Shown here in pieces: positions 1 through 64,000 of a stretch of 64,000 bases of DNA. Below the pieces are notes generated by a model, which saw only the letters and a list, made by a program, of their open reading frames with translations, was not told the origin of the DNA and did not search any database. Source of the DNA: Bacillota bacterium (GTDB lineage Bacteria > Bacillota > Sulfobacillia > JACIYH01); assembly GCA_040757085.1 (NCBI GenBank), contig JBFLXJ010000031.1, positions 1 to 64,000 on the forward strand, written 5' to 3'. Every line of letters starts with the position of its first letter. Within the stretch, counting starts at the first letter, position 1. The position numbers were made by a program, and so were the translations under genes.

Positions 1-204
1 CCTCGCAGAGGCCTCACGCGAAGCCACACACCTGGCCCGCGCTTCCGCATTGCTGCCCAGCATGGCACAGAAAGAACACAGGTTGGACGGCTCGGTCAGC
101 GCACGCCCATCCGGGTACGCGACCATAGCCGCCAGCCCCAGGGCCCGGCTCATGCTCTCTTGAAGCTCCTGTAAACCTAACTGTCTGAGCTCCTGATAGA
201 ACAT
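1..204 (-). CDS. PocR-type sensory domain protein (partial, C-terminus beyond window)
   Basis: The reading frame is open to the window edge, so only the first 68 residues are present. They read like the start of a PocR ligand-binding domain: an LQELQES helix, then a GLAAMVAYPDG strand-turn, then TEPSNLCSFC and a further Cys in ARCVASRE. PocR domains sense small molecules, classically propanediol-type compounds, and are usually fused to histidine kinases, GGDEF or AraC domains; which one follows here cannot be seen. The start at 204 is chosen because AAGGAG lies six bases upstream; an earlier ATG at 222 has only a weak site. The gene is divergent from the stressosome operon, so it may be a sensor for the same signalling block. 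The domain call rests on motif resemblance only. Confidence 0.6.
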   Translation of the reverse strand, partial: MFYQELRQLGLQELQESMSRALGLAAMVAYPDGRALTEPSNLCSFCAMLGSNAEARARCVASREASAR

Positions 205-422
205 CGACTTCTCCTTCACCATGGCACCCCTAACGCGCTCAGCCACCCCTTTCCACGCCTGGTCCGCCCATAGATTCTACCATGGCACCGGGTCCTGTGG
301 CACCCAAGATTTCTGCGGCAATCGCGGCTGTCGGCCGCGGCTCGGGGGAGGACTTGCCGGCAGGAACGTCGAACCAGTGGCCGAGAACGCAGTCCCATAA
401 GACTGCATGGAGGGAGGGCAAT

Positions 423-1145
423 GTGAAAGACCAGCTGGTTCATACACTGACCGCCGCCCAGCAGAAACAAAGCCTGTGGGAGGAGTTCTTGGCCCAACTG
501 TCCACCCCGGGCGGGCCGAGCGTTGATTCCCTCGAACCCCTGCTCAGAAGCCTCGGGGAGGAAGAGGTCTGCAAGGGGCTCAAACGGGCAGCGGACGCCG
601 TGCCGGGAGCATCAGAGGCCGAACTCCTCCGGCTGGCCCTGCGCGCAAGCGGCAGGATCCGCAGGGAGCTGGAGGAAGAAGCGAACCACCTGCGGGACAC
701 CCTGCGGGACCTGGCCACACCCATGGTGCGGATCTGGAAGGACGTCCTGCTCGTACCGCTCATCGGGTCCCTGGACAGCGTGCGGGCCGAAACCCTGGCC
801 GAGCGGCTGCTCGAAGCAGCCAGCGCAAGCCGGGCAAAGGTGGTCATCGTCGACGTCACCGGCCTGCCCACCATCGACACCGCAGTGGGAGGCTTCCTCA
901 TCGAAATGTTTGCCGCCCTGAGACTGCTGGGCACCTCCGTCGTCCTCACCGGGATCCGCCCCAGCGTCGCCCACACCCTGGTGAAGCTCGGCATAGACTT
1001 CCGCATGGTGGGCATCGCCCGCGATTTGGAGGACGCCCTGCGCATGTCGCTGGAGCTCGTGGCCGGCGAGGAGGCTCAAAAGAAGAAACACTCGGGGTTG
1101 CCGTGGAACACGGCCGGGGAGGGAAACCACGACGCAGCAGGATAG
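423..1145 (+). CDS. rsbR: RsbR-like stressosome protein with C-terminal STAS domain
   Basis: The product has 240 residues. The N-terminal ~95 residues are helical and variable, as in RsbR-family sensors, and residues ~100-215 form a STAS domain. The stretch TGLPTIDTAVGGF carries the Thr (in IDT) that corresponds to a phosphorylated Thr of RsbR STAS domains. In known stressosomes RsbR and RsbS form a large shell that holds the kinase RsbT until stress. The GTG start at 423 follows GGAGG by five bases; an in-frame ATG at 282 would add an unconserved leader. The gene begins an RsbR-RsbS-RsbT-RsbX-GGDEF series with almost no spacing. The signal sensed cannot be read from the N-terminal domain. 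Confidence 0.85.
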   Translation: MKDQLVHTLTAAQQKQSLWEEFLAQLSTPGGPSVDSLEPLLRSLGEEEVCKGLKRAADAVPGASEAELLRLALRASGRIRRELEEEANHLRDTLRDLATPMVRIWKDVLLVPLIGSLDSVRAETLAERLLEAASASRAKVVIVDVTGLPTIDTAVGGFLIEMFAALRLLGTSVVLTGIRPSVAHTLVKLGIDFRMVGIARDLEDALRMSLELVAGEEAQKKKHSGLPWNTAGEGNHDAAG

Positions 1146-1146
1146 G

Positions 1147-1542
1147 GTGGTCCCCACGGTCAGGGTCGCCGGCTGCCTGCTCGTGCCCATCCAGATCGAC
1201 CTCGATGACGCCACCGTAGAACGCCTGCAGCAGCAACTCCTGCATGAGATAGAAGCCGAGCGGGCACAGGCCGTGATCCTCGACGTGAGCATGGTCGACG
1301 TCATCGACAGCTACATCTCGTACACCATCTCCGAGACCGCCAGCATGGCGCGCCTCATGGGCTGCCGGACGGTGCTGTGCGGCATCAGGCCGCACGTCGC
1401 CCTCACCCTGGCCCAGATGGGCGTCCGGCTGCGCCATGTGGCCTTCGCCCGGGACCTCGAGCACGCTCTCACTCTCGCCCGCGGCCGCCTGACGGGAGGA
1501 ACCCCAGGAATTGCCCCGCCCGAACCCAGGATTCGGAGTTGA
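1147..1542 (+). CDS. rsbS: RsbS-like STAS-domain stressosome scaffold
   Basis: This is a single-domain STAS protein of 131 residues, slightly longer than usual because of a Pro-rich tail. The segment LDVSMVDVIDSYISYTI matches the RsbS phosphorylation loop, with Ser in IDS at the position phosphorylated by RsbT. RsbS builds the stressosome core with RsbR and binds RsbT in unstressed cells. The GTG start lies two bases after the rsbR stop, with AGGATAGG as a modest ribosome binding site, so the two are translationally coupled. The C-terminal end overlaps the start of the rsbT-like gene by 32 bases. Confidence 0.85.
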   Translation: MVPTVRVAGCLLVPIQIDLDDATVERLQQQLLHEIEAERAQAVILDVSMVDVIDSYISYTISETASMARLMGCRTVLCGIRPHVALTLAQMGVRLRHVAFARDLEHALTLARGRLTGGTPGIAPPEPRIRS

Positions 1543-1960
1543 CCCGGAATCATTCGACATCGTCGTCCACATACGCCGGGAGCAGGACATAGCCACGGCG
1601 CGGCAGGTGGTCAAGAACTTCGCCCAGGAGAACGGTTTTTCCCTGTCCGATGTGACCAAGGCCACCACGGCCGTGTCGGAGCTTGCCCGCAACATATACC
1701 GCTACGCCGGCACGGGCTCCGTCTGCCTGCGCCGCACCACCAGGGACCGCGGCACCCCGGGGCTGGAGATCGTAGCGGTGGACAGGGGGCCCGGCATCCC
1801 CGACGTGGCGCGCGTCCTCTCAGGCGGGTTCAGCACGTACGAACGGAGCCTGGGAATAGGTCTGGCCGGTGTGAGACGCCTCATGGACGAGTTCGAGATC
1901 AGGTCAGAGCCCGGCGCCGGCACCCTGGTCAGGGCGGCAAAGTACAGGAGGGGTTTCTGA
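1511..1960 (+). CDS. rsbT: RsbT-like serine/threonine switch kinase
   Basis: This GHKL-fold kinase has 149 residues. It shows the N-box SELARNIYRYAG, the G1 motif DRGPGIPD and the G2 region SLGIGLAGVRRLMDEF that bind ATP-Mg. In stressosomes RsbT phosphorylates RsbS and RsbR under stress, leaves the complex and binds a downstream partner. The start is taken as TTG 1511, inside the 3' end of rsbS. Family members are about 133 residues and the ribosome site is not decisive, so a slightly later start is possible. The partner here is probably the GGDEF protein two genes downstream rather than RsbU, because no rsbU, rsbV, rsbW or sigB lies in the window. Confidence 0.85.
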   Translation: MPRPNPGFGVDPESFDIVVHIRREQDIATARQVVKNFAQENGFSLSDVTKATTAVSELARNIYRYAGTGSVCLRRTTRDRGTPGLEIVAVDRGPGIPDVARVLSGGFSTYERSLGIGLAGVRRLMDEFEIRSEPGAGTLVRAAKYRRGF

Positions 1961-1964
1961 GTCG

Positions 1965-2576
1965 GTGCACGAACGCATGACCTGGCTCGTCTCAGGCTGG
2001 TCGAAACCGCGGGTCGGGGAGCCCGCCAGCGGGGACTTCTGGCTCTCGCTCGAGGCACCGGGCCTGCAGGTGGTGGTGCTCGGAGACGTGCTCGGGCACG
2101 GACCGCAGGCAGCAACAGACGCCCTTGCCGTCCAGAGCGCCCTGGCAAGTGCACCCCCGGGCAGCCTCGAGCAGGCCTACCAGGCCGCCGAACTGGCCGC
2201 ATCGAAAACCAGGGGATGCGCCCTGTTCCTGGCCACCCTGCAACCAGACTACGTCGAGTCCCTATCGGTGGGAAGCATGAGGGCATGGCTGATCTACCCC
2301 CATGGGGTCACCGTCCTGCCGCGACAACCGGGCGTGGTGGGACGCGGCAGGCGTCAGCCCAGGCACCACCGGGCAGAAACCCCGGCAGGGACCTGGCTTG
2401 TGGCCTGCAGCGACGGGATACGAAGCGGGTTTCGCCCGGGCACGGCAGCTTTCCGGGGCTGCACGCCCCTTGAGGTGGCGCGGCGGATCGTAGAAGGCTG
2501 GTCGGTCCCCGAAGACGACGCAACCTGCGTGGTCGCGCTCAACACGCGGCAGAGCAGGAGGCAATCGGAGGGGTGA
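1965..2576 (+). CDS. rsbX: RsbX-like PP2C-family phosphatase
   Basis: The 203-residue product has the metal-binding pattern of SpoIIE/PP2C phosphatases: GDVLGHGPQA near residues 35-45, CSDGI near 148, and a C-terminal PEDDATCVV. RsbX removes phosphate from RsbS and RsbR and resets the stressosome. The short length with no extra sensor domain agrees with RsbX rather than RsbU. The GTG start lies four bases after the rsbT stop; an AGGAGG sits further upstream within the end of rsbT. Position directly after RsbT strengthens the assignment. Confidence 0.8.
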   Translation: MHERMTWLVSGWSKPRVGEPASGDFWLSLEAPGLQVVVLGDVLGHGPQAATDALAVQSALASAPPGSLEQAYQAAELAASKTRGCALFLATLQPDYVESLSVGSMRAWLIYPHGVTVLPRQPGVVGRGRRQPRHHRAETPAGTWLVACSDGIRSGFRPGTAAFRGCTPLEVARRIVEGWSVPEDDATCVVALNTRQSRRQSEG

Positions 2577-2583
2577 GGCAAGG

Positions 2584-3390
2584 ATGAAAAGGATAAAAGA
2601 GACCGCTTTCGAAGAACTCTACCGCCACTTCCTCGAGAACTACATGTTCGCGGGTGCCGGAGAGTCGGTCCTGCACTCCGCATACGAAGCCATACTGCGC
2701 AACATCGATCCCGACGAGCTGCAGTCGGCCAGCATCCTGGACATCCACACGGCCAGCCTTAAAGCAGCACTCTCCGTATCCCGCGAAAGCGACACCGTGC
2801 AGTGGCTGTACATACAGCGGGCCACCGAGTTCCTCGCCCAGGTGCTCGTCGTGTTCGACGCCCTCCTCCTCAGGCTGAGGGAAAGCGTCGAGCACGACAG
2901 CCTCACTGGCCTCCCCAACCGCGTAGGGATCATGCGGCGGCTCCGCGCGATGCTCCGCGAGGCGGAAGAGCAAGGAATACCACTCGTCCTTGCTCTGGCA
3001 GACATCGATAACTTCAAAGACATCAACGACAGCTTCGGGCACGACACCGGCGACGCCGTCCTCCGGGAGGTCGCAGCAGCCATGCAGTCGGCCGTCCGGA
3101 CCTGCGACCTCGTCGGCAGGCTCGGCGGCGAGGAGTTTGTGATTGTGCTGCCAGCAACTGGCAAGCACCAGGCGCAGGTGCCGCTCGCCAGGATCGTGGG
3201 GGCGGTGCACACGCTGTACCCGGCGGGCACAGGCAGGGAGCTCACACTGAGCATCGGAGCCTGCGAGTTCCCCGGCGACGGCCCGGCAGACCCCAACACC
3301 CTCCTCCGCCTGGCCGACCAGGCCATGTACGCGGCCAAGAGGTCCGGGAAGGACCGGATAGCATGGCACACCGGGACCCCGGGCGAATAG
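2584..3390 (+). CDS. Diguanylate cyclase with RsbU-N-like helical domain (stressosome output)
   Basis: The 268-residue protein has an N-terminal helical region (residues 1-100) with no membrane segment and a C-terminal GGDEF domain (~105-260). The active-site loop reads GGEEF and an RTCD inhibitory I-site lies just before it, so both catalysis and product feedback look intact. The helical part resembles in character the RsbT-binding domain of RsbU, which suggests RsbT switches on cyclic-di-GMP synthesis. That is an inference; a stressosome controlling a diguanylate cyclase is known from Moorella thermoacetica. The ATG lies seven bases after the rsbX stop with GAGG upstream. It is the last gene of the stressosome set and precedes pilin genes. 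Confidence 0.85.
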   Translation: MKRIKETAFEELYRHFLENYMFAGAGESVLHSAYEAILRNIDPDELQSASILDIHTASLKAALSVSRESDTVQWLYIQRATEFLAQVLVVFDALLLRLRESVEHDSLTGLPNRVGIMRRLRAMLREAEEQGIPLVLALADIDNFKDINDSFGHDTGDAVLREVAAAMQSAVRTCDLVGRLGGEEFVIVLPATGKHQAQVPLARIVGAVHTLYPAGTGRELTLSIGACEFPGDGPADPNTLLRLADQAMYAAKRSGKDRIAWHTGTPGE

Positions 3391-3422
3391 CCCGCACTCG
3401 CGGAACAAGCGGGGTGTGAAGC

Positions 3423-4649
3423 ATGGAGACGCAGGTTCGCTCGCAGGCCGGGTCCGCCCTGCTGCTGGTCATCGTGGTGAGCGCGGCATTCGCGATCCTG
3501 ACTTCGCCCCTCCTCGACCTTGCCGTCTCAAGGAACAGGGCCGCCGCGATTGACCTCCGGCGTACCCAGGCCATCTACCTGGCAGAATCCGGGGTCGCAG
3601 AGGCCTCAGCCAGGCTCGCCACGGGAGACCTGCACCCGCCAGGCCCTGGGCAGGAAATCACGTTCAGCTCAGGGTCGGCACTGGGCTGGGACGGGGGCAC
3701 GTACCGCGTCACCATCCGCAACACAGGAGGAAGGCTCCGGGTCGAGTCCACCGGGACGGCCGGCGGCACCTCGCGGACGGTCTCAGCCACCTTCGCCCGC
3801 ACGGGGCTCATCCCCGCCCAGACGTTTCTCCCGGGGCCCCTCGGGGACGGGGTCATCGCAACCAGCCCCGACGACCCGCGGTACCTGGCCGGATACTCGC
3901 CGCCCCAGCTCGCCATACAGTTGCCCACCCTGCCGGCCCCGCCGGCAAGCTGGGACGGCAGGACCCGCATCGGGCCTGGCACATACGTCTTCGACAGGAT
4001 AGAGGTGACGCGCCGCAAAGAAGGCCTGGTCGTGCAGGCCGACACAGGCCCGGTGGAAATCTACGTCGCCGGCTACGTCGTCGTTAGCGAGCACTGCACC
4101 GTGACCTGCCAGGGCCAGTACCCCATCCGCTTCTACGTCCTCGGCAGCCCGCCGGCCGACGAAGACTGGGCGGTCATCTTCGAAAACGATTCGCAGCTGA
4201 CCTGCGCCACCCGGTGCGCGTGGACGGTCAGCGGTGGGGTGCTCATAGACAACCACGCGTACTTCGGAGCCGTCCCCGGGAAGGACCCCCCCCTGGTCCC
4301 CATCAGCCTCAACGCCACCGGAGACCTTTCGGTGGGAGCGAATGCGACACTGGGCAGTCCGCCCGCCCCGGGCAACCCGCCCCACATCCTGGCCGTCGTC
4401 GGATCGGCCCAGTTCGACAGCAACGCTTCCGCGTACGCGATGGTGCTGGCCCCCGCCGGGCAATGCGCCACCGGGGCCAAGACAGACATAGAGGGCGCCC
4501 TGGTCTGCGCTACCCTGGACACGGGGAAAAAGACCTCGCTCTCATGGAACGACGCGATCGGCCAGCTCACCGAGCCCGCGCAAACCTACGGCTGGGAAAC
4601 ACCCGCCGGCAGCTGGGAGGCGGAGGTGGGAACATGGGAGGTGCGCTGA
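3423..4649 (+). CDS. PilX-like minor pilin/pilus assembly protein
   Basis: The 408-residue protein begins with a short charged leader ending in QAG, then a hydrophobic helix (SALLLVIVVSAAFAIL) and the region IDLRRTQAIYLAESGVAEA typical of PilX N-terminal domains. The usual Glu at +5 of the mature pilin is replaced by Leu. The rest is a large periplasm- or surface-facing, beta-rich domain with four Cys clustered around residues 225-265. It heads a three-gene pilin-like set with the next two genes. PilX-like proteins prime or decorate type IV pili. No pilus ATPase, platform protein or peptidase lies in the window, so assembly must use genes elsewhere. Confidence 0.65.
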   Translation: METQVRSQAGSALLLVIVVSAAFAILTSPLLDLAVSRNRAAAIDLRRTQAIYLAESGVAEASARLATGDLHPPGPGQEITFSSGSALGWDGGTYRVTIRNTGGRLRVESTGTAGGTSRTVSATFARTGLIPAQTFLPGPLGDGVIATSPDDPRYLAGYSPPQLAIQLPTLPAPPASWDGRTRIGPGTYVFDRIEVTRRKEGLVVQADTGPVEIYVAGYVVVSEHCTVTCQGQYPIRFYVLGSPPADEDWAVIFENDSQLTCATRCAWTVSGGVLIDNHAYFGAVPGKDPPLVPISLNATGDLSVGANATLGSPPAPGNPPHILAVVGSAQFDSNASAYAMVLAPAGQCATGAKTDIEGALVCATLDTGKKTSLSWNDAIGQLTEPAQTYGWETPAGSWEAEVGTWEVR

Positions 4650-5035
4650 GGCTGCTGCGGAGCCAGAAGGGTGCGGCACTGCTCGAACTCGTCATCGCCC
4701 TGGAACTCCTGGCCATAGCCATGCTGCCTTTCCTGACTGCCCTGGCAACCGCTGCCAGGGGCACCGCCGCCGGCGACGAAAAAACCCAGGTCGCCTGGCT
4801 GCTCGCCATCGCCGCAGAGGAGACGAAGGCCATGCTCAGGTCGGGCACCCTCCCGCTTCCCGGATCACCCACGACACAGGAGTTCCCCGCGTTCCGCGGG
4901 ACCAGGTTCACGGTGCGCCGGACGCTGGAGCCAGTCCCGGAACTCGGGCCGGGGGCCGTGCGGGTCCGCCTGGCCGCCGAGGCAGATGGGCGCGTATGGG
5001 AGGCGGTGTTCCTGTGGCACAGGGGCGCATCATGA
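4634..5035 (+). CDS. Type IV prepilin-like protein (minor pilin)
   Basis: The 133-residue product carries a type III signal: QKG, then AALLELVIALELLAIAMLPF, with Glu at +5 after the expected cleavage. This is the hallmark of prepilin peptidase substrates. The globular part is short, as in PilV/GspI-like minor pilins. The ATG at 4634 follows GGAGG by seven bases and lies inside the 3' end of the PilX-like gene, a 16-base overlap that implies coupling. The precise minor pilin class cannot be fixed from sequence reading. Confidence 0.75.
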   Translation: MGGALRLLRSQKGAALLELVIALELLAIAMLPFLTALATAARGTAAGDEKTQVAWLLAIAAEETKAMLRSGTLPLPGSPTTQEFPAFRGTRFTVRRTLEPVPELGPGAVRVRLAAEADGRVWEAVFLWHRGAS

Positions 5036-5544
5036 GGTACGGCCACCCGGAGGCCGGCATGACCATCGTCGAGGCCATCGTCGCGGCGGCCCTCCTGGGC
5101 ATCGCCGTGTTCGCGATCGCCCAGACCCAGGTGTTCCTGCACAGGGGCTACGAGCACGGCATCGAGAAGAGCTATCGCAGCAGCCGCGCGGCAGCCGCGA
5201 TGAGGGAAATAATCGACGGCTCCGGCGACGTCCCCGGCCTGCGGGCAGCGGCCGAGGTACGAATCCGGTCCGGAGGGACCGGCATCGCGTACCTCGTCAC
5301 GACACGGGACGGCTCAAGCAGGGTGCGCGAATACTACGTCTCCGGCACCGACCTGCTGCGGGCGACGAGAGAACCGGAGCAGGGATGGCCCCAGTGGTCG
5401 GACGGGCAGGTGGTCGTAGGCGGCGTGTCGGCATTCTCAGCCAGCAGCGAGGGCAGCCTCTGGGTCGTAAGCATCACCACGGTCGACGGAACCACCCTCA
5501 CAGCGGGCGCACTCCCGCACAACGTCCGACCACGAGGGCCATAA
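5032..5544 (+). CDS. Type IV prepilin-like protein (minor pilin)
   Basis: The 170-residue product starts MRYGHPEAG followed by MTIVEAIVAAALLGIAVFAI, again a prepilin cleavage site with Glu at +5 and a hydrophobic assembly helix. The remainder is a small soluble domain resembling PilW/GspJ-like minor pilins. The ATG overlaps the previous stop codon (ATGA), so the three pilin-like genes are translated in series. Its location between a stressosome-linked diguanylate cyclase and a second cyclic-di-GMP enzyme suggests the pili are under cyclic-di-GMP control; this is inference from order. Confidence 0.75.
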   Translation: MRYGHPEAGMTIVEAIVAAALLGIAVFAIAQTQVFLHRGYEHGIEKSYRSSRAAAAMREIIDGSGDVPGLRAAAEVRIRSGGTGIAYLVTTRDGSSRVREYYVSGTDLLRATREPEQGWPQWSDGQVVVGGVSAFSASSEGSLWVVSITTVDGTTLTAGALPHNVRPRGP

Positions 5545-5572
5545 ACCCAAAATCAGAGAAGGAGGCAACCGC

Positions 5573-6664
5573 GTGTTCGGTCAAGCCCGCATGCACCCGG
5601 GTCCCCAGGTGGACTGGGAGCAGTTCCTGGCAGGATTCCATGGCGCCCGGGGCATCATGCTCATGGTCGCGGAGGAGACGGCGTTCGAGTTCGGGCAGGT
5701 GGCGCCGCTGCTCCGGGAGCTCGATACGGACGTGTTCGGAGGCATCTTCCCGGGAGTCATCTTCGGCGACCGCTGGTACAGGAGCGGGGCGGTCGCCTGC
5801 GCGTTCACGGATCCTGTCCGCGTCGCCCGGCTCACCAGCCTGACCGAACCGCGGCTAGAGCGAGCGGAGAACACCACCCTCCTCGTCCTCCTCGACGGCA
5901 TGGCAGCCGGGATATCGGACTTCCTGCACGGCCTCTTCACTTCCTGCAGCCCGGGGGTCACGTTCATAGGAGGCGGCGCAGGCAGGCTCACCCTGCGCCA
6001 GGAGCCGTGCCTGTTCACCCGGGACGGCTTCTTCGCCGGAGGGGCTATACTGGCCGCCACGGATACGACTCTGGCCGTCGGGGTGGAACACGGCTGGCAG
6101 GCGTTCCAGGGGCCCTACGTCGCAACCGCAGCGGATGGCACCCGGTTGAAGGAGCTCAACTGGAGACCCGCTTTCGAGGTGTACAGGCAGGCGGTCGAGC
6201 GCCACTCGGGAGAAACCCTCCACGAGGGCAACTTCTTCAACATCGCCAAGCGCTTCCCCCTGGGGATGGCCAGGCTGGACGGGACCGTGGTGGTGAGGGA
6301 CCCCATCAGGACGGAGCCGGACGGCTCGCTGGTCCTGGTCGGCGAAGTCCCCCAGAACTCAGTCCTAATGCTCATGCGAGGAGATCCCGATCATCTGGTC
6401 AGGGCGGCAGGAACCGCTGCCAGGCAGGCAGTTTCCGCACACGCCCGGCGCACGGGCGCACCGCCCCGGGCAGCCCTGGTGATCGACTGCATCTCGCGCG
6501 TGCTGTACCTGGAAGAGGCTATGGAGCGCGAGGTCCGGGCCATAAGGGAAGCCCTTCCCCCGGGCACTCCCGTCTTCGGGTTCCTGAGCCTGGGAGAGGT
6601 GGCCTCCCGGGGGGACCGCTACGTGGAGTTTTACAACAAGACCACGGTCGTGGGGGTGGCATGA
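5573..6664 (+). CDS. FIST-domain sensory protein
   Basis: The 363-residue soluble protein matches the overall pattern of FIST N and FIST C proteins. An N-terminal half contains GIFPGVIFGDRWYRSGAV and GVTFIGGGAG; a C-terminal half runs through LGMARLDGTVVVRDPI and ALVIDCISRVLYL and ends in FGFLSLGEVASRG plus FYNKTTVVGV. FIST proteins are thought to bind small ligands, perhaps amino acids, and often sit beside chemotaxis or cyclic-di-GMP proteins. The GTG start follows GGAGG by seven bases. The gene lies 18 bases before the GGDEF-HD-GYP gene and may feed a signal to it. The ligand is unknown. Confidence 0.75.
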   Translation: MFGQARMHPGPQVDWEQFLAGFHGARGIMLMVAEETAFEFGQVAPLLRELDTDVFGGIFPGVIFGDRWYRSGAVACAFTDPVRVARLTSLTEPRLERAENTTLLVLLDGMAAGISDFLHGLFTSCSPGVTFIGGGAGRLTLRQEPCLFTRDGFFAGGAILAATDTTLAVGVEHGWQAFQGPYVATAADGTRLKELNWRPAFEVYRQAVERHSGETLHEGNFFNIAKRFPLGMARLDGTVVVRDPIRTEPDGSLVLVGEVPQNSVLMLMRGDPDHLVRAAGTAARQAVSAHARRTGAPPRAALVIDCISRVLYLEEAMEREVRAIREALPPGTPVFGFLSLGEVASRGDRYVEFYNKTTVVGVA

Positions 6665-6682
6665 AGGGTGGAGGCCGACCTG

Positions 6683-8974
6683 GTGAGGGTAATTGGCGCC
6701 CTATCGCTCTCTTACGAGATCGCCCTCTCCATCGGGCAGAGTTTCGACATCGACCAGATGCTCGAGCAGCTCTTGAAGACCCTGGTCCGGGCATCGGGCG
6801 CCCACCGGGGCACAGCCTGGCTTATCCAGGGGGGGCAACCACGGCCCGCGGCAAGCGTGGGGCCAGGCGGGGGCGAATACCGGAGCCGTGACCTTACACT
6901 GCAGACCGTGCGCCAGGTGAACTGTGCGGGCCAGCCCCAGGTGAGGACCAGGGACGACCCTGAATTCGAGGCCGCATGTGGCCACCTCACGGGACAGGAA
7001 AAGGAGGTGCTCCTGTTCCCGGTAGGAAGGCTGCTGGTCCTGCAGCTCGTCTTCTCCCGCGCCGGGGCCTCCGCGGACCTGACAGGAGTCCTGCAGGGGC
7101 TGGCCCCCAGGGTGCACGGCGCCGCGCTGGCCTGCCTGGCGTACGAGGAAAGCCTGGCTCAAGAACGCAGCAGCCGGCGGCGGGCCGAGGATGCCCTAGC
7201 CCGGTCAGAAGCCCGTTACCGCGAAGTGGTCGACCACATCAACGCGGGTATATACCGGAGCACCATCGCCGGGCAGTTCCTGGACGCCAACCCGGCGTTT
7301 TTGGCCATGTTCGGCTTCGACAGCAGCCGCGAACTGGGAGAGGTCACCTGGCCGGACCTTTACGCCAACCCCGACGACCGCAGGTGCTTCCTCGAACGCA
7401 TCTTTGCCAGCGGCTCCGTGAGGGGCCACGAGATCCTGTTCAGGAGGCGGGACGGCCGCACGTTCTGGGGTGAAGTCACCGCCACCCTGAGCACGGACCA
7501 CGGCGAAACCCCCCACATCATGGGCGTCATCATCGACGTGACGGAACGCAAGGCCCTCGAGCAGAAGCTCAGGGAATCGGAGTGCCGTTACCGCCTGCTA
7601 GCAGAAAGCGCACTGGTCGGCGTCTACCTGGTCCAGGACGGGCTGTTCCGCTATGTGAACCCCGCGCTGGCGTCGACGTTCGGCTACCACCCGCAGGAAA
7701 TCGTCGATCGCCTGGGCCCGCTCGACCTCACCCACCCGGAAGATCGGGAAACGGTGGCAGAAAACATCAGGCGCAGGCTGGCAGGGGAAATCGATTCAAT
7801 CCACTACACCTTCCGCGGCCTGCGCAGGGACGGCACCACCATCACCTGCGAGGTGCTGGGGACCCGCGCCGAGTACAACGGACAGCCCTGTGTCCTTGGA
7901 TCGCTCATGGACGTCACCGAACGCAAGAAGGCCGAGGCCAGGATGAAGTTCCTGAGCACGCACGACGCACTGACAGGCCTGTACAACCGCGCCTACTTCG
8001 ACCAGCAGCTTCAGGCCTGGAAGGACGACGCCTCCCAGTACCCCATGGTCGTCATACTGGCTGACGTCAACGGCCTCAAGTCCATCAATGACAACCTGGG
8101 CCACGACCGGGGCGACCAGGTGCTGCGCGCAGCCGCAGGGGTCCTCAGGGCCTGCTTCCGCTCAGAAGACCTGGTGGCGCGCATCGGGGGAGACGAGTTT
8201 GCCGTTGTCCTGCCCCGGACGTGCGAGCCCAAGGGCGACGAGATCGTCCGCCGCATCCATGAGGCCGTCAGGGAATACAACAGCTCGATCCGGGAAGAAG
8301 ACCCGCCTCTCTCCCTGGCAGTGGGCACCGCCGTGGCCGAGTGGCCGGACAAGCCCCTGGGAGACGCCCTCAAGGCGGCGGACCGCGCCATGTACACCGG
8401 CAAGGCAGCCACGGGGTCGGGTGCCCCGGGGCATCTCGTGCGGGCGCTGCTCTCGGCCCTGGCCGAACGCGACCTGGAAAGCGAGGAGCACACGAGGCGT
8501 CTCAAAGATCTGGCCCTCCGCCTGGCCGACGCATGCGGCATCAGCGAATCCCGCAAGCCGGCCCTCGCCACCCTCGCCCTGGTCCACGACATAGGCAAGA
8601 TAGGAGTGCCGGACAGGGTGCTGCTCAAGCCGGGCCGGCTGTCCAGCGAAGAACGCAGCCTCATGCAGCAGCATGTGGACATAGGCTACCGCATAGCCCG
8701 GGCTACGCCGGAGCTCGCACCCGTCGCCGAGTACATACTCCACCACCACGAGCGCTGGGACGGCACCGGGTACCCGGCAGGTCTCAAAGGCCCGGAGATA
8801 CCGCTTCCCTGCCGTATACTGGCCGTCGTTGACGCCTACGACGCCATGACCAACCCCCGACCCTACCGCCCCGTGCCCATGACTCACCAGGAGGCGCTGG
8901 CTGAACTGCGCCGCTCAGCAGGCCTGCAGTTCGACCCCGAGTTGGTCCTGAAATTCCTCGCCCTCACGACTTAG
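6683..8974 (+). CDS. GAF-PAS-PAS-GGDEF-HD-GYP bifunctional cyclic-di-GMP enzyme
   Basis: The 763-residue protein contains a GAF-like region (~15-155), two PAS domains (~177-295 and ~300-420), a GGDEF domain and a C-terminal HD-GYP domain. The GGDEF loop is intact (RIGGDEF near residue 501) with an RSED I-site before it. The phosphodiesterase motifs HDIGKIGVPD (~635) and HHERWDGTGYPAGL (~686) are complete, so the protein may both make and break cyclic-di-GMP. There is no membrane segment. The GTG at 6683 is preferred because GGAGG lies eight bases upstream; a GTG at 6668 lacks such a site. Its 3' end overlaps the convergent PilZ gene by 11 bases. Confidence 0.92.
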   Translation: MRVIGALSLSYEIALSIGQSFDIDQMLEQLLKTLVRASGAHRGTAWLIQGGQPRPAASVGPGGGEYRSRDLTLQTVRQVNCAGQPQVRTRDDPEFEAACGHLTGQEKEVLLFPVGRLLVLQLVFSRAGASADLTGVLQGLAPRVHGAALACLAYEESLAQERSSRRRAEDALARSEARYREVVDHINAGIYRSTIAGQFLDANPAFLAMFGFDSSRELGEVTWPDLYANPDDRRCFLERIFASGSVRGHEILFRRRDGRTFWGEVTATLSTDHGETPHIMGVIIDVTERKALEQKLRESECRYRLLAESALVGVYLVQDGLFRYVNPALASTFGYHPQEIVDRLGPLDLTHPEDRETVAENIRRRLAGEIDSIHYTFRGLRRDGTTITCEVLGTRAEYNGQPCVLGSLMDVTERKKAEARMKFLSTHDALTGLYNRAYFDQQLQAWKDDASQYPMVVILADVNGLKSINDNLGHDRGDQVLRAAAGVLRACFRSEDLVARIGGDEFAVVLPRTCEPKGDEIVRRIHEAVREYNSSIREEDPPLSLAVGTAVAEWPDKPLGDALKAADRAMYTGKAATGSGAPGHLVRALLSALAERDLESEEHTRRLKDLALRLADACGISESRKPALATLALVHDIGKIGVPDRVLLKPGRLSSEERSLMQQHVDIGYRIARATPELAPVAEYILHHHERWDGTGYPAGLKGPEIPLPCRILAVVDAYDAMTNPRPYRPVPMTHQEALAELRRSAGLQFDPELVLKFLALTT

Positions 8975-9605
8975 CCTGACAGGCTTCCGCCGCCTGCCTC
9001 GCCAACCCCCGGGCTACCAGGTGCACGAGCAGCCGCTCCTGCCGGCGGTCCAGCCCGCGTAACGCGACACCGCACGCCCAACCCGCGCCGGCCCGGCACG
9101 TCCACACCACTGCACCCTTGAGCACCCCCACCTCAGACCAGGGCTTCTCGGTGAACTGAAGTTCCACGCCCTCCCCCACCGGCAGTTCACTGGCCGCGCT
9201 GAGCAGAACCCCACCGGGGCTTACATCCTTCGCCCTCAGCCTCTCTTCGCCGCGGGCACTCCGGCACAGCACCTCCAGGTCAACAGGCAGCCGGACCGCC
9301 CGGCGCCTCTGCTTGACCCTCACCGGACCCGCCAGGACCACCCTCCACATCCCGTCCCTCACGCGCCGCAGCCGGGCTGGGAACACGTGAATGCCTGTCC
9401 CAAGGTGCACCCGGACGTCAGCCTGCAGCAGGTCGGCTGGCTTGCTGTCACCGGAACTGCCCGCAGCTTCCGCCGGCAGGGAAACCTGGAAGTCATCGTC
9501 CGAAACTACCCACTTTCCTTCCCACACCGCGCCCCGGCTGCTCACCTCCACCCTGGCACCCGATCCGGCCTGCAGGTGCAACCGGTACAGCTGCTGGATG
9601 TCCAC
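8964..9605 (-). CDS. PilZ-domain cyclic-di-GMP receptor (YcgR-like)
   Basis: The 213-residue protein has an N-terminal beta-rich YcgR-N-like region (~1-95) and a C-terminal PilZ domain. The cyclic-di-GMP binding residues are present: the RRRAVR arginine switch at residues 100-105 and the DVSPGG motif at 127-132. YcgR-type proteins bind the flagellar motor or other motility targets when cyclic-di-GMP is high. The gene is convergent with the GGDEF-HD-GYP gene, whose product sets the ligand level. It lies downstream of the deacylase operon on the same strand. The start is GTG 9605 after GGTGATGG, a weak site. Confidence 0.85.
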   Translation of the reverse strand: MDIQQLYRLHLQAGSGARVEVSSRGAVWEGKWVVSDDDFQVSLPAEAAGSSGDSKPADLLQADVRVHLGTGIHVFPARLRRVRDGMWRVVLAGPVRVKQRRRAVRLPVDLEVLCRSARGEERLRAKDVSPGGVLLSAASELPVGEGVELQFTEKPWSEVGVLKGAVVWTCRAGAGWACGVALRGLDRRQERLLVHLVARGLARQAAEACQAKS

Positions 9606-9679
9606 CCATCACCACCTGCCCCTTCCTGTTACCAGTATCGGGGACTGGCCGGCAGGAGTACACCCCGGGGACGCACGGA

Positions 9680-11347
9680 TCAGCCGGCTGGGCCTTTGCA
9701 GCAGCTCAACGTCTTCACCCGCTCTTCCGGGCGACGCAACACGCGACCCGGGCGGGCCCCTGTATGACTTCCCTCCTCGACCACGGGGACTCCGTTGACA
9801 AACACGTAATCGATACCAGCAGGGAAACGGTGCGGGTCCTGGAAAGTGGCATGGTCCTGGATGCGGTCGGGATCAAACACGCAGAGGTCGGCTGCACAGC
9901 CAGGAGCAATCACGCCCCGGTCCTGCAGGCCCAGCTTCCGGGCGGGCAGCCATGTCATCTTGCGTATGGCCGCTTCCATGGAAAGCAGCCCCTGCTCCCT
10001 GACGTAACTGGCCAGCACCCGCGGAAAAGTACCGTAATATCGTGGGTGCGGCCGACTGCCCGGATCCGGGCCACGGGGGCTTGTGGCCCGCCCGTCGGAA
10101 GCCACCAGTATGTCGGGATCTGCCAGGATGGTGCGCACGTCTTCTTCCTGCATCGCCTGCACCACCATTTTCACGTGGGCACGTTCTTCCACCAGCAGGT
10201 CCATCACCACGTCAGCGGGATCCTGTCCCCTCGCGTCGGCGATCTCCTGCAGAGTCCGTCCCTGCAGGTCCGAATTCTTTTCACTCCGGACGTGTGAAAC
10301 GATTACGTCTCGCCAGCGCAGGTCCAGAACCGGAGGCTCCCACCGGGGCTCCGCAGGCTGCACGCCGTAGATCTGCGCCTTCACTCTTTCGCGCACGGCG
10401 GGCTCCTTCAGGAGCCTTGCCATCTCTTCCACGCCCCGGGCTCTCACCCAGGGAGGCACCAGATCCTGGAGACCGCTACCAAAGGCAGTGTACGGGTACT
10501 GATCGGCGTCGATGGGAAGGCCTTCGCGTCGCAGCGCCCGCAGGTGTTTGAGGCGCTCCTCCCCTTTGCCCCAGCTGCGGCGGCCTTCCGCCTTAAGGTG
10601 AGAGATCTCCAGGGAGACCCCGGTTTCCCTGACCACCTGCACCACTTCCCGCAGGGATTCCTCCCAGTGAGCCCCTTCATCCCGCAGGTGAACACTCGTT
10701 ATCCCACCGGCCTGGCGCACGAGCCGGCACAGCTCAACAAGTTCGCCGGGCGTGGTGAAGGCGTCGGGAATATACGGGAGTCCCGCCGAAATGCCGAAGG
10801 CGCCCCAGGCCAGCTCACGCGTGAGCATCTCCTTCATGAGGCGGAGCTGGCTTTCATCCGGGGGGCCCTCCGCAAACCCCATCACCGCCACCCTCAGGGT
10901 ACCCTGTCCTACCAGCGTGGCCACGTTTACGGAAATCCCCCTCGCCTGCAGCCAGTCCATGAACTGGCCCAGGGTGGTCCAGGCCAGATCGAGGTCGCCC
11001 CCCTTCACCGCCACCGTGTTACTGAGGTAATCGCGCAGAGCACCCAGTTGCTCTTTCCGGGTGGGAGCCAGTGTAAAACCACAGTTCCCCACCACTTCCG
11101 TGGTGACTCCCTGCATCACCTTGCTGTCCGCAGTGGGCAATTCGGGCAGACTAAGGTCCGAATGGGAATGGATGTCTATGAAGCCCGGGCACACAACCCT
11201 CCCGTCGACACGTATCTCCCGTCTCGCAGGTCCTGCCACCCTGCCCATGGCAACGACGCGGCCGTCTCGTACGGCCACGTCACCGGGGAATCCGGGGCGG
11301 CCGGTGCCGTCCACCACCGTAGCATCGCGCAAGATATAGTCGTACAA
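9680..11347 (-). CDS. N-acyl-D-amino-acid deacylase (D-aminoacylase), second copy
   Basis: This amidohydrolase has 555 residues and would cut N-acyl-D-amino acids to a D-amino acid and a carboxylate. The metal site begins with GFIDIHSHSD (His60, His62). TEVVGNCGFTLAP carries Cys89, matching the zinc-bridging Cys of D-aminoacylases. Further signatures are ISHLKAEGR, an ASDGRA motif and the C-terminal FDPDRIQDHATF. The TTG start at 11347 follows AGGAGG by seven bases; upstream in-frame codons overlap the permease gene and are not conserved. It is the last gene of the operon. The paralogue at 14889-16553 shares the same layout, so the pair may split substrates by side chain. Confidence 0.9.
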   Translation of the reverse strand: MYDYILRDATVVDGTGRPGFPGDVAVRDGRVVAMGRVAGPARREIRVDGRVVCPGFIDIHSHSDLSLPELPTADSKVMQGVTTEVVGNCGFTLAPTRKEQLGALRDYLSNTVAVKGGDLDLAWTTLGQFMDWLQARGISVNVATLVGQGTLRVAVMGFAEGPPDESQLRLMKEMLTRELAWGAFGISAGLPYIPDAFTTPGELVELCRLVRQAGGITSVHLRDEGAHWEESLREVVQVVRETGVSLEISHLKAEGRRSWGKGEERLKHLRALRREGLPIDADQYPYTAFGSGLQDLVPPWVRARGVEEMARLLKEPAVRERVKAQIYGVQPAEPRWEPPVLDLRWRDVIVSHVRSEKNSDLQGRTLQEIADARGQDPADVVMDLLVEERAHVKMVVQAMQEEDVRTILADPDILVASDGRATSPRGPDPGSRPHPRYYGTFPRVLASYVREQGLLSMEAAIRKMTWLPARKLGLQDRGVIAPGCAADLCVFDPDRIQDHATFQDPHRFPAGIDYVFVNGVPVVEEGSHTGARPGRVLRRPEERVKTLSCCKGPAG

Positions 11348-11376
11348 AGCAAAACCTCCTGAAGTGCTTCCCGGGG

Positions 11377-12249
11377 CTACTGCTTCATGCGCGGATCCAG
11401 GGCATCCCGGAGAGCATCTCCAAACAGGTTGAAGCCCAACACGGTCAACAATATGGCCAGCCCCGGAAAGACGGCCAGCCAGGGGGCCCGATGCATGAAC
11501 GTGCGACCTGCATTGAGCATGGAACCCCAGCTGGGCAAGGGGGGCTGGGCACCCAGGCTGAGGTAGCTCAGGGTGGACTCCACGATGATGGCATCGGCCA
11601 TCCCCAGGGTGGCCATCACGATCATGGGCGGAATGGCGTTGGGGATAAGGTGCCGGGCCACAATGCGCCACGAAGAAGCTCCCATGGCCCGAGCCCCTTC
11701 CACGAATTCCTTCTCCCGCAGGCTCAGCACCTGCCCGCGCATCACGCGGGCGTAAGACGGCCAGGTGACGAGGCCAAGCGCCACCATGGCGCTCGTCAAA
11801 CCCGGTTCCAGCACGGCCACCAGGGCAATGGCCAAAAGGATGGTGGGGAACGACCACGCTATGTCGATCAGGGCGACCACCAGGTGGTCAACCCACCCCC
11901 CCAGGTAGCCGGCGGCAGCACCCAGCACGATGCCCAGGCCGGCCCCGATGCTCACCGCCACCACACCCACCGATAGGGAAATCCGGCTCCCATATATGAT
12001 CCGGCTCAATACGTCGCGGCCGAAGTCGTCCGTGCCAAGCACGTGCTCTCGGGAAGGTGGGAGGAGCACCTCGTCCAGATTCTGCTCGGCGTAATGGAAG
12101 GGGGCCAGCCAGGGCGCGGCGGCGGCTACCACCAACAGCAGGAACACCAGGGCGGCACCACCCATCGCCGCCTTCCTGCGCCACAGTTGTTTCCAGACCC
12201 GACCGAGCTGGCCGTCGGCCGATAATCTCGATTCCTGCAACTCGTCCAT
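11377..12249 (-). CDS. Peptide-type ABC transporter permease (DppC family)
   Basis: The 290-residue inner-membrane protein has an N-terminal helix after a Lys/Arg-rich start (RRKAAMGGAALVFLLLVVAAAA) and about five further membrane segments. The EAA-type loop reads KEFVEGARAMGASSWRIVARHLIPN, which docks the ATPase, and DDFGRDVLSRIIYG is typical of the DppC/OppC family. It pairs with the DppB-like permease 14 bases upstream and the binding protein before it. No ATP-binding subunit is encoded nearby. Placement between deacylase genes suggests it imports N-acylated or D-configured amino acids or short peptides; that specificity is inferred. Confidence 0.9.
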   Translation of the reverse strand: MDELQESRLSADGQLGRVWKQLWRRKAAMGGAALVFLLLVVAAAAPWLAPFHYAEQNLDEVLLPPSREHVLGTDDFGRDVLSRIIYGSRISLSVGVVAVSIGAGLGIVLGAAAGYLGGWVDHLVVALIDIAWSFPTILLAIALVAVLEPGLTSAMVALGLVTWPSYARVMRGQVLSLREKEFVEGARAMGASSWRIVARHLIPNAIPPMIVMATLGMADAIIVESTLSYLSLGAQPPLPSWGSMLNAGRTFMHRAPWLAVFPGLAILLTVLGFNLFGDALRDALDPRMKQ

Positions 12250-12263
12250 GTGCTATCCCCAGA

Positions 12264-13184
12264 CTAGCGGTACTTGATGCGTGGGTCAGCAACTGCGTAA
12301 AATACATCGGCCAGCAGGTTGCCCAGCATCACGGCCAGCCCGAGGACCAGCAGCACACCCTGGACAACCGGGTAATCCCTGGCCAGAATCGAATTCACAA
12401 GCAATCTGCCCATGCCCGGGCGGCTGAAAACCATCTCCAGGGTAACGGCACCACCCACCGTCCACCCCAGCCTCAGCCCCAGCAAACTGATGATGGGTAT
12501 CACAGCGTTACGGAGGGCGTGCTTGTAGATCACCACCTGTTCCGACAACCCCTTTGCCCGGGCGGTGCGCACGAAATCCTGCCGGACGACCTCCAGCATC
12601 GCCGACCGCGTCATGCGCGCCACCAGAGCCGCCCCACCCAGTCCGAGGGTGAGCGCCGGCAGCACGTCATGGGCAAGCGAACCGTGACCGGAGATGGGAA
12701 ACCATCCCAGGCACAGGCCGAACACGTACATCAGGATCAGGCCCAGCCAGAAGGGGGGCACCGACACGAATATCAGTGCCCCCACCATGCTGGCCTGGTC
12801 GACAACAGAATAGGTTTTCACCGCCGACACGATACCGACGGGCACGCCGATCAGGTATGCAAGCCCCATGCCGCCCAGGGCCAGCCCCAGGGTCACAGAC
12901 AGCGCGGCCGCGATCAGATCAGCGACGCGCTTGTGCAGCAGTATGGAACGGCCCAGGTCCCCCCGGGCGACCCGGCCGAGGAACATTGCATACTGCTCGT
13001 AGAGGGGACGGTCGAGCCCCAGAGACTGCCTGATCCGCTCGTACACCTCGGGAGGTGCGTTCTGCCCCGCGATCAGCAAAGCGGGATCACCCGGGGCCAG
13101 GTGCATGAGCAGGAATACCGCGAGAGTTACCCCCACCAGGACCGGAATCAGCAACATCAATCGCCGCAACAGGTACTGGTACAC
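12264..13184 (-). CDS. Peptide-type ABC transporter permease (DppB family)
   Basis: The 306-residue protein has six predicted membrane segments. It begins YLLRRLMLLIPVLVGVTLAVF, as is usual for DppB/OppB, followed by the periplasmic loop LMHLAPGDPALLIAGQNAPP. The ATPase-docking loop is VRQDFVRTARAKGLSEQVVI. It forms a heterodimer with the DppC-like neighbour. The start is GTG 13184 with a G-rich stretch about 12 bases upstream. Only 35 bases separate it from the binding-protein gene, so the three transporter genes are one transcript. Confidence 0.9.
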   Translation of the reverse strand: MYQYLLRRLMLLIPVLVGVTLAVFLLMHLAPGDPALLIAGQNAPPEVYERIRQSLGLDRPLYEQYAMFLGRVARGDLGRSILLHKRVADLIAAALSVTLGLALGGMGLAYLIGVPVGIVSAVKTYSVVDQASMVGALIFVSVPPFWLGLILMYVFGLCLGWFPISGHGSLAHDVLPALTLGLGGAALVARMTRSAMLEVVRQDFVRTARAKGLSEQVVIYKHALRNAVIPIISLLGLRLGWTVGGAVTLEMVFSRPGMGRLLVNSILARDYPVVQGVLLVLGLAVMLGNLLADVFYAVADPRIKYR

Positions 13185-13219
13185 GGCGGTGTCAGGCCCC
13201 CCGTCCCTCCAAACCCGGG

Positions 13220-14797
13220 TTACTTAAGCCGCACGTCGTTGAATATGGTGTACAGCGGGTGCATCTTGAAGTTATCCACCTTGTCGGTGCGCACTGCCTG
13301 GACCTTCTCCGGGAACCAGATGGGACACCACACGGCCTGGCTTATAAGATACTCCTGCAGGACCTTGTAACCCTGCGCCCTCGCCTCCATACTGGGCGCG
13401 TACTCGGCACCATCGATGAGCTGATCCGTCTTCTTGTCGACCCAACGCGAGTGATTCGGGTAGGGGAACTGCGAGCTGTAGAGGAACCATTGCAGGATAT
13501 CGGCGCTCGACCAGGAGTACTCCCTGATAAAGAGCTCCTGCTTGCCCTCCTTGAGGAATGCGGCGTAGCTGGCGTTGTCGTATTGTGTGATCTCCGTCTG
13601 AATGCCTATCTTGGCAAGCTGCGCCTGTACCGCTTCTGCCACCCGGACATGCTCGGTCTTGTTCAGCGTGGCCAGGTTGCACTTGAATCCGTTGGGATAA
13701 CCGGCTTCGGCCAGCAACTTCTTGGCCTGTTCGGGGTCATACCGGTGAGCCTGCCGGTCTTCCACATACTCGGGCAACAGCGGCGGGAGGTAGCCGTAGG
13801 CAGGAGAGGCAACCCCGAAGAACACCGACTTGACGATCGCTTCCCTGTCTATGGCCAGGTTGATGGCCTGCCTCACCTTCACGTTGTTAAAGGGCTTCTT
13901 GTCGGTGGCGTACGCCAGGTAACCCAGGCCGAAGTGCGGCTTCCGGAAAACCTGCACATTCGCCATCTTGCTGACACGGTCGACGTCCTGGGGTGCAACT
14001 TCAAGTAGCAGATCCACGTTCCCCGCCTCGAACTCCATCAGGCGGGTAGCGGCATCGGGGATAATGCGGTAGTTGATGTTCTTGATGTAAGCTGGGCCCT
14101 TATTCTGCACGAACTCGGACCCCCACTGGTAATCCGGGTTGGCGGTGACCAGCAGGTGATCGCCCGGCACCCACTCCACAAACTTGTACAGACCCGTCCC
14201 AACCATGTACTTTGTACCGTATTCCTTGGTACCCTCGGGCCCGTACTTCTTGTAAGCTTCCGGACTGATGATACCGGCATAGGTGGTGCTCAGCTTAAAG
14301 AGTACGTTGGGGTAAGGGTTCTTAAGGTGAAACTCCACGGTGTACTCATCCGGGGTTTCGATGCGGGAGATGAACGCGAAGTCCGAAGCAGAAGGGGAAG
14401 CGTTCTTAGGGTCGATGATGGCTTCGATGAACCACTTCACCGCCTGCGCGTTGAAGGGTGTTCCGTCGTGGAACTTCACGCCCTTGCGTAGCTTAAAGGT
14501 CCACACCTTTCCATCAGGGGACGACGTCCAGCTCTCCGCCAGGTGCGGTACGTACTTGAGATCGAAATCCCTCTCTACCAGGCGATCCAGGACGGTGTAG
14601 TGGGCGTCCGTTGTCCAGGAGGTCTTGATGTGATCCAGCGTTTCGCCTTCTCTGGCCAGGGCAACAACTATAGTGTCCCGGACAGGCTTCCCTGACTCCG
14701 ACTGCGGCTGTTTTCCGGTGCACCCACCCAGGACCAGCACGACAGCCAGTACTGCTACCATGCACCACACAAACCGCCTGTGTTCTTGCCTCTTCAT
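13220..14797 (-). CDS. Peptide-type ABC transporter substrate-binding lipoprotein
   Basis: The 525-residue extracellular lipoprotein belongs to the family 5 (DppA/OppA-like) binding proteins. A lipobox LVLGGC at the end of the signal peptide places the mature protein on the outside of the membrane. Family features are KVWTFKLRKGVKFHDGTPF, AVKWFIEAI and VRQAINLAIDREAIVKSVFFG. The ATG at 14797 has AAGGAGG upstream; a longer in-frame extension is not needed. The ligand is not fixed by sequence, but two deacylases bracket the transporter, which points to N-acyl amino acids or dipeptides with D-residues. Confidence 0.9.
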   Translation of the reverse strand: MKRQEHRRFVWCMVAVLAVVLVLGGCTGKQPQSESGKPVRDTIVVALAREGETLDHIKTSWTTDAHYTVLDRLVERDFDLKYVPHLAESWTSSPDGKVWTFKLRKGVKFHDGTPFNAQAVKWFIEAIIDPKNASPSASDFAFISRIETPDEYTVEFHLKNPYPNVLFKLSTTYAGIISPEAYKKYGPEGTKEYGTKYMVGTGLYKFVEWVPGDHLLVTANPDYQWGSEFVQNKGPAYIKNINYRIIPDAATRLMEFEAGNVDLLLEVAPQDVDRVSKMANVQVFRKPHFGLGYLAYATDKKPFNNVKVRQAINLAIDREAIVKSVFFGVASPAYGYLPPLLPEYVEDRQAHRYDPEQAKKLLAEAGYPNGFKCNLATLNKTEHVRVAEAVQAQLAKIGIQTEITQYDNASYAAFLKEGKQELFIREYSWSSADILQWFLYSSQFPYPNHSRWVDKKTDQLIDGAEYAPSMEARAQGYKVLQEYLISQAVWCPIWFPEKVQAVRTDKVDNFKMHPLYTIFNDVRLK

Positions 14798-14888
14798 TCC
14801 CTCTCCCTCCTTCGCATTGGGCCTCTCCCGGTGACAGTCAGAGCAACTCGGCCTCGACCACCTCCCATCAGGCACGGGCCCGGGGACG

Positions 14889-16553
14889 CTACCTGGGAAG
14901 AGGCGTCAACGGGGCACGGCCGACCGCATACGGCCTCGCCCGTCGCAGCACCCGTCCCGGCCGGGCGCCCGTATGGCGCCCCTCTTCCACCACCACCTGC
15001 CCGTTCACGAGCACCCAGGCGATACCCTCGGGGTAGCGCTTGGGGTCACGGTAGGTTGCAGTATCCCGTATGCGGTTGGGGTCGAACACCACCACGTCCG
15101 CCCACATACCGGGCAGGAGCAACCCGCGATCCCGGATGCCCACCCTACCGGCCGGGCCCGAGGTCATTTTCCGGATGGCCTCCTCCAGCGACAGAACCCC
15201 CCGCTCCCGCACGTAGCGCGCAAGGACGCGGGGGAAGGTACCGAAGTTGCGCGGATGGGGATGGCCGGTCGCCAGCGGACCATCCGTCGCCAGAGCGGAA
15301 CCGTCCGAGCCGATCAGGGAAAGAGGGTGGCGGAGGAGGGTCATGATTTCGGCCTCCGTCGTCTCGAAGCGGATGACCTGCACCAGCCCCTCACCCTCCT
15401 GCAGCAGGTCGAAAGCTGCCTCGTAAGGATCCTGGCCCCGCAATGCCGCTATCTCGGCCAGCGACTTCCCCTCCCAGGGACGCCCACCGCCCAGGCCCAC
15501 CCGTGCCACCAGGAACTCCCGCCACACGCTGGGCGGATCGTTCCCTTCGAAGAGGTCGCGGCGCATGTCCTCCCGCATGCGCACCCGGGCCTGGGGCTGC
15601 GCGAGGCGCTCCAGGAGAGCATGCCTGCCCCCCTCGAGGGCCCAGGTCGGTAGATAAGAACTCAGCCAGGTGCTGGCCGCTGTGTACGGGTACACGTCGA
15701 ACGATACGTCCACGCCCGACCGCAAGCGGTACTGTCCGATGAGGCGCAAGGTGTCTTCGGCCCGGCCCCGGTGGTGGCGACCGACGCCCTTATGATGAGA
15801 AATCTGAACCGGCTCCCCGGAAAGGCGGCTGACTTCCAGGGCTTCCCGGACGGCCTGTACTACACCGCCTTCCTCGTCGCGGATGTGGCTCGAGTAAAAG
15901 GCGCGGTACCTTGCCGCCACGCGGCACAATTCCACGAGCTCCCCCTGATCGGCCCAGGAACCGGGCGCGTAAGCAAGCCCCGTGGAAAAACCCCACGCCC
16001 CCTCCTCCAATCCCTGGGCCAACAAAGCTGCCATCCTGGCCACTTCTTCCTCGGAGGCCGACCGGGGGGTGTGCCCCATCACTCCCACCCGCAGGGTGCG
16101 GTGACCAACCAGGGTGGCCACGTTGACGGCCACCCCTCGCCGGTCAAGCTCCTCCAGATACTCACCCACCGTGCGCCAGCTCCAGGAAAGGAAGTCGGCC
16201 AGGTGGCGGGCAGTATCCCGGAGGTAATCCACCGCCTCATCGAGCAGGGGGGCTGCGGAAAGCCCGCAGTTACCCACCACCTCGGTGGTGACCCCCTGCA
16301 GCACCTTGCTCATGGCCCGCCCGTCCACCAGCAGGGTCAGGTCGGAATGGGAGTGGATGTCCACAAATCCCGGTGCCACCACCATCCCGCTGGCGTCCAG
16401 AACCTGGCGGGCGGATTCTTCATCCAGGTGCCCGATGAGGGCCACCTTGCCGTCCCTGATGCCCACGTCACCACGCACCCAGGGGTTGCCGGTACCGTCC
16501 ACCAGCATCCCGCCGCGGATGACCAGGTCGAGTTGCCCCTCTGCCTCCGGCAT
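14889..16553 (-). CDS. N-acyl-D-amino-acid deacylase (D-aminoacylase), first copy
   Basis: The 554-residue amidohydrolase shows the D-aminoacylase metal site GFVDIHSHSD (His67, His69), TEVVGNCGLSA with Cys96, YSSHIRDEEGG, VQISHHKGVGR and IGSDGSALAT. The C-terminus (FDPNRIRDTATYRDP, then NGQVVVEEGRHTGARPGRVLR) is almost word for word like that of the copy at 9680-11347, so the two arose by duplication. It releases free D-amino acids in the cytoplasm. The start at 16553 is preferred because GGAAGG precedes it; an upstream GTG at 16586 lacks a site. It follows the mutase gene by 63 bases and belongs to the same operon. Confidence 0.9.
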   Translation of the reverse strand: MPEAEGQLDLVIRGGMLVDGTGNPWVRGDVGIRDGKVALIGHLDEESARQVLDASGMVVAPGFVDIHSHSDLTLLVDGRAMSKVLQGVTTEVVGNCGLSAAPLLDEAVDYLRDTARHLADFLSWSWRTVGEYLEELDRRGVAVNVATLVGHRTLRVGVMGHTPRSASEEEVARMAALLAQGLEEGAWGFSTGLAYAPGSWADQGELVELCRVAARYRAFYSSHIRDEEGGVVQAVREALEVSRLSGEPVQISHHKGVGRHHRGRAEDTLRLIGQYRLRSGVDVSFDVYPYTAASTWLSSYLPTWALEGGRHALLERLAQPQARVRMREDMRRDLFEGNDPPSVWREFLVARVGLGGGRPWEGKSLAEIAALRGQDPYEAAFDLLQEGEGLVQVIRFETTEAEIMTLLRHPLSLIGSDGSALATDGPLATGHPHPRNFGTFPRVLARYVRERGVLSLEEAIRKMTSGPAGRVGIRDRGLLLPGMWADVVVFDPNRIRDTATYRDPKRYPEGIAWVLVNGQVVVEEGRHTGARPGRVLRRARPYAVGRAPLTPLPR

Positions 16554-16616
16554 GCCGTTCCCTTCCACCGCCTCTGCCCTGGCCACGAAGACGTACGCCT
16601 GCCGACGGCTGCTCCG

Positions 16617-19600
16617 TCAGCGCACTGCAGCCTCCACCTGCGGGGACACGGGTACCTCTACCTCCAGGGGACGCAGGCAACGCTTCATCATGCGCAGGGC
16701 ACGGGCGGGGTCCAGGCGACCGTACAGCCCACCCACGATGCTGACCATGTATGAGGCATCCAGCAACACCTCTCCCCGGGGACGCAGGACATGGGCCTCA
16801 GTCGGGTCATACAGGGCACCCGAGGCGATGATGCGCAGGTGCTCCAGGTACCCGGGCCCGGCGTCCCGGCATTTGTGGTAAATGGTCCCTCCGATGAGTA
16901 GCGTGGTGCAACGATTGTTGAAGAAGTTCACCCCATACTGCAGGAAGTAAGTGTCCGTCTCCTGCACCCTTCCCACGTTGTTCCTGGTGGTGATGGCCAT
17001 GATCTCCCGACCCAGGTGGGAATGCAACCAGCTCTCCTCCTCCGACGCCGGCAGGTGGTGAGGGTGAGCGGAAAGATACCTGAGGTAGGAATTGACATCG
17101 AACAGCGCCCCCGGCCGGTCGGAACTGAAGAACTGGTGAAATACGTCTTCGCCCACCAGGCCGGGAACCCTCTTGGAGTCATGCGGCCGGGGCCGGAAAC
17201 CCGGGAACCGCTGCCAGAACTTGCGGGAGAGAACCTCTGCCGCCGTACCGTCCGCAAAGTGGGGCAACTCGAGCAGGTTTTCGGCATCGTACGCCAGCCC
17301 GAACTTCCCCTCCACCCGGCGGTATGCCAGGGGGGCATTGGGGGTCTTGAGGATGGTCCGCTTCACCCGCTTGCGGGGATCGTCGCCGGGGTAGGCGTAC
17401 AGCGGATTGGATGCCACGTTGGCGTAGAAGTCCGTGGTGGCACCGCCGATATCCAGGGCCACCAGGTTGCCCAGGCCGGGCTCGTCCTGGTACCCCTTCG
17501 CCAGCAGGTTGATACCCAGGAAGGCCGCCCGGGGCGTGGGCAGGAACGGCGCACTCATGTACTCCTCCACCACATCGAAGCCCTTGCCCCGGATGATCAC
17601 GGTTTGGAAGAGATCACGGATGGCCTCGTTCACCGCCTCGATGCGGAAGGTGTTCACCTCCGGCATCACGTTGGGCGTCACCCGCACGTCAACACCGTTG
17701 ATCCGGAAAATGCGCTCTACCTCGGCCGCCACGTCCTGGTTGCCCGCGTAAATCACCGGGATGCCGTAGCGGGCGTAGGTGGCTCGCCGGGCTTCCTCAG
17801 CCAGCAAGCGGGCATTGTGCAGGATGATCTCCGCTTCCCCGCCGTAGTCCACCCCACCGGCCAGCAGGATCATCTCCGGACGATCGTGCTGGTAGATGCG
17901 TTCCACCTCTTCATCGGTGAGACGGCCGGCGTAGCTCCCCACCAGCTTGGCCCCGGCGGTCAGCGCCGCCAGTTCGGCAGCCTCCCCACTCTCCTCCGGC
18001 ACCAGACCCACCGTCACCACCTTGAGACCACCTTTGGCACTGGAGCAGGGGAGTTTGATGTCGTACTCCGCCATGGCCCGGGCCAGGGGCTCCCAGTCCC
18101 CCCGCTCCCGGCACTCCTCCAAGACCCCCAGGCCGTTGGCCAGGCCTTCCCGCAAGTCCTCGGGCGTGGTGGCCACGTACCGAAGGTGGAATTCCTCCCG
18201 GTCCGTATCGAAGGTGCCGATCTTGGTGAAGGTGCTGCCGAAGTCCACCACCAGCACCTTCTTGCCCTCCACACGGTGGATTCCGACCCGGTCGCGGAAC
18301 GCCCGTACCACCGACTCGTCGATGGTCTCCGGCAACTCGGTGATGTACGACTCCTCGTCCGCCACCGAAATGCTCTTGTCAAAGTACCAGGGATAACGGG
18401 CGCGCACGAGGTCGACCCGCTCCATCTCGTCCTTGACCTTTCGATGGTCAAACTCGTCGATACGACAGCAGCCGTCGACCATCTTCGTGCGACACTTACC
18501 CACCATCTCGTAGCGCTTGTCCAGCACCGTCAGTTTGGGGGCCTGGAACAAACCCGTCTGCAGCGCCAGGTCCAGCGTGTCGGGACTGATCATGCCACAC
18601 TCGCCACCCGGGTAGTTCCGTTCGTCCACGAACGACAGGAGCATGGTCTCGTAGTTGCGCTCCCGGGCGGAAGGCTCGGCGCGCCGGGCAGCCTCCTCGG
18701 GCGGTACCGCCCAATCGAGGAAGTTCTGCACCGTCACCGGTCCTTCGTACCCTCCCATGAGGGCGAGGTGCAGGATGTTGTACATGGCCCCCCGCTTCAG
18801 CTCTTCTTTACGGGCCACCAGACGGGGATCGGAAAGCGGGTCAGGACGGTGGCCCTTGTAAAAGTCCTTCACCACCTGCTTGACGATCTCGCACGACTCG
18901 ATGATGTCCCGGGCCCGGGCCTCGTGGTGGGCCTCCGGATAGGACACCACGTGGATGATGTCCGGATCCACGAACATCTGCCACCAGGTGGTGATGGCCA
19001 GGTGGCCCTTGGCCATGTTGAGGTTGGGCGGGAAGCTGGACAACCCTCCCCGCGTCTCCTTGATGATGTGGAAGTCGAAGTGCCGCGTAAGGGGCTCGAT
19101 CAGTTCGTAGGCCGCCTGCATCTTGGCCAGGTCCATCAGCCCCGATATCTGGGGTGGAAGGTCGAACATGAGCTGCATGATGTAGTGGCGGATGCCCATC
19201 TTCAGGGCCACTACGCCCGCCACCACGTGGTCGGTCACGTACATGTCGTCCGAGCAGTTGCGAAGCTGCCACTGGTGCGGATCGTTGATCTCAAGGGGCT
19301 TGTCAAGGGAAGCCCACCAGCGCATCACCCGGAAGTGCTCATCAAAGGAATCACGGATAGAGATGGGTCCCCGGCCGTCCAGTTCGTTGTAGAAGAATAT
19401 GGGCACCGCCGGGAAGGGCATGTGCAGGGTCTCTTCGAAGATCTTGGCCAGTTCCAGCAACTCGTCGGTGCCCGAATAAATGCGGATCATGGGGAAATTG
19501 CCCCGGCGGGTGGCCTCCTTAAGGCGGACCAGGTCCTCCTTGCTGCGGATGGGTACCCCACCCTGACCCTTGAGGTATTTGGCAGGATCCTCTTCTCCCC

Positions 19601-20354
19601 GGATGAACTTGGCCAGGTAGGCCTGGCTGGGCTGGTCAGGACCCAGGGACACTATCTCCAGGGCCCCCGCCTCCGCCACCTCCATGACGTCGCGAATGGT
19701 GGGCTCCACGCTATCGGCGGCGATACCGATGTGGGCCCGCAGGATGGGCCGGTTCTCCCGGTCCCGCACCTGGCGAATGCGCTCCAGCAGTTCGTCCGAC
19801 CACTGTTCCTCCGCTACCCGCCGCGGGGGCTTGCCCAGGGCGAAGTCCAGCAACTCCTCCATGGTAACGAAGTCGTCCACGATCAGAGCGAAGAAGTCCC
19901 GGAACTTCTCCTTGTGACGGTATTCTTCTGCCACCTTGTCCAGGTCGTAGTGACGGTCCTCGGGCAGGGAAAAGCGGTCCTCCAGCACCGGTTGCCCGGT
20001 CATGGCCCGCACCAGGTTGGCCGCCGGGCGCAATCCTCCGAAGCAGTAGCGGATGCCGCTGGCCTGGGGATTTAGCCCATACTCCCACGCCTTTTCCACG
20101 AACTCTCCCACCAGCTTATCCACGTGCAGGTCACCCAGCCGAATGGAGATGCCCACCACCTCGGGGCGCGACTCCCTGATCTTGTTGATCACCTCCCCCA
20201 CGGGAACAGCCGGCCCCAGCTTGATGGCCACGTAGCCCATCCCCAGGTCCTCCATCCATTCCGCGAAGGATTCCACCCCCAGGGAATGGACGCAGTCCCC
20301 AATGGCCGCCACCAGTACCCGTCTCTTCCTGCCCACCCCAGAAGTGTCGCTCAT
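16617..20354 (-). CDS. Fused B12-binding / mutase-like barrel / GlmL-type reactivase protein
   Basis: This 1245-residue chain joins three parts that glutamate-mutase-type systems normally keep on separate genes. Residues ~10-150 form a B12-binding Rossmann domain with GDCVHSLG (Asp20, His23, Gly26) and a later YCFGGLRP. Residues ~200-640 look like the barrel of glutamate mutase/aminomutase E subunits (ILRAHIGIAADSVEPT, IVSLGPDQPSQAYLAKF). Residues ~696-1245 match GlmL/MutL ASKHA ATPases, with VVDFGSTFTKIG, SSAKGGLKVVTVGL, LLAGGVDYGG and LVALDIGGATTDFY. The expected activity is an adenosylcobalamin carbon-skeleton or amino-group rearrangement with built-in cofactor repair. The substrate is unknown. 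The start overlaps the opine dehydrogenase-like stop by four bases. Domain boundaries are estimates; the central barrel is the least certain part. Confidence 0.8.
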   Translation of the reverse strand: MSDTSGVGRKRRVLVAAIGDCVHSLGVESFAEWMEDLGMGYVAIKLGPAVPVGEVINKIRESRPEVVGISIRLGDLHVDKLVGEFVEKAWEYGLNPQASGIRYCFGGLRPAANLVRAMTGQPVLEDRFSLPEDRHYDLDKVAEEYRHKEKFRDFFALIVDDFVTMEELLDFALGKPPRRVAEEQWSDELLERIRQVRDRENRPILRAHIGIAADSVEPTIRDVMEVAEAGALEIVSLGPDQPSQAYLAKFIRGEEDPAKYLKGQGGVPIRSKEDLVRLKEATRRGNFPMIRIYSGTDELLELAKIFEETLHMPFPAVPIFFYNELDGRGPISIRDSFDEHFRVMRWWASLDKPLEINDPHQWQLRNCSDDMYVTDHVVAGVVALKMGIRHYIMQLMFDLPPQISGLMDLAKMQAAYELIEPLTRHFDFHIIKETRGGLSSFPPNLNMAKGHLAITTWWQMFVDPDIIHVVSYPEAHHEARARDIIESCEIVKQVVKDFYKGHRPDPLSDPRLVARKEELKRGAMYNILHLALMGGYEGPVTVQNFLDWAVPPEEAARRAEPSARERNYETMLLSFVDERNYPGGECGMISPDTLDLALQTGLFQAPKLTVLDKRYEMVGKCRTKMVDGCCRIDEFDHRKVKDEMERVDLVRARYPWYFDKSISVADEESYITELPETIDESVVRAFRDRVGIHRVEGKKVLVVDFGSTFTKIGTFDTDREEFHLRYVATTPEDLREGLANGLGVLEECRERGDWEPLARAMAEYDIKLPCSSAKGGLKVVTVGLVPEESGEAAELAALTAGAKLVGSYAGRLTDEEVERIYQHDRPEMILLAGGVDYGGEAEIILHNARLLAEEARRATYARYGIPVIYAGNQDVAAEVERIFRINGVDVRVTPNVMPEVNTFRIEAVNEAIRDLFQTVIIRGKGFDVVEEYMSAPFLPTPRAAFLGINLLAKGYQDEPGLGNLVALDIGGATTDFYANVASNPLYAYPGDDPRKRVKRTILKTPNAPLAYRRVEGKFGLAYDAENLLELPHFADGTAAEVLSRKFWQRFPGFRPRPHDSKRVPGLVGEDVFHQFFSSDRPGALFDVNSYLRYLSAHPHHLPASEEESWLHSHLGREIMAITTRNNVGRVQETDTYFLQYGVNFFNNRCTTLLIGGTIYHKCRDAGPGYLEHLRIIASGALYDPTEAHVLRPRGEVLLDASYMVSIVGGLYGRLDPARALRMMKRCLRPLEVEVPVSPQVEAAVR

Positions 20355-21640
20355 CGCCCAACTGCCTCCCGAACATCTGGCTCGAGTTTCCCGGCGATCG
20401 GCTCAAACTCACCCGCCAGTGCCTCAGCCAGCGTTTTCACTCCATAACGCTGCGGAGCCCGGCTGCGGGCCACCCCCTCGGGTGACAGCCTGCCTTCCCG
20501 CAGCCAGACCACGCCCATCCATGCCCCCACTTCTGTGAGCACCCCGTCGATGACGGGGGTCGCCACCCCCGCCAACTCCGCCAGCCCCCTGGTCACCACC
20601 AGCCCGAAGGGCACATCCTCCGTGAGGTACCTCGAGTTCAGATCCGGCCGGTACCTCCCCTCGGCCACCTCAACCACCGGCAGGCGGATCCCCCGGTAGG
20701 CCCGGTTGCTGGCCAAGGCCTGCAGCAAGCTGGACTGGTCGTCTATTTGGCCCACGTAAGCATCTTTCAACCAGGTGTAAACGTCCACCACGCCACCCAG
20801 GTCCAGCAGGCCACCGAAGGCACGGGCCAGGGCGTCCCGCAACTCCATTACCTCGGCGCTCATGGAGGCGAGCAAGGCTGCTCCTTCTTCTCCCGCCTCC
20901 TGGTAAAACAGAGGGACCTCCTGCGCTGCCAGAGCCCGGTCCCCAAGCCGCCGTATGTGGACGTACATGAGCCCGGGATGCAGGATTTGCCCGGTATTCG
21001 CCAGGGTCATGGCGGTGAGGCCTCCCCCCGCCACGACAGGCACTCCCAGCCACGCGCTGAGGATACTGGCTACCCGGGGAGCCGCTGCCTGCGGACGACT
21101 ACCAAGCAGGACGCGCGCCTTTGCCCCCAGCACCCTCACCCGGCAACCGTAGACTTCGAGCCGGCACGCCCAGGGCAGGGTCTGCAACCCGAAGGCGACC
21201 ATCCCTGGAACTCTGCCGGCGAGCTCCTTCACCTGGTACTCGAACCCGCCCCGGGCCGGAATCGCCCCCACCATGGTGCCGGGGCTCAACCAAGGCGAAA
21301 GACCCTCCAGCAAACTCTCGTGGGCAAAGGCAGGCGCCACCAGCAATACGGCCATGGCGCTGGATGCCATCCGGGGGTCACGGGTCACCACCACCCGGCC
21401 CCGGTCTACCATGCATTCCCCCGCCGAAGACACTACGGTAAGCCCGCCCGGGGACCCGGCCATGGCCCGCATAACCCTATCGGCTTCGTCCCGGTAAGGG
21501 AGGTACCACACCACTTCCAGGGACGTGCGCAGGGCCAACGTCGCGACGAGGACATGGGCCCCGTGTCCGCCCCCCGCCACCACCACCCGCGGCATGCCTG
21601 CGATCCCGGCTACCCCGCCAGCGACTTGTGCCTCATCCAC
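20351..21640 (-). CDS. Opine dehydrogenase-like NAD(P)-dependent oxidoreductase
   Basis: The 429-residue enzyme starts with a Rossmann dinucleotide site (VVVAGGGHGAHV, residues 19-30). Its C-terminal helical domain fits octopine/nopaline dehydrogenases: ANTGQILHPGLMY, then SRYLTEDVPFGLVVTRGLAELAG and ATPVIDGVLTE. Such enzymes reversibly join or split an amino acid and a 2-keto acid, so here it may oxidise imported N-carboxyalkyl amino acids or an amino-acid product of the mutase. The ATG at 21640 follows AGGGGG by about seven bases. It is the first gene of the operon, directly after a strong promoter and palindrome, and is coupled to the mutase gene through a 4-base overlap. The actual substrate is not known. 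Confidence 0.75.
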   Translation of the reverse strand: MDEAQVAGGVAGIAGMPRVVVAGGGHGAHVLVATLALRTSLEVVWYLPYRDEADRVMRAMAGSPGGLTVVSSAGECMVDRGRVVVTRDPRMASSAMAVLLVAPAFAHESLLEGLSPWLSPGTMVGAIPARGGFEYQVKELAGRVPGMVAFGLQTLPWACRLEVYGCRVRVLGAKARVLLGSRPQAAAPRVASILSAWLGVPVVAGGGLTAMTLANTGQILHPGLMYVHIRRLGDRALAAQEVPLFYQEAGEEGAALLASMSAEVMELRDALARAFGGLLDLGGVVDVYTWLKDAYVGQIDDQSSLLQALASNRAYRGIRLPVVEVAEGRYRPDLNSRYLTEDVPFGLVVTRGLAELAGVATPVIDGVLTEVGAWMGVVWLREGRLSPEGVARSRAPQRYGVKTLAEALAGEFEPIAGKLEPDVREAVGR

Positions 21641-21660
21641 TGCCCCCTGCCGCCCTTGCG

Positions 21661-21672
21661 GACCACGTGGTC
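21661..21672. repeat. 12-bp perfect palindrome in the leader of the opine dehydrogenase operon
   Basis: GACCACGTGGTC reads the same on both strands. It lies in the short untranslated leader between the predicted transcription start and the first gene, so it could be a second protein-binding site or a small RNA hairpin near the ribosome site. Function is inferred from position only. Confidence 0.4.
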
Positions 21673-21685
21673 ACCATCTGTAATA

Positions 21686-21701
21686 ACTGGTCATGACCAG
21701 T
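21686..21701. promoter_or_regulatory. 16-bp perfect palindromic operator candidate
   Basis: ACTGGTCATGACCAGT is a perfect inverted repeat that overlaps the last three bases of the -10 box and the likely transcription start. A repressor bound here would block the promoter. The core CTGGTC-GACCAG half sites resemble those of FadR-type GntR regulators, and an FCD-type GntR gene lies 3.3 kb away at 24894-25571. That link is inference. Confidence 0.6.
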
Positions 21702-21728
21702 ATAGCATATTCGGCACGAACTGGCCAA
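21699..21728 (-). promoter_or_regulatory. Sigma-A-type promoter of the opine dehydrogenase/mutase/deacylase operon
   Basis: Reading the minus strand, TTGGCC (21728-21723) is followed after 18 bases by TATACT (21704-21699), with a TG one base before the -10 box (extended -10). The first gene starts about 60 bases downstream. It is one of the clearest promoters in the window and is overlapped by the 16-bp palindrome. Confidence 0.6.
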
Positions 21729-21805
21729 TTCCTGCTCCAGCCCGTTCTTTTTTGCGACCTCCCATGATGTGGGAGGAGTCCACCGCCCTTTTCAAGTAAG
21801 CAATG

Positions 21806-23086
21806 CTATAGGCGACGCCTGTGGGCAGCATGCCCACCGGAAGACTGGCCGAGCCAGTCACCCGTCGACACAACCGCCGCCACTGCCTTTCCGAATTCCA
21901 CGGTGCTCACCGATCGGCAGTTTTCCGCCATCCGCGCCAGATCAGGAGTAACCGTACCGCCCCCGACCACCTCTTCCACGGCGGCACGAACCAGCCGCGC
22001 AGCCTCGTGCCAGCCCATGTATTCCAGCAACATGGCCCCGGAGAGTATCAGCGAGGTGGGATTGGCTTTGCCCTGCCCCGCATATTTGGGCACCGAACCG
22101 TGGGTCGGCTCGAACACAGCCACCTCGTCAGACATATTGGCCCCCGGGGCCACGCCCAGCCCGCCCACCAGGGCAGCGGCTGCGTCGGACAGGTAGTCGC
22201 CGTTCAGGTTGGGGGCCGCGATCACATCGTAATCCCCAGGCCTGGTGATCAGCTGCTGCAACATGTTGTCGGCTATCCGATCCTTGATCACAATGCATCC
22301 ATCCGGCGCCCGTCCAGTGCCCAGCGTATCCTCTCGCACCACCCGATCGCCAAACTCCTCATCGGCGAGCTCGTACCCCCACTGCCGGAACGCCCCTTCC
22401 GTGTACTTCATGATGTTACCCTTGTGGACCAGGGTGACGCTTTTCCGGCCCCGTTCGAGTGCATACAGAAACGCTTTGCGAACCAGACGACGGGAAGCCC
22501 GGCGACTGATGGGCTTGACGCCGATCCCGGAATCCGGGTCCACGGTTACCCCCAGCGAATCGGCCAGGAATTCGATCAGCCGTCGGGCGGCCGGACTTCC
22601 GCTGGGCCACTCTATCCCGGCGTAGACGTCCTCGGTATTCTCGCGGAATATGACCAGATCCACCTGCTCGGGGTGCCGTAGGGGCGACGGCAACCCCGGG
22701 AACCAGCGTACGGGACGAACGCAGGCGTAGAGATCCAGGGCCTGCCGCAAGGCCACATTCACACTCCGAAAACCGCTGCCCACCGGTGTCGTGAGTGGAC
22801 CCTTAATGGCCACCTTGCACTGGCGGATGGCCTCCAGGGTTGCCACCGGCAGGTACTCTCCCGTCTTCAGGTAAGCAGACTCACCCGCCTCCAGGCTCCG
22901 CCACACCACCCGCCTCGCCCCCCCGTAAGCCCGCGCCACGGCAGCATCAAGCACGGGACGGGTCGCTTCCCATATCTCCGGCCCGATGCCATCCCCCGCG
23001 ATGAAACCCACCACGGGGCGATCGGGAACCACCAGCCTGCCTGCTTCCCACCGGCACAACTCCCCCGAAACATCCTGATGCCCCAT
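21806..23086 (-). CDS. icd: NADP-type isocitrate dehydrogenase
   Basis: The 426-residue enzyme oxidises isocitrate to 2-oxoglutarate and CO2. Substrate-binding residues are in TTPVGSGFRSVNVALRQ, with RPVRWF and VIFRENTEDVYAGIEW downstream, the metal-binding Asp region in APNLNGDYLSDAAAALVGG, and GSVPKYAGQGKANP near the coenzyme site. Length and motifs fit bacterial Icd rather than 3-isopropylmalate dehydrogenase. The ATG at 23086 follows GAGGTG by six bases and starts ten bases after the LeuD-type gene, so the two are co-transcribed. Together with the hydro-lyase upstream it would convert citrate to 2-oxoglutarate, if that enzyme is an aconitase. Confidence 0.9.
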   Translation of the reverse strand: MGHQDVSGELCRWEAGRLVVPDRPVVGFIAGDGIGPEIWEATRPVLDAAVARAYGGARRVVWRSLEAGESAYLKTGEYLPVATLEAIRQCKVAIKGPLTTPVGSGFRSVNVALRQALDLYACVRPVRWFPGLPSPLRHPEQVDLVIFRENTEDVYAGIEWPSGSPAARRLIEFLADSLGVTVDPDSGIGVKPISRRASRRLVRKAFLYALERGRKSVTLVHKGNIMKYTEGAFRQWGYELADEEFGDRVVREDTLGTGRAPDGCIVIKDRIADNMLQQLITRPGDYDVIAAPNLNGDYLSDAAAALVGGLGVAPGANMSDEVAVFEPTHGSVPKYAGQGKANPTSLILSGAMLLEYMGWHEAARLVRAAVEEVVGGGTVTPDLARMAENCRSVSTVEFGKAVAAVVSTGDWLGQSSGGHAAHRRRL

Positions 23087-23096
23087 CCGTTTCACC

Positions 23097-23600
23097 TCAC
23101 GCTTCCACGGCAAGTCGGCCGTGTCGCTTCACGTGAGCTACCAACCCGCCGTCCCGCAAAATCTGCAGCATTACCGGCGGAAGAGGTGCCGCCGCCACCT
23201 GGAAACCCTGCGTGACGTCCACCACCACTCCCCGCTCGAGGTCAACCCTCAGGAGGTCACCGGCAGCGATGCGGGATGTGTCGCAAATCACTACCGGCAG
23301 CCCCACGTTGATGGCGTTGCGGAAGAAAATGCGGGCCACCGACCGGGCCAGCACCGCGGCTACCCCCGCCAGCTTGATGATGGTCGGGGCGTGCTCACGG
23401 CTCGACCCTAGCCCGAAATTGCGCCCTGCCACCACGAAATCGCCCGGCTTGACCCGCGCCGGGAACCCGGGGTCGGCGTCCTCCAGCACGTGCCTTGACA
23501 GCTCGTGCAACTGGGAGCGCAGGTGGTAGTACCTGCCAGGAGCTATGTGGTCCGTCGAAATGTCGTCCCCGAACCTGTGGGCACAACCTTCCAGGATCAC
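23097..23600 (-). CDS. LeuD-type hydro-lyase small subunit
   Basis: The 167-residue protein is the swivelling domain of aconitase-superfamily hydro-lyases: GDDISTDHIAPGRYY near the N-terminus, then VVAGRNFGLGSSREHAP, whose SSREH arginine contacts substrate, and FFRNAINVGLPVV. It pairs with the large subunit gene, which it overlaps by four bases. The same fold serves 3-isopropylmalate dehydratase, homoaconitase, archaeal-type aconitase and citramalate/mesaconate hydratases. The neighbouring isocitrate dehydrogenase favours aconitase; no leucine genes are adjacent. Confidence 0.85.
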   Translation of the reverse strand: MILEGCAHRFGDDISTDHIAPGRYYHLRSQLHELSRHVLEDADPGFPARVKPGDFVVAGRNFGLGSSREHAPTIIKLAGVAAVLARSVARIFFRNAINVGLPVVICDTSRIAAGDLLRVDLERGVVVDVTQGFQVAAAPLPPVMLQILRDGGLVAHVKRHGRLAVEA

Positions 23601-24853
23601 AGCAGCACCTCCCTCGGGTCAGCGATAACCCCTTTCAGAGCCGTGGCAGCGCAAGTGGCCGGTGAAGCCAGGAACACCCGGGCTTCCGGGTTACCCATGC
23701 GGCCCCGGAAGTTGCGGTTGGTGGTGCTGAGGCACGTCTCGCCATCCCCAAGGATGCCGAGGTGCACGCCGGCACACGGCCCACAACCGGGTGGAGATAT
23801 GGTGGCACCGGCCTCCACCAGGTCGGCCAGGATGCCCGACCGCAAGGCCGCGAGGTACACCCGGCGCGAGGCGGGCATCACCAGCAGGCGCACCTCGGGC
23901 GCCACCTTCCTTCCGCGGAGGATGGAAGCAGCCACCTGCAGGTCCTCGAGGCGACCGTTGGTGCACGATCCGATGAACACCTGCTGCACGGGAGTGCCGG
24001 CCGCGTCAGCCACCGGGATCACCGCATCGACCCGGTGCGGTTTGGCCAGCAGGGGAACCAGCGCAGAAACGTCCACTTCTACTCGCCGGACATAGTCGGC
24101 GCCGGCATCCGGTTCCAGCGGTCGCCAGCAATGTTCTCTCCCCAGGCCGGCGAGATAAGCGCAGGTCACCTCGTCGGAAGCCACCAGCCCGGTCTTGGCA
24201 CCTGCTTCCACCGCCATGTTGCAGAGTGTCATCCGTCCGGCCATATCCATCCCCTCGATGGCCGGGCCTCCGAACTCCAGGGCCTGGTAGGTGGCGCCGT
24301 CGGCCCCCAGGTGGCCTATTAACCACAGCACGAGGTCCTTCGGGTAGACGCCGGCGGGAAACCGGCCTGTGGCCTCAACCCGCACGCTCTCGGGCACCCG
24401 GAACCACGTTTCGCCCAGGCCCATGGCCACCGCCACGTCGGTGGAGCCCATCCCCGTGGCGAAAGCGGCCAGTGCCCCGGCCGTACAGGTATGGGAGTCC
24501 GCCCCCACCACCACCTGGCCCGGGGACGCGTATTCTTCCACCGTCACCTGGTGACAGATCCCGTACCCGCAGTCATGGAGCCGACACCCGGCACTTCGGG
24601 CGAAGCGCCGCAAAAATGCGTGGTCGTTGGACAGCTCCTTGCGAGGGCTGGGCAGACCGTGGTCCAGGAAGACCAGTGTCTTCTCGGGCCGATGCAGGCC
24701 GGCCATTCCCAGAGCCTCGAACTGCCGCACGGCCAGGGGCCCGGTGCCGTCGTGCATAAGCACCAGATCCACGGGGACCACCGCGAACTCGCCTGCCCGC
24801 ACGGGTCGTCCCACCCTGTCTCCCAAGATCTTCTCCGCCAGCGTCCGGGGCAT
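23597..24853 (-). CDS. LeuC-type hydro-lyase large subunit (Fe-S)
   Basis: The 418-residue protein carries the catalytic [4Fe-4S] site of the LeuC family: VFIGSCTNGRLEDLQVA with one Cys, and GATISPPGCGPCAGVHLGIL with two Cys. VVGADSHTCTAGALAAFATG is also typical. With the small subunit it dehydrates and rehydrates a 2- or 3-hydroxy di- or tricarboxylate. Its length (~420) fits the LeuC/HacA branch. The ATG follows a GGAGGAGGG stretch. It comes directly after the GntR gene (40 bases) and before isocitrate dehydrogenase, so aconitase is the first guess; citramalate/mesaconate hydratase is an alternative given the nearby mutase. Confidence 0.88.
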   Translation of the reverse strand: MPRTLAEKILGDRVGRPVRAGEFAVVPVDLVLMHDGTGPLAVRQFEALGMAGLHRPEKTLVFLDHGLPSPRKELSNDHAFLRRFARSAGCRLHDCGYGICHQVTVEEYASPGQVVVGADSHTCTAGALAAFATGMGSTDVAVAMGLGETWFRVPESVRVEATGRFPAGVYPKDLVLWLIGHLGADGATYQALEFGGPAIEGMDMAGRMTLCNMAVEAGAKTGLVASDEVTCAYLAGLGREHCWRPLEPDAGADYVRRVEVDVSALVPLLAKPHRVDAVIPVADAAGTPVQQVFIGSCTNGRLEDLQVAASILRGRKVAPEVRLLVMPASRRVYLAALRSGILADLVEAGATISPPGCGPCAGVHLGILGDGETCLSTTNRNFRGRMGNPEARVFLASPATCAATALKGVIADPREVLL

Positions 24854-24893
24854 GATCCTGACCCTCCTCCGAAGTAGGCCGGAATGCCAACAA

Positions 24894-25571
24894 TCAGGAT
24901 TCCTGGTTGTTCTCCACCGCCCCCTTCATCACAAGCCACGCGTTCCAAATGTGCTGTCGCATTGCCCTTTCTGCCTGGTCGGGATCCCGCGCACGGATCC
25001 ACTTCAGAATCTCGCCGTGCTCCTCCACGAGCTCCGCGGCTCTGCCCGCAGTGGAAATAGTGCGGGCGCGGTAACGGTTGATGTGGTCACGCATGGTCTC
25101 CAGCTGCTGGGCGGCAAGCTTGAGCCCGCTGGCCTTTTGTATGGCAGTGTGGAACTCGAGGCTCTCCACATCCACTTCTTCATGCCGGCCTTTCTGCACC
25201 GACCGTCGAATAGCAGCCAGGATTTGCTCCATCCGATCGAGGTCCTCCGGCCTGGCTCGCCGGGCAGCGTATCTGGCCGCCAACCCCTCAAGCGCCGCCC
25301 GGATGGCAAATACCTCCTCTATCTCGTCCTGGCTCAGCCCCACCACTTCGACCACTCCCGTGGGCAGGCGCCGGACGAATCCCTCTCGCTCCAACAACTG
25401 CAGAGCCTCCCGCAGGGGAGTACGGCTCACACCCAATTGGTCCGCTAGCTGGCTGGCCACCAACCTGGTTCCTGCCGCGATCTCGCCGCGGACGATAGCA
25501 CGACGCAAGAGCCGGTAAGCTTCATCGCGGCGGCTACTCAACTCCACCCGGGGGAGAAATGGCACCTTCAA
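24894..25571 (-). CDS. GntR-family transcriptional regulator (FCD domain)
   Basis: The 225-residue regulator has an N-terminal winged helix (LLRRAIVRGEIAAGTRL, then LGVSRTPLREALQLLEREG, residues ~17-60) and a C-terminal all-helical FCD ligand domain (~85-215) with FHTAIQKASG and HGEILKWIRARDPDQAERAMRQH, whose His residues bind a metal and carboxylate effector. The TTG start at 25571 is preferred because GAGGTG lies six bases upstream and because it leaves two palindromes just outside the coding region. It leads the hydro-lyase/isocitrate dehydrogenase genes and probably controls them, with an organic acid as effector. It may also act on the divergently named operator at 21686-21701. Confidence 0.85.
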   Translation of the reverse strand: MKVPFLPRVELSSRRDEAYRLLRRAIVRGEIAAGTRLVASQLADQLGVSRTPLREALQLLEREGFVRRLPTGVVEVVGLSQDEIEEVFAIRAALEGLAARYAARRARPEDLDRMEQILAAIRRSVQKGRHEEVDVESLEFHTAIQKASGLKLAAQQLETMRDHINRYRARTISTAGRAAELVEEHGEILKWIRARDPDQAERAMRQHIWNAWLVMKGAVENNQES

Positions 25572-25584
25572 CCTGACCACCTCG

Positions 25585-25621
25585 GATGCTGCACGGTGCA
25601 TTTGATCTGCTGCATGCAGCA
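25585..25621. promoter_or_regulatory. Paired palindromes upstream of the GntR gene (operator candidate)
   Basis: Two inverted repeats lie next to each other: TGCACGGTGCA (arms of five with a central base) within 25590-25600 and the perfect 14-mer TGCTGCATGCAGCA at 25608-25621. Both share a TGCA core. They sit 15-50 bases before the chosen start codon, a common place for autoregulation by GntR proteins. Which protein binds is not shown. Confidence 0.5.
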
Positions 25622-25789
25622 TTCGCCATCCCAGCCAAAACTCCTCTTCATGACCACGTGGCCACCATGCAGCGCACAACGACATGCCGGCCAGGTGCCG
25701 GATGCGGCATATACAAGGATACCGAGCACATCCCGTACGCCCAGAGCACCTCTAACCCCGTCTCGCGGCCAGATTTGCAATCTCAAGTC

Positions 25790-25820
25790 GGTGGCCCGCA
25801 GCGGCAAGCCACGGGCCACC
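25790..25820 (-). terminator. Hairpin downstream of the metallo-hydrolase gene
   Basis: GGTGGCCCG and CGGGCCACC form a perfect 9-bp stem with a 13-base loop, 38 bases after the stop codon at 25858. There is no clear U run, so it may be a weak terminator or an RNA stabilising structure. Confidence 0.3.
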
Positions 25821-25857
25821 AGCGAACCCTGCCTCAAAAGGACAATCAACCCGGGCC

Positions 25858-26589
25858 CTACTCGGGAATCTGGGTGCAATAAGCAAGGGTGCGCTCGTGC
25901 TGCGGGATCAGGATGTCAGCCATTTGCGCCACTTTCACCGCATTGTCGTAGGCCTTGATGGCATCCGTGTGAATTCCAGGGGTAAGGACCGGCATATGGG
26001 CCTTGATCGCTTCGGGAGGATTGAAGACGTCGAGGGTGCTGCAAAAGCCCGTGATCACCGCCGTTCCCTTGGGTGTTTCCACGGACACCGCCTGCGTGCC
26101 GGGCGTGTGCCCGGGGAGGTGATGCACTCTTATCCCCGGAAGGATCTCCGCGTCGCCATCGACAGCCTTGATCTTGGCGCCTCCATAAAGGGCCCTGTCG
26201 TAAATAGCAGCCATCAACGGGTGGCCAGATTCGGCAAATTTGAGTTCTTCCTTCTGCACATAGACATCGGCCCTCCGGCACTTTGCCGTGTTTCCACAGT
26301 GGTCAAAATGCAGGTGGGTCTGAATAACAACGTCGATGTCCTGGGGCTCCAGCCCCAGCCGGGCAAGGCCCTCCTCGAAGGAGGTAACATCGCGAACCTC
26401 CCCCGGCCAGTACCTGGCCATAAGTTCTGCCGAAGCACCGGTATCTATGAGGACGTTCTTGTCCCCTGCCCGCACATACCACGCCACCACAGGGATGAAT
26501 ATTTCTTCCCCGTAATTCATGAAGTAGGTCATCAGCCCTTTGCTCAGCTTGAGCTCGCCGGTCACGATGGGCTTGATCACATACGGCAT
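25858..26589 (-). CDS. Metallo-beta-lactamase-fold hydrolase (lactonase-like)
   Basis: The 243-residue protein has the dinuclear zinc motif THLHFDHCGN (His92, His94, Asp96, His97), GHTPGTQAVSV for a further metal His, and FCSTLDVFNPP late in the chain. The layout resembles N-acyl-homoserine lactonase-like members of the superfamily, but the family hydrolyses many esters, lactones and thioesters. The ATG at 26589 follows AAGGAGG by eight bases. It lies 87 bases after the acyl-CoA dehydrogenase gene in the same direction, so it may hydrolyse a product of that enzyme, such as a lactone or CoA ester. No signal peptide is seen. Confidence 0.75.
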   Translation of the reverse strand: MPYVIKPIVTGELKLSKGLMTYFMNYGEEIFIPVVAWYVRAGDKNVLIDTGASAELMARYWPGEVRDVTSFEEGLARLGLEPQDIDVVIQTHLHFDHCGNTAKCRRADVYVQKEELKFAESGHPLMAAIYDRALYGGAKIKAVDGDAEILPGIRVHHLPGHTPGTQAVSVETPKGTAVITGFCSTLDVFNPPEAIKAHMPVLTPGIHTDAIKAYDNAVKVAQMADILIPQHERTLAYCTQIPE

Positions 26590-26676
26590 CCTGGGCTCCT
26601 CCTTTCTCATTGCACCTTGCCAACCCGGCTCCTGCCGCCTGGCCTCACCTGTGATCCCACCCCCTCACAGCCCGGA

Positions 26677-28032
26677 TCACGCTTTCCCCAACAGTCCCTG
26701 AGCGCGAGCCCACTCTTCCATCCCCGGCCACTTGAACGGCCCGTAAAGGCCCTGGGCGATGTCGAGGCGATCACGCTGGGCACCTCCGAGCCACATCTTC
26801 ACGATCTTGAAATCCCTCGCGTACTTCTCCACGTGGAATTCGTAAGAGTACCCGTAAGAGCCCATCAACTCCATGGCCCGGTTGCAAACCATTTCCGCCG
26901 TATCGGCCGCAAAAGAACGCGCGGCAGAGAACCTGGCCACCATTTGCGGGGTCCAGGGGGCACCGTACAGTTCCGGGCGGGTTACCATCCACGTGGTAGA
27001 CAGGTAGTACTGCCGGGACAGTTCGATAGCCCGGAACATCTCGGCGATCATTCCAGCAAACAGGGAGCGCTCGCGTACGGGCGCACCGGCAATGGCGCGA
27101 TCCTTTGTGTAGTCGAGCACGATCTCAAGGACAGCCTGAGAGAGGCCCGTGAGGCGGGCAGCCCCCGCCAGACGGCCCAAGCCGATCACATAGCCGCGTA
27201 CGATCTTGGCGCCCTCGCCGGGCTGGGTGTCGATGCGGTAGCGCTCGGGGATGCGCACGTTGTCGTACCAGATGTCCACGTTTTCGTCGGTCCACACGAA
27301 GCCCATCTTCTCGTACGGCTTCGAGAAGCTCAGGCCCTCCGCGTCGGGTGGCACGTAGAATATGCCGATGCCATCCTCACCCAGGGACGGGTCCGTGGTG
27401 GCCACGGTCCAGTAACCAAGATGTCCCTTCAGATGTTCGCTCTCAAATCGCCTGGCCGGGCCGGCAGGACCAGGCCATATCTTGTGGCCTTTGATTACGT
27501 ACGAGTCGCCCTCCTTCTTTGCAATGGTGCGGATGGTGCGGCCCTCCAGAGCAGGATCCTCCAGGTTGGCGCCGCCTGCCGGCTCGGTAATCGCCACGCA
27601 CGCGGTCCACGCCTCACCGCCCACGATGCGCGGCGCAAACTCGCGCAGGAGGTCATCGCGCTTGGCGGCCACCATGAAGGAGACGACCCAGTGAATCTTG
27701 CCAACCATCGTGGCCAGGCCGATATCGGCGCGGGAAAGTTCCTCGTTTATCATCTGACGAACGACCGGGCTCAAGCCCAAGCCACCGTACTCCTTGGGAA
27801 GGTTTGCCCTGGTCAGGCCGAGATCGACGAGCCTGGCATACAGCCGGTGCAAAGTGCTCAGGGCAAGATTCTCGTCCCGATGCCATCCGCCCTCGAGGTC
27901 GTGGCGGTGGGGCATTATCTCCTTGTCCACAAACCGCCGGATGCTTTCCGCCACCTCGATTTCCTCAGCCGTACAGAAGGCCTGGGGGTACTTCTGCTTT
28001 GTGGTCAGCATCAAGTAGCCGGTGCCGGCCAT
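26677..28032 (-). CDS. Acyl-CoA dehydrogenase family flavoprotein
   Basis: The 451-residue protein has the three-domain acyl-CoA dehydrogenase pattern. There is an N-terminal helical part (EEIEVAESIRRFVDKEIMPH), the middle sheet region CVAITEPAGGANLEDPAL, and a C-terminal helical part with VAAKRDDLL earlier and AMELMGSYGYSYEFHVEKYARDFKI near the FAD/catalytic region. It should oxidise an acyl-CoA at the alpha-beta bond; the chain specificity is not readable. The ATG at 28032 has GGGAGGAGG upstream. It forms a pair with the metallo-hydrolase downstream, and a sigma-54 activator gene lies upstream, which makes sigma-54 control likely. It is somewhat longer than the usual ~380 residues because of inserts in the middle. 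Confidence 0.85.
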   Translation of the reverse strand: MAGTGYLMLTTKQKYPQAFCTAEEIEVAESIRRFVDKEIMPHRHDLEGGWHRDENLALSTLHRLYARLVDLGLTRANLPKEYGGLGLSPVVRQMINEELSRADIGLATMVGKIHWVVSFMVAAKRDDLLREFAPRIVGGEAWTACVAITEPAGGANLEDPALEGRTIRTIAKKEGDSYVIKGHKIWPGPAGPARRFESEHLKGHLGYWTVATTDPSLGEDGIGIFYVPPDAEGLSFSKPYEKMGFVWTDENVDIWYDNVRIPERYRIDTQPGEGAKIVRGYVIGLGRLAGAARLTGLSQAVLEIVLDYTKDRAIAGAPVRERSLFAGMIAEMFRAIELSRQYYLSTTWMVTRPELYGAPWTPQMVARFSAARSFAADTAEMVCNRAMELMGSYGYSYEFHVEKYARDFKIVKMWLGGAQRDRLDIAQGLYGPFKWPGMEEWARAQGLLGKA

Positions 28033-28397
28033 CCTGGTTCCTCCTCCCTGCTCACTCACGCAGATCCCTCGGCCCGACCGAGCCCGAGAGCAGGGCCCCG
28101 CGGGCAGCCCTGCCAATCTTCCGCGCCCTCGCCGAGCATGTACAGCTCTTCCGTTCCCCAAAACAGCGAGAGGCGGCAACCGTCACCACATCGGTATTCC
28201 CCCTTTCCGCGCGCGCTCAGCGGAACCGGAACCGCCCTCGGGGCAACCCGGTAACCCCTGCCACGCAGGGACGCAAGAAGCATGCCGCTTCCCGCGCAGG
28301 TCAGGCCACAGGCAAGAAAGCGGCCGCACCGGCATAACGGGGAAGCCGCCACGTGTTCCCGGCATGGAGCTTCTCACGTCTTCGCGACAACCAATTC
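28033..28397. other. 365-base region between the acyl-CoA dehydrogenase and sigma-54 activator genes
   Basis: No certain gene is present. A 98-codon frame on the minus strand (28352-28056) is Cys-rich, with CRCGRFLACGLTC, VPRAVPVPLSA-like and EYRCGDGC stretches. It faintly recalls DUF3343-type small proteins, but its start lacks a good ribosome site and its third-position GC is lower than in neighbours. The same stretch holds two GG-N10-GC elements that could be sigma-54 promoters for the acyl-CoA dehydrogenase; both readings cannot be fully right. Confidence 0.35.
28272..28287 (-). promoter_or_regulatory. Candidate sigma-54 promoter (-24/-12) for the acyl-CoA dehydrogenase gene
   Basis: On the minus strand CGGCATGCTTCTTGCG fits GG-N10-GC, with TTGC at the -12 element. 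It lies 240 bases before the start codon. A second GG-N10-GC match with TTGC lies at 28312-28325. Such matches are common by chance in GC-rich DNA; the neighbouring activator gene is what makes them worth listing. Confidence 0.3.
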
Positions 28398-30155
28398 TTA
28401 CCTGTGACAACCGCTGCCCTTGGGGCCCAAGCCGTACTTGCGCATCCTCCGGTAAAGAGTGGAAAGGCTGATACCCAGTTCCCTCGCTGCAGAAAGCCTC
28501 CCCTGAAGGGTGTCTCCGTAGGTTGCAAGGACCTGCCTCAGCAACTGGTATTCTCGATCTGCCACCGGGGGCTCGGCGGACTCAATCATGTGCTTAGGAA
28601 GGTCTTCCACCGTGATAACAGAACCCTGCGCTACCAGAACCGCACGGGTTATCACGTGATCCAATTCACGCACGTTGCCCGGCCAGGAGTAATTTTCCAG
28701 GATGCGGTATGCCCGAAGGTCGACTCCTCCCACACGTTTTCCCAACCGGGTCTCAGCCGCCCTCAGGAAGTGCTGGACTAGCAGCGGAATGTCTTCCCGC
28801 CTCTCCCGCAGCGGTGGCAACACCAGCTCCAGCGTGCTGAGACGGAAATAAAGGTCAGCCCGGAACTCGCCCTTTTCCACCTTTCCTCGCAAGTCGCAGT
28901 TCGTCGCCGCGATCACGCGGGCGGCAACCCTGCGGGGCTTAGCGCTGGCCACCTTTTGAACCTCACCCGTGTCCAGAAACCTGAGCAGCTTCGCCTGCAG
29001 CATCGGTGGAAGCTCACCGATTTCATCGAGGAAAAGGGTGCCCCCTTCGGCAAGCTCCGCGTATCCCGGCTTACCGTCCCTCCTCGCGCCGGTGAAGGCC
29101 CCCGCTTCGTACCCAAACAACTCGCTTTCCGCGATCTCCGACGGTATCGCCGCACAGTTAACCGCAACGAAAGGCCCGTTGCGCCGCCCGCTGAGACGGT
29201 GAATGGCGCGCGCCACCAGCTCTTTCCCCGTGCCGGTTTCTCCTGTGACCAGCACCGTGACCGCGGTGGGCGCGATCTTGCAGATCATCGCCTTGAGCTC
29301 TCTCATCGACCGACTGTCCCCGATGATATCGCCGAGGACGTCGCCCCCTGCCAGGTTAACCCCGGCGAAACAGGCCCGCGCGGGCTGCAGCCCGATCACT
29401 GCACCCGGGCACGTCCCTCGCCCGCCACCGCCGACGGGCTTGACCCGCACGGTCGCCGTCACACCCGTGGGCAGGGCAACGTGCTGCCCGTCAAGCCGAT
29501 AAATCTCCCTAAACCCCGGCACGTCGCGGCCAGCCTTAAGACCGGGCAAGATCTCGGTCACCGGCCTGCCCACCGCATCGACAGGCAAGCCGACCAGTTC
29601 GGCCGCACAGGTATTCAGCTTGCGCACGAGGCCGTCTTCCCCCACGACTATGACGCCGTCCCCGACTGCCTCCATAATGGCGTCGGCCTCCATGCCGGCC
29701 CGGGCAACCTCGGAAAACAGAATGCCCGCCGCGGCGTCCTCGGCGAGCCACAACGCGAGCGCCCGCAGGTATTCGGCCCACGCCTCCCTGCGGGCAAGAA
29801 CGCGATCTCGGGATTCTAAGTCGTAGGCGAGGATGCCGGCGACACCCACGACCTCCCCGTTCTGCCGAACAGGGGTGGACATTACCAGCGTGTAGGGACA
29901 CACCCGGTAGGCTTCGCAATCGCGGCACCGGCCCGGGCCCCTGGGTTCAAAAATGGCAAACTCCTGACCGGTGACTATAGTCTGATGGAAATACGATCCG
30001 TGAGGCCTCGCCGTGCCCACGTTTGCCCTGTACCGGCTAGTCCCCAGAAGGCCAACCCGGTCTTTCCCTGCAACACCGATATCGACGCCGGTAACCGCCG
30101 CGGTTGCCGCCAGCAACCTCTGGACTTGCTCTCTGACCTCCGGGCTCGAGGCCAT
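28398..30155 (-). CDS. Sigma-54-dependent transcriptional activator with sensor and PAS domains
   Basis: The 585-residue activator has an N-terminal sensor region (1-150), a PAS domain (~170-240), an AAA+ domain and a Fis-type helix-turn-helix at the end. The AAA+ Walker A motif is GETGTGKE (~303), the sigma-54 contact loop GAFTGA is intact (~355), and ATNCDLRGKV and FRADLYFRLSTLEL follow. The DNA-binding end reads LQGRLSAARELGISLSTLYRRMRKYG. The sensor region contains GRCRDCEAYRVCPY, a Cx2Cx5C cluster that could hold a metal or iron-sulfur centre. Its likely target is the acyl-CoA dehydrogenase/hydrolase pair directly downstream. The effector is unknown. Confidence 0.92.
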   Translation of the reverse strand: MASSPEVREQVQRLLAATAAVTGVDIGVAGKDRVGLLGTSRYRANVGTARPHGSYFHQTIVTGQEFAIFEPRGPGRCRDCEAYRVCPYTLVMSTPVRQNGEVVGVAGILAYDLESRDRVLARREAWAEYLRALALWLAEDAAAGILFSEVARAGMEADAIMEAVGDGVIVVGEDGLVRKLNTCAAELVGLPVDAVGRPVTEILPGLKAGRDVPGFREIYRLDGQHVALPTGVTATVRVKPVGGGGRGTCPGAVIGLQPARACFAGVNLAGGDVLGDIIGDSRSMRELKAMICKIAPTAVTVLVTGETGTGKELVARAIHRLSGRRNGPFVAVNCAAIPSEIAESELFGYEAGAFTGARRDGKPGYAELAEGGTLFLDEIGELPPMLQAKLLRFLDTGEVQKVASAKPRRVAARVIAATNCDLRGKVEKGEFRADLYFRLSTLELVLPPLRERREDIPLLVQHFLRAAETRLGKRVGGVDLRAYRILENYSWPGNVRELDHVITRAVLVAQGSVITVEDLPKHMIESAEPPVADREYQLLRQVLATYGDTLQGRLSAARELGISLSTLYRRMRKYGLGPKGSGCHR

Positions 30156-30318
30156 GGGCAGAACCCCCCACCGGACAAGCCGACGCAGAGACGCGGCATG
30201 GATCGCCGGGGAAGCTTGGTGAAACCGGACAATGCAAATGCGAAGGCTGATAACCCCTATGTGAGTTCTACCACCGGGCTACCTGGTCCTTCAAACCGGT
30301 GGCTCCTGATTGGCGGAC

Positions 30319-31203
30319 TCACCCCCTGGGCCCCCCGGATTCCAGGAACCGTGTCACCTCCCGCCATACCTCCATGACGGCATGCGAAACTGGCCCGTCG
30401 GCGAACTCCACCAGGGGCTTCCCGTGGACGATGGCCTCCGTGAAGACCGGGTCATAGGGGATGCAGCCGGCCAGCGGTACTCCCCGGGCCTGGCACTCCT
30501 GCTCTATTTCTCGTGCTCCGGCCGGGTGCAGGTCGTAGCGGTTTATGCACACCACGGCGGCAACTCCGAAGTGCCGGCACACATCAAGGACTCTGACCAG
30601 GTCGTGGATCCCCGACAGGGTGGGCTCCGTAACCACCACCGCCAGGCCGGCTCCGCCCACCGTGGATATCACCGGGCAGCCGACTCCGGGAGGGCCGTCC
30701 GTGATGAGAAGCCGTGCGTCCCTTTCTTCGGCTAACTCCCTGGCCCGCCTGCGAACCACCGTCACCAGGCGGCCCGAGTTTTCCTCACCGGGCTCCAGGC
30801 GGGCATGCACCATGGGACCGTAGCGGGTCTCCGAGACATACCAGTGCCCCGACAGTTCCTCGCGCATGGTGACAGCCTGCACGGGACAAACCCAATGGCA
30901 CACGCCACAGCCCTCGCAGGAGAGGGGATCGATCTGCGTACCCCTGACGGCACCAAAACGGCAACGGGCCTCGCACAGGCCGCACCCCGTGCACTTGCCG
31001 GCGTCGATGAAAGCCCTGCGGGAAGCCCGGAAATCGTGCGTTTCCCTGACCTCGGGATGCAAAAGAAGGTGCAGATCTGGTGCGTCCACGTCGCAATCGG
31101 CCAGCACCAGCCCCCAGCCGGAGGCCGCGAGAGAAGCAAAAGAGGCCACCAGGCTGGTCTTTCCCGTCCCTCCCTTGCCGCTGATCACCGCTATCTCCTT
31201 CAC
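30319..31203 (-). CDS. MinD/ParA-type ATPase with inserted two-cluster ferredoxin domain
   Basis: The 294-residue protein starts with a deviant Walker A motif (ISGKGGTGKTS, residues 7-17), then an insert with two [4Fe-4S] motifs, CTGCGLCEARC and CEGCGVCHWVCP, and resumes with DGPPGVGCPVISTVGGA and VTEPTLSGIHDL. Such ATPase-ferredoxin fusions occur in pairs in anaerobes and are thought to help insert or move iron-sulfur or other metal centres. The GTG start overlaps the upstream stop by four bases and follows GGAGGGGG, so this gene and the next are strictly coupled. They probably form a heterodimer. The client protein is unknown. Confidence 0.88.
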   Translation of the reverse strand: MKEIAVISGKGGTGKTSLVASFASLAASGWGLVLADCDVDAPDLHLLLHPEVRETHDFRASRRAFIDAGKCTGCGLCEARCRFGAVRGTQIDPLSCEGCGVCHWVCPVQAVTMREELSGHWYVSETRYGPMVHARLEPGEENSGRLVTVVRRRARELAEERDARLLITDGPPGVGCPVISTVGGAGLAVVVTEPTLSGIHDLVRVLDVCRHFGVAAVVCINRYDLHPAGAREIEQECQARGVPLAGCIPYDPVFTEAIVHGKPLVEFADGPVSHAVMEVWREVTRFLESGGPRG

Positions 31204-32054
31204 GGGCCGACCCCCTCCACAAGCGCCTGGACGCGGCGAAAAAGCTCCCCGAACCGCTCGGCCCACTCCGGTTCCGCCCGCACCAGGGGGATTCCCCGGG
31301 CATAGCTTGCTGCTATGCGCCGGTCCTGCGGGATCTCCATCAAAACGGGCAGGGCCCGCTCGCGGCAGAAAGCCCAGACTCCCGCGTCGCCGACGTCGGC
31401 CCGGTTGATCACCACCGCCGCGGGCAGCCCCAGCTTCTCCAGGACCTCCACCATGAGTTTCAGGTCGTGCAGGCCAAAGGGCGTGGGCTCCGTGACCAGG
31501 AGGCAAAAGTCAACCCCTTTCAATGCCTCGACCACCGGGCAGGACGTGCCGGGAGCCACATCGACGATCGCCACCTGGTGGCCACCAGCCCTTTTCTTGA
31601 CCGCCCTCACCACCGGCGGGGCAAACGCCTCCCCCACGTTCAGGCGCCCCTGCACGAACGCCACGTCCCCTGCTTTCCCCACGTCCACCGTTCCCACGGG
31701 ACGCCCTACTTCCGTGATGGCCTGCTGGGGGCAGAGCAAGCTGCACGCCCCGCATCCGTGGCACAGTGCGGCGAAGATCAGCACCTGCCCGGGGACGACA
31801 GCGATGGCGTGCTGCGGGCACACGTCAGCGCACCGGCCGCAGTAGGCACACTTCGCCGAGTCCACGCGGGGAACGGGTATTTCCACGGTCTCAGTCCGTT
31901 CGATGCATGGCTGGAGGAACAGGTGGGCATTGGGCTCTTCCACATCACAGTCAAGTAACTGCACCCGGTACCTCCTGCCGATGGCCAGGGCGAGGTTGGT
32001 CGCGACGGTGGTCTTTCCCGTTCCTCCCTTACCGCTTGCCACCGCTATGACCAT
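31200..32054 (-). CDS. MinD/ParA-type ATPase with inserted two-cluster ferredoxin domain
   Basis: The 284-residue protein has the Walker motif ASGKGGTGKTTVATN at its N-terminus, ferredoxin motifs CAYCGRCADVCP and CHGCGACSLLCP in an insert, and the ATPase remainder with VDVAPGTSCPVVEALKG and VTEPTPFGLHDL. It is a paralogue of the coupled gene downstream. The ATG at 32054 has GAGGG five bases upstream; an in-frame GTG at 32075 is a second option. The gene follows two DUF5320-like and two NifX-like genes, a combination repeated in many strict anaerobes and usually linked to metal cofactor handling. Confidence 0.88.
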   Translation of the reverse strand: MVIAVASGKGGTGKTTVATNLALAIGRRYRVQLLDCDVEEPNAHLFLQPCIERTETVEIPVPRVDSAKCAYCGRCADVCPQHAIAVVPGQVLIFAALCHGCGACSLLCPQQAITEVGRPVGTVDVGKAGDVAFVQGRLNVGEAFAPPVVRAVKKRAGGHQVAIVDVAPGTSCPVVEALKGVDFCLLVTEPTPFGLHDLKLMVEVLEKLGLPAAVVINRADVGDAGVWAFCRERALPVLMEIPQDRRIAASYARGIPLVRAEPEWAERFGELFRRVQALVEGVGP

Positions 32055-32144
32055 GCCATCCCTCAGGGCAACCACTCCCCCGCAACTCCCGTCGCACCCG
32101 CACCTATCGGGGGCCGGACGGAGCGTCCGGCCCCCGCCTCCTGG

Positions 32145-32519
32145 CTACCCCCTCTCCCGGGGTTCTCGCTTCTCCAGTTCGCGCAGGCGCTCCTCGATTT
32201 CCCGCAGCTCCTCCCGTAGCGCCTCCGCTTCCTCCCTCAGGAAACGGGCCTCGTCCTCCGCTCCCCCTTCATCGTCTTCATGGGCTGCCCGGCCTGGTTC
32301 CTCCCCAGGAGCGGCAGCCCGGTAGGGTCCGGGGGCTACCCACGGTGCGCCAGTGCCCCAGGGAGCTGCCCAGCCCGGTACGCCCGGCCACCAGCACCAC
32401 TCACCCCACGCGCGCGGACCCCAGGCACCCCGGCCCGGCCCGGCGAACCTACCCCAGCCACCCCAGGGGCCGGGTCCGCCCTTCCAGAAACCAGGCCCGA
32501 ACAGGACCCTTCCTCGCAT
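32145..32519 (-). CDS. DUF5320-like small protein, Gly/Trp-rich with C-terminal coiled coil
   Basis: The 124-residue protein has an N-terminal half rich in Gly, Trp, Pro and Arg (MRGRVLFGPGFWKGGPGPWG at the start) and a C-terminal acidic coiled coil (ARFLREEAEALREELREIEE). The same architecture, in shorter form, is seen in the DUF5320 protein upstream at 32633-32932. These proteins travel with NifX-like and MinD-type genes. It lacks the standard GDGTGP start of the family, so assignment is by layout and neighbours. A structural or scaffold role is possible. Confidence 0.65.
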   Translation of the reverse strand: MRGRVLFGPGFWKGGPGPWGGWGRFAGPGRGAWGPRAWGEWCWWPGVPGWAAPWGTGAPWVAPGPYRAAAPGEEPGRAAHEDDEGGAEDEARFLREEAEALREELREIEERLRELEKREPRERG

Positions 32520-32632
32520 CCCGTTCTCACCTGCCTTTGTCGCTCAGTTACTGGCAGGGCCGCAACCGCCACGGCAGCCTACCTCCCGAGCCGGCTGCGA
32601 CCCCGCCACCCACCCCGGGAGGCTGTGCCCGC

Positions 32633-32932
32633 CTACTTGTTCTCCAGTTCAGCCAGCCTCTTCTCCATCGCTTCCAGTTGCCTGCGCAGCGCTCCGCTCC
32701 AGGCCTTCAGCGCCTTCTTCTCATCGTACACAGGGCCATAACCATAACCCCAAGGGTACGCCACGGAGAACCCCCGTGGCCTCGCCCACCTGCGCCAGGC
32801 CCGTCCCCGGCCCCAGCCAAGTCCCGGAACCGGGTTCAGGAAACCCGGTACGGGAAAGCCAGCGCAGAACCCCGCAGCCCTACCCGTCATGGGTCCCTGC
32901 CCGAGAGGACCGGTACGATCGCCCCACGGCAT
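32633..32932 (-). CDS. DUF5320 family protein
   Basis: The 99-residue protein begins MPWGDRTGPLGQGPMTGRA and continues with AGFCAGF, the exact signature of DUF5320. A Gly/Arg/Trp-rich middle and a C-terminal coiled coil (LRRQLEAMEKRLAELENK) follow. The family has no proven function but is almost always next to NifX-like dinitrogenase cofactor proteins and MinD/ferredoxin ATPases, as here. The single Cys could bind metal; that is conjecture. Confidence 0.85.
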   Translation of the reverse strand: MPWGDRTGPLGQGPMTGRAAGFCAGFPVPGFLNPVPGLGWGRGRAWRRWARPRGFSVAYPWGYGYGPVYDEKKALKAWSGALRRQLEAMEKRLAELENK

Positions 32933-32960
32933 GCCCGATCACCTCCTTTGCCGTCTCCCA

Positions 32961-33320
32961 CTACGCGTGGTGGCATTCTCCCCCTCCGCGAGGGTGATCA
33001 CACAAGCTCTCCCCCGGCTGAAGCTCTCCCCGGAGGAAAGCACTCACCGCCCAATCCACCGATCCCTCAACTCCAACCACGGCCCGGATTCCCCGCTCCT
33101 CGAACAGGGCCTGCGCACGGGGACCCATGCCACCTGCTATGATGCAGGCCACTCCCATGTCACCCAGGTAGACGGGAAGGAAACCGGGCTGGTGTCCCGG
33201 ATTGGGGATCACCACCTTGCTTGTCACCTTGCCGTCCTGTACGTCAAAGATCGTGTACTCCGGACAGCGGCCGAAGTGCTGAGCCACTGCTCCAGCTTCC
33301 GACGCCACCGCGATTTTCAC
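32961..33320 (-). CDS. NifX/NafY-like dinitrogenase iron-molybdenum cofactor-type protein
   Basis: The 119-residue protein has the NifX-like fold signature: KIAVASEAG at the N-terminus, VAQHFGRCPEYTIFDV, then GVACIIAGGMGPRAQALFEERGI and VGVEGSVDWAVSAFLRGEL. Stand-alone members of this family bind metal clusters or cofactors and are common in organisms without nitrogenase. The C-terminal HPRGGGECHHA is rich in His and Cys and could bind metal. The GTG at 33320 follows GGAGGTG by six bases. It precedes the DUF5320 genes with tight spacing. Confidence 0.82.
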   Translation of the reverse strand: MKIAVASEAGAVAQHFGRCPEYTIFDVQDGKVTSKVVIPNPGHQPGFLPVYLGDMGVACIIAGGMGPRAQALFEERGIRAVVGVEGSVDWAVSAFLRGELQPGESLCDHPRGGGECHHA

Positions 33321-33353
33321 CCAGAACACCTCCACTCCGCCCGGGCCCGGATC

Positions 33354-33821
33354 TCACATGCGCCCGCCGCGCCCGCGACCCATACCGCGACCCATGCCGG
33401 AACCCCCGGGCACCCCGGCCCCGGGGGCTGACCCCGCGCACCGTCCGGCAGAGCGGGCCCCGGTACCCAAGTGGCTGGCCACGGTCGCATCGGCCAGGGG
33501 AACCAGTTCCCCGCGCAAAAAGGCCTGCACCGTCTCCCGCACCGTACCGCCCCGGGCAGCGTACACCTCTATGCCGGCAGCCCGCAGGGCGCTCATGGCG
33601 TTGGGACCCACGTTGCCCGTCACCACCGCCCGCGCCCCGCTGCGCGCAAGAAGCTGTGCCGTCTGGATGCCGGCTCCCCCAGCAGAGTTCACCGCGGGGT
33701 TCGAGATGGACTCGCACTCCAGGGTCTCTGAATCCACCAGCAGGAAGAAAGGGGCCCGGCCAAAACGCAGGTCAACGGGGGAGTCAAGATTCTGACCCTG
33801 CGCCGCCACCGCGACCTTCAT
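33354..33821 (-). CDS. NifX/NafY-like dinitrogenase iron-molybdenum cofactor-type protein
   Basis: The 155-residue paralogue reads KVAVAAQGQNLDSPVDLRFG, FFLLVDSETLECESISNP, ARAVVTGNVGPNAMSALRAAGIEVY and VRETVQAFLRGELV, a full NifX-like domain. A flexible tail of Gly, Arg and Met (GMGRGMGRGRGGRM) follows and could contact nucleic acid or metal. The ATG at 33821 has AAGGAG eight bases upstream and begins five bases after the Mrp gene. The pairing with a second NifX-like gene suggests two partner proteins for the MinD-type ATPases. Confidence 0.82.
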   Translation of the reverse strand: MKVAVAAQGQNLDSPVDLRFGRAPFFLLVDSETLECESISNPAVNSAGGAGIQTAQLLARSGARAVVTGNVGPNAMSALRAAGIEVYAARGGTVRETVQAFLRGELVPLADATVASHLGTGARSAGRCAGSAPGAGVPGGSGMGRGMGRGRGGRM

Positions 33822-33826
33822 CCCCC

Positions 33827-34651
33827 TCACTCCTTTCCCGTTACCGGAAGAAGGGACGAAAGCAGGGGAACCACGGCACCCTCGTACTGCTCAACCTCAC
33901 CCCGGTCGCACAGCTCCGCGAGGTGAGGATCGAGGGGCAACTCACCGAGGAAAGGCACGCCCGTCTCCTGCGCCACCCGGTCCCCCTGGCCCGGCCCGAA
34001 GAGCCTCAGCGTCTCCCCGCACCGGGGACAGGTGGCGCACGTCATATTCTCCACCAGGCCCAGGATGGGGACCCCCAGCATCCCCGCCATCTTGATGGCT
34101 TTCTTGACCACCATCACCGCCAGGTCCTGGGGGGAGGACACGATCACCAGCCCGTCCAGGGGCAGCGACTGCAGAACCGTCAGCGGAGCGTCCCCGGTAC
34201 CGGGCGGGAGGTCCACCAGCAGGTAGTCCAGATCGCCCCAGGCCACGTCGGTCCAGAACTGCCTGACAGCGCCCGCTATGAGGGGACCCCTCCAGATCAC
34301 GGGGTCATCCTCATGCGGCAGAAGCAGGTTCAGCGACATGATGCTGATGCCCGTTTGGCTCCGTACCGGCAGTATCCCGAACCCCAGGGAAACCGGCTGC
34401 TCCTTCACGCCGAACATCCTGGGAATGCTCGGCCCCGTTATGTCGGCGTCCATGATCCCCACCCGGAATCCCTGCCGGGATAGCCTGATGGCGAGAAGCG
34501 CCGTGACCGAGGATTTCCCCACGCCGCCCTTACCGCTCATCACGGCTACCACGTGGGCGATACTGCTCAGTTCGTTCGGCTTCAGCTTTTCTACCGTACC
34601 GCGGCTCTCCTGGCCTCCAGGCCGTTCCCCGCCCTCGTGTCCGTCGACCAT
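33827..34651 (-). CDS. Mrp/NBP35-type iron-sulfur carrier ATPase
   Basis: The 274-residue P-loop ATPase carries MSGKGGVGKSSVTALLAIRL, GIMDADITGPSIPRMFGV, DYLLVDLPPGTGDAPLTVLQ and the C-terminal CATCPRCGE pair, which holds a bridging [4Fe-4S] cluster in this family. It loads clusters onto target proteins. Its ATG at 34651 lies inside the end of the Fur-family gene, a 61-base overlap in another frame. AAGGAGG is 13 bases upstream, somewhat far. It opens the NifX/DUF5320/MinD set, so the whole block probably serves one metallocluster task. Confidence 0.88.
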   Translation of the reverse strand: MVDGHEGGERPGGQESRGTVEKLKPNELSSIAHVVAVMSGKGGVGKSSVTALLAIRLSRQGFRVGIMDADITGPSIPRMFGVKEQPVSLGFGILPVRSQTGISIMSLNLLLPHEDDPVIWRGPLIAGAVRQFWTDVAWGDLDYLLVDLPPGTGDAPLTVLQSLPLDGLVIVSSPQDLAVMVVKKAIKMAGMLGVPILGLVENMTCATCPRCGETLRLFGPGQGDRVAQETGVPFLGELPLDPHLAELCDRGEVEQYEGAVVPLLSSLLPVTGKE

Positions 34652-35091
34652 TCTCCGGTTCCACCCTCCTTCTGGCTGCACCAGGCACAATACCCAAACA
34701 GGCATAGCTCGCTGTCGGCGACCACAAAGCCCTTGCGCCGGAAACCGCCGGCCTCCACCTCCCCGGAATCGGCATCGAAGACCCGGCCGCAGGAAAGACA
34801 CACGAAGTGGCAATGGGACTCGCCGACCAGTTCGTACCTCACCCGCCCATCCCTCACGCGCACCTGCCTCACCAGGCCCAGGTGCCCGAGCAGCCTGAGC
34901 GTACGGTACACGGTGGCCATGCCCACCCTCTTGCTCCTGAGCGAACGGTACAGTTCCTCGGCGGTGGGGTGATCACTTTCGGCCAGGGCTTCCAGCACCG
35001 CCCGGCGTTGGGGCGTTGGCCGGCACCCTGCCTGAGACAGCCGCTCGAGAGCCAGCTTGCCGGCAGCAGGCAAACGGACGCTGTTTGGCAT
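34591..35091 (-). CDS. Fur/PerR-family metalloregulator
   Basis: The 166-residue regulator has a winged helix (RPTPQRRAVLEALAESDHPTAEELY without the last few, then ATVYRTLRLLGHLGLV) and a C-terminal metal-binding part with SHCHFVCLSCGRVFD and FGYCAWCSQKEGG, giving two CxxC pairs for a structural zinc. Which metal or stress it senses cannot be told. The start at 35091 follows GGGGGTGG; an upstream ATG at 35124 would add eleven residues. A near-perfect promoter with an inverted repeat over its -10 box suggests autoregulation, and the downstream iron-sulfur genes are probable targets. Confidence 0.85.
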   Translation of the reverse strand: MPNSVRLPAAGKLALERLSQAGCRPTPQRRAVLEALAESDHPTAEELYRSLRSKRVGMATVYRTLRLLGHLGLVRQVRVRDGRVRYELVGESHCHFVCLSCGRVFDADSGEVEAGGFRRKGFVVADSELCLFGYCAWCSQKEGGTGEWSTDTRAGNGLEARRAAVR

Positions 35092-35131
35092 CCGACCACC
35101 CCCATACCGGGACGTTCTGGCCATATGCCCG

Positions 35132-35142
35132 ATACTTAGTAT
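35132..35142. promoter_or_regulatory. Inverted repeat over the -10 box of the Fur-family gene
   Basis: ATACTTAGTAT has perfect 5-base arms around one base and covers most of the -10 element. A 5-1-5 AT-rich repeat in this position is a plausible Fur-type operator, though it is shorter than the classical 7-1-7 box. Confidence 0.45.
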
Positions 35143-35166
35143 ACCCGGGTTGTGATCGTATGTCAA
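35138..35166 (-). promoter_or_regulatory. Near-consensus sigma-A promoter of the Fur-family/Mrp/NifX/MinD genes
   Basis: On the minus strand TTGACA (35166-35161) is followed after exactly 17 bases by TATACT (35143-35138). This is the closest match to consensus in the window and stands about 45 bases before the start codon. All genes from 35091 down to 30319 run in the same direction with small gaps, so it may drive them all. Confidence 0.75.
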
Positions 35167-35380
35167 CAACTAAACCAGGCAATAAACCTCAGCCCCGAGG
35201 GCCAGGTCCTCCTGGAACCCCGCTCCCGGGCAGGTCAATTAGCTCACCACAATCGGTACAAAACTGCACTGCCGGCAACCTAACTGTAAGGATCCCCAAC
35301 CTCTTTGAGCCGCCGCAGGGGCACGCCAGCAGGCTTGAAGTGCTCTATGGCGGGCTGAAGCCGATTCTGACCCGGAATTA

Positions 35381-35647
35381 TCAGCGCTCAAGCCCCTCGC
35401 CGAACAGGTGAACCAGCGCGGCCAGCACCTCCTCTTCAGCCTCGCCTTCTACCCGAATGGTCACTTCCTCCCCGTCCCTCACCCCCAGGCCCAGCACCTG
35501 CAGGATGCTCTTTGCATCCGCCTTCCTGCCCCCGTGCTCGATGCTCACCTGGCAACCACTGTGCCTGGCAGCTTCCTGAACCAGCATCGCGGCCGGCCGT
35601 GCATGCAGTCCAACCCCGGTGCGAACTACAACACGTGCTTCAACCAT
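35381..35647 (-). CDS. ptsH: HPr phosphocarrier protein of the phosphotransferase system
   Basis: The 88-residue protein has the HPr active site TGVGLHARPAA with the phosphorylated His, and ADAKSILQVLGLGV with the Ser that HPr kinase modifies in Gram-positive bacteria. Full length and all key residues are present. It carries phosphate from enzyme I to DhaM or EIIA domains. It is the last gene of the dihydroxyacetone kinase set, 47 bases after enzyme I. No sugar permease is nearby, so this HPr is probably devoted to dihydroxyacetone phosphorylation and regulation. Confidence 0.93.
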   Translation of the reverse strand: MVEARVVVRTGVGLHARPAAMLVQEAARHSGCQVSIEHGGRKADAKSILQVLGLGVRDGEEVTIRVEGEAEEEVLAALVHLFGEGLER

Positions 35648-35694
35648 CGACCCGCCATCCTCCCCACCCCATACTTGCCCGCTCACCCCGCCCC

Positions 35695-37404
35695 TCATGC
35701 GAGCAGCTCACGTACTTCGCCACCACTCCGGCAGGCAAGCACCCTCCTGGCCAGCTCCCGCGCCTCCACCACCGATACCGACCTCACCACCTCCTTCACC
35801 TCAGGAAGCAGCGACGGCGCCATGCTCAACTCTCTCACACCAAGCCCCACCAGCACCGGCGTCGCCACGGGATCGCCGGCGAGATCACCGCATACCCCCA
35901 CCCACTTTCCAGCTCGCCTTCCCGCCTCAGCCACCCCGGCGATGAGGCGCAGGACGGCAGGGTGCAGAGCGTCGGCCAGAGACGCCACCCTCGCGTTGGT
36001 CCGGTCTGCGGCCAGCGTATACTGCGTGAGGTCATTGGTCCCTATGCTGACGAAATCCACTTCCTCAAGCAGGAAATCAGCCAGCAGCGCCGCCGAGGGC
36101 ACCTCCACCATGATCCCCACAGGAAGCTCTTGGTAGGCTACCCCCCTCGCCGCCAGATCCTCCCCGGCCCTTGCCAAAAGACGCCTGGCAGCACGCACCT
36201 CCCCCAGATCTGCCACCATGGGGAACATCACCCACACCTCACCGTACACCCGCGCACGCAACAGCGCCCTGAGCTGGGCCAGGAAAACCTCCTCCCGCTC
36301 CAGGCACAGCCTGATGCCCCGCAGCCCTAGAAAGGGATTGGCCTCCTCCAGCTTCCCCAGCCAGGGGATGGGCTTGTCCCCACCCACGTCCAGCGTCCGG
36401 ATGATCACCGTGCGCCCCGCCATCGCCCGCGCCACCTGGCGGTACACCTCAAACTGCTCGTCCTCGGACGGCGGCGAATCCCGGTCCATGAACAGGAACT
36501 CAGTCCGGAAAAGCCCCACCCCCTCGGCACCACAGGCAAGGGCCGCCTCCACGTCGCCGGGCAAGCCGATGTTTGCCGCAAGCTCCACCCGGTAACCATC
36601 TTTCGTCACCGCAGGCAGGGCCACCAGCGACTCGAGCCTCTTTCTACGATCATCCCACGCCCGCTTCCTGGCCTCCCACTGCCGCAGCTCCTCAGGAGCC
36701 GGGTTGACCACGATGGCGCCGGTATTCCCGTCCGCAACCACCATGTCGCCCGAGGCCACGGCGCCCACGACCCCCGCCGCACCCACCACCGCAGGTATCC
36801 CCATCGTGCGCGCCAATATGGCGGCGTGCGCCGTGGAACTCCCGCGCTCCATCACAAAACCCAGCACCCTGCCCCGGTCCATCTGCGCCGTATCGGAAGG
36901 CATGAGCTCTTCACCCACCACCACCACCGGCCCCGGAAGCTCCGCCAGCGGATGACCGGCCTGCCCCTCCAGAACAGATACCACCCGGGAAACCACGTCC
37001 CGTACGTCGGCAGCCCGCGCCCGCAGGTACTCGTCCGGCAGGGACGAAAGCACCCGCGCCACCTCTTCCCCCGCCCGCTCAAAGGCCCACTCGGCGTTGC
37101 ACTCCTCTTCCCTTATCGCCTGCTCCGCCTTTCCCGCCAGCTCCGGGTCCTGCAGCATGAGAAGCTGGGCTTCGAATATGGCAGCCTGCTCGGCTCCGGC
37201 TTCCCGCAACGCCCTATCCCTCACGGCCTCCAGCTGCCGCCGCGCCGCCTCCAGGGCAGAACGCAGGCGCACCACCTCCGCCGCCACGTCGCCGGGCCGC
37301 ACGGTGCGCCGCGCCACACGCCCGGCCCTGTGGAAGACATAGGCAGGCCCGATGGCGATGCCAGCTGACGCGCCCTGCCCCCGGAACTCCCTCGCGCACT
37401 TCAT
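35695..37404 (-). CDS. ptsI: Phosphoenolpyruvate-protein phosphotransferase (enzyme I)
   Basis: The 569-residue enzyme transfers phosphate from phosphoenolpyruvate to HPr. The phosphohistidine motif is GSSTAHAAILARTMGIPAVV, and the PEP/Mg site shows GLFRTEFLFMDRDS, TLDVGGDKPIPW, LRGIRLCLE and GTNDLTQYTLAADRTN. Length and domains are complete (HPr-binding helical part, swivelling His domain, PEP barrel). The ATG at 37404 starts one base after the DhaM stop, so the two are tightly coupled. Its N-terminal half is related to the C-terminal part of the DhaM next door, pointing to duplication. Confidence 0.94.
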   Translation of the reverse strand: MKCAREFRGQGASAGIAIGPAYVFHRAGRVARRTVRPGDVAAEVVRLRSALEAARRQLEAVRDRALREAGAEQAAIFEAQLLMLQDPELAGKAEQAIREEECNAEWAFERAGEEVARVLSSLPDEYLRARAADVRDVVSRVVSVLEGQAGHPLAELPGPVVVVGEELMPSDTAQMDRGRVLGFVMERGSSTAHAAILARTMGIPAVVGAAGVVGAVASGDMVVADGNTGAIVVNPAPEELRQWEARKRAWDDRRKRLESLVALPAVTKDGYRVELAANIGLPGDVEAALACGAEGVGLFRTEFLFMDRDSPPSEDEQFEVYRQVARAMAGRTVIIRTLDVGGDKPIPWLGKLEEANPFLGLRGIRLCLEREEVFLAQLRALLRARVYGEVWVMFPMVADLGEVRAARRLLARAGEDLAARGVAYQELPVGIMVEVPSAALLADFLLEEVDFVSIGTNDLTQYTLAADRTNARVASLADALHPAVLRLIAGVAEAGRRAGKWVGVCGDLAGDPVATPVLVGLGVRELSMAPSLLPEVKEVVRSVSVVEARELARRVLACRSGGEVRELLA

Positions 37405-37405
37405 T

Positions 37406-38941
37406 TCAACAGCTCCCCCGGCCGAGCCGCCGTGCCTCCCACTCACTCAGCACCTGAGGAGTCGGCCGAACCAGGACCGTGCCACCTCTCCCATCGACCA
37501 TAACCGTGTCTCCGTGCCTCACCCGCGCGACAATCCCCCGTGCTCCGACCACTGCAGGAACCTCCATCGCCCTTGCCAATATGGCCACATGGGAGGTTTG
37601 ACTGCCCACCTCCGTAACCAACCCCAGCACATACTCGCGGCCCATTCTCACGACATCCGAAGGCCTCACATCGTGGCCAACTACCACAACGGGCGAAATG
37701 ACAGTGGGCACGCACGACTTTTGTTCGCCGAGCAAGGCAGAGATTACGCACTGTGTCACGTCCCGGATGTCTGCCACACGAGCGCGGATGTACTCGTCGG
37801 GAACCGCCGCCAACCTGCGACAGACCTCCTCGCAGGCCTGGCTCACCGCCCATTCGGCTCCCCACAGACGTTGCCGTATCAGTTCCGTTGCCCTGCCTAC
37901 CAGATCAGGATCTTCTATAATCAACTGGTGGGCATCGAATATCGCCGCATACTCTTGACCGACCTCACTAGCAGCTCTGTCCCTAACGGCTCGAAGCTCT
38001 TCCTTCGCCCTCGTGATCGCACCACGCAGGCGGTCCTGTTCCCGCGGCACTTCTCCAGGTTCGATCTGCCGGGGCTTAACTTCCAACGCCCCTGCCAACA
38101 CGCAGGCAGGACCGATGGCAATTCCAGGGGAAACTCCGATCCCCCTGATCTCCAAACCCGGGGCCTCGGCTCCGAGAGAAGAACTCTGAGGAGAATACCC
38201 GGGGGTCCCTGCCCCTGTGTGCCGAGGTTCAAACTCCCCACCGGACTCTATAATACGCTTCAAAGTGCTCAAGGCCTCATCCTGGTCAGGGCCCTCGGCA
38301 GATATGGCGATTTCTTCTCCCTTCTCAACAGCCAAACTCAAAACCTGAACAATGCCTTTGGCATCGACTGCAGCCGAATTCTTGGTCAGGTTACGAACGC
38401 TTATGTCCGACCGAAAACGGGCGGCGGCCTGGACGAAGCGAGCCGCCGGACGCGCGTGTAATCCCAGCGGGTTGGACACAGTGACAACCACCTCTGCGCC
38501 GCGCGGACGCGGAGCAGGAGCCGGCTGGGACGAATGACCGGCAGCATCGGGTATTTTGGGCAGGGTAACAACCGAACGAGCTGCCGTATCTATTTGGTGG
38601 AGCGAGCTCCCGAGCGCCGCCTGAACGGCCGCCGCGATAGCACCCTCCACCAGGGGCGCAGGGCACAACAACACGCGCTCCCGCTCTTCAGGAGACAACA
38701 TCTCGACCGCCATCTCCGCGCTCAGAACAGCACTTCCGAGATCCATCAGCACGACAACTCCGTCTGGGCTGTAAGCCCTGCGGATCCCATCCAGTATGCG
38801 CTCCGCGCTGGTGCCAAGAGTGTTCTCATCAAGCCCTCCTGCAGCCACAATGCAAACCTTGCCCTGAGTTACCTGATCGGCCAGCTCCTTGACACCCTCG
38901 GCCAGTTTTTGGCTGTGTGCGACTATCACAATACCTACCAT
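37406..38941 (-). CDS. dhaM: DhaM: dihydroxyacetone kinase phosphotransferase, EIIA-HPr-EI(N) fusion
   Basis: The 511-residue protein joins three PTS modules. Residues 1-135 are a mannose-type EIIA with the phosphohistidine in VIVAHSQKLAEG (His9). Residues ~150-240 are an HPr domain with NPLGLHARPAARF. Residues ~265-511 are the His-domain of enzyme I with GSQTSHVAILARAMEVPAV but no PEP-binding barrel. This is the E. coli-type DhaM layout, which hands phosphate to the ADP bound in DhaL. The ATG at 38941 has GTGAGG six bases upstream. A separate full enzyme I and HPr follow immediately, so phosphate can flow PEP to EI to HPr to DhaM to DhaL. Confidence 0.93.
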   Translation of the reverse strand: MVGIVIVAHSQKLAEGVKELADQVTQGKVCIVAAGGLDENTLGTSAERILDGIRRAYSPDGVVVLMDLGSAVLSAEMAVEMLSPEERERVLLCPAPLVEGAIAAAVQAALGSSLHQIDTAARSVVTLPKIPDAAGHSSQPAPAPRPRGAEVVVTVSNPLGLHARPAARFVQAAARFRSDISVRNLTKNSAAVDAKGIVQVLSLAVEKGEEIAISAEGPDQDEALSTLKRIIESGGEFEPRHTGAGTPGYSPQSSSLGAEAPGLEIRGIGVSPGIAIGPACVLAGALEVKPRQIEPGEVPREQDRLRGAITRAKEELRAVRDRAASEVGQEYAAIFDAHQLIIEDPDLVGRATELIRQRLWGAEWAVSQACEEVCRRLAAVPDEYIRARVADIRDVTQCVISALLGEQKSCVPTVISPVVVVGHDVRPSDVVRMGREYVLGLVTEVGSQTSHVAILARAMEVPAVVGARGIVARVRHGDTVMVDGRGGTVLVRPTPQVLSEWEARRLGRGSC

Positions 38942-38966
38942 TGACGGCCTCACCCTGCTTAAGAAT

Positions 38967-39530
38967 TTACCGCGCACGTTCACCGCAATCGGGACAACCG
39001 ATTACCTCCTGAACGCGCCCCAGGCTCTCTAGACTTACGTCTTCCGCTGATGCAGCCACAAAACCGACTCTCCCGCACCTGCAAGCGTACCAACCCGGGG
39101 AGGCCAGGCGAAAAGGAACAGCTCCTTGCGCCAGTAATATCTCTTCGACGCCCCAACCCCACCGGGCGTTGGTCAACAGGCGACTACAACCAGCCATCTG
39201 GAGCTTGCGCACATACAGGCCAAAATGACGGCAGTGTCGCATCAGCAGGATCGCCACCGTGACACCTGCTGGAAAATGCCAGGTGCGGGCATCGGCGCAC
39301 ACCGGCACCAGATTGTCCGGCAAAGAAGACAATCCTGCCCTGAGCACCTCGGCGTTCATCTCCACAGCATACACCCGCCGGCACCGCTCGGCAAGCCTGC
39401 GGGCCAAACGCAGGTCTCCGGCACCGATGTCCAGGACCACATCGTCCCGATAAACCCTGTCGATAACTGCAGCATAGGTCTCCTCATCGTAAGGAACCCA
39501 AAGTGCTTCCCACGGGTCAAGCGCCTTCAC
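38967..39530 (-). CDS. SAM-dependent methyltransferase-like protein with C-terminal Cys motif
   Basis: The 187-residue protein has a Rossmann methyltransferase core: DDVVLDIGAGDLRLARRLAE (motif I) near residue 30, VYAVEMNAEVL, and PVCADARTWHF. The C-terminal part contains CRCGRVGF and GCPDCGERAR, four Cys that could form a zinc ribbon. The target is not clear; the overall look recalls rRNA adenine-methyltransferase-type or protein methyltransferases. Its start overlaps nothing but its 5' end meets the SdhD-like stop (4-base overlap), so it is translated with the membrane subunits. A role in glycerol metabolism is not obvious. Confidence 0.7.
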   Translation of the reverse strand: MKALDPWEALWVPYDEETYAAVIDRVYRDDVVLDIGAGDLRLARRLAERCRRVYAVEMNAEVLRAGLSSLPDNLVPVCADARTWHFPAGVTVAILLMRHCRHFGLYVRKLQMAGCSRLLTNARWGWGVEEILLAQGAVPFRLASPGWYACRCGRVGFVAASAEDVSLESLGRVQEVIGCPDCGERAR

Positions 39531-39886
39531 CGTAGCACCACCTTGAGAGTAATCCCAATGCCGTAACAGGTCATGAGTATTCCCAGCGCGAGGAGCCCGA
39601 GGTCAAGCCTGCGCTGCCAGTGCCGCGCAGGTCCCAAATCAAGCGCGACCGCCCGTGCGCCCAGTAACGCGTGCACGATCACGACAACCAAAAAGGCTGT
39701 TTCTATCACAAAGGCCGCCGGCTGCCGCAGGTACGATACCACCTGGTCGTAGGTTCGCAGACCGCCTGGCGCGGTAAAATGCTGCGCGACCATGTGGACA
39801 GATCCCAGCACCACGAGCAACACACCGGTCACCGCCTGGCCCAGCCAGGCAGCCGTACCGCCCCGAAGAACGCCTCGCGAACGCAA
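39527..39886 (-). CDS. SdhD-like hydrophobic membrane anchor subunit
   Basis: The 119-residue protein has three membrane helices: WLGQAVTGVLLVVLGSVHMV, FVIETAFLVVVIVHALLGAR and LDLGLLALGILMTCYGIGI. HMVAQHF and VHALLGARAVALDLG hold the His and Arg positions typical of succinate dehydrogenase/fumarate reductase anchors. With the SdhC-like neighbour it would bind haem b and quinone. It follows an SdhB-like and a GlpA-like gene rather than SdhA, so it may anchor a glycerol-3-phosphate dehydrogenase instead. Confidence 0.8.
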   Translation of the reverse strand: MRSRGVLRGGTAAWLGQAVTGVLLVVLGSVHMVAQHFTAPGGLRTYDQVVSYLRQPAAFVIETAFLVVVIVHALLGARAVALDLGPARHWQRRLDLGLLALGILMTCYGIGITLKVVLR

Positions 39887-39889
39887 ATC

Positions 39890-40282
39890 TCATCCCCCCG
39901 TTGCAAATATGCCGTAGCCGACCGCTGCAGTAACCACAGCGCTTATTACCCACGTCACCCAGATCAGTTGCCTGTACCTGAGGGCACCGAACCCCAGGCC
40001 CAAAGCACTCAGACGGATGCCGTTCAGACCGTGTACCAGCAACGCGGCGACCAGCAGGACATCCAGGGCCAGCATAGGAGGGGTTTTGGCGACCGCCACA
40101 AACCTGTCCCACGCCTCCGGTCCAGCAGCGAGCAGACTGAGGACCACAAAATGGGCGAGAAGGTACAGCAGCAACCCCACACCGGTGACCCGGTGGATGA
40201 CGAACGCCACCATGCCTGGCTTCCGGCCCCGGAAGTCCACCCAGGCCAGGATTCGTCGGGATATGGAGAACTGCCCCCTCAT
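39890..40282 (-). CDS. SdhC-like cytochrome b membrane subunit
   Basis: The 130-residue protein has three membrane helices and the family signature HRVTGVGLLLYLLAHFVVL, with one His for haem b and a second in LLVAALLVHGLNGIRLSALG. This is the usual SdhC pattern of quinone-reactive complexes. Its start overlaps the SdhB-like stop by four bases and its stop lies three bases before the SdhD-like start. No flavoprotein subunit of succinate dehydrogenase lies in the window. Confidence 0.85.
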   Translation of the reverse strand: MRGQFSISRRILAWVDFRGRKPGMVAFVIHRVTGVGLLLYLLAHFVVLSLLAAGPEAWDRFVAVAKTPPMLALDVLLVAALLVHGLNGIRLSALGLGFGALRYRQLIWVTWVISAVVTAAVGYGIFATGG

Positions 40283-41007
40283 CGCAGGTCACGCCCTCCC
40301 ATCATCTGTGCGAACTGCCTGATGAGGATTCGGCGCCGAAGACGCATGATGGCGCTGCCAGGGTGCACCTGGGAGGGGCAAACTTCGCTACACTCAAGCA
40401 CGCCATGGCATCGCCAAACGCCGTGGTCGCCGTTGACAAGTTGCAGCGCATGATGCGGGTCAGCCCCCCGGGGTTCGCTGACAACCCGCTCCGCTGCCGC
40501 CAGAGCCGCCGGCCCCGCATAGAGCAAGTCACTGGCGGCCACGGGACACGCCGAGACGCACAGGCCGCACTCAATGCAATCCTCAAAGCGCGTGAGTACT
40601 TCAACGTCGCCCGGACGGATCGCGGGCTGGCGTTCCGCCTCCCGAATTACTCTCATATCCACTTCTTGCAGACGGCGAAACATGGGCGCAACGTCAACCA
40701 CCAGGTCGGTCACCACCGGAAAGTTCCGGAGCGGATCCAGCGTCAAGACCTGGCCATCGGGATAGTCGGACACGCGGGTTACGCAAGCCAGTCTCTCCAC
40801 GCCATTCACGCGCAGTCCGCACGTTCCGCACGAAGCGTGGTGGCAGGCGTGCCGGAAAGTCAGAGAGTTGTCCTGCTCTGCCCATACCTTCTCCAGGGCA
40901 TCGATGAGGTGAGCAGATTCCGGTACCTCCACGTGAAACGTATCGTAACGGGTCGCGGACCCGGGCTTGTACCGGAAGATACGCAGCTGCAGCCGGCGCA
41001 CCTGCAT
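40279..41007 (-). CDS. SdhB/FrdB-like iron-sulfur subunit
   Basis: The 242-residue protein binds three clusters in the SdhB manner: a [2Fe-2S] site CHHASCGTCGLRVNG with a later Cys in LACVT, a [4Fe-4S] site CIECGLCVSACPVA, and a 3Fe/4Fe site CHGVLECSEVCPSQVHP. It would wire a flavoprotein to the membrane quinone site. It starts five bases after the GlpA-like stop. AGGGGGG touches the ATG at 41007, so a GTG two codons later (41001) with ideal spacing may be the true start. In this order its electron donor is most simply the GlpA-like protein. Confidence 0.88.
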   Translation of the reverse strand: MQVRRLQLRIFRYKPGSATRYDTFHVEVPESAHLIDALEKVWAEQDNSLTFRHACHHASCGTCGLRVNGVERLACVTRVSDYPDGQVLTLDPLRNFPVVTDLVVDVAPMFRRLQEVDMRVIREAERQPAIRPGDVEVLTRFEDCIECGLCVSACPVAASDLLYAGPAALAAAERVVSEPRGADPHHALQLVNGDHGVWRCHGVLECSEVCPSQVHPGSAIMRLRRRILIRQFAQMMGGRDLR

Positions 41008-41012
41008 CCCCC

Positions 41013-42182
41013 CTAACAGTAAAAGTTTCGGTAGTAGGGAAGCACGAATTCGCTGGTCCGACACTTCTCCTGCAACCCCAGCTTAGCACACACGATGTCC
41101 GCGGCTTTCTCGGCCATGGCCCGAGCGGTGGTAGTCTTCCCCCCAGTGATGGTCACCAGCCCCTCAACCCCGTCAGCTGCATGGTCAAAGCACTCGAACG
41201 TCCGGCTGAGTTCCCTCCCCTCAGATGCCACCCCTCGCTGCGCCAGCAGTGGTCTGGCCACTGCGAAAATGCCCCGAGTTGCCATCCGGCGCAACCCGGG
41301 CAACAGCTTATCACCTGACTCCAACATCCTGTCCACATGGTCAGCGGGGATGGGTATGAGGTCCGGGTCTTCCACCCTCCATGACGTAGTTCCCACGATA
41401 GACGTACGGCGCTGCGGCACTACGATGTCACCATCCCCGGGCTCGTTCAGCCGATTGATCACCAGACAGTTCAGGCGCTCCCGCACTGCCACCATAACAC
41501 CGGCGGTAGGCACCACGGGAACATCCACCCCGGCGAGAGCCGCCACCTTTCCCGCCCACGGCCCAGCGGCGTTCACCACCACATCGGCCCCGATTACCTC
41601 CTCCTGCCCGGACCGCATGCTCCTCACACGGACGCCTGAAACCGACCTCCCGGACTGTGTGATATCGATCACAGCGGTGAACAGGCGCACCGAAGCCCCG
41701 CGTGTCTTGGCGCCAGCCAAGAAGCTGAGGCATAGCCGATACGGCTCGAACACCCCATCGGGAACCAGGACCGCCGCCAGTGCTTTGGGGTTCAAGTTCG
41801 GTTCGATTTGTAGCGCGCGCTGCACCGGAATTTCTTGGGCCGGGATACCGCACCTGGAGCATGCATCCAGGAACTGCTCTTTGTAAGCCAGGTCACTCTC
41901 GTTCAAGGCTACGAACATGCCTCCGTTCAGCTCCATGGCCCATGGCATTATCCGGCGGAGAATCAGGTTTTCCCCAATGCACTCTGCAGCCGACTCGGGG
42001 TCCTTCACGGCGTAACGCGCGCCCGAATGCAAGAGACAGTGGTTCCGCCCGGTAGTCCCCGAAGCCACTTCTCCTCTGTCCACCGCGATGACCTGGAGGC
42101 CGCGCAGGGCGAGATCGTACGCAGTAGCACAACCGGTGGAACCACAGCCTATCACAACCACGCGGGGTACGCTTCTCACCAT
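41013..42182 (-). CDS. glpA: GlpA-like FAD-dependent glycerol-3-phosphate dehydrogenase
   Basis: The 389-residue flavoprotein has an N-terminal FAD site VVVIGCGSTGCATAYDLALRG, the ATP-like motif GEVASGTTGRNHCLLHSGARY and the C-terminal ITGGKTTTARAMAEKAA seen in GlpA/GlpD. VVNAAGPWAGKVAALAG is also typical. It lacks the C-terminal [2Fe-2S] (BFD-type) domain of E. coli GlpA, ending 150 residues earlier. It should oxidise glycerol 3-phosphate to dihydroxyacetone phosphate. The start follows AAGGAG by eight bases. GlpK is upstream and SdhB/C/D-like genes are directly downstream, so it probably uses them as redox partners in place of GlpB and GlpC. Confidence 0.88.
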   Translation of the reverse strand: MVRSVPRVVVIGCGSTGCATAYDLALRGLQVIAVDRGEVASGTTGRNHCLLHSGARYAVKDPESAAECIGENLILRRIMPWAMELNGGMFVALNESDLAYKEQFLDACSRCGIPAQEIPVQRALQIEPNLNPKALAAVLVPDGVFEPYRLCLSFLAGAKTRGASVRLFTAVIDITQSGRSVSGVRVRSMRSGQEEVIGADVVVNAAGPWAGKVAALAGVDVPVVPTAGVMVAVRERLNCLVINRLNEPGDGDIVVPQRRTSIVGTTSWRVEDPDLIPIPADHVDRMLESGDKLLPGLRRMATRGIFAVARPLLAQRGVASEGRELSRTFECFDHAADGVEGLVTITGGKTTTARAMAEKAADIVCAKLGLQEKCRTSEFVLPYYRNFYC

Positions 42183-42204
42183 GACACCGTCTCCTTCAGT
42201 CGGG

Positions 42205-42250
42205 GGCCCGCCTGCCCCCGCGCTATCACCTGGCTTGGAACAGGCGGGCC
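42205..42250 (-). repeat. Intercistronic inverted repeat between glpK and glpA
   Basis: GGCCCGCCTG (42205-42214) and CAGGCGGGCC (42241-42250) are perfect 10-base arms separated by 26 bases. In the transcript this makes a stable hairpin just before the glpA ribosome site, without a U run, so processing or differential expression is more likely than termination. Confidence 0.5.
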
Positions 42251-42300
42251 ACCACCCTACTCGGTCCTGGCGACCTATACCATGAAGATGACCGCCGGTC

Positions 42301-43812
42301 TTAATCTACCCAGTCGATGGACCTTTGCACCGCCTTAAGCCATCCCCGGTATAGCTGCTCGCGCTTAACCTCGTCCATCTGAGGCAGCCACCGCTTGTCC
42401 TCTTTCCAGTACTGCCGCAAACCCTCCAGGTCATCCCAGAAGCCGACCGCCAGACCAGCTGCGTACGCCGCTCCCAGCGACGTCGTCTCGGCCACGGTGG
42501 GCCGAATCACGGGCACCCCCAATATGTCGGCCTGGAACTGCATGAGAAGTTCGTTGTACACCATGCCTCCATCTACCTTCAACGCCGTCAACTGGACCCC
42601 GGAGTCTTTGTTCATCGCGTCCAGAACTTCCCGGGTCTGGTATGCGGTGGCCTCCAGCACGGCCCGCGCCAGGTGCCCCTTGTTGATGTAACGCGTGAGC
42701 CCGATGATCAATCCGCGCGCCTTCAGATTCCAGTAAGGGGCAAACAGCCCCGAGAACGCAGGTACGAAGTAAATGCCACCGGCGTCTTCAACGGTACGGG
42801 CCAGGGTTTCCACTTCGGCTGACTTGGAGATCAGGCCCAGATTGTCCCGCAACCACTGAACCAGAGCCCCGGTAATGGCTATCGACCCTTCCAGTGCGTA
42901 TACTGCAGGTTCCTGCCCCATCCGGTAGGCCACCGTGGTCAGCAAGCCGCTCTGAGACGGCACCGCCTCCGTACCGGTGTTCAGGAGCATGAAGCACCCT
43001 GTACCGTAAGTGTTCTTGGCCTCACCCGGGCTGAAGCACGTCTGGCCCACCAATGCTGCTTGCTGGTCGCCCAGGTCTCCGCACACCGGTACAGACGCAC
43101 CCAATGGCCCCGCCGCAGGAGTGGTACCGTACAGGGCCGGATCTGACGAGGGACGGATCTCGGGGAGCATCTGCCGCGGTATCCCCAGGACGCCCAGGAT
43201 CTCGTCATCCCAGTCCAGCGTGGAGAGGTTCATCAGCATGGTCCGGCTGGCGTTGCTCACGTCGGTAACGTGGGCGCCCCCGTCTGGCCCGCCCGTCAGC
43301 CACCAGATCACCCAGGTGTCTATGTTACCGAAGAGGGCCTCGCCCTTTTCCGCATCCTCGCGAACCCCCGGCACGTTGTCCAAGATCCACTTGACCTTGG
43401 GCCCGGAAAAGTATGTCGCCAGAGGCAGTCCCGTTTTTGGCCGCCAGCGGTCCTGCCCACCGTGCCCGGCCAGATCTTCGCAGATCCCCGCGGTACGAGT
43501 GTCCTGCCACACAATGGCATTGTAATATGGCTTGCCCGTTTTCCTGTTCCACACAATGGTGGTCTCGCGCTGGTTGGTAACGCCGATGGCTGCTATGTCA
43601 TGAGGAGAAATCCCCGCTTTGCCAACCGCCCCCTTGATTACCTCCTGGGTGCGCTGCCAGATTTCCAGGGGATCGTGCTCGACCCATCCCGGCTTCGGAT
43701 ATATCTGTTGATGCTCCTTTTGGTCGATGGAAACCACGCGGCTCTCATGGTCGAAGATCATGAACCTCGTGCTGGTCGTACCCTGATCCACCGCAGCAAC
43801 GTATCTCGCCAT
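42301..43812 (-). CDS. glpK: Glycerol kinase
   Basis: The 503-residue FGGY-family kinase makes glycerol 3-phosphate from glycerol and ATP. It shows [20 protein letters not shown] (phosphate-binding loop), [40 protein letters not shown] and [20 protein letters not shown]. The N-terminal and C-terminal domains are complete. The ATG at 43812 is preceded by GGAGG a few bases upstream. It lies between DhaL and GlpA, giving the cell both the phosphorylating and the dihydroxyacetone branch of glycerol use. Confidence 0.96.
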
Positions 43813-43877
43813 ACAGGCTCCTCCCTTCCGTTTCCTTGAGATCTGGGCCTAGGGCTCGGGCCGAACATTGCCCGCCG

Positions 43878-44510
43878 TCAGCCCATCAGGGTCTCGGCTG
43901 CGGCCGTGAGCAACAGGGACGATGACGTAGCCCCCGGATCCTGGTGCCCGGCAGAGCGATCCCCAAGGTAGCTGGCACGTCCCTTCCTCGCCACCATGGG
44001 AATGGTGTCCTGAGCCCCCTTCGCCGCTGCTGCCGCTGCCTGCCGCAGGGCGTCACGCAGAGGCGTCCCATCACATACCGCCGAACGCAGTACTTCAAGG
44101 GCCGGAACCAGAGCATCTACCATCGTCTTGTCGCCCAGAGTAGCCTTGCCGCGCGCAATCACACCGTTGACCCCGGCCTCCACTGCGGCAACCAACTCTT
44201 CAGGGCTAAGCTCCATCTTCCCGGCCGTGCTGACACCAGCCTGCATGAAGAAGGTACCGTAGAGCGGACCGGCAGCTCCTCCCACAGTAGACACAAGTGC
44301 CATGCCCGCGGTCTTTAGGATGGTCCCGATATCCTTGTCCGCCACGCCTGGCAGCCGTGAGAGAACTGCCTGAAACCCTCGATCCATGTTTGCCCCGTGG
44401 TCGGCATCGCCAATCGCCGCATCCAGCTGGGTCAGGTAGTCTCTATCCCGGGACAATGCCTCGGCACATGCTTTCAGCCAGTTCAGTATCCCATCACGAG
44501 TGACCTTCAT
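43878..44510 (-). CDS. dhaL: DhaL: ADP-binding subunit of PTS-type dihydroxyacetone kinase
   Basis: The 210-residue helical protein binds Mg-ADP, which is recharged by DhaM. Key residues are in YLTQLDAAIGDADHGANMDRG, with the metal-binding Asp cluster, then VSTVGGAAGPLYGTFFMQAG and TIPMVARKGRASYLGDRSAGHQDPGATSS (split here by motif). The ATG at 44510 follows AAGGAA and GGAGG. It comes directly after DhaK. Length and residues fit the PTS-type rather than the fused ATP-dependent kinase. Confidence 0.93.
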   Translation of the reverse strand: MKVTRDGILNWLKACAEALSRDRDYLTQLDAAIGDADHGANMDRGFQAVLSRLPGVADKDIGTILKTAGMALVSTVGGAAGPLYGTFFMQAGVSTAGKMELSPEELVAAVEAGVNGVIARGKATLGDKTMVDALVPALEVLRSAVCDGTPLRDALRQAAAAAAKGAQDTIPMVARKGRASYLGDRSAGHQDPGATSSSLLLTAAAETLMG

Positions 44511-44578
44511 TTCCTTGCCTCCACTGGCCATTACTGGGTAGAACGGCGCGCACGCACAACCGGTGGAACAACCCCCAG

Positions 44579-45580
44579 CTACAGGCCCCAGCGCAGTCCC
44601 GGCGTTTTCACCGGCTCGTCCCATAACCGCACGAGTTCGTCATCGAGCCGCAAAAGGGTTATCGAGGTGCCGGCCATCTCCAGAGAGGTGATGTATGAGC
44701 CGATGAGGTTGCGAACCACTCTGAGGCCCTTCTTTTCGCACACCTGATGAGCCTTGCGGTAAACGACGTACAGCTCTATCAGGGGCGTACCCCCCATCCC
44801 GTTGACGAATAGCAACACGTTGTCGCCCGCCTTGAAGGGGAGATCCGCGGTGATGGGCTCCATCAACATCTCCACGATCTCGTCGGCCGACCGAAGCTTC
44901 ATCCGATGCCGTCCGGGCTCCCCGTGGATCCCTATGCCAATCTCCATCTCGTCCTCGCCCAACTCAAACGTCGGCCTTCCCACGTGCGGTACCGTGCAGG
45001 ACGTGAGAGCCATCCCCATGCTGCGCCCGTTTTCGTTGACTTTCCGGCAGAGGTCGGCAAGCCGCTGCAAGTCGTACCCCTTTTCCGCTGCCGCACCACA
45101 GATTTTTTCCGCCAGAACGGTCGTGCCCACCCCCCGGCGGCCCTGGGTGTAGAGGCTGTCCTGGACGGCTACGTCGTCGTCGATGACGACGCTGGCCACA
45201 TCGATCCCGTCGGCCCGAGCAAGCTCCGCAGCCATATCGAAATTCATGATGTCACCGCTGTAGTTCTTCACGATATACAGGACGCCCGCGCCACTATGCA
45301 CCGCCTTCGTTGCTTCGTACATTTGCTCAGGCGTCGGACTGGTAAACACCGCGCCGGGGCACGCCGCATCCAGCATGCCCACACCCACGAACCCGCCGTG
45401 CATGGGCTCATGCCCGCTGCCGCCCCCCGAAACAATGGCCACCTTTCCCTGCACGGGCGCGTCTGCCCTGTACACAAAATTGGGGTCGAAGTGCACCTTT
45501 ACCAGGTCCGGATGAGCCAGAGCCATTCCCTCAAGCTCCTCCCGAACCACATCCTCAGGCTTGTTGATCAGCTTCTTCAT
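44579..45580 (-). CDS. dhaK: DhaK: dihydroxyacetone-binding subunit of PTS-type dihydroxyacetone kinase
   Basis: The 333-residue protein binds dihydroxyacetone as a hemiaminal on a His. The sequence shows [55 protein letters not shown] and [15 protein letters not shown], which holds the substrate-binding His. Together with DhaL and DhaM it forms dihydroxyacetone phosphate using PEP. It starts 124 bases after GlpF, with a long hairpin in the gap. The protein is complete. Confidence 0.95.
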
Positions 45581-45603
45581 GCCCGCTACCCTCCCTTCCG
45601 CAA

Positions 45604-45630
45604 GGGGACAGGGGGTATACCCCTGTCCCC
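45604..45630 (-). repeat. Intercistronic palindrome between glpF and dhaK
   Basis: GGGGACAGGGG (45604-45614) and CCCCTGTCCCC (45620-45630) are perfect 11-base arms around a 5-base loop. The hairpin lies 24 bases before the dhaK start and has no U run. It probably affects processing, stability or readthrough between the facilitator and kinase parts of the transcript. Confidence 0.6.
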
Positions 45631-45704
45631 CAAGAACCGCCGCCCAAACCCTCAGGCAGCGCGTAACCAGGACGTACGGAGCCGGGCCCCCCGCCCATGA
45701 TGGG

Positions 45705-46415
45705 TCACCACAGAGCAGCGTACATCAGGGCACCCAGAATGCCCCCGATAACCGGCCCAACCACCGGCACCCAGGCATAGCCCCAATCCGAATCGCCCTT
45801 ACCGGCGATGGGAAGCAGGGCGTGTGCGATCCGTGGCCCAAGGTCGCGTGCCGGGTTAATTGCGTAACCCGTAGGCCCACCGAGCGACAGGCCTATGGAC
45901 CACACCAGGAAGCCGACAAGAAGCGGCCCCAGCCCGCTGGTCAAAGCGTTATGCGTATCCAGGATCGTCAGCACGCCCAGGACCAGCATGGAGGTGCCGA
46001 TTATCTCGGTGAGCAAGTTAAGGGGATAGTTCCGAATCGCTGGTGCAGTGCAAAAAACGGCACGCTTTAATCCCTTATCTTCCGTCTCGGCCCAGTGGGG
46101 GAGATAAGTTAGCCAAACGATGACACCACCCAGGAACGCTCCGAGCATCTGGGCGAGGATATACGCGGGAACACTGGACCAGGGGAATTTGCCTATAGCC
46201 GCAAGCCCGATGGTCACAGCGGGGTTGATGTGCGCGCCGCTTATCCACCCAACCGCGTAGACTGCCACCATCACCGCAAGTCCCCACCCTGTGGTTATGA
46301 CGATCCAGCCCGAATTCTGGCCTTTCGACCTGCTGAGCAGAACATTGGCAACAACTCCGTCACCCAGGATTATCAGAATCATCGTGCCAATGAGCTCAGC
46401 GACGAACGTGGACAT
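45705..46415 (-). CDS. glpF: Glycerol facilitator (aquaglyceroporin)
   Basis: The 236-residue membrane channel has six membrane helices and both pore motifs, [14 protein letters not shown] and [14 protein letters not shown]. The Asp after the second NPAR (NPARD) is the mark of glycerol-conducting members. It lets glycerol enter by diffusion. It is the first metabolic gene after the PTS-AraC regulator and is followed by the kinases. The protein is complete, with the usual length for the family. Confidence 0.95.
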
Positions 46416-46554
46416 CCTGCTCCCTCCCTCCCTCCATTACGTGCCGCAGGACACCACCGTGCCCAGTACCCTATGCCAGAGTGCCCCTCACCCCCTTCCC
46501 CACGGCGCACCCTCGGCTGGTGTGTTCTTCGCACTCCGGCACCGCGCACCTCTA

Positions 46555-46592
46555 TACAGGTGTGACCCGTTTCTGGACAGATTTAACCTGTA
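46555..46592. promoter_or_regulatory. Inverted repeat in the glpF upstream region (possible AraC-type operator)
   Basis: TACAGGT (46555-46561) and ACCTGTA (46586-46592) are perfect 7-base arms separated by 24 bases in the 208-base gap between the regulator stop and glpF. A weak -10-like TATAGA overlaps the left arm on the minus strand. Sites of this spacing suit a dimeric regulator. No strong promoter was found here. Confidence 0.35.
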
Positions 46593-46623
46593 CGGACCGG
46601 GAGAAGGGTGAGGCGCCAGACCG

Positions 46624-47880
46624 TCAACCGCTTCCCGGGCCACCCTCCGAGAACAACCGCCGGTAAGCGCGGGGAGAAATCCCCTGCACTCGCCTAAAAA
46701 CTCGCGCGAAATAGTTTGGATCTCTGTAACCTACCTCAAATGCCACCTCAGCAATGCTGAGGCCAGTGCGGGCAAGCAACTCCTTCGCTTTCGCCACCCG
46801 TACGTTGGTGACGTAGGTCATAAACGGGATTCCCGTGTACGCCTTGAATACTCTGCAGAAATACTGCGGCTGCAGAAACACGGATCTCGCGATCGCTCTT
46901 GTCGTGATCGGGTCGGCATAGTGCTCCCTAACGTAGGCCATGGCGTCGAGCACAGCCCTGGTTGCCGTGACACCGATTGACCGGTGTTGACGCTGATATA
47001 GGCCCTCTCCGGTGGGCTTCCTCAAAGAGACGGGGTTTCTCGCCGCACCGTGCCCCGCTAGCCGCGCATCTCCAAGAACTGGTCGCCCCATGCTCCTGGA
47101 ACTACGCCCAGGGTACAGGCGGGCCCGCCCCCTGGGTGTCTCTCGCCGCCCACCAGGCAGATCGCCTTCTGCGAAACCGCTTTCGACAAGGGCCTTTAGC
47201 TTCGCCACCGCTAACGACGAGTCAGACCCGCTGGCCGCGATGGCAATCACGTGCCCCTTCCGCACATCGAGCTGAGACAACGCATTGAGGCTCTTTGCGT
47301 TCACTGTGCACGTATTACGCGTGAGACTGCGCACCCACACGGTGGCCTGAAATTGCGATGCCATACGCACAAAAGCGGCTGCCGCCATCGCATGAAGCCC
47401 GAGGGGATGAGACACGGTGACCACAGTCTCAACGTCCGGGATCACCCCGCCCGTAAGAGCTGGGTCCCCACACCCACCCACCCCGAGCTGAACCAGTTTG
47501 GGCGCTAAGGCCCCTCTCGCTTCGGCGGCCGCCTCCTCAAGCGTAGCACCGGCGGCAATTTGAGCAGCAGCTGCCACGGCCCCTTCAACCAGAGGCGCTT
47601 CGCAGAGCAATACGCGGGCCCGTCGGTCGCTCGGAAGTTCTTCGAGCACCATTTCTGTCGTAATGATCGCACTCCCCAAATCCACGAGCACCAGGGTGCC
47701 CTCGCTGGCCTGGGCCCGGTCCAGCGCCGTGCGCACCGAGTCAGGAGTAGTACCCAGGGTTGTCGCGTCAACAGCGCCGGCGGTGAGCACATTCACCCTT
47801 CCCCGGGTCACCTGTTCGACCAGCTCGCGCACCCCTTCGGCGAGTTTCGCACTATGCGAAACGATCACCAGGCTCACCAT
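46624..47880 (-). CDS. EIIA(DhaM-type)-HPr-AraC fusion transcriptional regulator
   Basis: The 418-residue protein joins two PTS modules to a DNA-binding domain. Residues 1-130 resemble the EIIA part of DhaM with VIVSHSAKLAEG (His9) and VDLGSAIITTEMV. Residues ~145-235 are HPr-like with HPLGLHAMAAAAF: the phosphate-accepting His is kept but the Arg-Pro after it is Met-Ala. An Arg/Gly-rich linker follows, then residues ~306-413 form an AraC/XylS double helix-turn-helix (ITTRAIARSVFLQPQYFCRV, LSIAEVAFEVGYRDPNYFAR). It leads the glycerol/dihydroxyacetone genes and is probably their activator, set by phosphorylation through EI/HPr/DhaM. The ATG at 47880 follows GGGGGC by seven bases. Confidence 0.85.
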   Translation of the reverse strand: MVSLVIVSHSAKLAEGVRELVEQVTRGRVNVLTAGAVDATTLGTTPDSVRTALDRAQASEGTLVLVDLGSAIITTEMVLEELPSDRRARVLLCEAPLVEGAVAAAAQIAAGATLEEAAAEARGALAPKLVQLGVGGCGDPALTGGVIPDVETVVTVSHPLGLHAMAAAAFVRMASQFQATVWVRSLTRNTCTVNAKSLNALSQLDVRKGHVIAIAASGSDSSLAVAKLKALVESGFAEGDLPGGRRETPRGRARLYPGRSSRSMGRPVLGDARLAGHGAARNPVSLRKPTGEGLYQRQHRSIGVTATRAVLDAMAYVREHYADPITTRAIARSVFLQPQYFCRVFKAYTGIPFMTYVTNVRVAKAKELLARTGLSIAEVAFEVGYRDPNYFARVFRRVQGISPRAYRRLFSEGGPGSG

Positions 47881-48140
47881 GCTAACAGCCCCCAGCAGTG
47901 GCAACCAAGGCGGCCCCCTCCCATGCCCGGAACCGCCCATCGCGCAGGACTCCTTGCGGCCCGAACACGTGAGACCACAGCGTCCTCCGCGAACTTGCCC
48001 GGCAGTACCTTGCCCCGTGAACCGAACCAGTTTTCCCTGCCGATGAGGTGCGCCTGATTAACTATTTCCACATGCCTGGCTCTTTTCCTCCGTTTGTACG
48101 TGGTGGTGATTGCCGGCTCCGGTTAGACCGCCCTCGGCCA
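47881..48140. other. Upstream region of the PTS-AraC regulator gene
   Basis: With the terminator that follows, about 330 bases carry no gene. This part should contain the regulator promoter. An AT-rich patch around 48055-48075 (minus-strand reading GGAAATAGTTAATCAGG) is the most likely place, but no -35/-10 pair is convincing. Confidence 0.3.
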
Positions 48141-48173
48141 GAAAAGAAGGGGCACCTGTTCAAGGGCGCCCCC
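48141..48173 (-). terminator. Rho-independent terminator of the multihaem cytochrome gene
   Basis: On the minus strand GGGGCGCC and GGTGCCCC form an 8-base stem with one G-U pair and a loop of about eight bases, followed by TTCTTTTC. It stands about 40 bases after the cytochrome stop at 48212 and would insulate the glycerol locus from it. Confidence 0.7.
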
Positions 48174-48211
48174 GGTCTGCACGCGTCAATTATCGCACGG
48201 AGCAAATGTGG

Positions 48212-49903
48212 TTACTTGCCTCCCGGATGCACCTCCGGCGCGTTCTTCGCTGCCCAGTCCTTGTCCCTGGCAGCATGGCATTGCAGGCAGGCGAAGTCCA
48301 GGGTTACGTACTCCCGTGCGAATTTGCCATCTTCGGTAAACATGCTCTGGCTGGGGTCAGTATTGATGCGGAACAGGTGGGTGCGTACGTCACCCTTGTT
48401 GGGGCCCAACACGGCCGCCGACCTGGTAGCGAACGGCATGTGGCAGTCCACACACTCGACTCCCGAGCGTTGCATTACGCTACCAGAATAGGCCGTTGCT
48501 ACGTCAGAGTGGCAATCAACACAGGTCTTCCGGATCGAGAACTCCGCTTTCTTGTGCGGGTCGTGGCAGGCGACACAATCGAGGCCCGCATGCGGGCTGG
48601 CCAGTAGTTCGTTGTACTGTTCGTGATGCTGGATGAACCCGTTGCTGGCCGGTATCTTCCCCGGGTCGCCGCGGACATGACACCTGCCACACAGGCTGGC
48701 TGACCTGTCCACCTTAACCGCAGACTTATCGCCGCCCCGGATGACGTGATCAGCAGCCGGCCCGTGGCACCCCTCGCACTGGATCCCCGGGAAAACCCAG
48801 CTGCCAGTGATCCCGGGCCGGCCATCCTGGTTCCCTTCCTTGGTGTAGCCCGTGGTATGACAGCTACCGCAGCCGTACGCCTTCTTCGTGCCGGCTTCGT
48901 AGTCCGACCATCGACCGGTCATCAGGTTGTACTGGTTCCGGCCGGCCTGACCTCCGGCAGCGGTGATGATGTACCCGTCCTTGTCCAGGTAGCGTGCCTT
49001 CCACTTATAGCCTCCCACCACGTAAGAAATGTCCTTCCAGCTGTAGCCCGATGGGAGGGGTATCTGCGCTTTCATGGCCTCTGCAGCCGGACGGAGCTTG
49101 TACCCGTGCCCGGCCACCCTGAAATCGTTGTACTCCCTGGCGTGACACGAAACGCATGACTCAGTGCCTGCGTATTTGAGGGCATCGGCCAGGGGACTCG
49201 TGGAGACCCGCACCGTGTACAGCGCCTCATCCCATCCGACCTGGGCGCCCACACCTTCGCTGACGAAACGCAGCGGCACCAGCACCCGGCCCGCCACGAC
49301 CTGCGCCGGCACGTCCAGGGCTACCGTTTTCCCATTGAGGACAGCCTGCTTTTTCCCGACGGTGAGTTCAAGCTTTCGTTCACCCTTCACCACACTGACC
49401 TTTCTGGTGTCCGGGTTCCACAGCACTTCAGCCCCTAGGGCCTCAAACAGAACCCGCAGGGGCACCAGGGTCCGCCCGTTCACCACGACTGCCTCGCTCG
49501 GTTCCAATCGCTTCCCGTCGACGTACACAGTGACCGGCAGGGATACTGACTTGGCAGGCAGTTGCGACGCGTCCGGGCTGGGCTTGCCGGCCGCTGGCTT
49601 GCTGGTCGGATCTCCGGGGAACGTGAGCGCCTTGATCTCGACCAGGTTGCTGAATCCATCCCCATCGGAATCGTTGGCCTCGACCCTGGTGTACTGCATG
49701 CCCACCCTGGCCAGGTCGTTCCCGTAAGCATTGAGCTTCAAATCCGGTGTGTGGCAGGTAACACAGGCAGCCAAACGGGAGCCCTTCACCCCGGGATACG
49801 CCTCTGCGAAGGAGCCCACGTAGGCGGATTTCCCGAGTACAACCGGGGTGCCTAGAGCTGTCATCAAGAGCACCGCCGCGAGGATAGCAATGGCCCTTCT
49901 CAC
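48212..49903 (-). CDS. Exported nine-haem c-type cytochrome with inserted copper-amine-oxidase-type domain
   Basis: The 563-residue protein starts with a signal peptide (AIAILAAVLLMTALGTPVVLG). It carries nine CxxCH haem sites: CVTCH near residue 47, then CVSCH, CGSCH, CEGCH, CGRCH, CVACH, CVDCH, CVDCH and CLQCH between ~248 and ~543. Between the first and second lie a calcium-binding-type loop NDSDGDGFSNLVEI and residues ~121-231 that match the copper amine oxidase N-terminal (stalk) domain, with VNGRTLVPLRVLFEALGAEV and VAGRVLVPLRFVSEGVGAQV. It is probably an extracytoplasmic electron carrier held to the wall. The GTG at 49903 follows AAGGAGG. It lies alone, with a terminator behind it. Confidence 0.9.
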   Translation of the reverse strand: MRRAIAILAAVLLMTALGTPVVLGKSAYVGSFAEAYPGVKGSRLAACVTCHTPDLKLNAYGNDLARVGMQYTRVEANDSDGDGFSNLVEIKALTFPGDPTSKPAAGKPSPDASQLPAKSVSLPVTVYVDGKRLEPSEAVVVNGRTLVPLRVLFEALGAEVLWNPDTRKVSVVKGERKLELTVGKKQAVLNGKTVALDVPAQVVAGRVLVPLRFVSEGVGAQVGWDEALYTVRVSTSPLADALKYAGTESCVSCHAREYNDFRVAGHGYKLRPAAEAMKAQIPLPSGYSWKDISYVVGGYKWKARYLDKDGYIITAAGGQAGRNQYNLMTGRWSDYEAGTKKAYGCGSCHTTGYTKEGNQDGRPGITGSWVFPGIQCEGCHGPAADHVIRGGDKSAVKVDRSASLCGRCHVRGDPGKIPASNGFIQHHEQYNELLASPHAGLDCVACHDPHKKAEFSIRKTCVDCHSDVATAYSGSVMQRSGVECVDCHMPFATRSAAVLGPNKGDVRTHLFRINTDPSQSMFTEDGKFAREYVTLDFACLQCHAARDKDWAAKNAPEVHPGGK

Positions 49904-50243
49904 TCCTCTCTCCCCTCCTTTCGTGAACGCTATCACTTGGCAAGAATTTAACCGGGCAACCATGATTATCCTTCCTTGCTACTATTTTGCTTCTCAATAA
50001 CCCATAATGGTCCGTTATATCGTCCGCAATGCGCGGGCCCTACCCGCGGCGCCGGGCCGCAACAAAATGCGAAGCGGGCCGCACCGGAGAACTGCTGGCC
50101 CCGGCACGCCCCGCTCACCGGGCGTGTGGACACGGCGGGCAAGGGGCGCTCCGCACCCCGCCCGCCCTGTGCAACATAGGCCTTCCTGACATCTTCCTCT
50201 TCCGGGGGGCACCAGGGAGCCGCCGATCCCCCCGCGGCCGCCC
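49904..50243. other. 340-base region between the cytochrome and rubrerythrin genes
   Basis: No supported gene. The part next to the cytochrome (49950-50035) is unusually AT-rich for this window and probably holds the cytochrome promoter, though no -35/-10 pair stands out. The remainder (50040-50240) is very GC-rich with several short inverted repeats and no clear terminator for rubrerythrin. Confidence 0.4.
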
Positions 50244-50756
50244 TCAGTAATTCTCCGCCGCAGGCTCGTAGAAGGCACGCGGGTGGGCGCAGGCCGGGCA
50301 TACCTCGGGTGCTTCCGTCCCCTCGAACACGTAACCGCAGTTACGGCAGCGCCAGCGAATGGGCTGTGCACGGCGGAATACCGTGCCCTCCTTCACCCGG
50401 GCCAGAAGCTGGCGGTAGCGCTGCTCGTGAGCCTCCTCCACCCTGGCCACTTCTTCGAACAACCAGGCTATCTCCTCGAACCCCTCCTGGCGGGCCTCCC
50501 GGGCAAAGTCCCGGTACATGGTGGTCCACTCGTAGTTTTCTCCCTGCGCCGCCGCTTCCAGGTTGGCCGCAGTATCGCCGATCAGGCCCAGGGCCCTCGC
50601 CCACAGCTTGGCGTGTTCCTTTTCGTTCTCCGCCGTCTCCAAGAAAATGGCAGCAATCTGTTCGAAACCTTCCTTCCTGGCCACCGACGCGAAGAACGTG
50701 TAGCGCGAACGGGCCTCCGACTCCCCGACAAGGCATTGCCGCCTCCTGCCAAGCAC
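50244..50756 (-). CDS. Rubrerythrin
   Basis: The ~170-residue protein has a diiron four-helix part ([56 protein letters not shown]) and a C-terminal rubredoxin domain ([12 protein letters not shown] and [13 protein letters not shown]). It reduces hydrogen peroxide in anaerobes. The N-terminus is uncertain: the conserved stretch before GES (usually NLLKAFAGES) is missing in this frame. AGGAGG followed by ATG occurs in another frame just there, and one extra G near 50730 would restore [14 protein letters not shown] frameshift or sequence error is possible. The start at GTG 50756 is a placeholder. Confidence 0.8.
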
Positions 50757-50898
50757 CGCGCCGGCACATTCCGCTGCGGATGCCTCACGGACCGCGTTCG
50801 GGTATGCCCACCATATTTTTTGGTGCTGACAAAGGAATTTTGGAGGCGAACGGCGAATATGTTGATTCGGCATCCGCTGGTACGGAGCAACGGGGGTG

Positions 50899-51597
50899 AT
50901 GGGAGTGTGCCAGCTCGTCGACCCGGAGAGGTCGCCCCTGGTCCCTGTGCTAAAGGCCCTTCACGGGACGCTGGGGTCGTGCTTCGAAGGGGTACTCCAC
51001 GATCTGAGCGATCCCGAACGGTCTCTGGTGTACATCGTGGGCAACGTCACCGGACGGTCGGTCGGAGCTCCCGTTACCGACCTCGTCCTCAGGGCCCTGC
51101 GTACGTATGGGGATGCAGCCCCTGACCTGGTGGGTTACGAGACGCGCACCCGGGATGGGCGGCGCCTCAAGTCAAGCACGGTTTTCCTGCGTGATCCCGA
51201 CTCGGGGAAAATCGTGGGTTGCCTGTGCCTCAACGTAGATCTCACCAGGTTCGACCTGGCCGCTGCCACACTCCAGGAGCTGGCCTCCACTTCCAGCCCC
51301 GACGCAGTGCTGTTCGCGGAAGGCCAGCCGGGCGAGAAGGTCGAGACATTTGCGGGAACCGTCGAGGAAGTGCTGGCCCAGCTGGTGGAGCAGGCCCTGG
51401 CCAGAATGGGCAAGCCCGTTCCCATGATGGATCGGGAAGACAAGCTCCGGGTGGTGCAGCAGCTTGACCGCAGGGGAGCGTTCCTCATCCGGGGGGCAGT
51501 GGAGTATGTGGCCAGCATGCTGGGGGTATCGAAGTACACCGTCTATTCATACCTGGAGGAGTCCCGGGTCCCCAGGGGGGAGTCGTTCCTCAAGTAG
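50899..51597 (+). CDS. YheO/DauR-type transcriptional regulator
   Basis: The 232-residue protein has a PAS-like sensor half ([21 protein letters not shown], then [20 protein letters not shown]) and a C-terminal helix-turn-helix ([25 protein letters not shown]) characteristic of the YheO family. DauR, a member, controls D-arginine use in Pseudomonas. Here the regulator heads a plus-strand set of a PLP enzyme, RidA, an amino acid racemase and a symporter, so it likely controls them with an amino-acid-type effector. ATG 50899 is used; the adjacent GTG 50896 is possible. Confidence 0.85.
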
Positions 51598-51638
51598 CTA
51601 TGCCGGGGAAATGTGCCGGGTGAGGAGGGGTATCGATC

Positions 51639-52844
51639 ATGCCCAGTTTTGCCACGCACCTGGAATGCGCGCGTTGCGGTAGCGTTCACGACCTCACGCA
51701 CGAGCAGCATCTCTGCCCGTGCGGTGGTCCCCTTCTGGTGAGGTACGACCTCCAGGGGATCAAGAAGGCGGTCGGGAAGGAGGGCCTGGCGGGACGGGAG
51801 GCGTCCCTATGGCGGTACCGGGAATTCCTCCCCGTGGAGGATGACTCGCGGGTCGTGACCATGGGAGAAGGGTGGACTCCCCTTTTGCCCCTGCGCCGCT
51901 GGGGGGCAAAGCGCGGCTTCAGTCGCGTGTATCTCAAGGATGAGGGTCGCAATCCAACCGGGACATTCAAGAGCCGGGGCGCCGCTGTGGGGGTCACCAG
52001 GGCGCTGGAACTCGGCGCCCGGGATATCGCCATGCCCACCGCAGGAAATGCGGGGGGCGCCTGGTCGCTGTACGCGGCCCGCGCGGGGCTGCGGGCCCAC
52101 ATAGCCATGCCCAAGGACGCTCCCGTCGGCGCTGTGAAAGAATGCGTGATGGCAGGTGCTCGGGTATACCTCATCGATGGCCTCATTTCCGACGCGGGTA
52201 AGTTCATCGCCCGCGGGATAGCGAAGCACGGGTGGTACGATGCCTCCACGCTCAAAGAGCCATACCGCATTGAGGGCAAGAAGACGATGGGCCTTGAGCT
52301 GGCCGAGCAGTTCGGGTGGAACCTGCCCGACGTGGTGCTGTACCCGTGCGGCGGCGGTGTGGGCTTGATCGGGATGTGGAAGGCCTTCGATGAGCTCGAA
52401 GAGGTGGGATGGATCGGGAGAAAGCGGCCTCGCCTGGTGGCGGTGCAGGCCGAGGGATGCGCTCCCATCGTGAAGGCGTTTGAAGAGGGGAAGGCGGAGT
52501 CGGAGTTCTTTGCCGGTGCGCAGACCATTGCCGGGGGCATCCGGGTGCCCAAGGCACTGGGGGACTTCCTGGTCCTGCGCGCCGTCCGCGAAACGGGCGG
52601 GGCCGCCGTCGCGGTCAGCGATGCGGAGCTACTGCGAGCCATGCGGGAGCTGGCTGAAGAGGAGGGACTCTTCATATGCCCCGAGGGAGCCGCAACGCTG
52701 GCTGGTCTTGTGCACATGAGGGATGCCGGGCTGGTGGACCCGGACGAGCGCATCGTGCTGTTTAACACCGGCAGCGGCCTGAAGTACACCGATCTCGTCG
52801 AGACCGATCTGCCGGTTCTGTCCGGTGACTCCGGACCCGAATAA
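51639..52844 (+). CDS. Threonine synthase-like PLP-dependent enzyme
   Basis: The 401-residue protein has an N-terminal zinc-ribbon-like start (LECARCGSVHDL, CPCGGPLL), then a fold-type II PLP core with NPTGTFKSRGAAVG (PLP-binding Lys) and PTAGNAGGAWSLYAARAG, VLYPCGGGVGLIGMWKA and LFNTGSGLKY. By layout it is a threonine synthase, but no homoserine genes are nearby. Its neighbours RidA, Asp/Glu racemase and dicarboxylate symporter suggest an amino-acid eliminating or ammonia-releasing role instead. Both are open. GAGGAGGGG lies upstream of the ATG. Confidence 0.85.
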   Translation: MPSFATHLECARCGSVHDLTHEQHLCPCGGPLLVRYDLQGIKKAVGKEGLAGREASLWRYREFLPVEDDSRVVTMGEGWTPLLPLRRWGAKRGFSRVYLKDEGRNPTGTFKSRGAAVGVTRALELGARDIAMPTAGNAGGAWSLYAARAGLRAHIAMPKDAPVGAVKECVMAGARVYLIDGLISDAGKFIARGIAKHGWYDASTLKEPYRIEGKKTMGLELAEQFGWNLPDVVLYPCGGGVGLIGMWKAFDELEEVGWIGRKRPRLVAVQAEGCAPIVKAFEEGKAESEFFAGAQTIAGGIRVPKALGDFLVLRAVRETGGAAVAVSDAELLRAMRELAEEEGLFICPEGAATLAGLVHMRDAGLVDPDERIVLFNTGSGLKYTDLVETDLPVLSGDSGPE

Positions 52845-52861
52845 CTGCGGGGGGTGCTACG

Positions 52862-53266
52862 GTGGCAAGGGAGCTCGTTTGCACTGAGAATGCGCCGATA
52901 CCTGTGGGCCCCTACTCGCAGGCGGCGATCAGCGGGGGGTTCGTGTGCACGGCCGGCCAGCTGGGGCTTGACCCCACAACGGGCAAGCTGGTTGGCCCCG
53001 GCGTGGAAGAGCAGACGGAGAGGGCCTTGCTGAACCTGAAGGCCATCCTGGAAGCAGCGGGTAGTTCCCTCGATATGGTGGTCAAGGTGACGGTTTTCCT
53101 GGCAGATATGAGCCTGTTCGGGGCCATGAACGGGGTGTACCAGCGCTTCTTCGGAGCCGCTCCCCCGGCGCGCACCTGCGTGGCGGTGGCGGCGCTGCCC
53201 ATGGGGGCGCTGGTGGAAGTCGAGGCCATTGCGGTAAAGGTCGATGGCCAGGAGGGGTCCGCATGA
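52862..53266 (+). CDS. ridA: RidA-family enamine/imine deaminase
   Basis: The 134-residue protein has the RidA pattern: APIPVGPYSQAAISGGFVCTAGQLG, VEEQTERALLNLKAILEAAG, VVKVTVFLADM, and ARTCVAVAALPMGALVEVEAIAV, whose Arg binds the carboxylate of the substrate. It hydrolyses reactive 2-aminoacrylate or related enamines made by PLP enzymes. Its GTG start lies 17 bases after the PLP enzyme stop and follows a GGGGGG stretch by about seven bases. This supports an elimination reaction by the upstream enzyme. Confidence 0.92.
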   Translation: MARELVCTENAPIPVGPYSQAAISGGFVCTAGQLGLDPTTGKLVGPGVEEQTERALLNLKAILEAAGSSLDMVVKVTVFLADMSLFGAMNGVYQRFFGAAPPARTCVAVAALPMGALVEVEAIAVKVDGQEGSA

Positions 53267-53994
53267 CGGTCCGGCCCAAAGACAAGGTGGTGGGCATCCT
53301 GGGGGGCATGGGCCCGGCGGCGACGCTGGACCTGCTGAGTAAGGTGCTCCGGCACACACCGGCCACCAGAGACCAGGAGCACCTCCGGATCCTGGTCGAC
53401 ATCAACCCCAAGGTCCCGGACCGAGTTGCGGCCATCCTGGAGGGAGGAGAAGACCCTGGTCCGGTGCTCGTGGAGATGGCCCGGGGGCTGGAGCGTATGG
53501 GGGCCGGGTTGCTGGCCATTGCCTGCAACACTGCCCACTACTGGTGGCAGGCCACTCAGGAGGCCGTCGGGGTACCGGTCCTCCACATGATCCGGGAAAC
53601 CGTCCGCTACCTGGAAGGGCTGGATCCCGTGCCCCGCACGGCCGGGCTACTGGCGAGCAACGCCGTGGTCAGGGTGGGGCTCTACCAGGAAGCCTTGCGG
53701 GATGCGGGCATAGAGGTTGTGGTTCCGAGCGACCCTGCCCAGGAGCGGGTGATGAGGGTGATCTGGGGCGTGAAAGGAGGGGAGGATCCCGGGAGCCTGC
53801 AATCTCTGCTGCGATCTGTAGCGGACGAAGTAGTCACGCGCGGTGCCCAGTGCGTAATAGCCGGTTGCACGGAGATTCCCATCGTACTGCCCTTTGTCGG
53901 AAACCTCGGAGTTCCCGTGGTGGATGCCACTGACGTGCTGGCGCGCGCCATAGTGCGGGAGGCCATGGCAGTAAAGGAAGAATGCCAGCGGTAA
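53263..53994 (+). CDS. Aspartate/glutamate racemase family protein
   Basis: The 243-residue cofactor-independent racemase keeps both catalytic Cys, in IACNTAHYWW and IAGCTEIPIVLPF, and has the N-terminal VVGILGGMGPAATLDLLSKVL of aspartate racemases. It interconverts the L- and D-forms of aspartate, glutamate or a relative. Its ATG overlaps the RidA stop by four bases. Together with the symporter downstream it may allow growth on D-dicarboxylic amino acids. Confidence 0.9.
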   Translation: MTVRPKDKVVGILGGMGPAATLDLLSKVLRHTPATRDQEHLRILVDINPKVPDRVAAILEGGEDPGPVLVEMARGLERMGAGLLAIACNTAHYWWQATQEAVGVPVLHMIRETVRYLEGLDPVPRTAGLLASNAVVRVGLYQEALRDAGIEVVVPSDPAQERVMRVIWGVKGGEDPGSLQSLLRSVADEVVTRGAQCVIAGCTEIPIVLPFVGNLGVPVVDATDVLARAIVREAMAVKEECQR

Positions 53995-54018
53995 GGGGGA
54001 AAGGAGGTCGTGGGGGAG

Positions 54019-55242
54019 ATGAACGGCAAGGTTCGGTTTCCGCTGACCGCGCAGATATTCGTAGGCATGGTCCTGGGTATCATCGTCGGCGGCGTGATCG
54101 GCCCGCCTGCCGGGTCGATCAAATTCATCGGTGATATATTCATCAAACTCCTGCAGGTGGTAGTCATCCCGCTTATCTTTCTCGTGCTGGCGACAGGTAC
54201 CGCCAGTCTGGGTGACCCCCGCAAGATAGGGCGGCTGGGGGGCAAAGTGCTCCTCATCTACGAGTTCACCTCGTTGATTGCAATCACGCTGGGGCTCCTG
54301 CTGGCCAACCTGATCCAACCGGGCAAGGGCCTGCCCCAGCCCCCACCGGGGGCGGTAAAGCCGCCCACGCCCATGGGCGGGCTCCAGTTGTTCATGTCCA
54401 TCTTTCCCTCCAACCCCATCGACGCCATGGCCCGGGGCGACACCATGCAGGTGGTGGTGTTCGCCATCCTGTTTGGAGTGGCGCTGGGCATGGCGGGTGA
54501 GCGTGCCAGGGGTGTGATGAGGGCCCTTGAGCAACTGAACGAGGTGTTCCTGCACCTCGTCCGGATAGTGGTGAGCCTGGCACCCTTCGGGGTGTTCGCC
54601 CTCATGGCATGGACCACCGGGACCATGGGCTTGCGTGTGCTCCTGCCGTTGGGGAAGTACCTGTTCGGTATTGCCCTGGCGTGCCTGTTCATGATCTTCA
54701 TCGTGAGCGGGCTTCTCGTGCGCTTTGTGGCCAAGCTCAGCGTGGTACAGTTCTTCCGTCATTCGTGGAACTACATGCTGGTGGCTTTCAGCACATGCAG
54801 CGCGGCGGCTGCCCTGCCTCTGGAGTTCCAGGCGGCGCAGAAGATGGGTATACGGCGCGAGATCTACAACTTCACCCTGCCGCTGGGCGCCATGAACCAG
54901 GACGGCACTGCCCTGTACCAGGCCATGGCGGCAGTCCTGATAGCGCAGTTCTTCGGCATCGACCTGACCTTCGCCCAGCAGTTCTTCGTCCTGCTGCTAG
55001 CCCTGCTGGCCTCTTCGGGCACTTTTGCCGTCCCCGGGGCGGGTCTGGTTACCCTGATGATCGTCCTGCGGGGTCTCGGGCTGCCCCTGGAAGGGATTGC
55101 CCTGGTGGCCGGTGTGGACCGCATAGCGGACATGTTCCGGACTACGCTGAACGTGGTCGACGACATGGCCTGCACGCTGGCGGTGGCTGCCACGGAGAAG
55201 GCGGTAAACCCCGACGTGTTCTACGGCCGCCAGCCGGAATGA
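54019..55242 (+). CDS. Dicarboxylate/amino acid:cation symporter (DAACS family)
   Basis: The 407-residue membrane protein of the GltP/DctA family has eight membrane helices and the re-entrant loops typical of the group: AFSTCSAAAALPLEFQAA for loop one, FTLPLGAMNQDGTALYQAMA for the Asn-Met-Asp-Gly-Thr substrate motif, and GVDRIADMFRTTLNVVDDMA at the C-terminus. It imports glutamate, aspartate or C4-dicarboxylates with sodium or protons. GTG 54010 sits too close to AAGGAGG; ATG 54019 is preferred. It ends the amino-acid set before a strong hairpin. Confidence 0.93.
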   Translation: MNGKVRFPLTAQIFVGMVLGIIVGGVIGPPAGSIKFIGDIFIKLLQVVVIPLIFLVLATGTASLGDPRKIGRLGGKVLLIYEFTSLIAITLGLLLANLIQPGKGLPQPPPGAVKPPTPMGGLQLFMSIFPSNPIDAMARGDTMQVVVFAILFGVALGMAGERARGVMRALEQLNEVFLHLVRIVVSLAPFGVFALMAWTTGTMGLRVLLPLGKYLFGIALACLFMIFIVSGLLVRFVAKLSVVQFFRHSWNYMLVAFSTCSAAAALPLEFQAAQKMGIRREIYNFTLPLGAMNQDGTALYQAMAAVLIAQFFGIDLTFAQQFFVLLLALLASSGTFAVPGAGLVTLMIVLRGLGLPLEGIALVAGVDRIADMFRTTLNVVDDMACTLAVAATEKAVNPDVFYGRQPE

Positions 55243-55301
55243 CCGGGCGCCGCACTACGCCAGTCTAGCATGGCCTGCAGGAGCAGGCCAGCGCACGAAC
55301 T

Positions 55302-55336
55302 CGCGGCCCGCACACCGGAAACGTGTGCGGGCCGCG
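55302..55336 (+). terminator. Strong hairpin after the symporter gene
   Basis: CGCGGCCCGCACAC and GTGTGCGGGCCGCG form a perfect 14-base stem with a 7-base loop. It stands 60 bases after the symporter stop. Only a short T run follows (CGGTTTG), so termination efficiency is uncertain, but it marks the end of the amino-acid operon. Confidence 0.6.
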
Positions 55337-55455
55337 CGGTTTGTGGTAAATTCGTGCTGTCGGGCTCAGGCCGCTCCTGCGCGGAGGCCTTCGGGTTCCA
55401 CGCCGCGGCCGCGGGGACGGCAGCCGTCAAGAGGTGGAGGTCCAGCCGACATAAC

Positions 55456-56814
55456 GTGGTCGAGGCACATTCTCCGGTGACCCTGGACATAACTGACCTG
55501 AATCACCGGGGCGAGGGTGTGGGGCGCTGGCAGGGCATGACGGTATTCGTGCGGGGAGCTTTCCCCGGCGACCGGGTGCGGGCTGTGGTGCTGGAAACCA
55601 GGAAGAGTTATGCCCGTGCTCGCCTCCAGGACGTGCTCATCCCGTCTCCCCACCGGGTGCCCGCCCCCTGCCCTGTGGCCGGGGTTTGTGGCGGGTGTCA
55701 ACTACAGGGTCTGGCATATCCCGCGCAACTGGCCTGGAAACAGCGTTACGTCCGGGAAGTCCTGCGGCGTATCGGCGGTCTGGATGTCGAAGTGGCTCCT
55801 GCCGCCGGAATGGACCATCCCTGGGGTTACCGCAACAAAGCTCAGTTCCCGCTCGGCACGCGAGGCGGGAAGCTGGTGGCCGGTTGTTTTGAGCCCGGTA
55901 CACATGACATCGTCGAAATCGACCGGTGTGCTCTGCAGCATGAAGCCAACAACCGGGCTCTGGCGGCCGCCCGCAGTCTCCTGGAAGAGTTGCGCATTCC
56001 CGTTTACGACGAGCTGGCAGACCGCGGTTTCGCCCGTCACCTGGTTACGCGGGTGGGGGCCCGGACGGAAGAAATCATGGGGGTTGTGGTCACCCGTTAC
56101 TGGCGACCCCGCGGGGCAGTGTGGCCCGGTGCTTTCCCCGGGCGGTGGATGGGTGCCGTCCCGGGTCTGGTTTCCGTCTATCAGAACCTGAACCCGCGAC
56201 GGACCAACGTGATCATGGGCGAGGAGGACAGGTTGCTGCTGGGCAAGCCCGTCATCGAAGACCGGTTACTGGGGCTTACCTTCCGGATCTCTCCGCATTC
56301 CTTTTATCAGGTAAATCCCCACCAGGCGGAGGTGATGTACACCCTGGTGCGAAACTGGGCCGGGCTCGGAGAAAGCGAGCTGGCTCTCGACGTTTACTGC
56401 GGCGTGGGGACCATCGCCCTGGTACTCGCCGCCCAGGGGGCGCAGGTGGTGGGGATCGAGGAAGTGGCCGCCGCGGTACAGGATGCCCGGGAGAACGCCC
56501 GGGCCAACGGGCTCGACCACGTGCAGTTCGTGTGCGGAAAGGCCGAAGACGTGCTCCCCGGCCTCATGGAAAAGCGCCTTCCGCAGGTGGTGGTGCTCGA
56601 TCCGCCCCGACAGGGAGTGGCCAGGACAGTGCTGGAAGCGCTCCTGAAGGCGGGGCCACCGCGCGTCATATACGTGTCCTGCGCGCCCGCCACCCTGGCC
56701 CGCGACCTGGCGGTGCTGGTACAGGGCGGATACCGCGTTCTCGCGGTCCAGCCCGTGGACATGTTTCCCCAGACCGCTCACGTCGAGTCTGTGGCACGGC
56801 TGGAAAAGGGCTGA
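55456..56814 (+). CDS. 23S rRNA (uracil-5-)-methyltransferase, RlmD/RumA-type
   Basis: The 452-residue protein begins with a TRAM domain (VTLDITDLNHRGEGVG), has the [4Fe-4S] Cys set in PCPVAGVCGGCQLQGLAY plus a later Cys in RCALQHEANN, and a methyltransferase domain with LALDVYCGVGTIALVLAAQG, VVLDPPRQGV and the catalytic VSCAPATLARDLAVL. It methylates a uracil in rRNA or tRNA. The start at GTG 55456 is chosen to begin just before the TRAM domain; longer in-frame forms run into the upstream hairpin. It is convergent with the S9 peptidase gene. Confidence 0.9.
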   Translation: MVEAHSPVTLDITDLNHRGEGVGRWQGMTVFVRGAFPGDRVRAVVLETRKSYARARLQDVLIPSPHRVPAPCPVAGVCGGCQLQGLAYPAQLAWKQRYVREVLRRIGGLDVEVAPAAGMDHPWGYRNKAQFPLGTRGGKLVAGCFEPGTHDIVEIDRCALQHEANNRALAAARSLLEELRIPVYDELADRGFARHLVTRVGARTEEIMGVVVTRYWRPRGAVWPGAFPGRWMGAVPGLVSVYQNLNPRRTNVIMGEEDRLLLGKPVIEDRLLGLTFRISPHSFYQVNPHQAEVMYTLVRNWAGLGESELALDVYCGVGTIALVLAAQGAQVVGIEEVAAAVQDARENARANGLDHVQFVCGKAEDVLPGLMEKRLPQVVVLDPPRQGVARTVLEALLKAGPPRVIYVSCAPATLARDLAVLVQGGYRVLAVQPVDMFPQTAHVESVARLEKG

Positions 56815-56855
56815 GCCTGGCGGCAGGTGGGCACCCCGCCCTGCTGCTGCCGGAC

Positions 56856-56872
56856 ATGTGCCGGAAGGCTTC
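56856..56872. terminator. Short palindrome between convergent genes
   Basis: GCCGGAAGGCTTCCGGC in the 69-base gap between the methyltransferase and the peptidase is a near-perfect inverted repeat with 8-base arms. It could act for both strands; there is no T run, so this is a weak call. Confidence 0.3.
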
Positions 56873-56883
56873 CGGCAGTGCGC

Positions 56884-58869
56884 TCACCTGCTCCCCAGCC
56901 ACCGGTCAAACCAGTCCAGCACCCGCTGCACGTAGTCCACCCGGTAGCTCGGCTTCCCCTGGTGAACGAACAGATGGTTGCTGTCAGGGTACCGAACCAG
57001 CTGGGCCTCCTTACCGAGCTGACGCAGTGCAACGTAAAACTGTTCTGCCTGTTCGATGGGGCAACGTTCGTCCTTTTCCCCGTGGAGCAAAAGCACCGGC
57101 GTTTTCACCCGCTCCACGTGCAGCAGTGCGGCGAACCTCAACAGCCGCTCGGGATCGCGCCAGGGAACCCCGCCCAACTCTTCGCGGAGGAACACGTAGC
57201 TGATGTCCGAGGACCCGTACATGCTGAGGGGATTGCACACGGAGCCCCCACTGACTGCGGCCCGGAACCGGTCGGTCCGGGTGATGGCCCAGTTCGTCAT
57301 GAAGCCGCCATAGCTGTAACCCGCTATGCCCAGACGTTCCGGATCAGCCACGCCCAGTTCCACCACGTGGTCCACCCCGGCAAGGATGTCCCCGAAGTCT
57401 TTACCGCCCCAGTCACCCTGGCAGCGCAAAGAGAAATCCGTGCCGTATGTCTGGCTGCCCCGCGGATTGGTGTAAAGTACAGCGTAGCCCCGCGCCGCCA
57501 GGCACTGAAACTGGTGGTAATAACCGTAGCCGTATGCACCGTGGGGGCCACCGTGGACAAAAACCACCAGCGGGTATCTCTTACCCGCTTCGAAGCCCAG
57601 GGGACGTAACAGGTAACCTTCGATGGGCAGCCCATCGGCCCCCGGGAAACACAGCAGTTCGGGCGAACCCAGCTCCATCTCCGAGAAAATATCACCGTTG
57701 ACGTCGGTAAGTTGCTTCTCTTCGCCAGACGGACTTGAGTAGTACACTTCCGCAGCCCGCTCCGGCGTAGTCACGGTGTAGGCAAAAGATCCGTCCGCCC
57801 CGGCCGAGAAGCCAGTGAGCACCCGCCTATCGCCCGGTACGCGGACTTCCGTTGCCCCGCTCCGAACGTCCACCCGCAGCAGGCCACACCGGCCCCGGTC
57901 CGAGGCCAGGAAGAAAATGCCCGTCCCGTCCGCATCCCACACCGCAGCGGGCACACCATCGGCCGCCCCCACGTCGCCTGCACCCATGGGCATGGGCGGC
58001 CTGTCCAGTGCCGCGGTGACACATTCCGCGCCCCGGCGCTCGACATCAATGACCCACACGCCCGGCGTCCGCCCCACCCACGTCTCGCCCCGCACACCCA
58101 CGTATGCAATCCTGTTCCCATCAGGCGACCAGGAGGGCACCGCCGGCATCAAACCCGCAAAACCCTCCGCTACGCAAATCCCCTCGCCCGTATCAACATC
58201 GAACACCCACAGGTCCATGCACGGCGTATGGTCACGGTTCGCCCCCGGTCTCACAGCAACAGCTATGCGTCTTCCATCAGGAGACCAGGCAGGCACTCCC
58301 TGCACATGCACTCCCGACGTCACCTGCCGCGGCTCTCCACCCGCGATGGGAACCACAAATACTTGCGCCGTCTCGGGCCCCAGCACGCCCGCACCATCCA
58401 GCTTGTGAAGTAGCCGCGTGCACACGATGGGCCCCCGGCCTTTGGCGGACGACGCCGGTCGCGTCTCACCAGCTCCCAGGGCAGCAATGGCCACGGCCCT
58501 CCCGTCCGGTGCCACCGACGGTGCCGAACAAACCCCCCTCAGGCCGGTGGTGACGGGATACGCTTCCCCTCCCCCCATCGGCAAGTACCAGATCTGGTCA
58601 CTGCCGGTCCTGTCCGACAGGAAGACCAGGCCGCTCCCGTCGGGAAGCCACCGCGGGCAACGGTCCCTGTTCTCGCCTCGCGTCAACCTGCGCACGCGCC
58701 CGGTTTCTGTGTCGGCCACCCATAACGCTGACTTGTACCCGTCCGCAGCCTCATCTATTTGGGTCACAGTGAAAGCAACCGCGCCCCCTCCCGGGCGCAG
58801 TTGCGGGTCGGAAACGACGCTGATCCTGTAAATGTCCTCCGGACACGGCCGTCTCTTTGAACGAGGCAT
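56884..58869 (-). CDS. S9-family serine peptidase (acylaminoacyl/dipeptidyl peptidase-like)
   Basis: The 661-residue protein has an N-terminal beta-propeller (~20-400, repeated WSPDG- and SWSPDGNRIAYVG-type blades) and a C-terminal alpha/beta hydrolase. The catalytic triad is readable: Ser in GIAGYSYGGFMTNWA (~517), Asp in LHGEKDERCPIEQAEQFY (~600) and His in YPDSNHLFVHQ (~631). Such enzymes release N-terminal acyl amino acids or dipeptides from short peptides. No signal peptide is seen, so it acts inside the cell. It lies at the end of a peptide ABC cassette and likely processes its cargo. Confidence 0.93.
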   Translation of the reverse strand: MPRSKRRPCPEDIYRISVVSDPQLRPGGGAVAFTVTQIDEAADGYKSALWVADTETGRVRRLTRGENRDRCPRWLPDGSGLVFLSDRTGSDQIWYLPMGGGEAYPVTTGLRGVCSAPSVAPDGRAVAIAALGAGETRPASSAKGRGPIVCTRLLHKLDGAGVLGPETAQVFVVPIAGGEPRQVTSGVHVQGVPAWSPDGRRIAVAVRPGANRDHTPCMDLWVFDVDTGEGICVAEGFAGLMPAVPSWSPDGNRIAYVGVRGETWVGRTPGVWVIDVERRGAECVTAALDRPPMPMGAGDVGAADGVPAAVWDADGTGIFFLASDRGRCGLLRVDVRSGATEVRVPGDRRVLTGFSAGADGSFAYTVTTPERAAEVYYSSPSGEEKQLTDVNGDIFSEMELGSPELLCFPGADGLPIEGYLLRPLGFEAGKRYPLVVFVHGGPHGAYGYGYYHQFQCLAARGYAVLYTNPRGSQTYGTDFSLRCQGDWGGKDFGDILAGVDHVVELGVADPERLGIAGYSYGGFMTNWAITRTDRFRAAVSGGSVCNPLSMYGSSDISYVFLREELGGVPWRDPERLLRFAALLHVERVKTPVLLLHGEKDERCPIEQAEQFYVALRQLGKEAQLVRYPDSNHLFVHQGKPSYRVDYVQRVLDWFDRWLGSR

Positions 58870-58927
58870 GGCTGTTCAACCCCCGCAAAGTCATTTTCGG
58901 CGGAAAAGGCTCCCACCGTCAGGACGT

Positions 58928-59821
58928 TCACGTTTTCATCTTGGGATCAAGAGCATCCCGTAGACCGTCGCCCAGCAAGTTGAACGCCAGCACGGTGATC
59001 GTAATCGCCAGCCCCGGAAAAAGGGCAATGTGCGGCGCTCTCCTCATGTATTGCCTGCCCGCGTTGAGGATGGAGCCCCAACTTGCGGTCGGCGGCTGGG
59101 CCCCGAAGCCCAAGAAGCTCAGGCTGCTCTCGATCAGGATCGCCCCCGCCACATTCAGGGTAGCCAGGACAATCACAGGGGCCAGGCAGTTCGGCACGAT
59201 GTGCTTCAAGATTATGAGCAGGTTGCTGCCCCCAAGCGCGCGGGCTGCCTCCACGAATTCTCGCGATCGAAGGGAGAGAACCGATCCCCGCGTGACCCGG
59301 GCATACCCCGACCAGTGCGTCAGGCCGATGACAAGCATGACCGTCGTCAAGCTAGGACCCACAGCCGCGACGATAGCGATTATGAGCAAGAACTCGGGCA
59401 CCGACATCAACACATCGACTATGCGCATGATCACATTGTCTACGACCCCGCCGTAATAACCCCCCAGCGCCCCCAGAAACACGCCGACCACCAGCGATAT
59501 CCCGGCAGCGATAAAGCCCACGGTAAGGGAAACGCGCGTTCCGTACATGACGCGGCTCAGCACGTCCCGGCCCAGCTCATCAAGACCCATGGGATGCGCC
59601 GCGCTCGGCAGCTCCAAACGCCGCGCCGGGTCCACCGCGTAGGGGTCATAGGGGGCCAGGAATGGTGCGAAAATGGCGACAATGTACAGCAAGATGATGA
59701 TTACTGCCCCAGCAAGTGCCAGCCTATGCCGGCGGAACTTGCGCCACACCACCTGCCCCCAGCTCATGCTGGGGCGTTCGCGTGCCCCCACCGTCACCGC
59801 CTGGATACCATCACTTGGCAT
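58928..59821 (-). CDS. Peptide-type ABC transporter permease (DppC family)
   Basis: The 297-residue inner-membrane protein resembles DppC/OppC. It has FRRHRLALAGAVIIILLYIVA at the first helix, MGLDELGRDVLSRVMYGTRVS, and the ATPase-docking loop SREFVEAARALGGSNLLIILKH. The ATG at 59821 follows GAGGGG by seven bases. It overlaps nothing and is 28 bases after the DppB-like stop. It is a paralogue of the permease at 11377-12249. No ATP-binding subunit is near. Confidence 0.9.
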   Translation of the reverse strand: MPSDGIQAVTVGARERPSMSWGQVVWRKFRRHRLALAGAVIIILLYIVAIFAPFLAPYDPYAVDPARRLELPSAAHPMGLDELGRDVLSRVMYGTRVSLTVGFIAAGISLVVGVFLGALGGYYGGVVDNVIMRIVDVLMSVPEFLLIIAIVAAVGPSLTTVMLVIGLTHWSGYARVTRGSVLSLRSREFVEAARALGGSNLLIILKHIVPNCLAPVIVLATLNVAGAILIESSLSFLGFGAQPPTASWGSILNAGRQYMRRAPHIALFPGLAITITVLAFNLLGDGLRDALDPKMKT

Positions 59822-59849
59822 GCCTGCACCCCTCACACACGTAGAAAGT

Positions 59850-60782
59850 CTAGTCGTAGCGAATGCGCGGATCCAGGAAGCAGTACAGGATGTCAACGAT
59901 GAGGTTCGCCATGACTATCATGGCAGCCGAAAGGAGTACCACTCCCTGTACCACGAAGTAATCCCGGCTGTACAATGAGTTGATGGCCAACCGCCCGATT
60001 CCCGGCCAGGCGAAGATGTGTTCTACGATGAAGGAACCGCTCATGATGTAGGCCAGCCGGAAGCCCATCAGGGTGACCACCGGGATAGCGGCATTCTTCA
60101 GGACATGCTTGTAAACCACCACTCGTTCCGCCAGGCCCTTGGCTCGCGCCGTGCGGACATAGTCCTGGTTCAAAGCCTCCAGCATCGCGGAGCGCGTCAT
60201 GCGGGCGAGCCCGGCCGCCTGAGCCGTGCCCAACGTTATGGAGGGCAAGACGTAGTGTTTCCAGGTCCCCATCCCGAACACGGGGAAAATGCCCAGGGTG
60301 AGGCTGAAGGTAATGATGAGCATCAGGCCCACCCAGAAGTTCGGCATGGACAATCCCAGCAAGGCGACGACCGTGCCCGCGTGATCCAGGAACGTGTACT
60401 GCTTGAGGGCGGAATATATCCCCACCGGTATAGCAATCACCAGCGCCAGCGCATAGGCAGCCAGATTCAGCTTGATGGTGTTGGGCAGCCGCGCCAGGAT
60501 CATGTCCGACACGCGCTCTCTGGTCGTGAAGGAAATGCCGAAATCAAGCCTGGCAGCCCGCCGGAGCCAGGTGAAGTACTGGACGTACACCGGCTGGTCA
60601 AAGCCCCATTCCTTCCGGATAGCCTCCACCACCTGTGGCGGCGCATCAAGCCCGGCAACCATCATGACCGGATCGCCGGGTGTCATATGCATGAGCGAGA
60701 ACACAAGTACGGATACGCCCAGCATGAGGAACACGGCAATGAGCAGTCTTTTGACAGCGTATTGACCAAGACTCAATGTCAC
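59850..60782 (-). CDS. Peptide-type ABC transporter permease (DppB family)
   Basis: The 310-residue permease has six membrane segments. It begins YAVKRLLIAVFLMLGVSVLV and has SLMHMTPGDPVMMVAGLDAPP and the docking loop NQDYVRTARAKGLAERVVV. It is closely related in layout to the DppB-like protein at 12264-13184. The GTG start has AGGGG about five bases upstream. A long hairpin separates it from the binding-protein gene. Substrates are probably short peptides cut by the S9 peptidase. Confidence 0.9.
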   Translation of the reverse strand: MTLSLGQYAVKRLLIAVFLMLGVSVLVFSLMHMTPGDPVMMVAGLDAPPQVVEAIRKEWGFDQPVYVQYFTWLRRAARLDFGISFTTRERVSDMILARLPNTIKLNLAAYALALVIAIPVGIYSALKQYTFLDHAGTVVALLGLSMPNFWVGLMLIITFSLTLGIFPVFGMGTWKHYVLPSITLGTAQAAGLARMTRSAMLEALNQDYVRTARAKGLAERVVVYKHVLKNAAIPVVTLMGFRLAYIMSGSFIVEHIFAWPGIGRLAINSLYSRDYFVVQGVVLLSAAMIVMANLIVDILYCFLDPRIRYD

Positions 60783-60795
60783 ATCGCCCCTGAAA

Positions 60796-60829
60796 GGAGG
60801 GGTGAGCGCGCGCGTGCGCTCACCCCTCC
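60796..60829 (-). repeat. Intercistronic hairpin between binding-protein and permease genes
   Basis: GGAGGGGTGAGCGC (60796-60809) and GCGCTCACCCCTCC (60816-60829) are perfect 14-base arms around a 6-base loop, followed on the minus strand by TTTCA. This type of structure after a binding-protein gene keeps its message more abundant than that of the permeases. Confidence 0.7.
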
Positions 60830-60835
60830 CTTAAA

Positions 60836-62443
60836 TCACTTACCCGCCTGCGTGTCCCAGACGCGGTGGATATACTGCAGCTGCCCGAACGGCTCCTGCG
60901 TCATCCCCTTGAAGCGAGAGCTGCACACGTTCACATGCCGGCTGTGCCACAGGAATATCACAGCCACGTCCTCTGCCACGATCTTCTGGTATTCATCGTA
61001 AATGGCCTTGCGCTGATCCGGATCAATGGTCGTCCGGCCCTTTTCCAGCAGCTCGTCGACCCTGGGGTTGGAGTAGTTGCCCAAGTCGAACCCGCCCTTG
61101 GAATGGAAGATGGTGTGGTGGTCGGGGTCGGGGCTGGCTCCAAACTGGATCAGCGTCACGTCCCAGTTGTCGCGGGTCTTGGTCAGGGCGTCAAGCATCA
61201 AGCTCCATTCTCTCTCGCGGATGGTCATTTCGATACCAACGTCCTTCAGCCACTTCTGGATAAGCGTGCCCACGTTTCGGCGCAGCTCATCCCCCTGCTT
61301 TATCATCAGCTCGATCTTGAACGGCTTGCCGTCCTTTTCCAGCACCCCGTCGTTGTTCGAGTCAGCCCAGCCGGCAGCCGCCAGCAGCTCCTTCGCCTTG
61401 GCCGGGTTGTATGAGAACTTGGGCACATCCGGGGAGTAATAACGCCCATACGCCTCCGAATACGGCCCGTGCGCCACGACGCCCGTGTAGGGCACCAGGT
61501 TTTTCACGATGGCTTCCTTGTCGATGGCGTAGGCGATGGCCTGGCGCACCCGAACATCCTTGAAGAAAGGATGCCAGTGGTTGAGCCCGAAGAAGTGGAA
61601 ATCAGTGCGCAAAGCCCAATAAAGGGTGAACTTGGGATCCTTCTCCAGCCTGGGAATCTCCTCTTCCGGTGTAGCCCACCAGTTGTAATGGGCTTCACCC
61701 TTCTCGAGCGCCATGAGCCGCACTGAGGGTTCCGGAATGTTGACGAACACCAGCTGGTCGAGGTACGGCTTGCCCTCGAAGTAGTCGTCGAACCGCTCCA
61801 GAACCACCTTCTCCTCTGGAACCCGTTCCTTGAACTTAAACGGTCCTGTTCCCAGTGGCGCCTCGTTGTACTTCTCAAGCCCGATCTTTTCCACATGGTG
61901 CTTGCAAACGATGGGCTGCGTGGCAATCTTGTCGAGGAACGGGGCAAACGGCTCCTTCGTGATCACCCGCACGGTATAAGGGTCGACCACCTCGACTTTG
62001 TCGACCAGGGCGAAATCGGAGCGCCGGACCGACTTGGTCTTGGGATCCATGATCAGATCGTACGTGTACTTCACGTCCTCGGCGGTAAACTCGGTCCCGT
62101 CGTGCCACTTAATACCCTTGCGAAGGTAGAACGTCCAGACCAGGTTGTCGCTGGACACTTCCCACCTCTCCGCCATCATCGGCACGAGACCGGTGCCGCG
62201 GTACATGGCCAGGGGCCTGTGGATGATCCCGCTGACCGTGTTAGAAGCACCGTCAGTCGCCAGGAATGGACACAGCTGGGTAACGTCGGCATACTGGGCA
62301 ATGACAAAGGTGCCTCCATACTTGGGCTCCTCAGCCGCAGGAGCCTCCGGGGCAGACGGCCCAGCGCTTCTCTTGCCCGCGCAACCCGAAAGGCTCACCA
62401 GCATAACAACGGCGAGTAAAGCCACAGCCACCCTTCTCAACAT
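60836..62443 (-). CDS. Peptide-type ABC transporter substrate-binding lipoprotein
   Basis: The 535-residue family 5 binding protein has a signal peptide with lipobox SLSGC, then an Ala/Pro/Glu-rich linker and the mature domain. Recognisable parts are FYLRKGIKWHDGTEFTAEDV, VRQAIAYAIDKEAIVKNLVPY and FSYNPAKAKELLAAAGW. It is anchored outside the cell and delivers ligand to the permeases downstream. The ATG at 62443 follows AAAGGGGGGAAGG. Its C-terminal lobe contains several Trp and acidic residues that line family binding pockets, but the ligand is unknown. Confidence 0.9.
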   Translation of the reverse strand: MLRRVAVALLAVVMLVSLSGCAGKRSAGPSAPEAPAAEEPKYGGTFVIAQYADVTQLCPFLATDGASNTVSGIIHRPLAMYRGTGLVPMMAERWEVSSDNLVWTFYLRKGIKWHDGTEFTAEDVKYTYDLIMDPKTKSVRRSDFALVDKVEVVDPYTVRVITKEPFAPFLDKIATQPIVCKHHVEKIGLEKYNEAPLGTGPFKFKERVPEEKVVLERFDDYFEGKPYLDQLVFVNIPEPSVRLMALEKGEAHYNWWATPEEEIPRLEKDPKFTLYWALRTDFHFFGLNHWHPFFKDVRVRQAIAYAIDKEAIVKNLVPYTGVVAHGPYSEAYGRYYSPDVPKFSYNPAKAKELLAAAGWADSNNDGVLEKDGKPFKIELMIKQGDELRRNVGTLIQKWLKDVGIEMTIREREWSLMLDALTKTRDNWDVTLIQFGASPDPDHHTIFHSKGGFDLGNYSNPRVDELLEKGRTTIDPDQRKAIYDEYQKIVAEDVAVIFLWHSRHVNVCSSRFKGMTQEPFGQLQYIHRVWDTQAGK

Positions 62444-62669
62444 AAAAACCTTCCCCCCTTTACAGCAAATGACAGGACCTCTTGTCTGCATATTATCTGC
62501 TGCTTCTCCCACCCGCCCGAGCTCTCGCCCTCCCTTCACCCGGCCCGATGCCTCAAGCTATTTCGATGCGGGGGGCAACAGCTCCTTCTTTTTTGTCATA
62601 TCACAAACCGCCCTCTCGCCCCCGTAGACCCCCACGGCCCGCCCTGGACGGCGAGGCAGGGCAACTCAC

Positions 62670-62789
62670 TCAATGGATTACCGGCGGAGTAACCATGACA
62701 TAGATACCCATTAGCACGAGGCCGGCGATCGTTACGACCACCCATGCCATTAGATCGCCCGAGCACATTCCGCGGCGCCTCAAGGTCAC
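62670..62789 (-). CDS. 39-residue single-span membrane peptide
   Basis: A small frame starts at GTG 62789, eight bases after the stop of the upstream membrane-protein gene, with GAGGAGG before it, and ends at TGA 62670-62672. The product begins with basic residues (VTLRRRG), has one membrane helix (LMAWVVVTIAGLVLMGIYVM) and a short TPPVIH tail. Tight coupling, a ribosome site and a clean hydrophobic span argue that it is real. It may be a subunit or regulator of the neighbouring membrane protein. Its function is unknown. Confidence 0.5.
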   Translation of the reverse strand: MTLRRRGMCSGDLMAWVVVTIAGLVLMGIYVMVTPPVIH

Positions 62790-62797
62790 CGCCCTCC

Positions 62798-64000
62798 TCA
62801 CCAAGGATTCGTCCTGGCCAGCCCCAGCGAGAAGTACCAGAAAAGCCATGCGGCTAGAGCAATGGTTAACTCCAGCACATCATGGGCACGCCCTCGCGGC
62901 CGCCGCCAGGCCCAGAAGCCCGTGCTCAGGCAACTGGCCAATACCACGGCGACAAGGTCATCACGCAGACCTGCCGGCCGCGAAAGCAGCTCCACAAAGA
63001 CGGAAGGCGCCCACAGCCGTAGCACTGCCACCCATACACCCATAAGGACGCTCAGGGTGATCCAGCGGGGCTCTGCACTCACAACCCTTAGCCTGGATAG
63101 GGCAAACACGAGCACCAGGCTTCCAATGAGCAACCCCACGTTTACCAGCGTCTGCATCAGACCCAGCGCTAAAACGCTGGCCAACCTGAGGGGGATGCCA
63201 ACAAGGACGTGACCCTCGGTGAGTCCCACCAGATTCCACCTGGTTATCCGGGCGCCCGCTTTCGTATGCATGTATACCACATCGTAAGCACCCTGCCGGT
63301 CCACCGACAGAGCCAAAAAATGATGATGGCCGTCCCGGTCCCGGGCAACCGCCGGATAGAAACATCCCGGTAAGTGCCGCGTCAGCGCCACGGGCTGCTT
63401 CGACCGGACATCCGGGAGAAAGTAACACATGGCCCTCGCAGGTCTACCCTCGGCCCGGCCCCAGGCCAGGGTTGCTCCCTCGCCCGGTAGAGCCATAATC
63501 TGGGGGTTGAGGCACTTTCCTCCCTGGACCAGCCACGGATCTCGCAGGCAGCAGCCAGACTCATCGACCTCGATAAACCACAAGCCTTCCCTGCGAGACG
63601 GCTCTTCCGCGGGAGATCCCACCAGCACGACCCAGAACCCGCCCGATGGCGTCGCCGCGACGGAAAAGGACTCGCCTCCGTCCGGGGCATAATAGTCCAG
63701 CAGCTTCCTCGGTTCGCCCCCGGCCAGCGGTCGGCCATGCAGCGAGTGGTAGTTCGCAACTTTCCTCTCGGCCCAGAACACCCACGGCTCCCGACCCACA
63801 GCCAGTTGCGAAAGTACACATGGCTCAGACGGGACATGCAACCAGGTCGGCTCACCAATGCGACCGCCGTCGATGGTGCTACCTCTCAAGGCCAGTTTGC
63901 CGCCACTACTGTCACACCACACAAGCCGAACCAGATTCCGGAAAACAGCAACCCGTGGGCTGATCATCGTAAGTGGGGTTTCGGCCACGGGACGGACGCG
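62798..64000 (-). CDS. Unrecognised membrane protein with extracytoplasmic beta-rich domain (partial)
   Basis: The frame runs off the window edge, with no convincing start seen; 400 residues are present. The first ~265 residues are beta-rich with repeated Trp and Gly turns (LRGSTIDGGRIGEPTWLHVP, GREPWVFWAER, PSGGFWVVLVGS), suggesting propeller-type blades. The last ~130 hold four membrane helices (VLALGLMQTLVNVGLLIGSL, ITLSVLMGVWVAVLRLW, DDLVAVVLASCLSTGFWAW and VLELTIALAAWLFWYFSLGL). No known family was recognised. A GTG at 63988 could start a shorter product but lacks a clear ribosome site. The coupled 39-residue membrane peptide follows. Confidence 0.6.
   Translation of the reverse strand, partial: RVRPVAETPLTMISPRVAVFRNLVRLVWCDSSGGKLALRGSTIDGGRIGEPTWLHVPSEPCVLSQLAVGREPWVFWAERKVANYHSLHGRPLAGGEPRKLLDYYAPDGGESFSVAATPSGGFWVVLVGSPAEEPSRREGLWFIEVDESGCCLRDPWLVQGGKCLNPQIMALPGEGATLAWGRAEGRPARAMCYFLPDVRSKQPVALTRHLPGCFYPAVARDRDGHHHFLALSVDRQGAYDVVYMHTKAGARITRWNLVGLTEGHVLVGIPLRLASVLALGLMQTLVNVGLLIGSLVLVFALSRLRVVSAEPRWITLSVLMGVWVAVLRLWAPSVFVELLSRPAGLRDDLVAVVLASCLSTGFWAWRRPRGRAHDVLELTIALAAWLFWYFSLGLARTNPW

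Follow-up and report, generated by a model that had tools for sequence, protein, structure and literature searches.

An open reading frame at positions 16617-20354 (minus strand) of the 64,000-nucleotide stretch of DNA analysed here (the window) raises the question of whether a B12-binding domain, a GlmE-like barrel and a GlmL/MutL-family ASKHA ATPase are truly encoded as one protein and, if so, what that protein does. Reading of the window for ORFs gives a single ATG-initiated frame of 1245 residues with no internal stop, and the gene was delimited by family searches, full-length alignment with two other loci (L007 and L008) and comparison with relatives. The B12-binding (Rossmann) domain (residues 8-118; 20001-20333, minus strand, as for all parts of the gene) was placed by PF02310, PDB profile matches, AlphaFold and column counts. 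It is followed by an insertion (residues 119-152; 19899-20000) which column comparison finds in fused relatives and not in stand-alone ones, and by a TIM barrel (residues about 188-533; 18756-19793; AlphaFold, Foldseek, hhalign and PF06368 on stand-alone relatives). A second insertion (residues about 536-580; 18615-18749; column comparison) is restricted to the fused type. A linker (residues 655-690; 18285-18392; AlphaFold and alignment columns), of which residues 672-678 form a low-confidence stretch of the AlphaFold model, then joins the mutase half to the ATPase half (residues about 697-1230; 16665-18266; PF13941, TIGR01319, blastp, AlphaFold and Foldseek). The initial annotation had described three modules in one 1245-residue frame, and its borders and order are upheld by the frame, the family searches and the models.

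Besides the window, about 58 loci spread over several phyla carry the fusion or pieces of it. An assembly or frameshift artefact was rejected, given these loci across many genomes. At least 47 other records carry full-length, distinct fusions (60-91% identity), mostly from Chloroflexota and Bacillota metagenome-assembled genomes, and about 50 uncultured anaerobes share the single-chain layout. In trees, the fusion forms one clade in both the mutase and the ATPase halves (support 100/100). Together, these further records and the shared clade confirm that the fused frame is real. Stand-alone relatives of ~550 residues align to residues 12-653 of the fused protein; the fused clade is 35-40% identical to them, is separate from them and carries extra insertions. 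A MutL gene lies beside some of these relatives (L102, L112, L117); the two parts united in the fusion are thus also found as adjacent genes. At two loci, L067 and L083, the homologous protein is split across two frames, perhaps by sequencing error.

Judging from architecture and gene context, the stand-alone relatives are apparently the novel B12-dependent family, always adjacent to octopine dehydrogenase, that Zhang et al. 2009 predicted (PMC2667541). In that family, as in our stand-alone relatives, an N-terminal B12-binding domain precedes a TIM-barrel-like part, a PF02317 gene lies alongside, and D-Ala-D-Ala-ligase-like and asparagine synthase genes are near some members (PMC2667541). The fused protein likewise has a B12-binding domain and a barrel and is encoded beside a PF02317 gene, which places it in the same family. 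However, an ATPase, a relationship between the barrel and glutamate mutase, and a gamma-glutamyl or D-amino-acid context are all absent from the 2009 description. New with respect to that family are the ATPase fusion and operons that also encode gamma-glutamyl, D-glutamate and N-acyl-D-amino-acid enzymes. The fusion links the 2009 family to the glutamate mutase/GlmL system and names its ATPase. A search of the open-licence literature found no reaction for this family and no described mutase-GlmL fusion.

The B12-binding domain scored slightly under the PF02310 cut-off (26.9 versus 32.1 bits), and its family profile matched B12-binding domains of solved proteins with E-values down to 1.6e-10. 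His23 and Gly26 (HxxG) are invariant in 52/52 fused and stand-alone sequences. The Asp of DxHxxG is replaced by Cys21 in all 31 fused sequences and in 19 of 21 stand-alone ones, the remaining two having Asp. By alignment, the putative histidine lower ligand of the motif is kept and its Asp is not; Cys at this position is unusual among AdoCbl mutases and was counted against a mutase reading. The position aligned with the PLP lysine of OraE is Met34 in the window, Met or Leu in fused sequences and mostly Ala in stand-alone ones. A PLP aminomutase (OraE/KamDE) was rejected because this Schiff-base lysine of the Rossmann domain is missing. OraE and lysine 5,6-aminomutase share a related barrel and B12 domain with the fusion, and OraE is also a single chain (PDB 3kow), but their domain order is reversed and they possess the PLP-binding lysine. 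No S subunit gene was noticed for the fusion. Of the novelty claimed at the outset, the fusion to the ATPase stands, whereas a B12 domain and barrel on one chain is already known from OraE and the ~550-residue relatives.

Whether the centre of the chain has a barrel fold and resembles a mutase subunit was decisive for the initial annotation. The fused barrel matched no Pfam or NCBIfam family of its own, including no mutase family. Stand-alone relatives exceed the PF06368 (GlmE) cut-off (best 30.6 versus 26.6 bits), although the fused protein is not matched. The AlphaFold model containing the barrel has a pLDDT of 90.8. Foldseek with residues 1-690 returned glutamate mutase epsilon first (6h9e_B and 1cb7_B; E 3e-14, TM-score 0.64-0.66 by target length), followed by lysine 5,6-aminomutase alpha, ornithine aminomutase and methylmalonyl-CoA mutase; a methylmalonyl-CoA-type mutase was rejected, as it ranked far under glutamate mutase. 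A barrel is thus predicted, with glutamate mutase epsilon as its best match. By Foldseek, and by PF06368 on the stand-alone relatives, the barrel is homologous to GlmE; the profile-profile match to GlmE is moderate (hhalign probability 59-84%), and this and the lack of a mutase-family match for the fused barrel itself were counted against the mutase reading.

The arginine claw of glutamate mutase binds substrate carboxylates (PMC9545868), and its residues R66, R100 and R149 are invariant in 15 GlmE sequences. They are not conserved in the fused protein: in an hhalign alignment that is fairly reliable for R149 and less so for R66 and R100, His208 lies at R66 and Tyr293 at R149, and R100 falls, with low confidence, in a Ser/Gln region. 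Glutamate is therefore unlikely to be bound in the usual way. Candidate substrate residues of the fused protein are R206, H208, R291, Y293, H360 and R365. A glutamate mutase orthologue was rejected because the claw is not conserved and because two genomes (G111 and G080) encode a canonical GlmE as well as the fusion. Glutamate mutase (GlmE/GlmS with GlmL) and the fusion have in common the barrel fold, independence of PLP, the type of B12 domain and a GlmL-family ATPase. However, glutamate mutase is encoded by three genes and the fusion by one, with the B12 domain N-terminal to the barrel; the claw is not conserved in the fusion, and its partner is an opine dehydrogenase. The suggested kinship with glutamate mutase and ornithine aminomutase is thus borne out for the AdoCbl-mutase barrel fold, but the mutase half, with no conserved claw and no PLP lysine, is neither enzyme.

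The ATPase half belongs to the GlmL family as judged by sequence and to the ASKHA class by predicted fold. The fused protein scored 291.5 bits with PF13941 (MutL; cut-off 27) and 221.5 bits with NCBIfam TIGR01319 (cut-off 204), in agreement with the GlmL-type ATPase first proposed; the GlmL equivalog cut-off was not reached (291 versus 475). Both ASKHA motifs quoted previously as intact, VVDFGSTFTKIG (residues 702-713) and LVALDIGGATTDFY (residues 964-977), were found and are conserved in relatives. By blastp, the ATPase half aligns along the entire length of GlmL proteins, and within the GlmL tree the fused ATPases form a clade (support 100/100) on a long branch. Its AlphaFold model (pLDDT 88) matched ASKHA folds in Foldseek, and its profile gave no match against PDB sequences. 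The fusion may be 'self-repairing', as first suggested; even for GlmL, PMC4682846 credits reactivation to diol dehydratase work, citing Mori and Toraya 1999. In IcmF, an AdoCbl mutase and an NTPase chaperone share one chain (PMC10481361), which supports the parallel originally drawn between the two fusions. IcmF carries a G protein of the MeaB type and acts on a CoA substrate, whereas the present protein has a GlmL-family ASKHA ATPase and a glutamate-mutase-like barrel; IcmF was a weak Foldseek match of the mutase half (TM-score 0.14), and the protein is not of IcmF type.

In an ATGA overlap, the fused gene starts at the stop codon of an opine dehydrogenase gene (PF02317; 20351-21640, minus strand), whose product is homologous over its whole chain to PDB 1bg6 (profile E 5e-115). 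Its His221 and Asp342, invariant in 13/13 sequences, align with H202 and D297 of 1bg6, which we take to be the catalytic pair. This gene is adjacent at 39 of the 43 fused loci having flanks and at 24/30 others. Pfam identified an N-acyl-D-amino-acid deacylase-like amidohydrolase (PF07969; 14889-16586, minus strand) 30 bp downstream of the fused gene, with this family present at 5 fused loci, and a peptide-type ABC solute-binding protein (PF00496; 13220-14875, minus strand), with SBP_bac_5 found in 33/50 fused loci. An ABC permease (PF00528; 12264-13184) accompanies the solute-binding protein, and a second amidohydrolase lies at 9680-11857. Upstream on the same strand are NADP isocitrate dehydrogenase, small and large aconitase-type subunits and a GntR/FCD regulator (21806-25685, minus strand; Pfam). 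Isocitrate dehydrogenase and aconitase were rejected as pathway enzymes, being special to the window and not conserved at other fused loci.

Elsewhere, neighbours of fused loci with a glutamate-type or D-amino-acid character include gamma-glutamyltransferase, Peptidase_C26, a D-glutamate-cyclase-like domain, D-aminoacylase and an Orr-like racemase, and at one locus (L042) glutamate 2,3-aminomutase (689 bits, cut-off 650). Of the 50 fused loci, 29 carry one or more of AAT/C45, C26, D-aminoacylase, GLUCM, racemase and GGT, compared with 0/24 true stand-alone loci; that no neighbour of glutamate or D-amino-acid type is common to all loci was counted against the preferred reading. This context narrows the candidate substrates to a short list. 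Methylaspartate ammonia-lyase was not recognised among the conserved neighbours of fused loci, and Rfam gave no cobalamin riboswitch match within the window.

Our preferred reading, to which we give a probability of about two in three, is a mutase that depends on AdoCbl, belongs to the opine-dehydrogenase-associated B12 family and carries its reactivating ATPase on the same chain. AdoCbl would be bound base-off with His23 as lower ligand, and a substrate entering the glutamate-mutase-like barrel would trigger Co-C homolysis. The 5'-deoxyadenosyl radical could then drive a PLP-independent 1,2-rearrangement; the likeliest is a shift in the carbon skeleton of a glutamate-like amino acid (D-glutamate, beta-glutamate, or a form substituted at N or at the gamma position). 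The opine-type dehydrogenase may act on the product by oxidising its C-N bond, or make or break a secondary amine ahead of the mutase step. Where damaged cofactor (cob(II)alamin or hydroxocobalamin) occupied the site, the GlmL-type ATPase would spend ATP on opening the enzyme so that this cofactor can leave, the fusion holding ATPase and mutase at 1:1. The frame, the folds, the conserved histidine, the relatives, the partner gene and the operon content come directly from the analysis; AdoCbl use, mutase chemistry, substrate and reactivation we infer. More speculatively, and on balance doubtfully, such a self-reactivating mutase, acting with the dehydrogenase on a glutamate-type substrate beyond those of known mutases (D-glutamate, beta-glutamate or gamma- or N-substituted glutamate), might provide a so far undescribed anaerobic pathway, frequent in Chloroflexota, for polymers of the gamma-glutamyl and D-amino-acid kinds such as peptidoglycan stems or poly-gamma-glutamate.

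The mutase could be active with the ATPase serving mainly as a gate for cofactor loading rather than repair, like MeaB/MMAA for methylmalonyl-CoA mutase. The NTPase chaperone of that mutase helps to deliver cofactor as well as to remove it when damaged (PMC10481361, PMC10356863), but ASKHA factors, among them diol dehydratase reactivase, are known for damaged-cofactor exchange (cited in PMC4682846), and we consider a loading gate unlikely.

A corrinoid methyltransferase, in which the N-terminal domain would carry methylcobalamin, an amine or betaine would be the donor for methyl transfer by the barrel, and the ASKHA domain would act like RACo in reductive reactivation of cob(II)alamin, is improbable. 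In sequence, the B12 domain most resembles a corrinoid protein of the methyltransferase type and MttC (4jgi, 7xcn), Foldseek lists a RACo complex for the ATPase half (4c1n, at rank 22), and MttB-type methyltransferase genes at four fused loci leave room for methyl transfer. However, most fused loci lack MttB, among the 50 best Foldseek matches the barrel comes closest to AdoCbl mutases, glutamate mutase included, and not to the barrels of methyltransferases, and the ATPase is of the GlmL family, with no RACo-type iron-sulfur domain seen in the Pfam scan.

It is likewise improbable that the ATPase performs a second catalytic step of a bifunctional enzyme, preparing the substrate in the manner of, for example, an ATP-dependent 5-oxoprolinase/hydantoinase or a carboxylase: its top Foldseek matches are ASKHA domains of acetophenone/acetone carboxylase and N-methylhydantoinase, Hydant_A_N matches weakly (18 bits, cut-off 25) and the D-glutamate-cyclase-like and gamma-glutamyl neighbours would provide a cyclic glutamate substrate, but TIGR01319 is above cut-off, the alignment spans whole GlmL proteins, whose genes adjoin glmE, and the Pfam scan finds no hydantoinase partner domain in the chain.

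Under the reading of a mutase fused to its reactivating ATPase, the chain would be convenient for probing GlmL-type ATPases, as IcmF was for G-protein chaperones, because a single chain fixes the stoichiometry and already joins the two partners. In favour of this reading, the source genome also encodes a corrinoid adenosyltransferase, CobA.

The fused gene (16617-20354, minus strand) is one 1245-codon frame whose ATG start overlaps the stop codon of the preceding opine dehydrogenase gene (20351-21640), with 30 bp between its end and an amidohydrolase gene (14889-16586). A Pfam search of the protein placed MutL (PF13941) over residues 700-1030 and a second stretch farther on, the GlmL family TIGR01319 matched over its cut-off, and B12-binding PF02310 was found at residues 12-73, slightly below cut-off. 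The initial annotation had proposed a B12 mutase-like barrel joined to its own GlmL-type reactivating ATPase; the fused barrel itself has no family match in Pfam or NCBIfam, but its predicted fold and the profile matches of its relatives bear out the mutase barrel. Residues 1-690 (AlphaFold with 52 relatives, pLDDT 90.8) had as best solved match the glutamate mutase epsilon subunit, GlmE (E 3e-14, TM-score 0.64-0.66 by target length), followed by lysine 5,6-aminomutase, ornithine aminomutase and methylmalonyl-CoA mutase. Independently of structure, the Pfam GlmE profile scored 30.6, 28.1, 27.0, 26.9 and 26.7 bits (cut-off 26.6) on stand-alone relatives, which lack the ATPase, and profile-profile alignment placed GlmE 37-452 collinearly.

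The ATPase half (pLDDT 88.2) resembled ASKHA proteins in Foldseek, namely acetophenone and acetone carboxylases, N-methylhydantoinase and glycerol kinases, with the corrinoid-reactivation complex 4c1n ranked lower. Sequence puts it in the GlmL family (~450-540 residues aligned at 26-35% identity), and many of the GlmL proteins aligned adjoin glmE. Elsewhere the window's genome encodes three more GlmL-family proteins (600-716 aa; G000:C23:210355-240249), which sit apart on a long branch.

Among 299 genomes of its own phylum, the full fusion was found in two others (72% and 67% identity). There, ~550-aa proteins without the ATPase are much commoner, matching residues 12-653 at 31-38%. When one genome per species was scanned, 64 loci were found, the majority of them the fusion or fragments of it. 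They come chiefly from Chloroflexota, with others from Bacillota, Atribacterota, Bipolaricaulota and Spirochaetota; the closest relative (L081) has 91% identity. A few loci stem from one MAG each under the labels Actinomycetota, Desulfovibrio, SAR324, Aerophobetes and Lokiarchaeota, and binning errors may lie behind some of these labels. In trees, a single branch divides fused from stand-alone proteins (support 100/100) and the ATPase halves form one clade (100/100), both of which one fusion event accounts for. In two Anaerolineales genomes (L067, L083) the fusion runs over two adjacent frames, through a frameshift or a real gene split. Elsewhere, a fusion operon lies next to a stand-alone pair (L077), and some stand-alone relatives share their cluster with a separate MutL gene (L102, L112, L117). 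The window's genome also encodes a stand-alone relative with its own opine dehydrogenase (L002, G000:C2:224386-226400), adjoined by a BtrH_N/DUF4872 gene; L057 has a further BtrH_N gene close to its fusion.

Zhang et al. 2009 (PMC2667541) describe a B12-dependent family predicted in 11 bacteria and always adjoining PF02317; some members also have genes for D-Ala-D-Ala ligase and asparagine synthase nearby. The stand-alone relatives fit that description, with ATP-grasp neighbours at L112 and L116 and asparagine synthase at L110. No later experimental paper on this family was found among the open-licence papers searched. The fused protein is real, conserved and new as an architecture, and belongs to a predicted family. 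That a mutase and its NTPase chaperone can function as one chain is shown by IcmF (PMC10481361).

Of the 43 fused loci with flanks available, 39 have the opine dehydrogenase adjoining the fusion, and antisense frames from gene calling may hide it in some of the remaining four. Its profile covers the whole length of N-(1-D-carboxylethyl)-L-norvaline dehydrogenase (PDB 1bg6, E 5e-115), with its catalytic residues, H202 and D297, both conserved.

In the mutase half, the lower ligand His23 and Gly26 are invariant, whilst nearly the whole family has Cys in place of Asp before the His of DxHxxG (residue 21, 20292-20294). The PLP lysine of aminomutases is not present. Glutamate mutase holds its substrate by R66, R100 and R149 (PMC9545868); their aligned counterparts in the fused protein are H208, a Ser/Gln stretch and Y293. 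The family has its own invariant residues instead (R206, H208, D240, Q241, Q244, R291, Y293, D326, R328, E355, N357, H360, W362, R365 and R435), and these replacements together make a polar, charged substrate probable, and glutamate held in the customary manner improbable. Moreover, two genomes (G111, G080) encode the fusion alongside a full-strength GlmE, which points to a different reaction for the fusion. Insertions 119-152 and 536-580 and the linker 655-690 occur in fused proteins only and may contact the ATPase.

The domains, His ligand, barrel kinship and partner gene are backed by data, and the adenosyltransferase CobA is encoded in the window's genome. Radical rearrangement by the mutase half, reactivation by the fused ATPase, the order in which mutase and opine dehydrogenase would act and the substrate class are putative steps.

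Near the fusion, the 50 fused loci contain a peptide-type ABC transporter (SBP in 33), an RpiR regulator (20), a C45/AAT acyltransferase-hydrolase (15), Peptidase_C26 (6), D-aminoacylase (5), a TRAP transporter (5), a D-glutamate-cyclase-like gene (4) and MttB (4). An Orr-like racemase with gamma-glutamyltransferase (GGT) occurs at two loci and one truncated locus. At L042 (14039-15286) a radical SAM glutamate 2,3-aminomutase, over its equivalog cut-off, adjoins the fusion. The GLUCM-like C-terminal domain, C26 peptidase and racemase fall below or lack such a cut-off, and hence their family names do not fix exact substrates. At least one of six enzyme types (AAT/C45, C26, D-aminoacylase, GLUCM, racemase, GGT) was present in 29/50 fused loci vs 0/24 true stand-alone loci, these loci being related by descent and not independent. 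The only nominally separate loci with any of the six, L083 and L090, are pieces of fused genes, as are L067, L084, L085 and L089, and none of these six was counted as stand-alone. The first candidate substrate is D-glutamate or a close derivative, at a probability of about one in four, since the neighbours include several independent enzymes for D-, gamma- or beta-glutamate compounds.

Directly upstream in the window are NADP isocitrate dehydrogenase and HacA/LeuC-type aconitase genes (21806-24853), an arrangement seen among fused loci in the window only. A sigma-54 activator with a PAS domain lies at 28398-30155 (minus strand), and similar regulators are found near the mutase genes of L115, L079 and L042.
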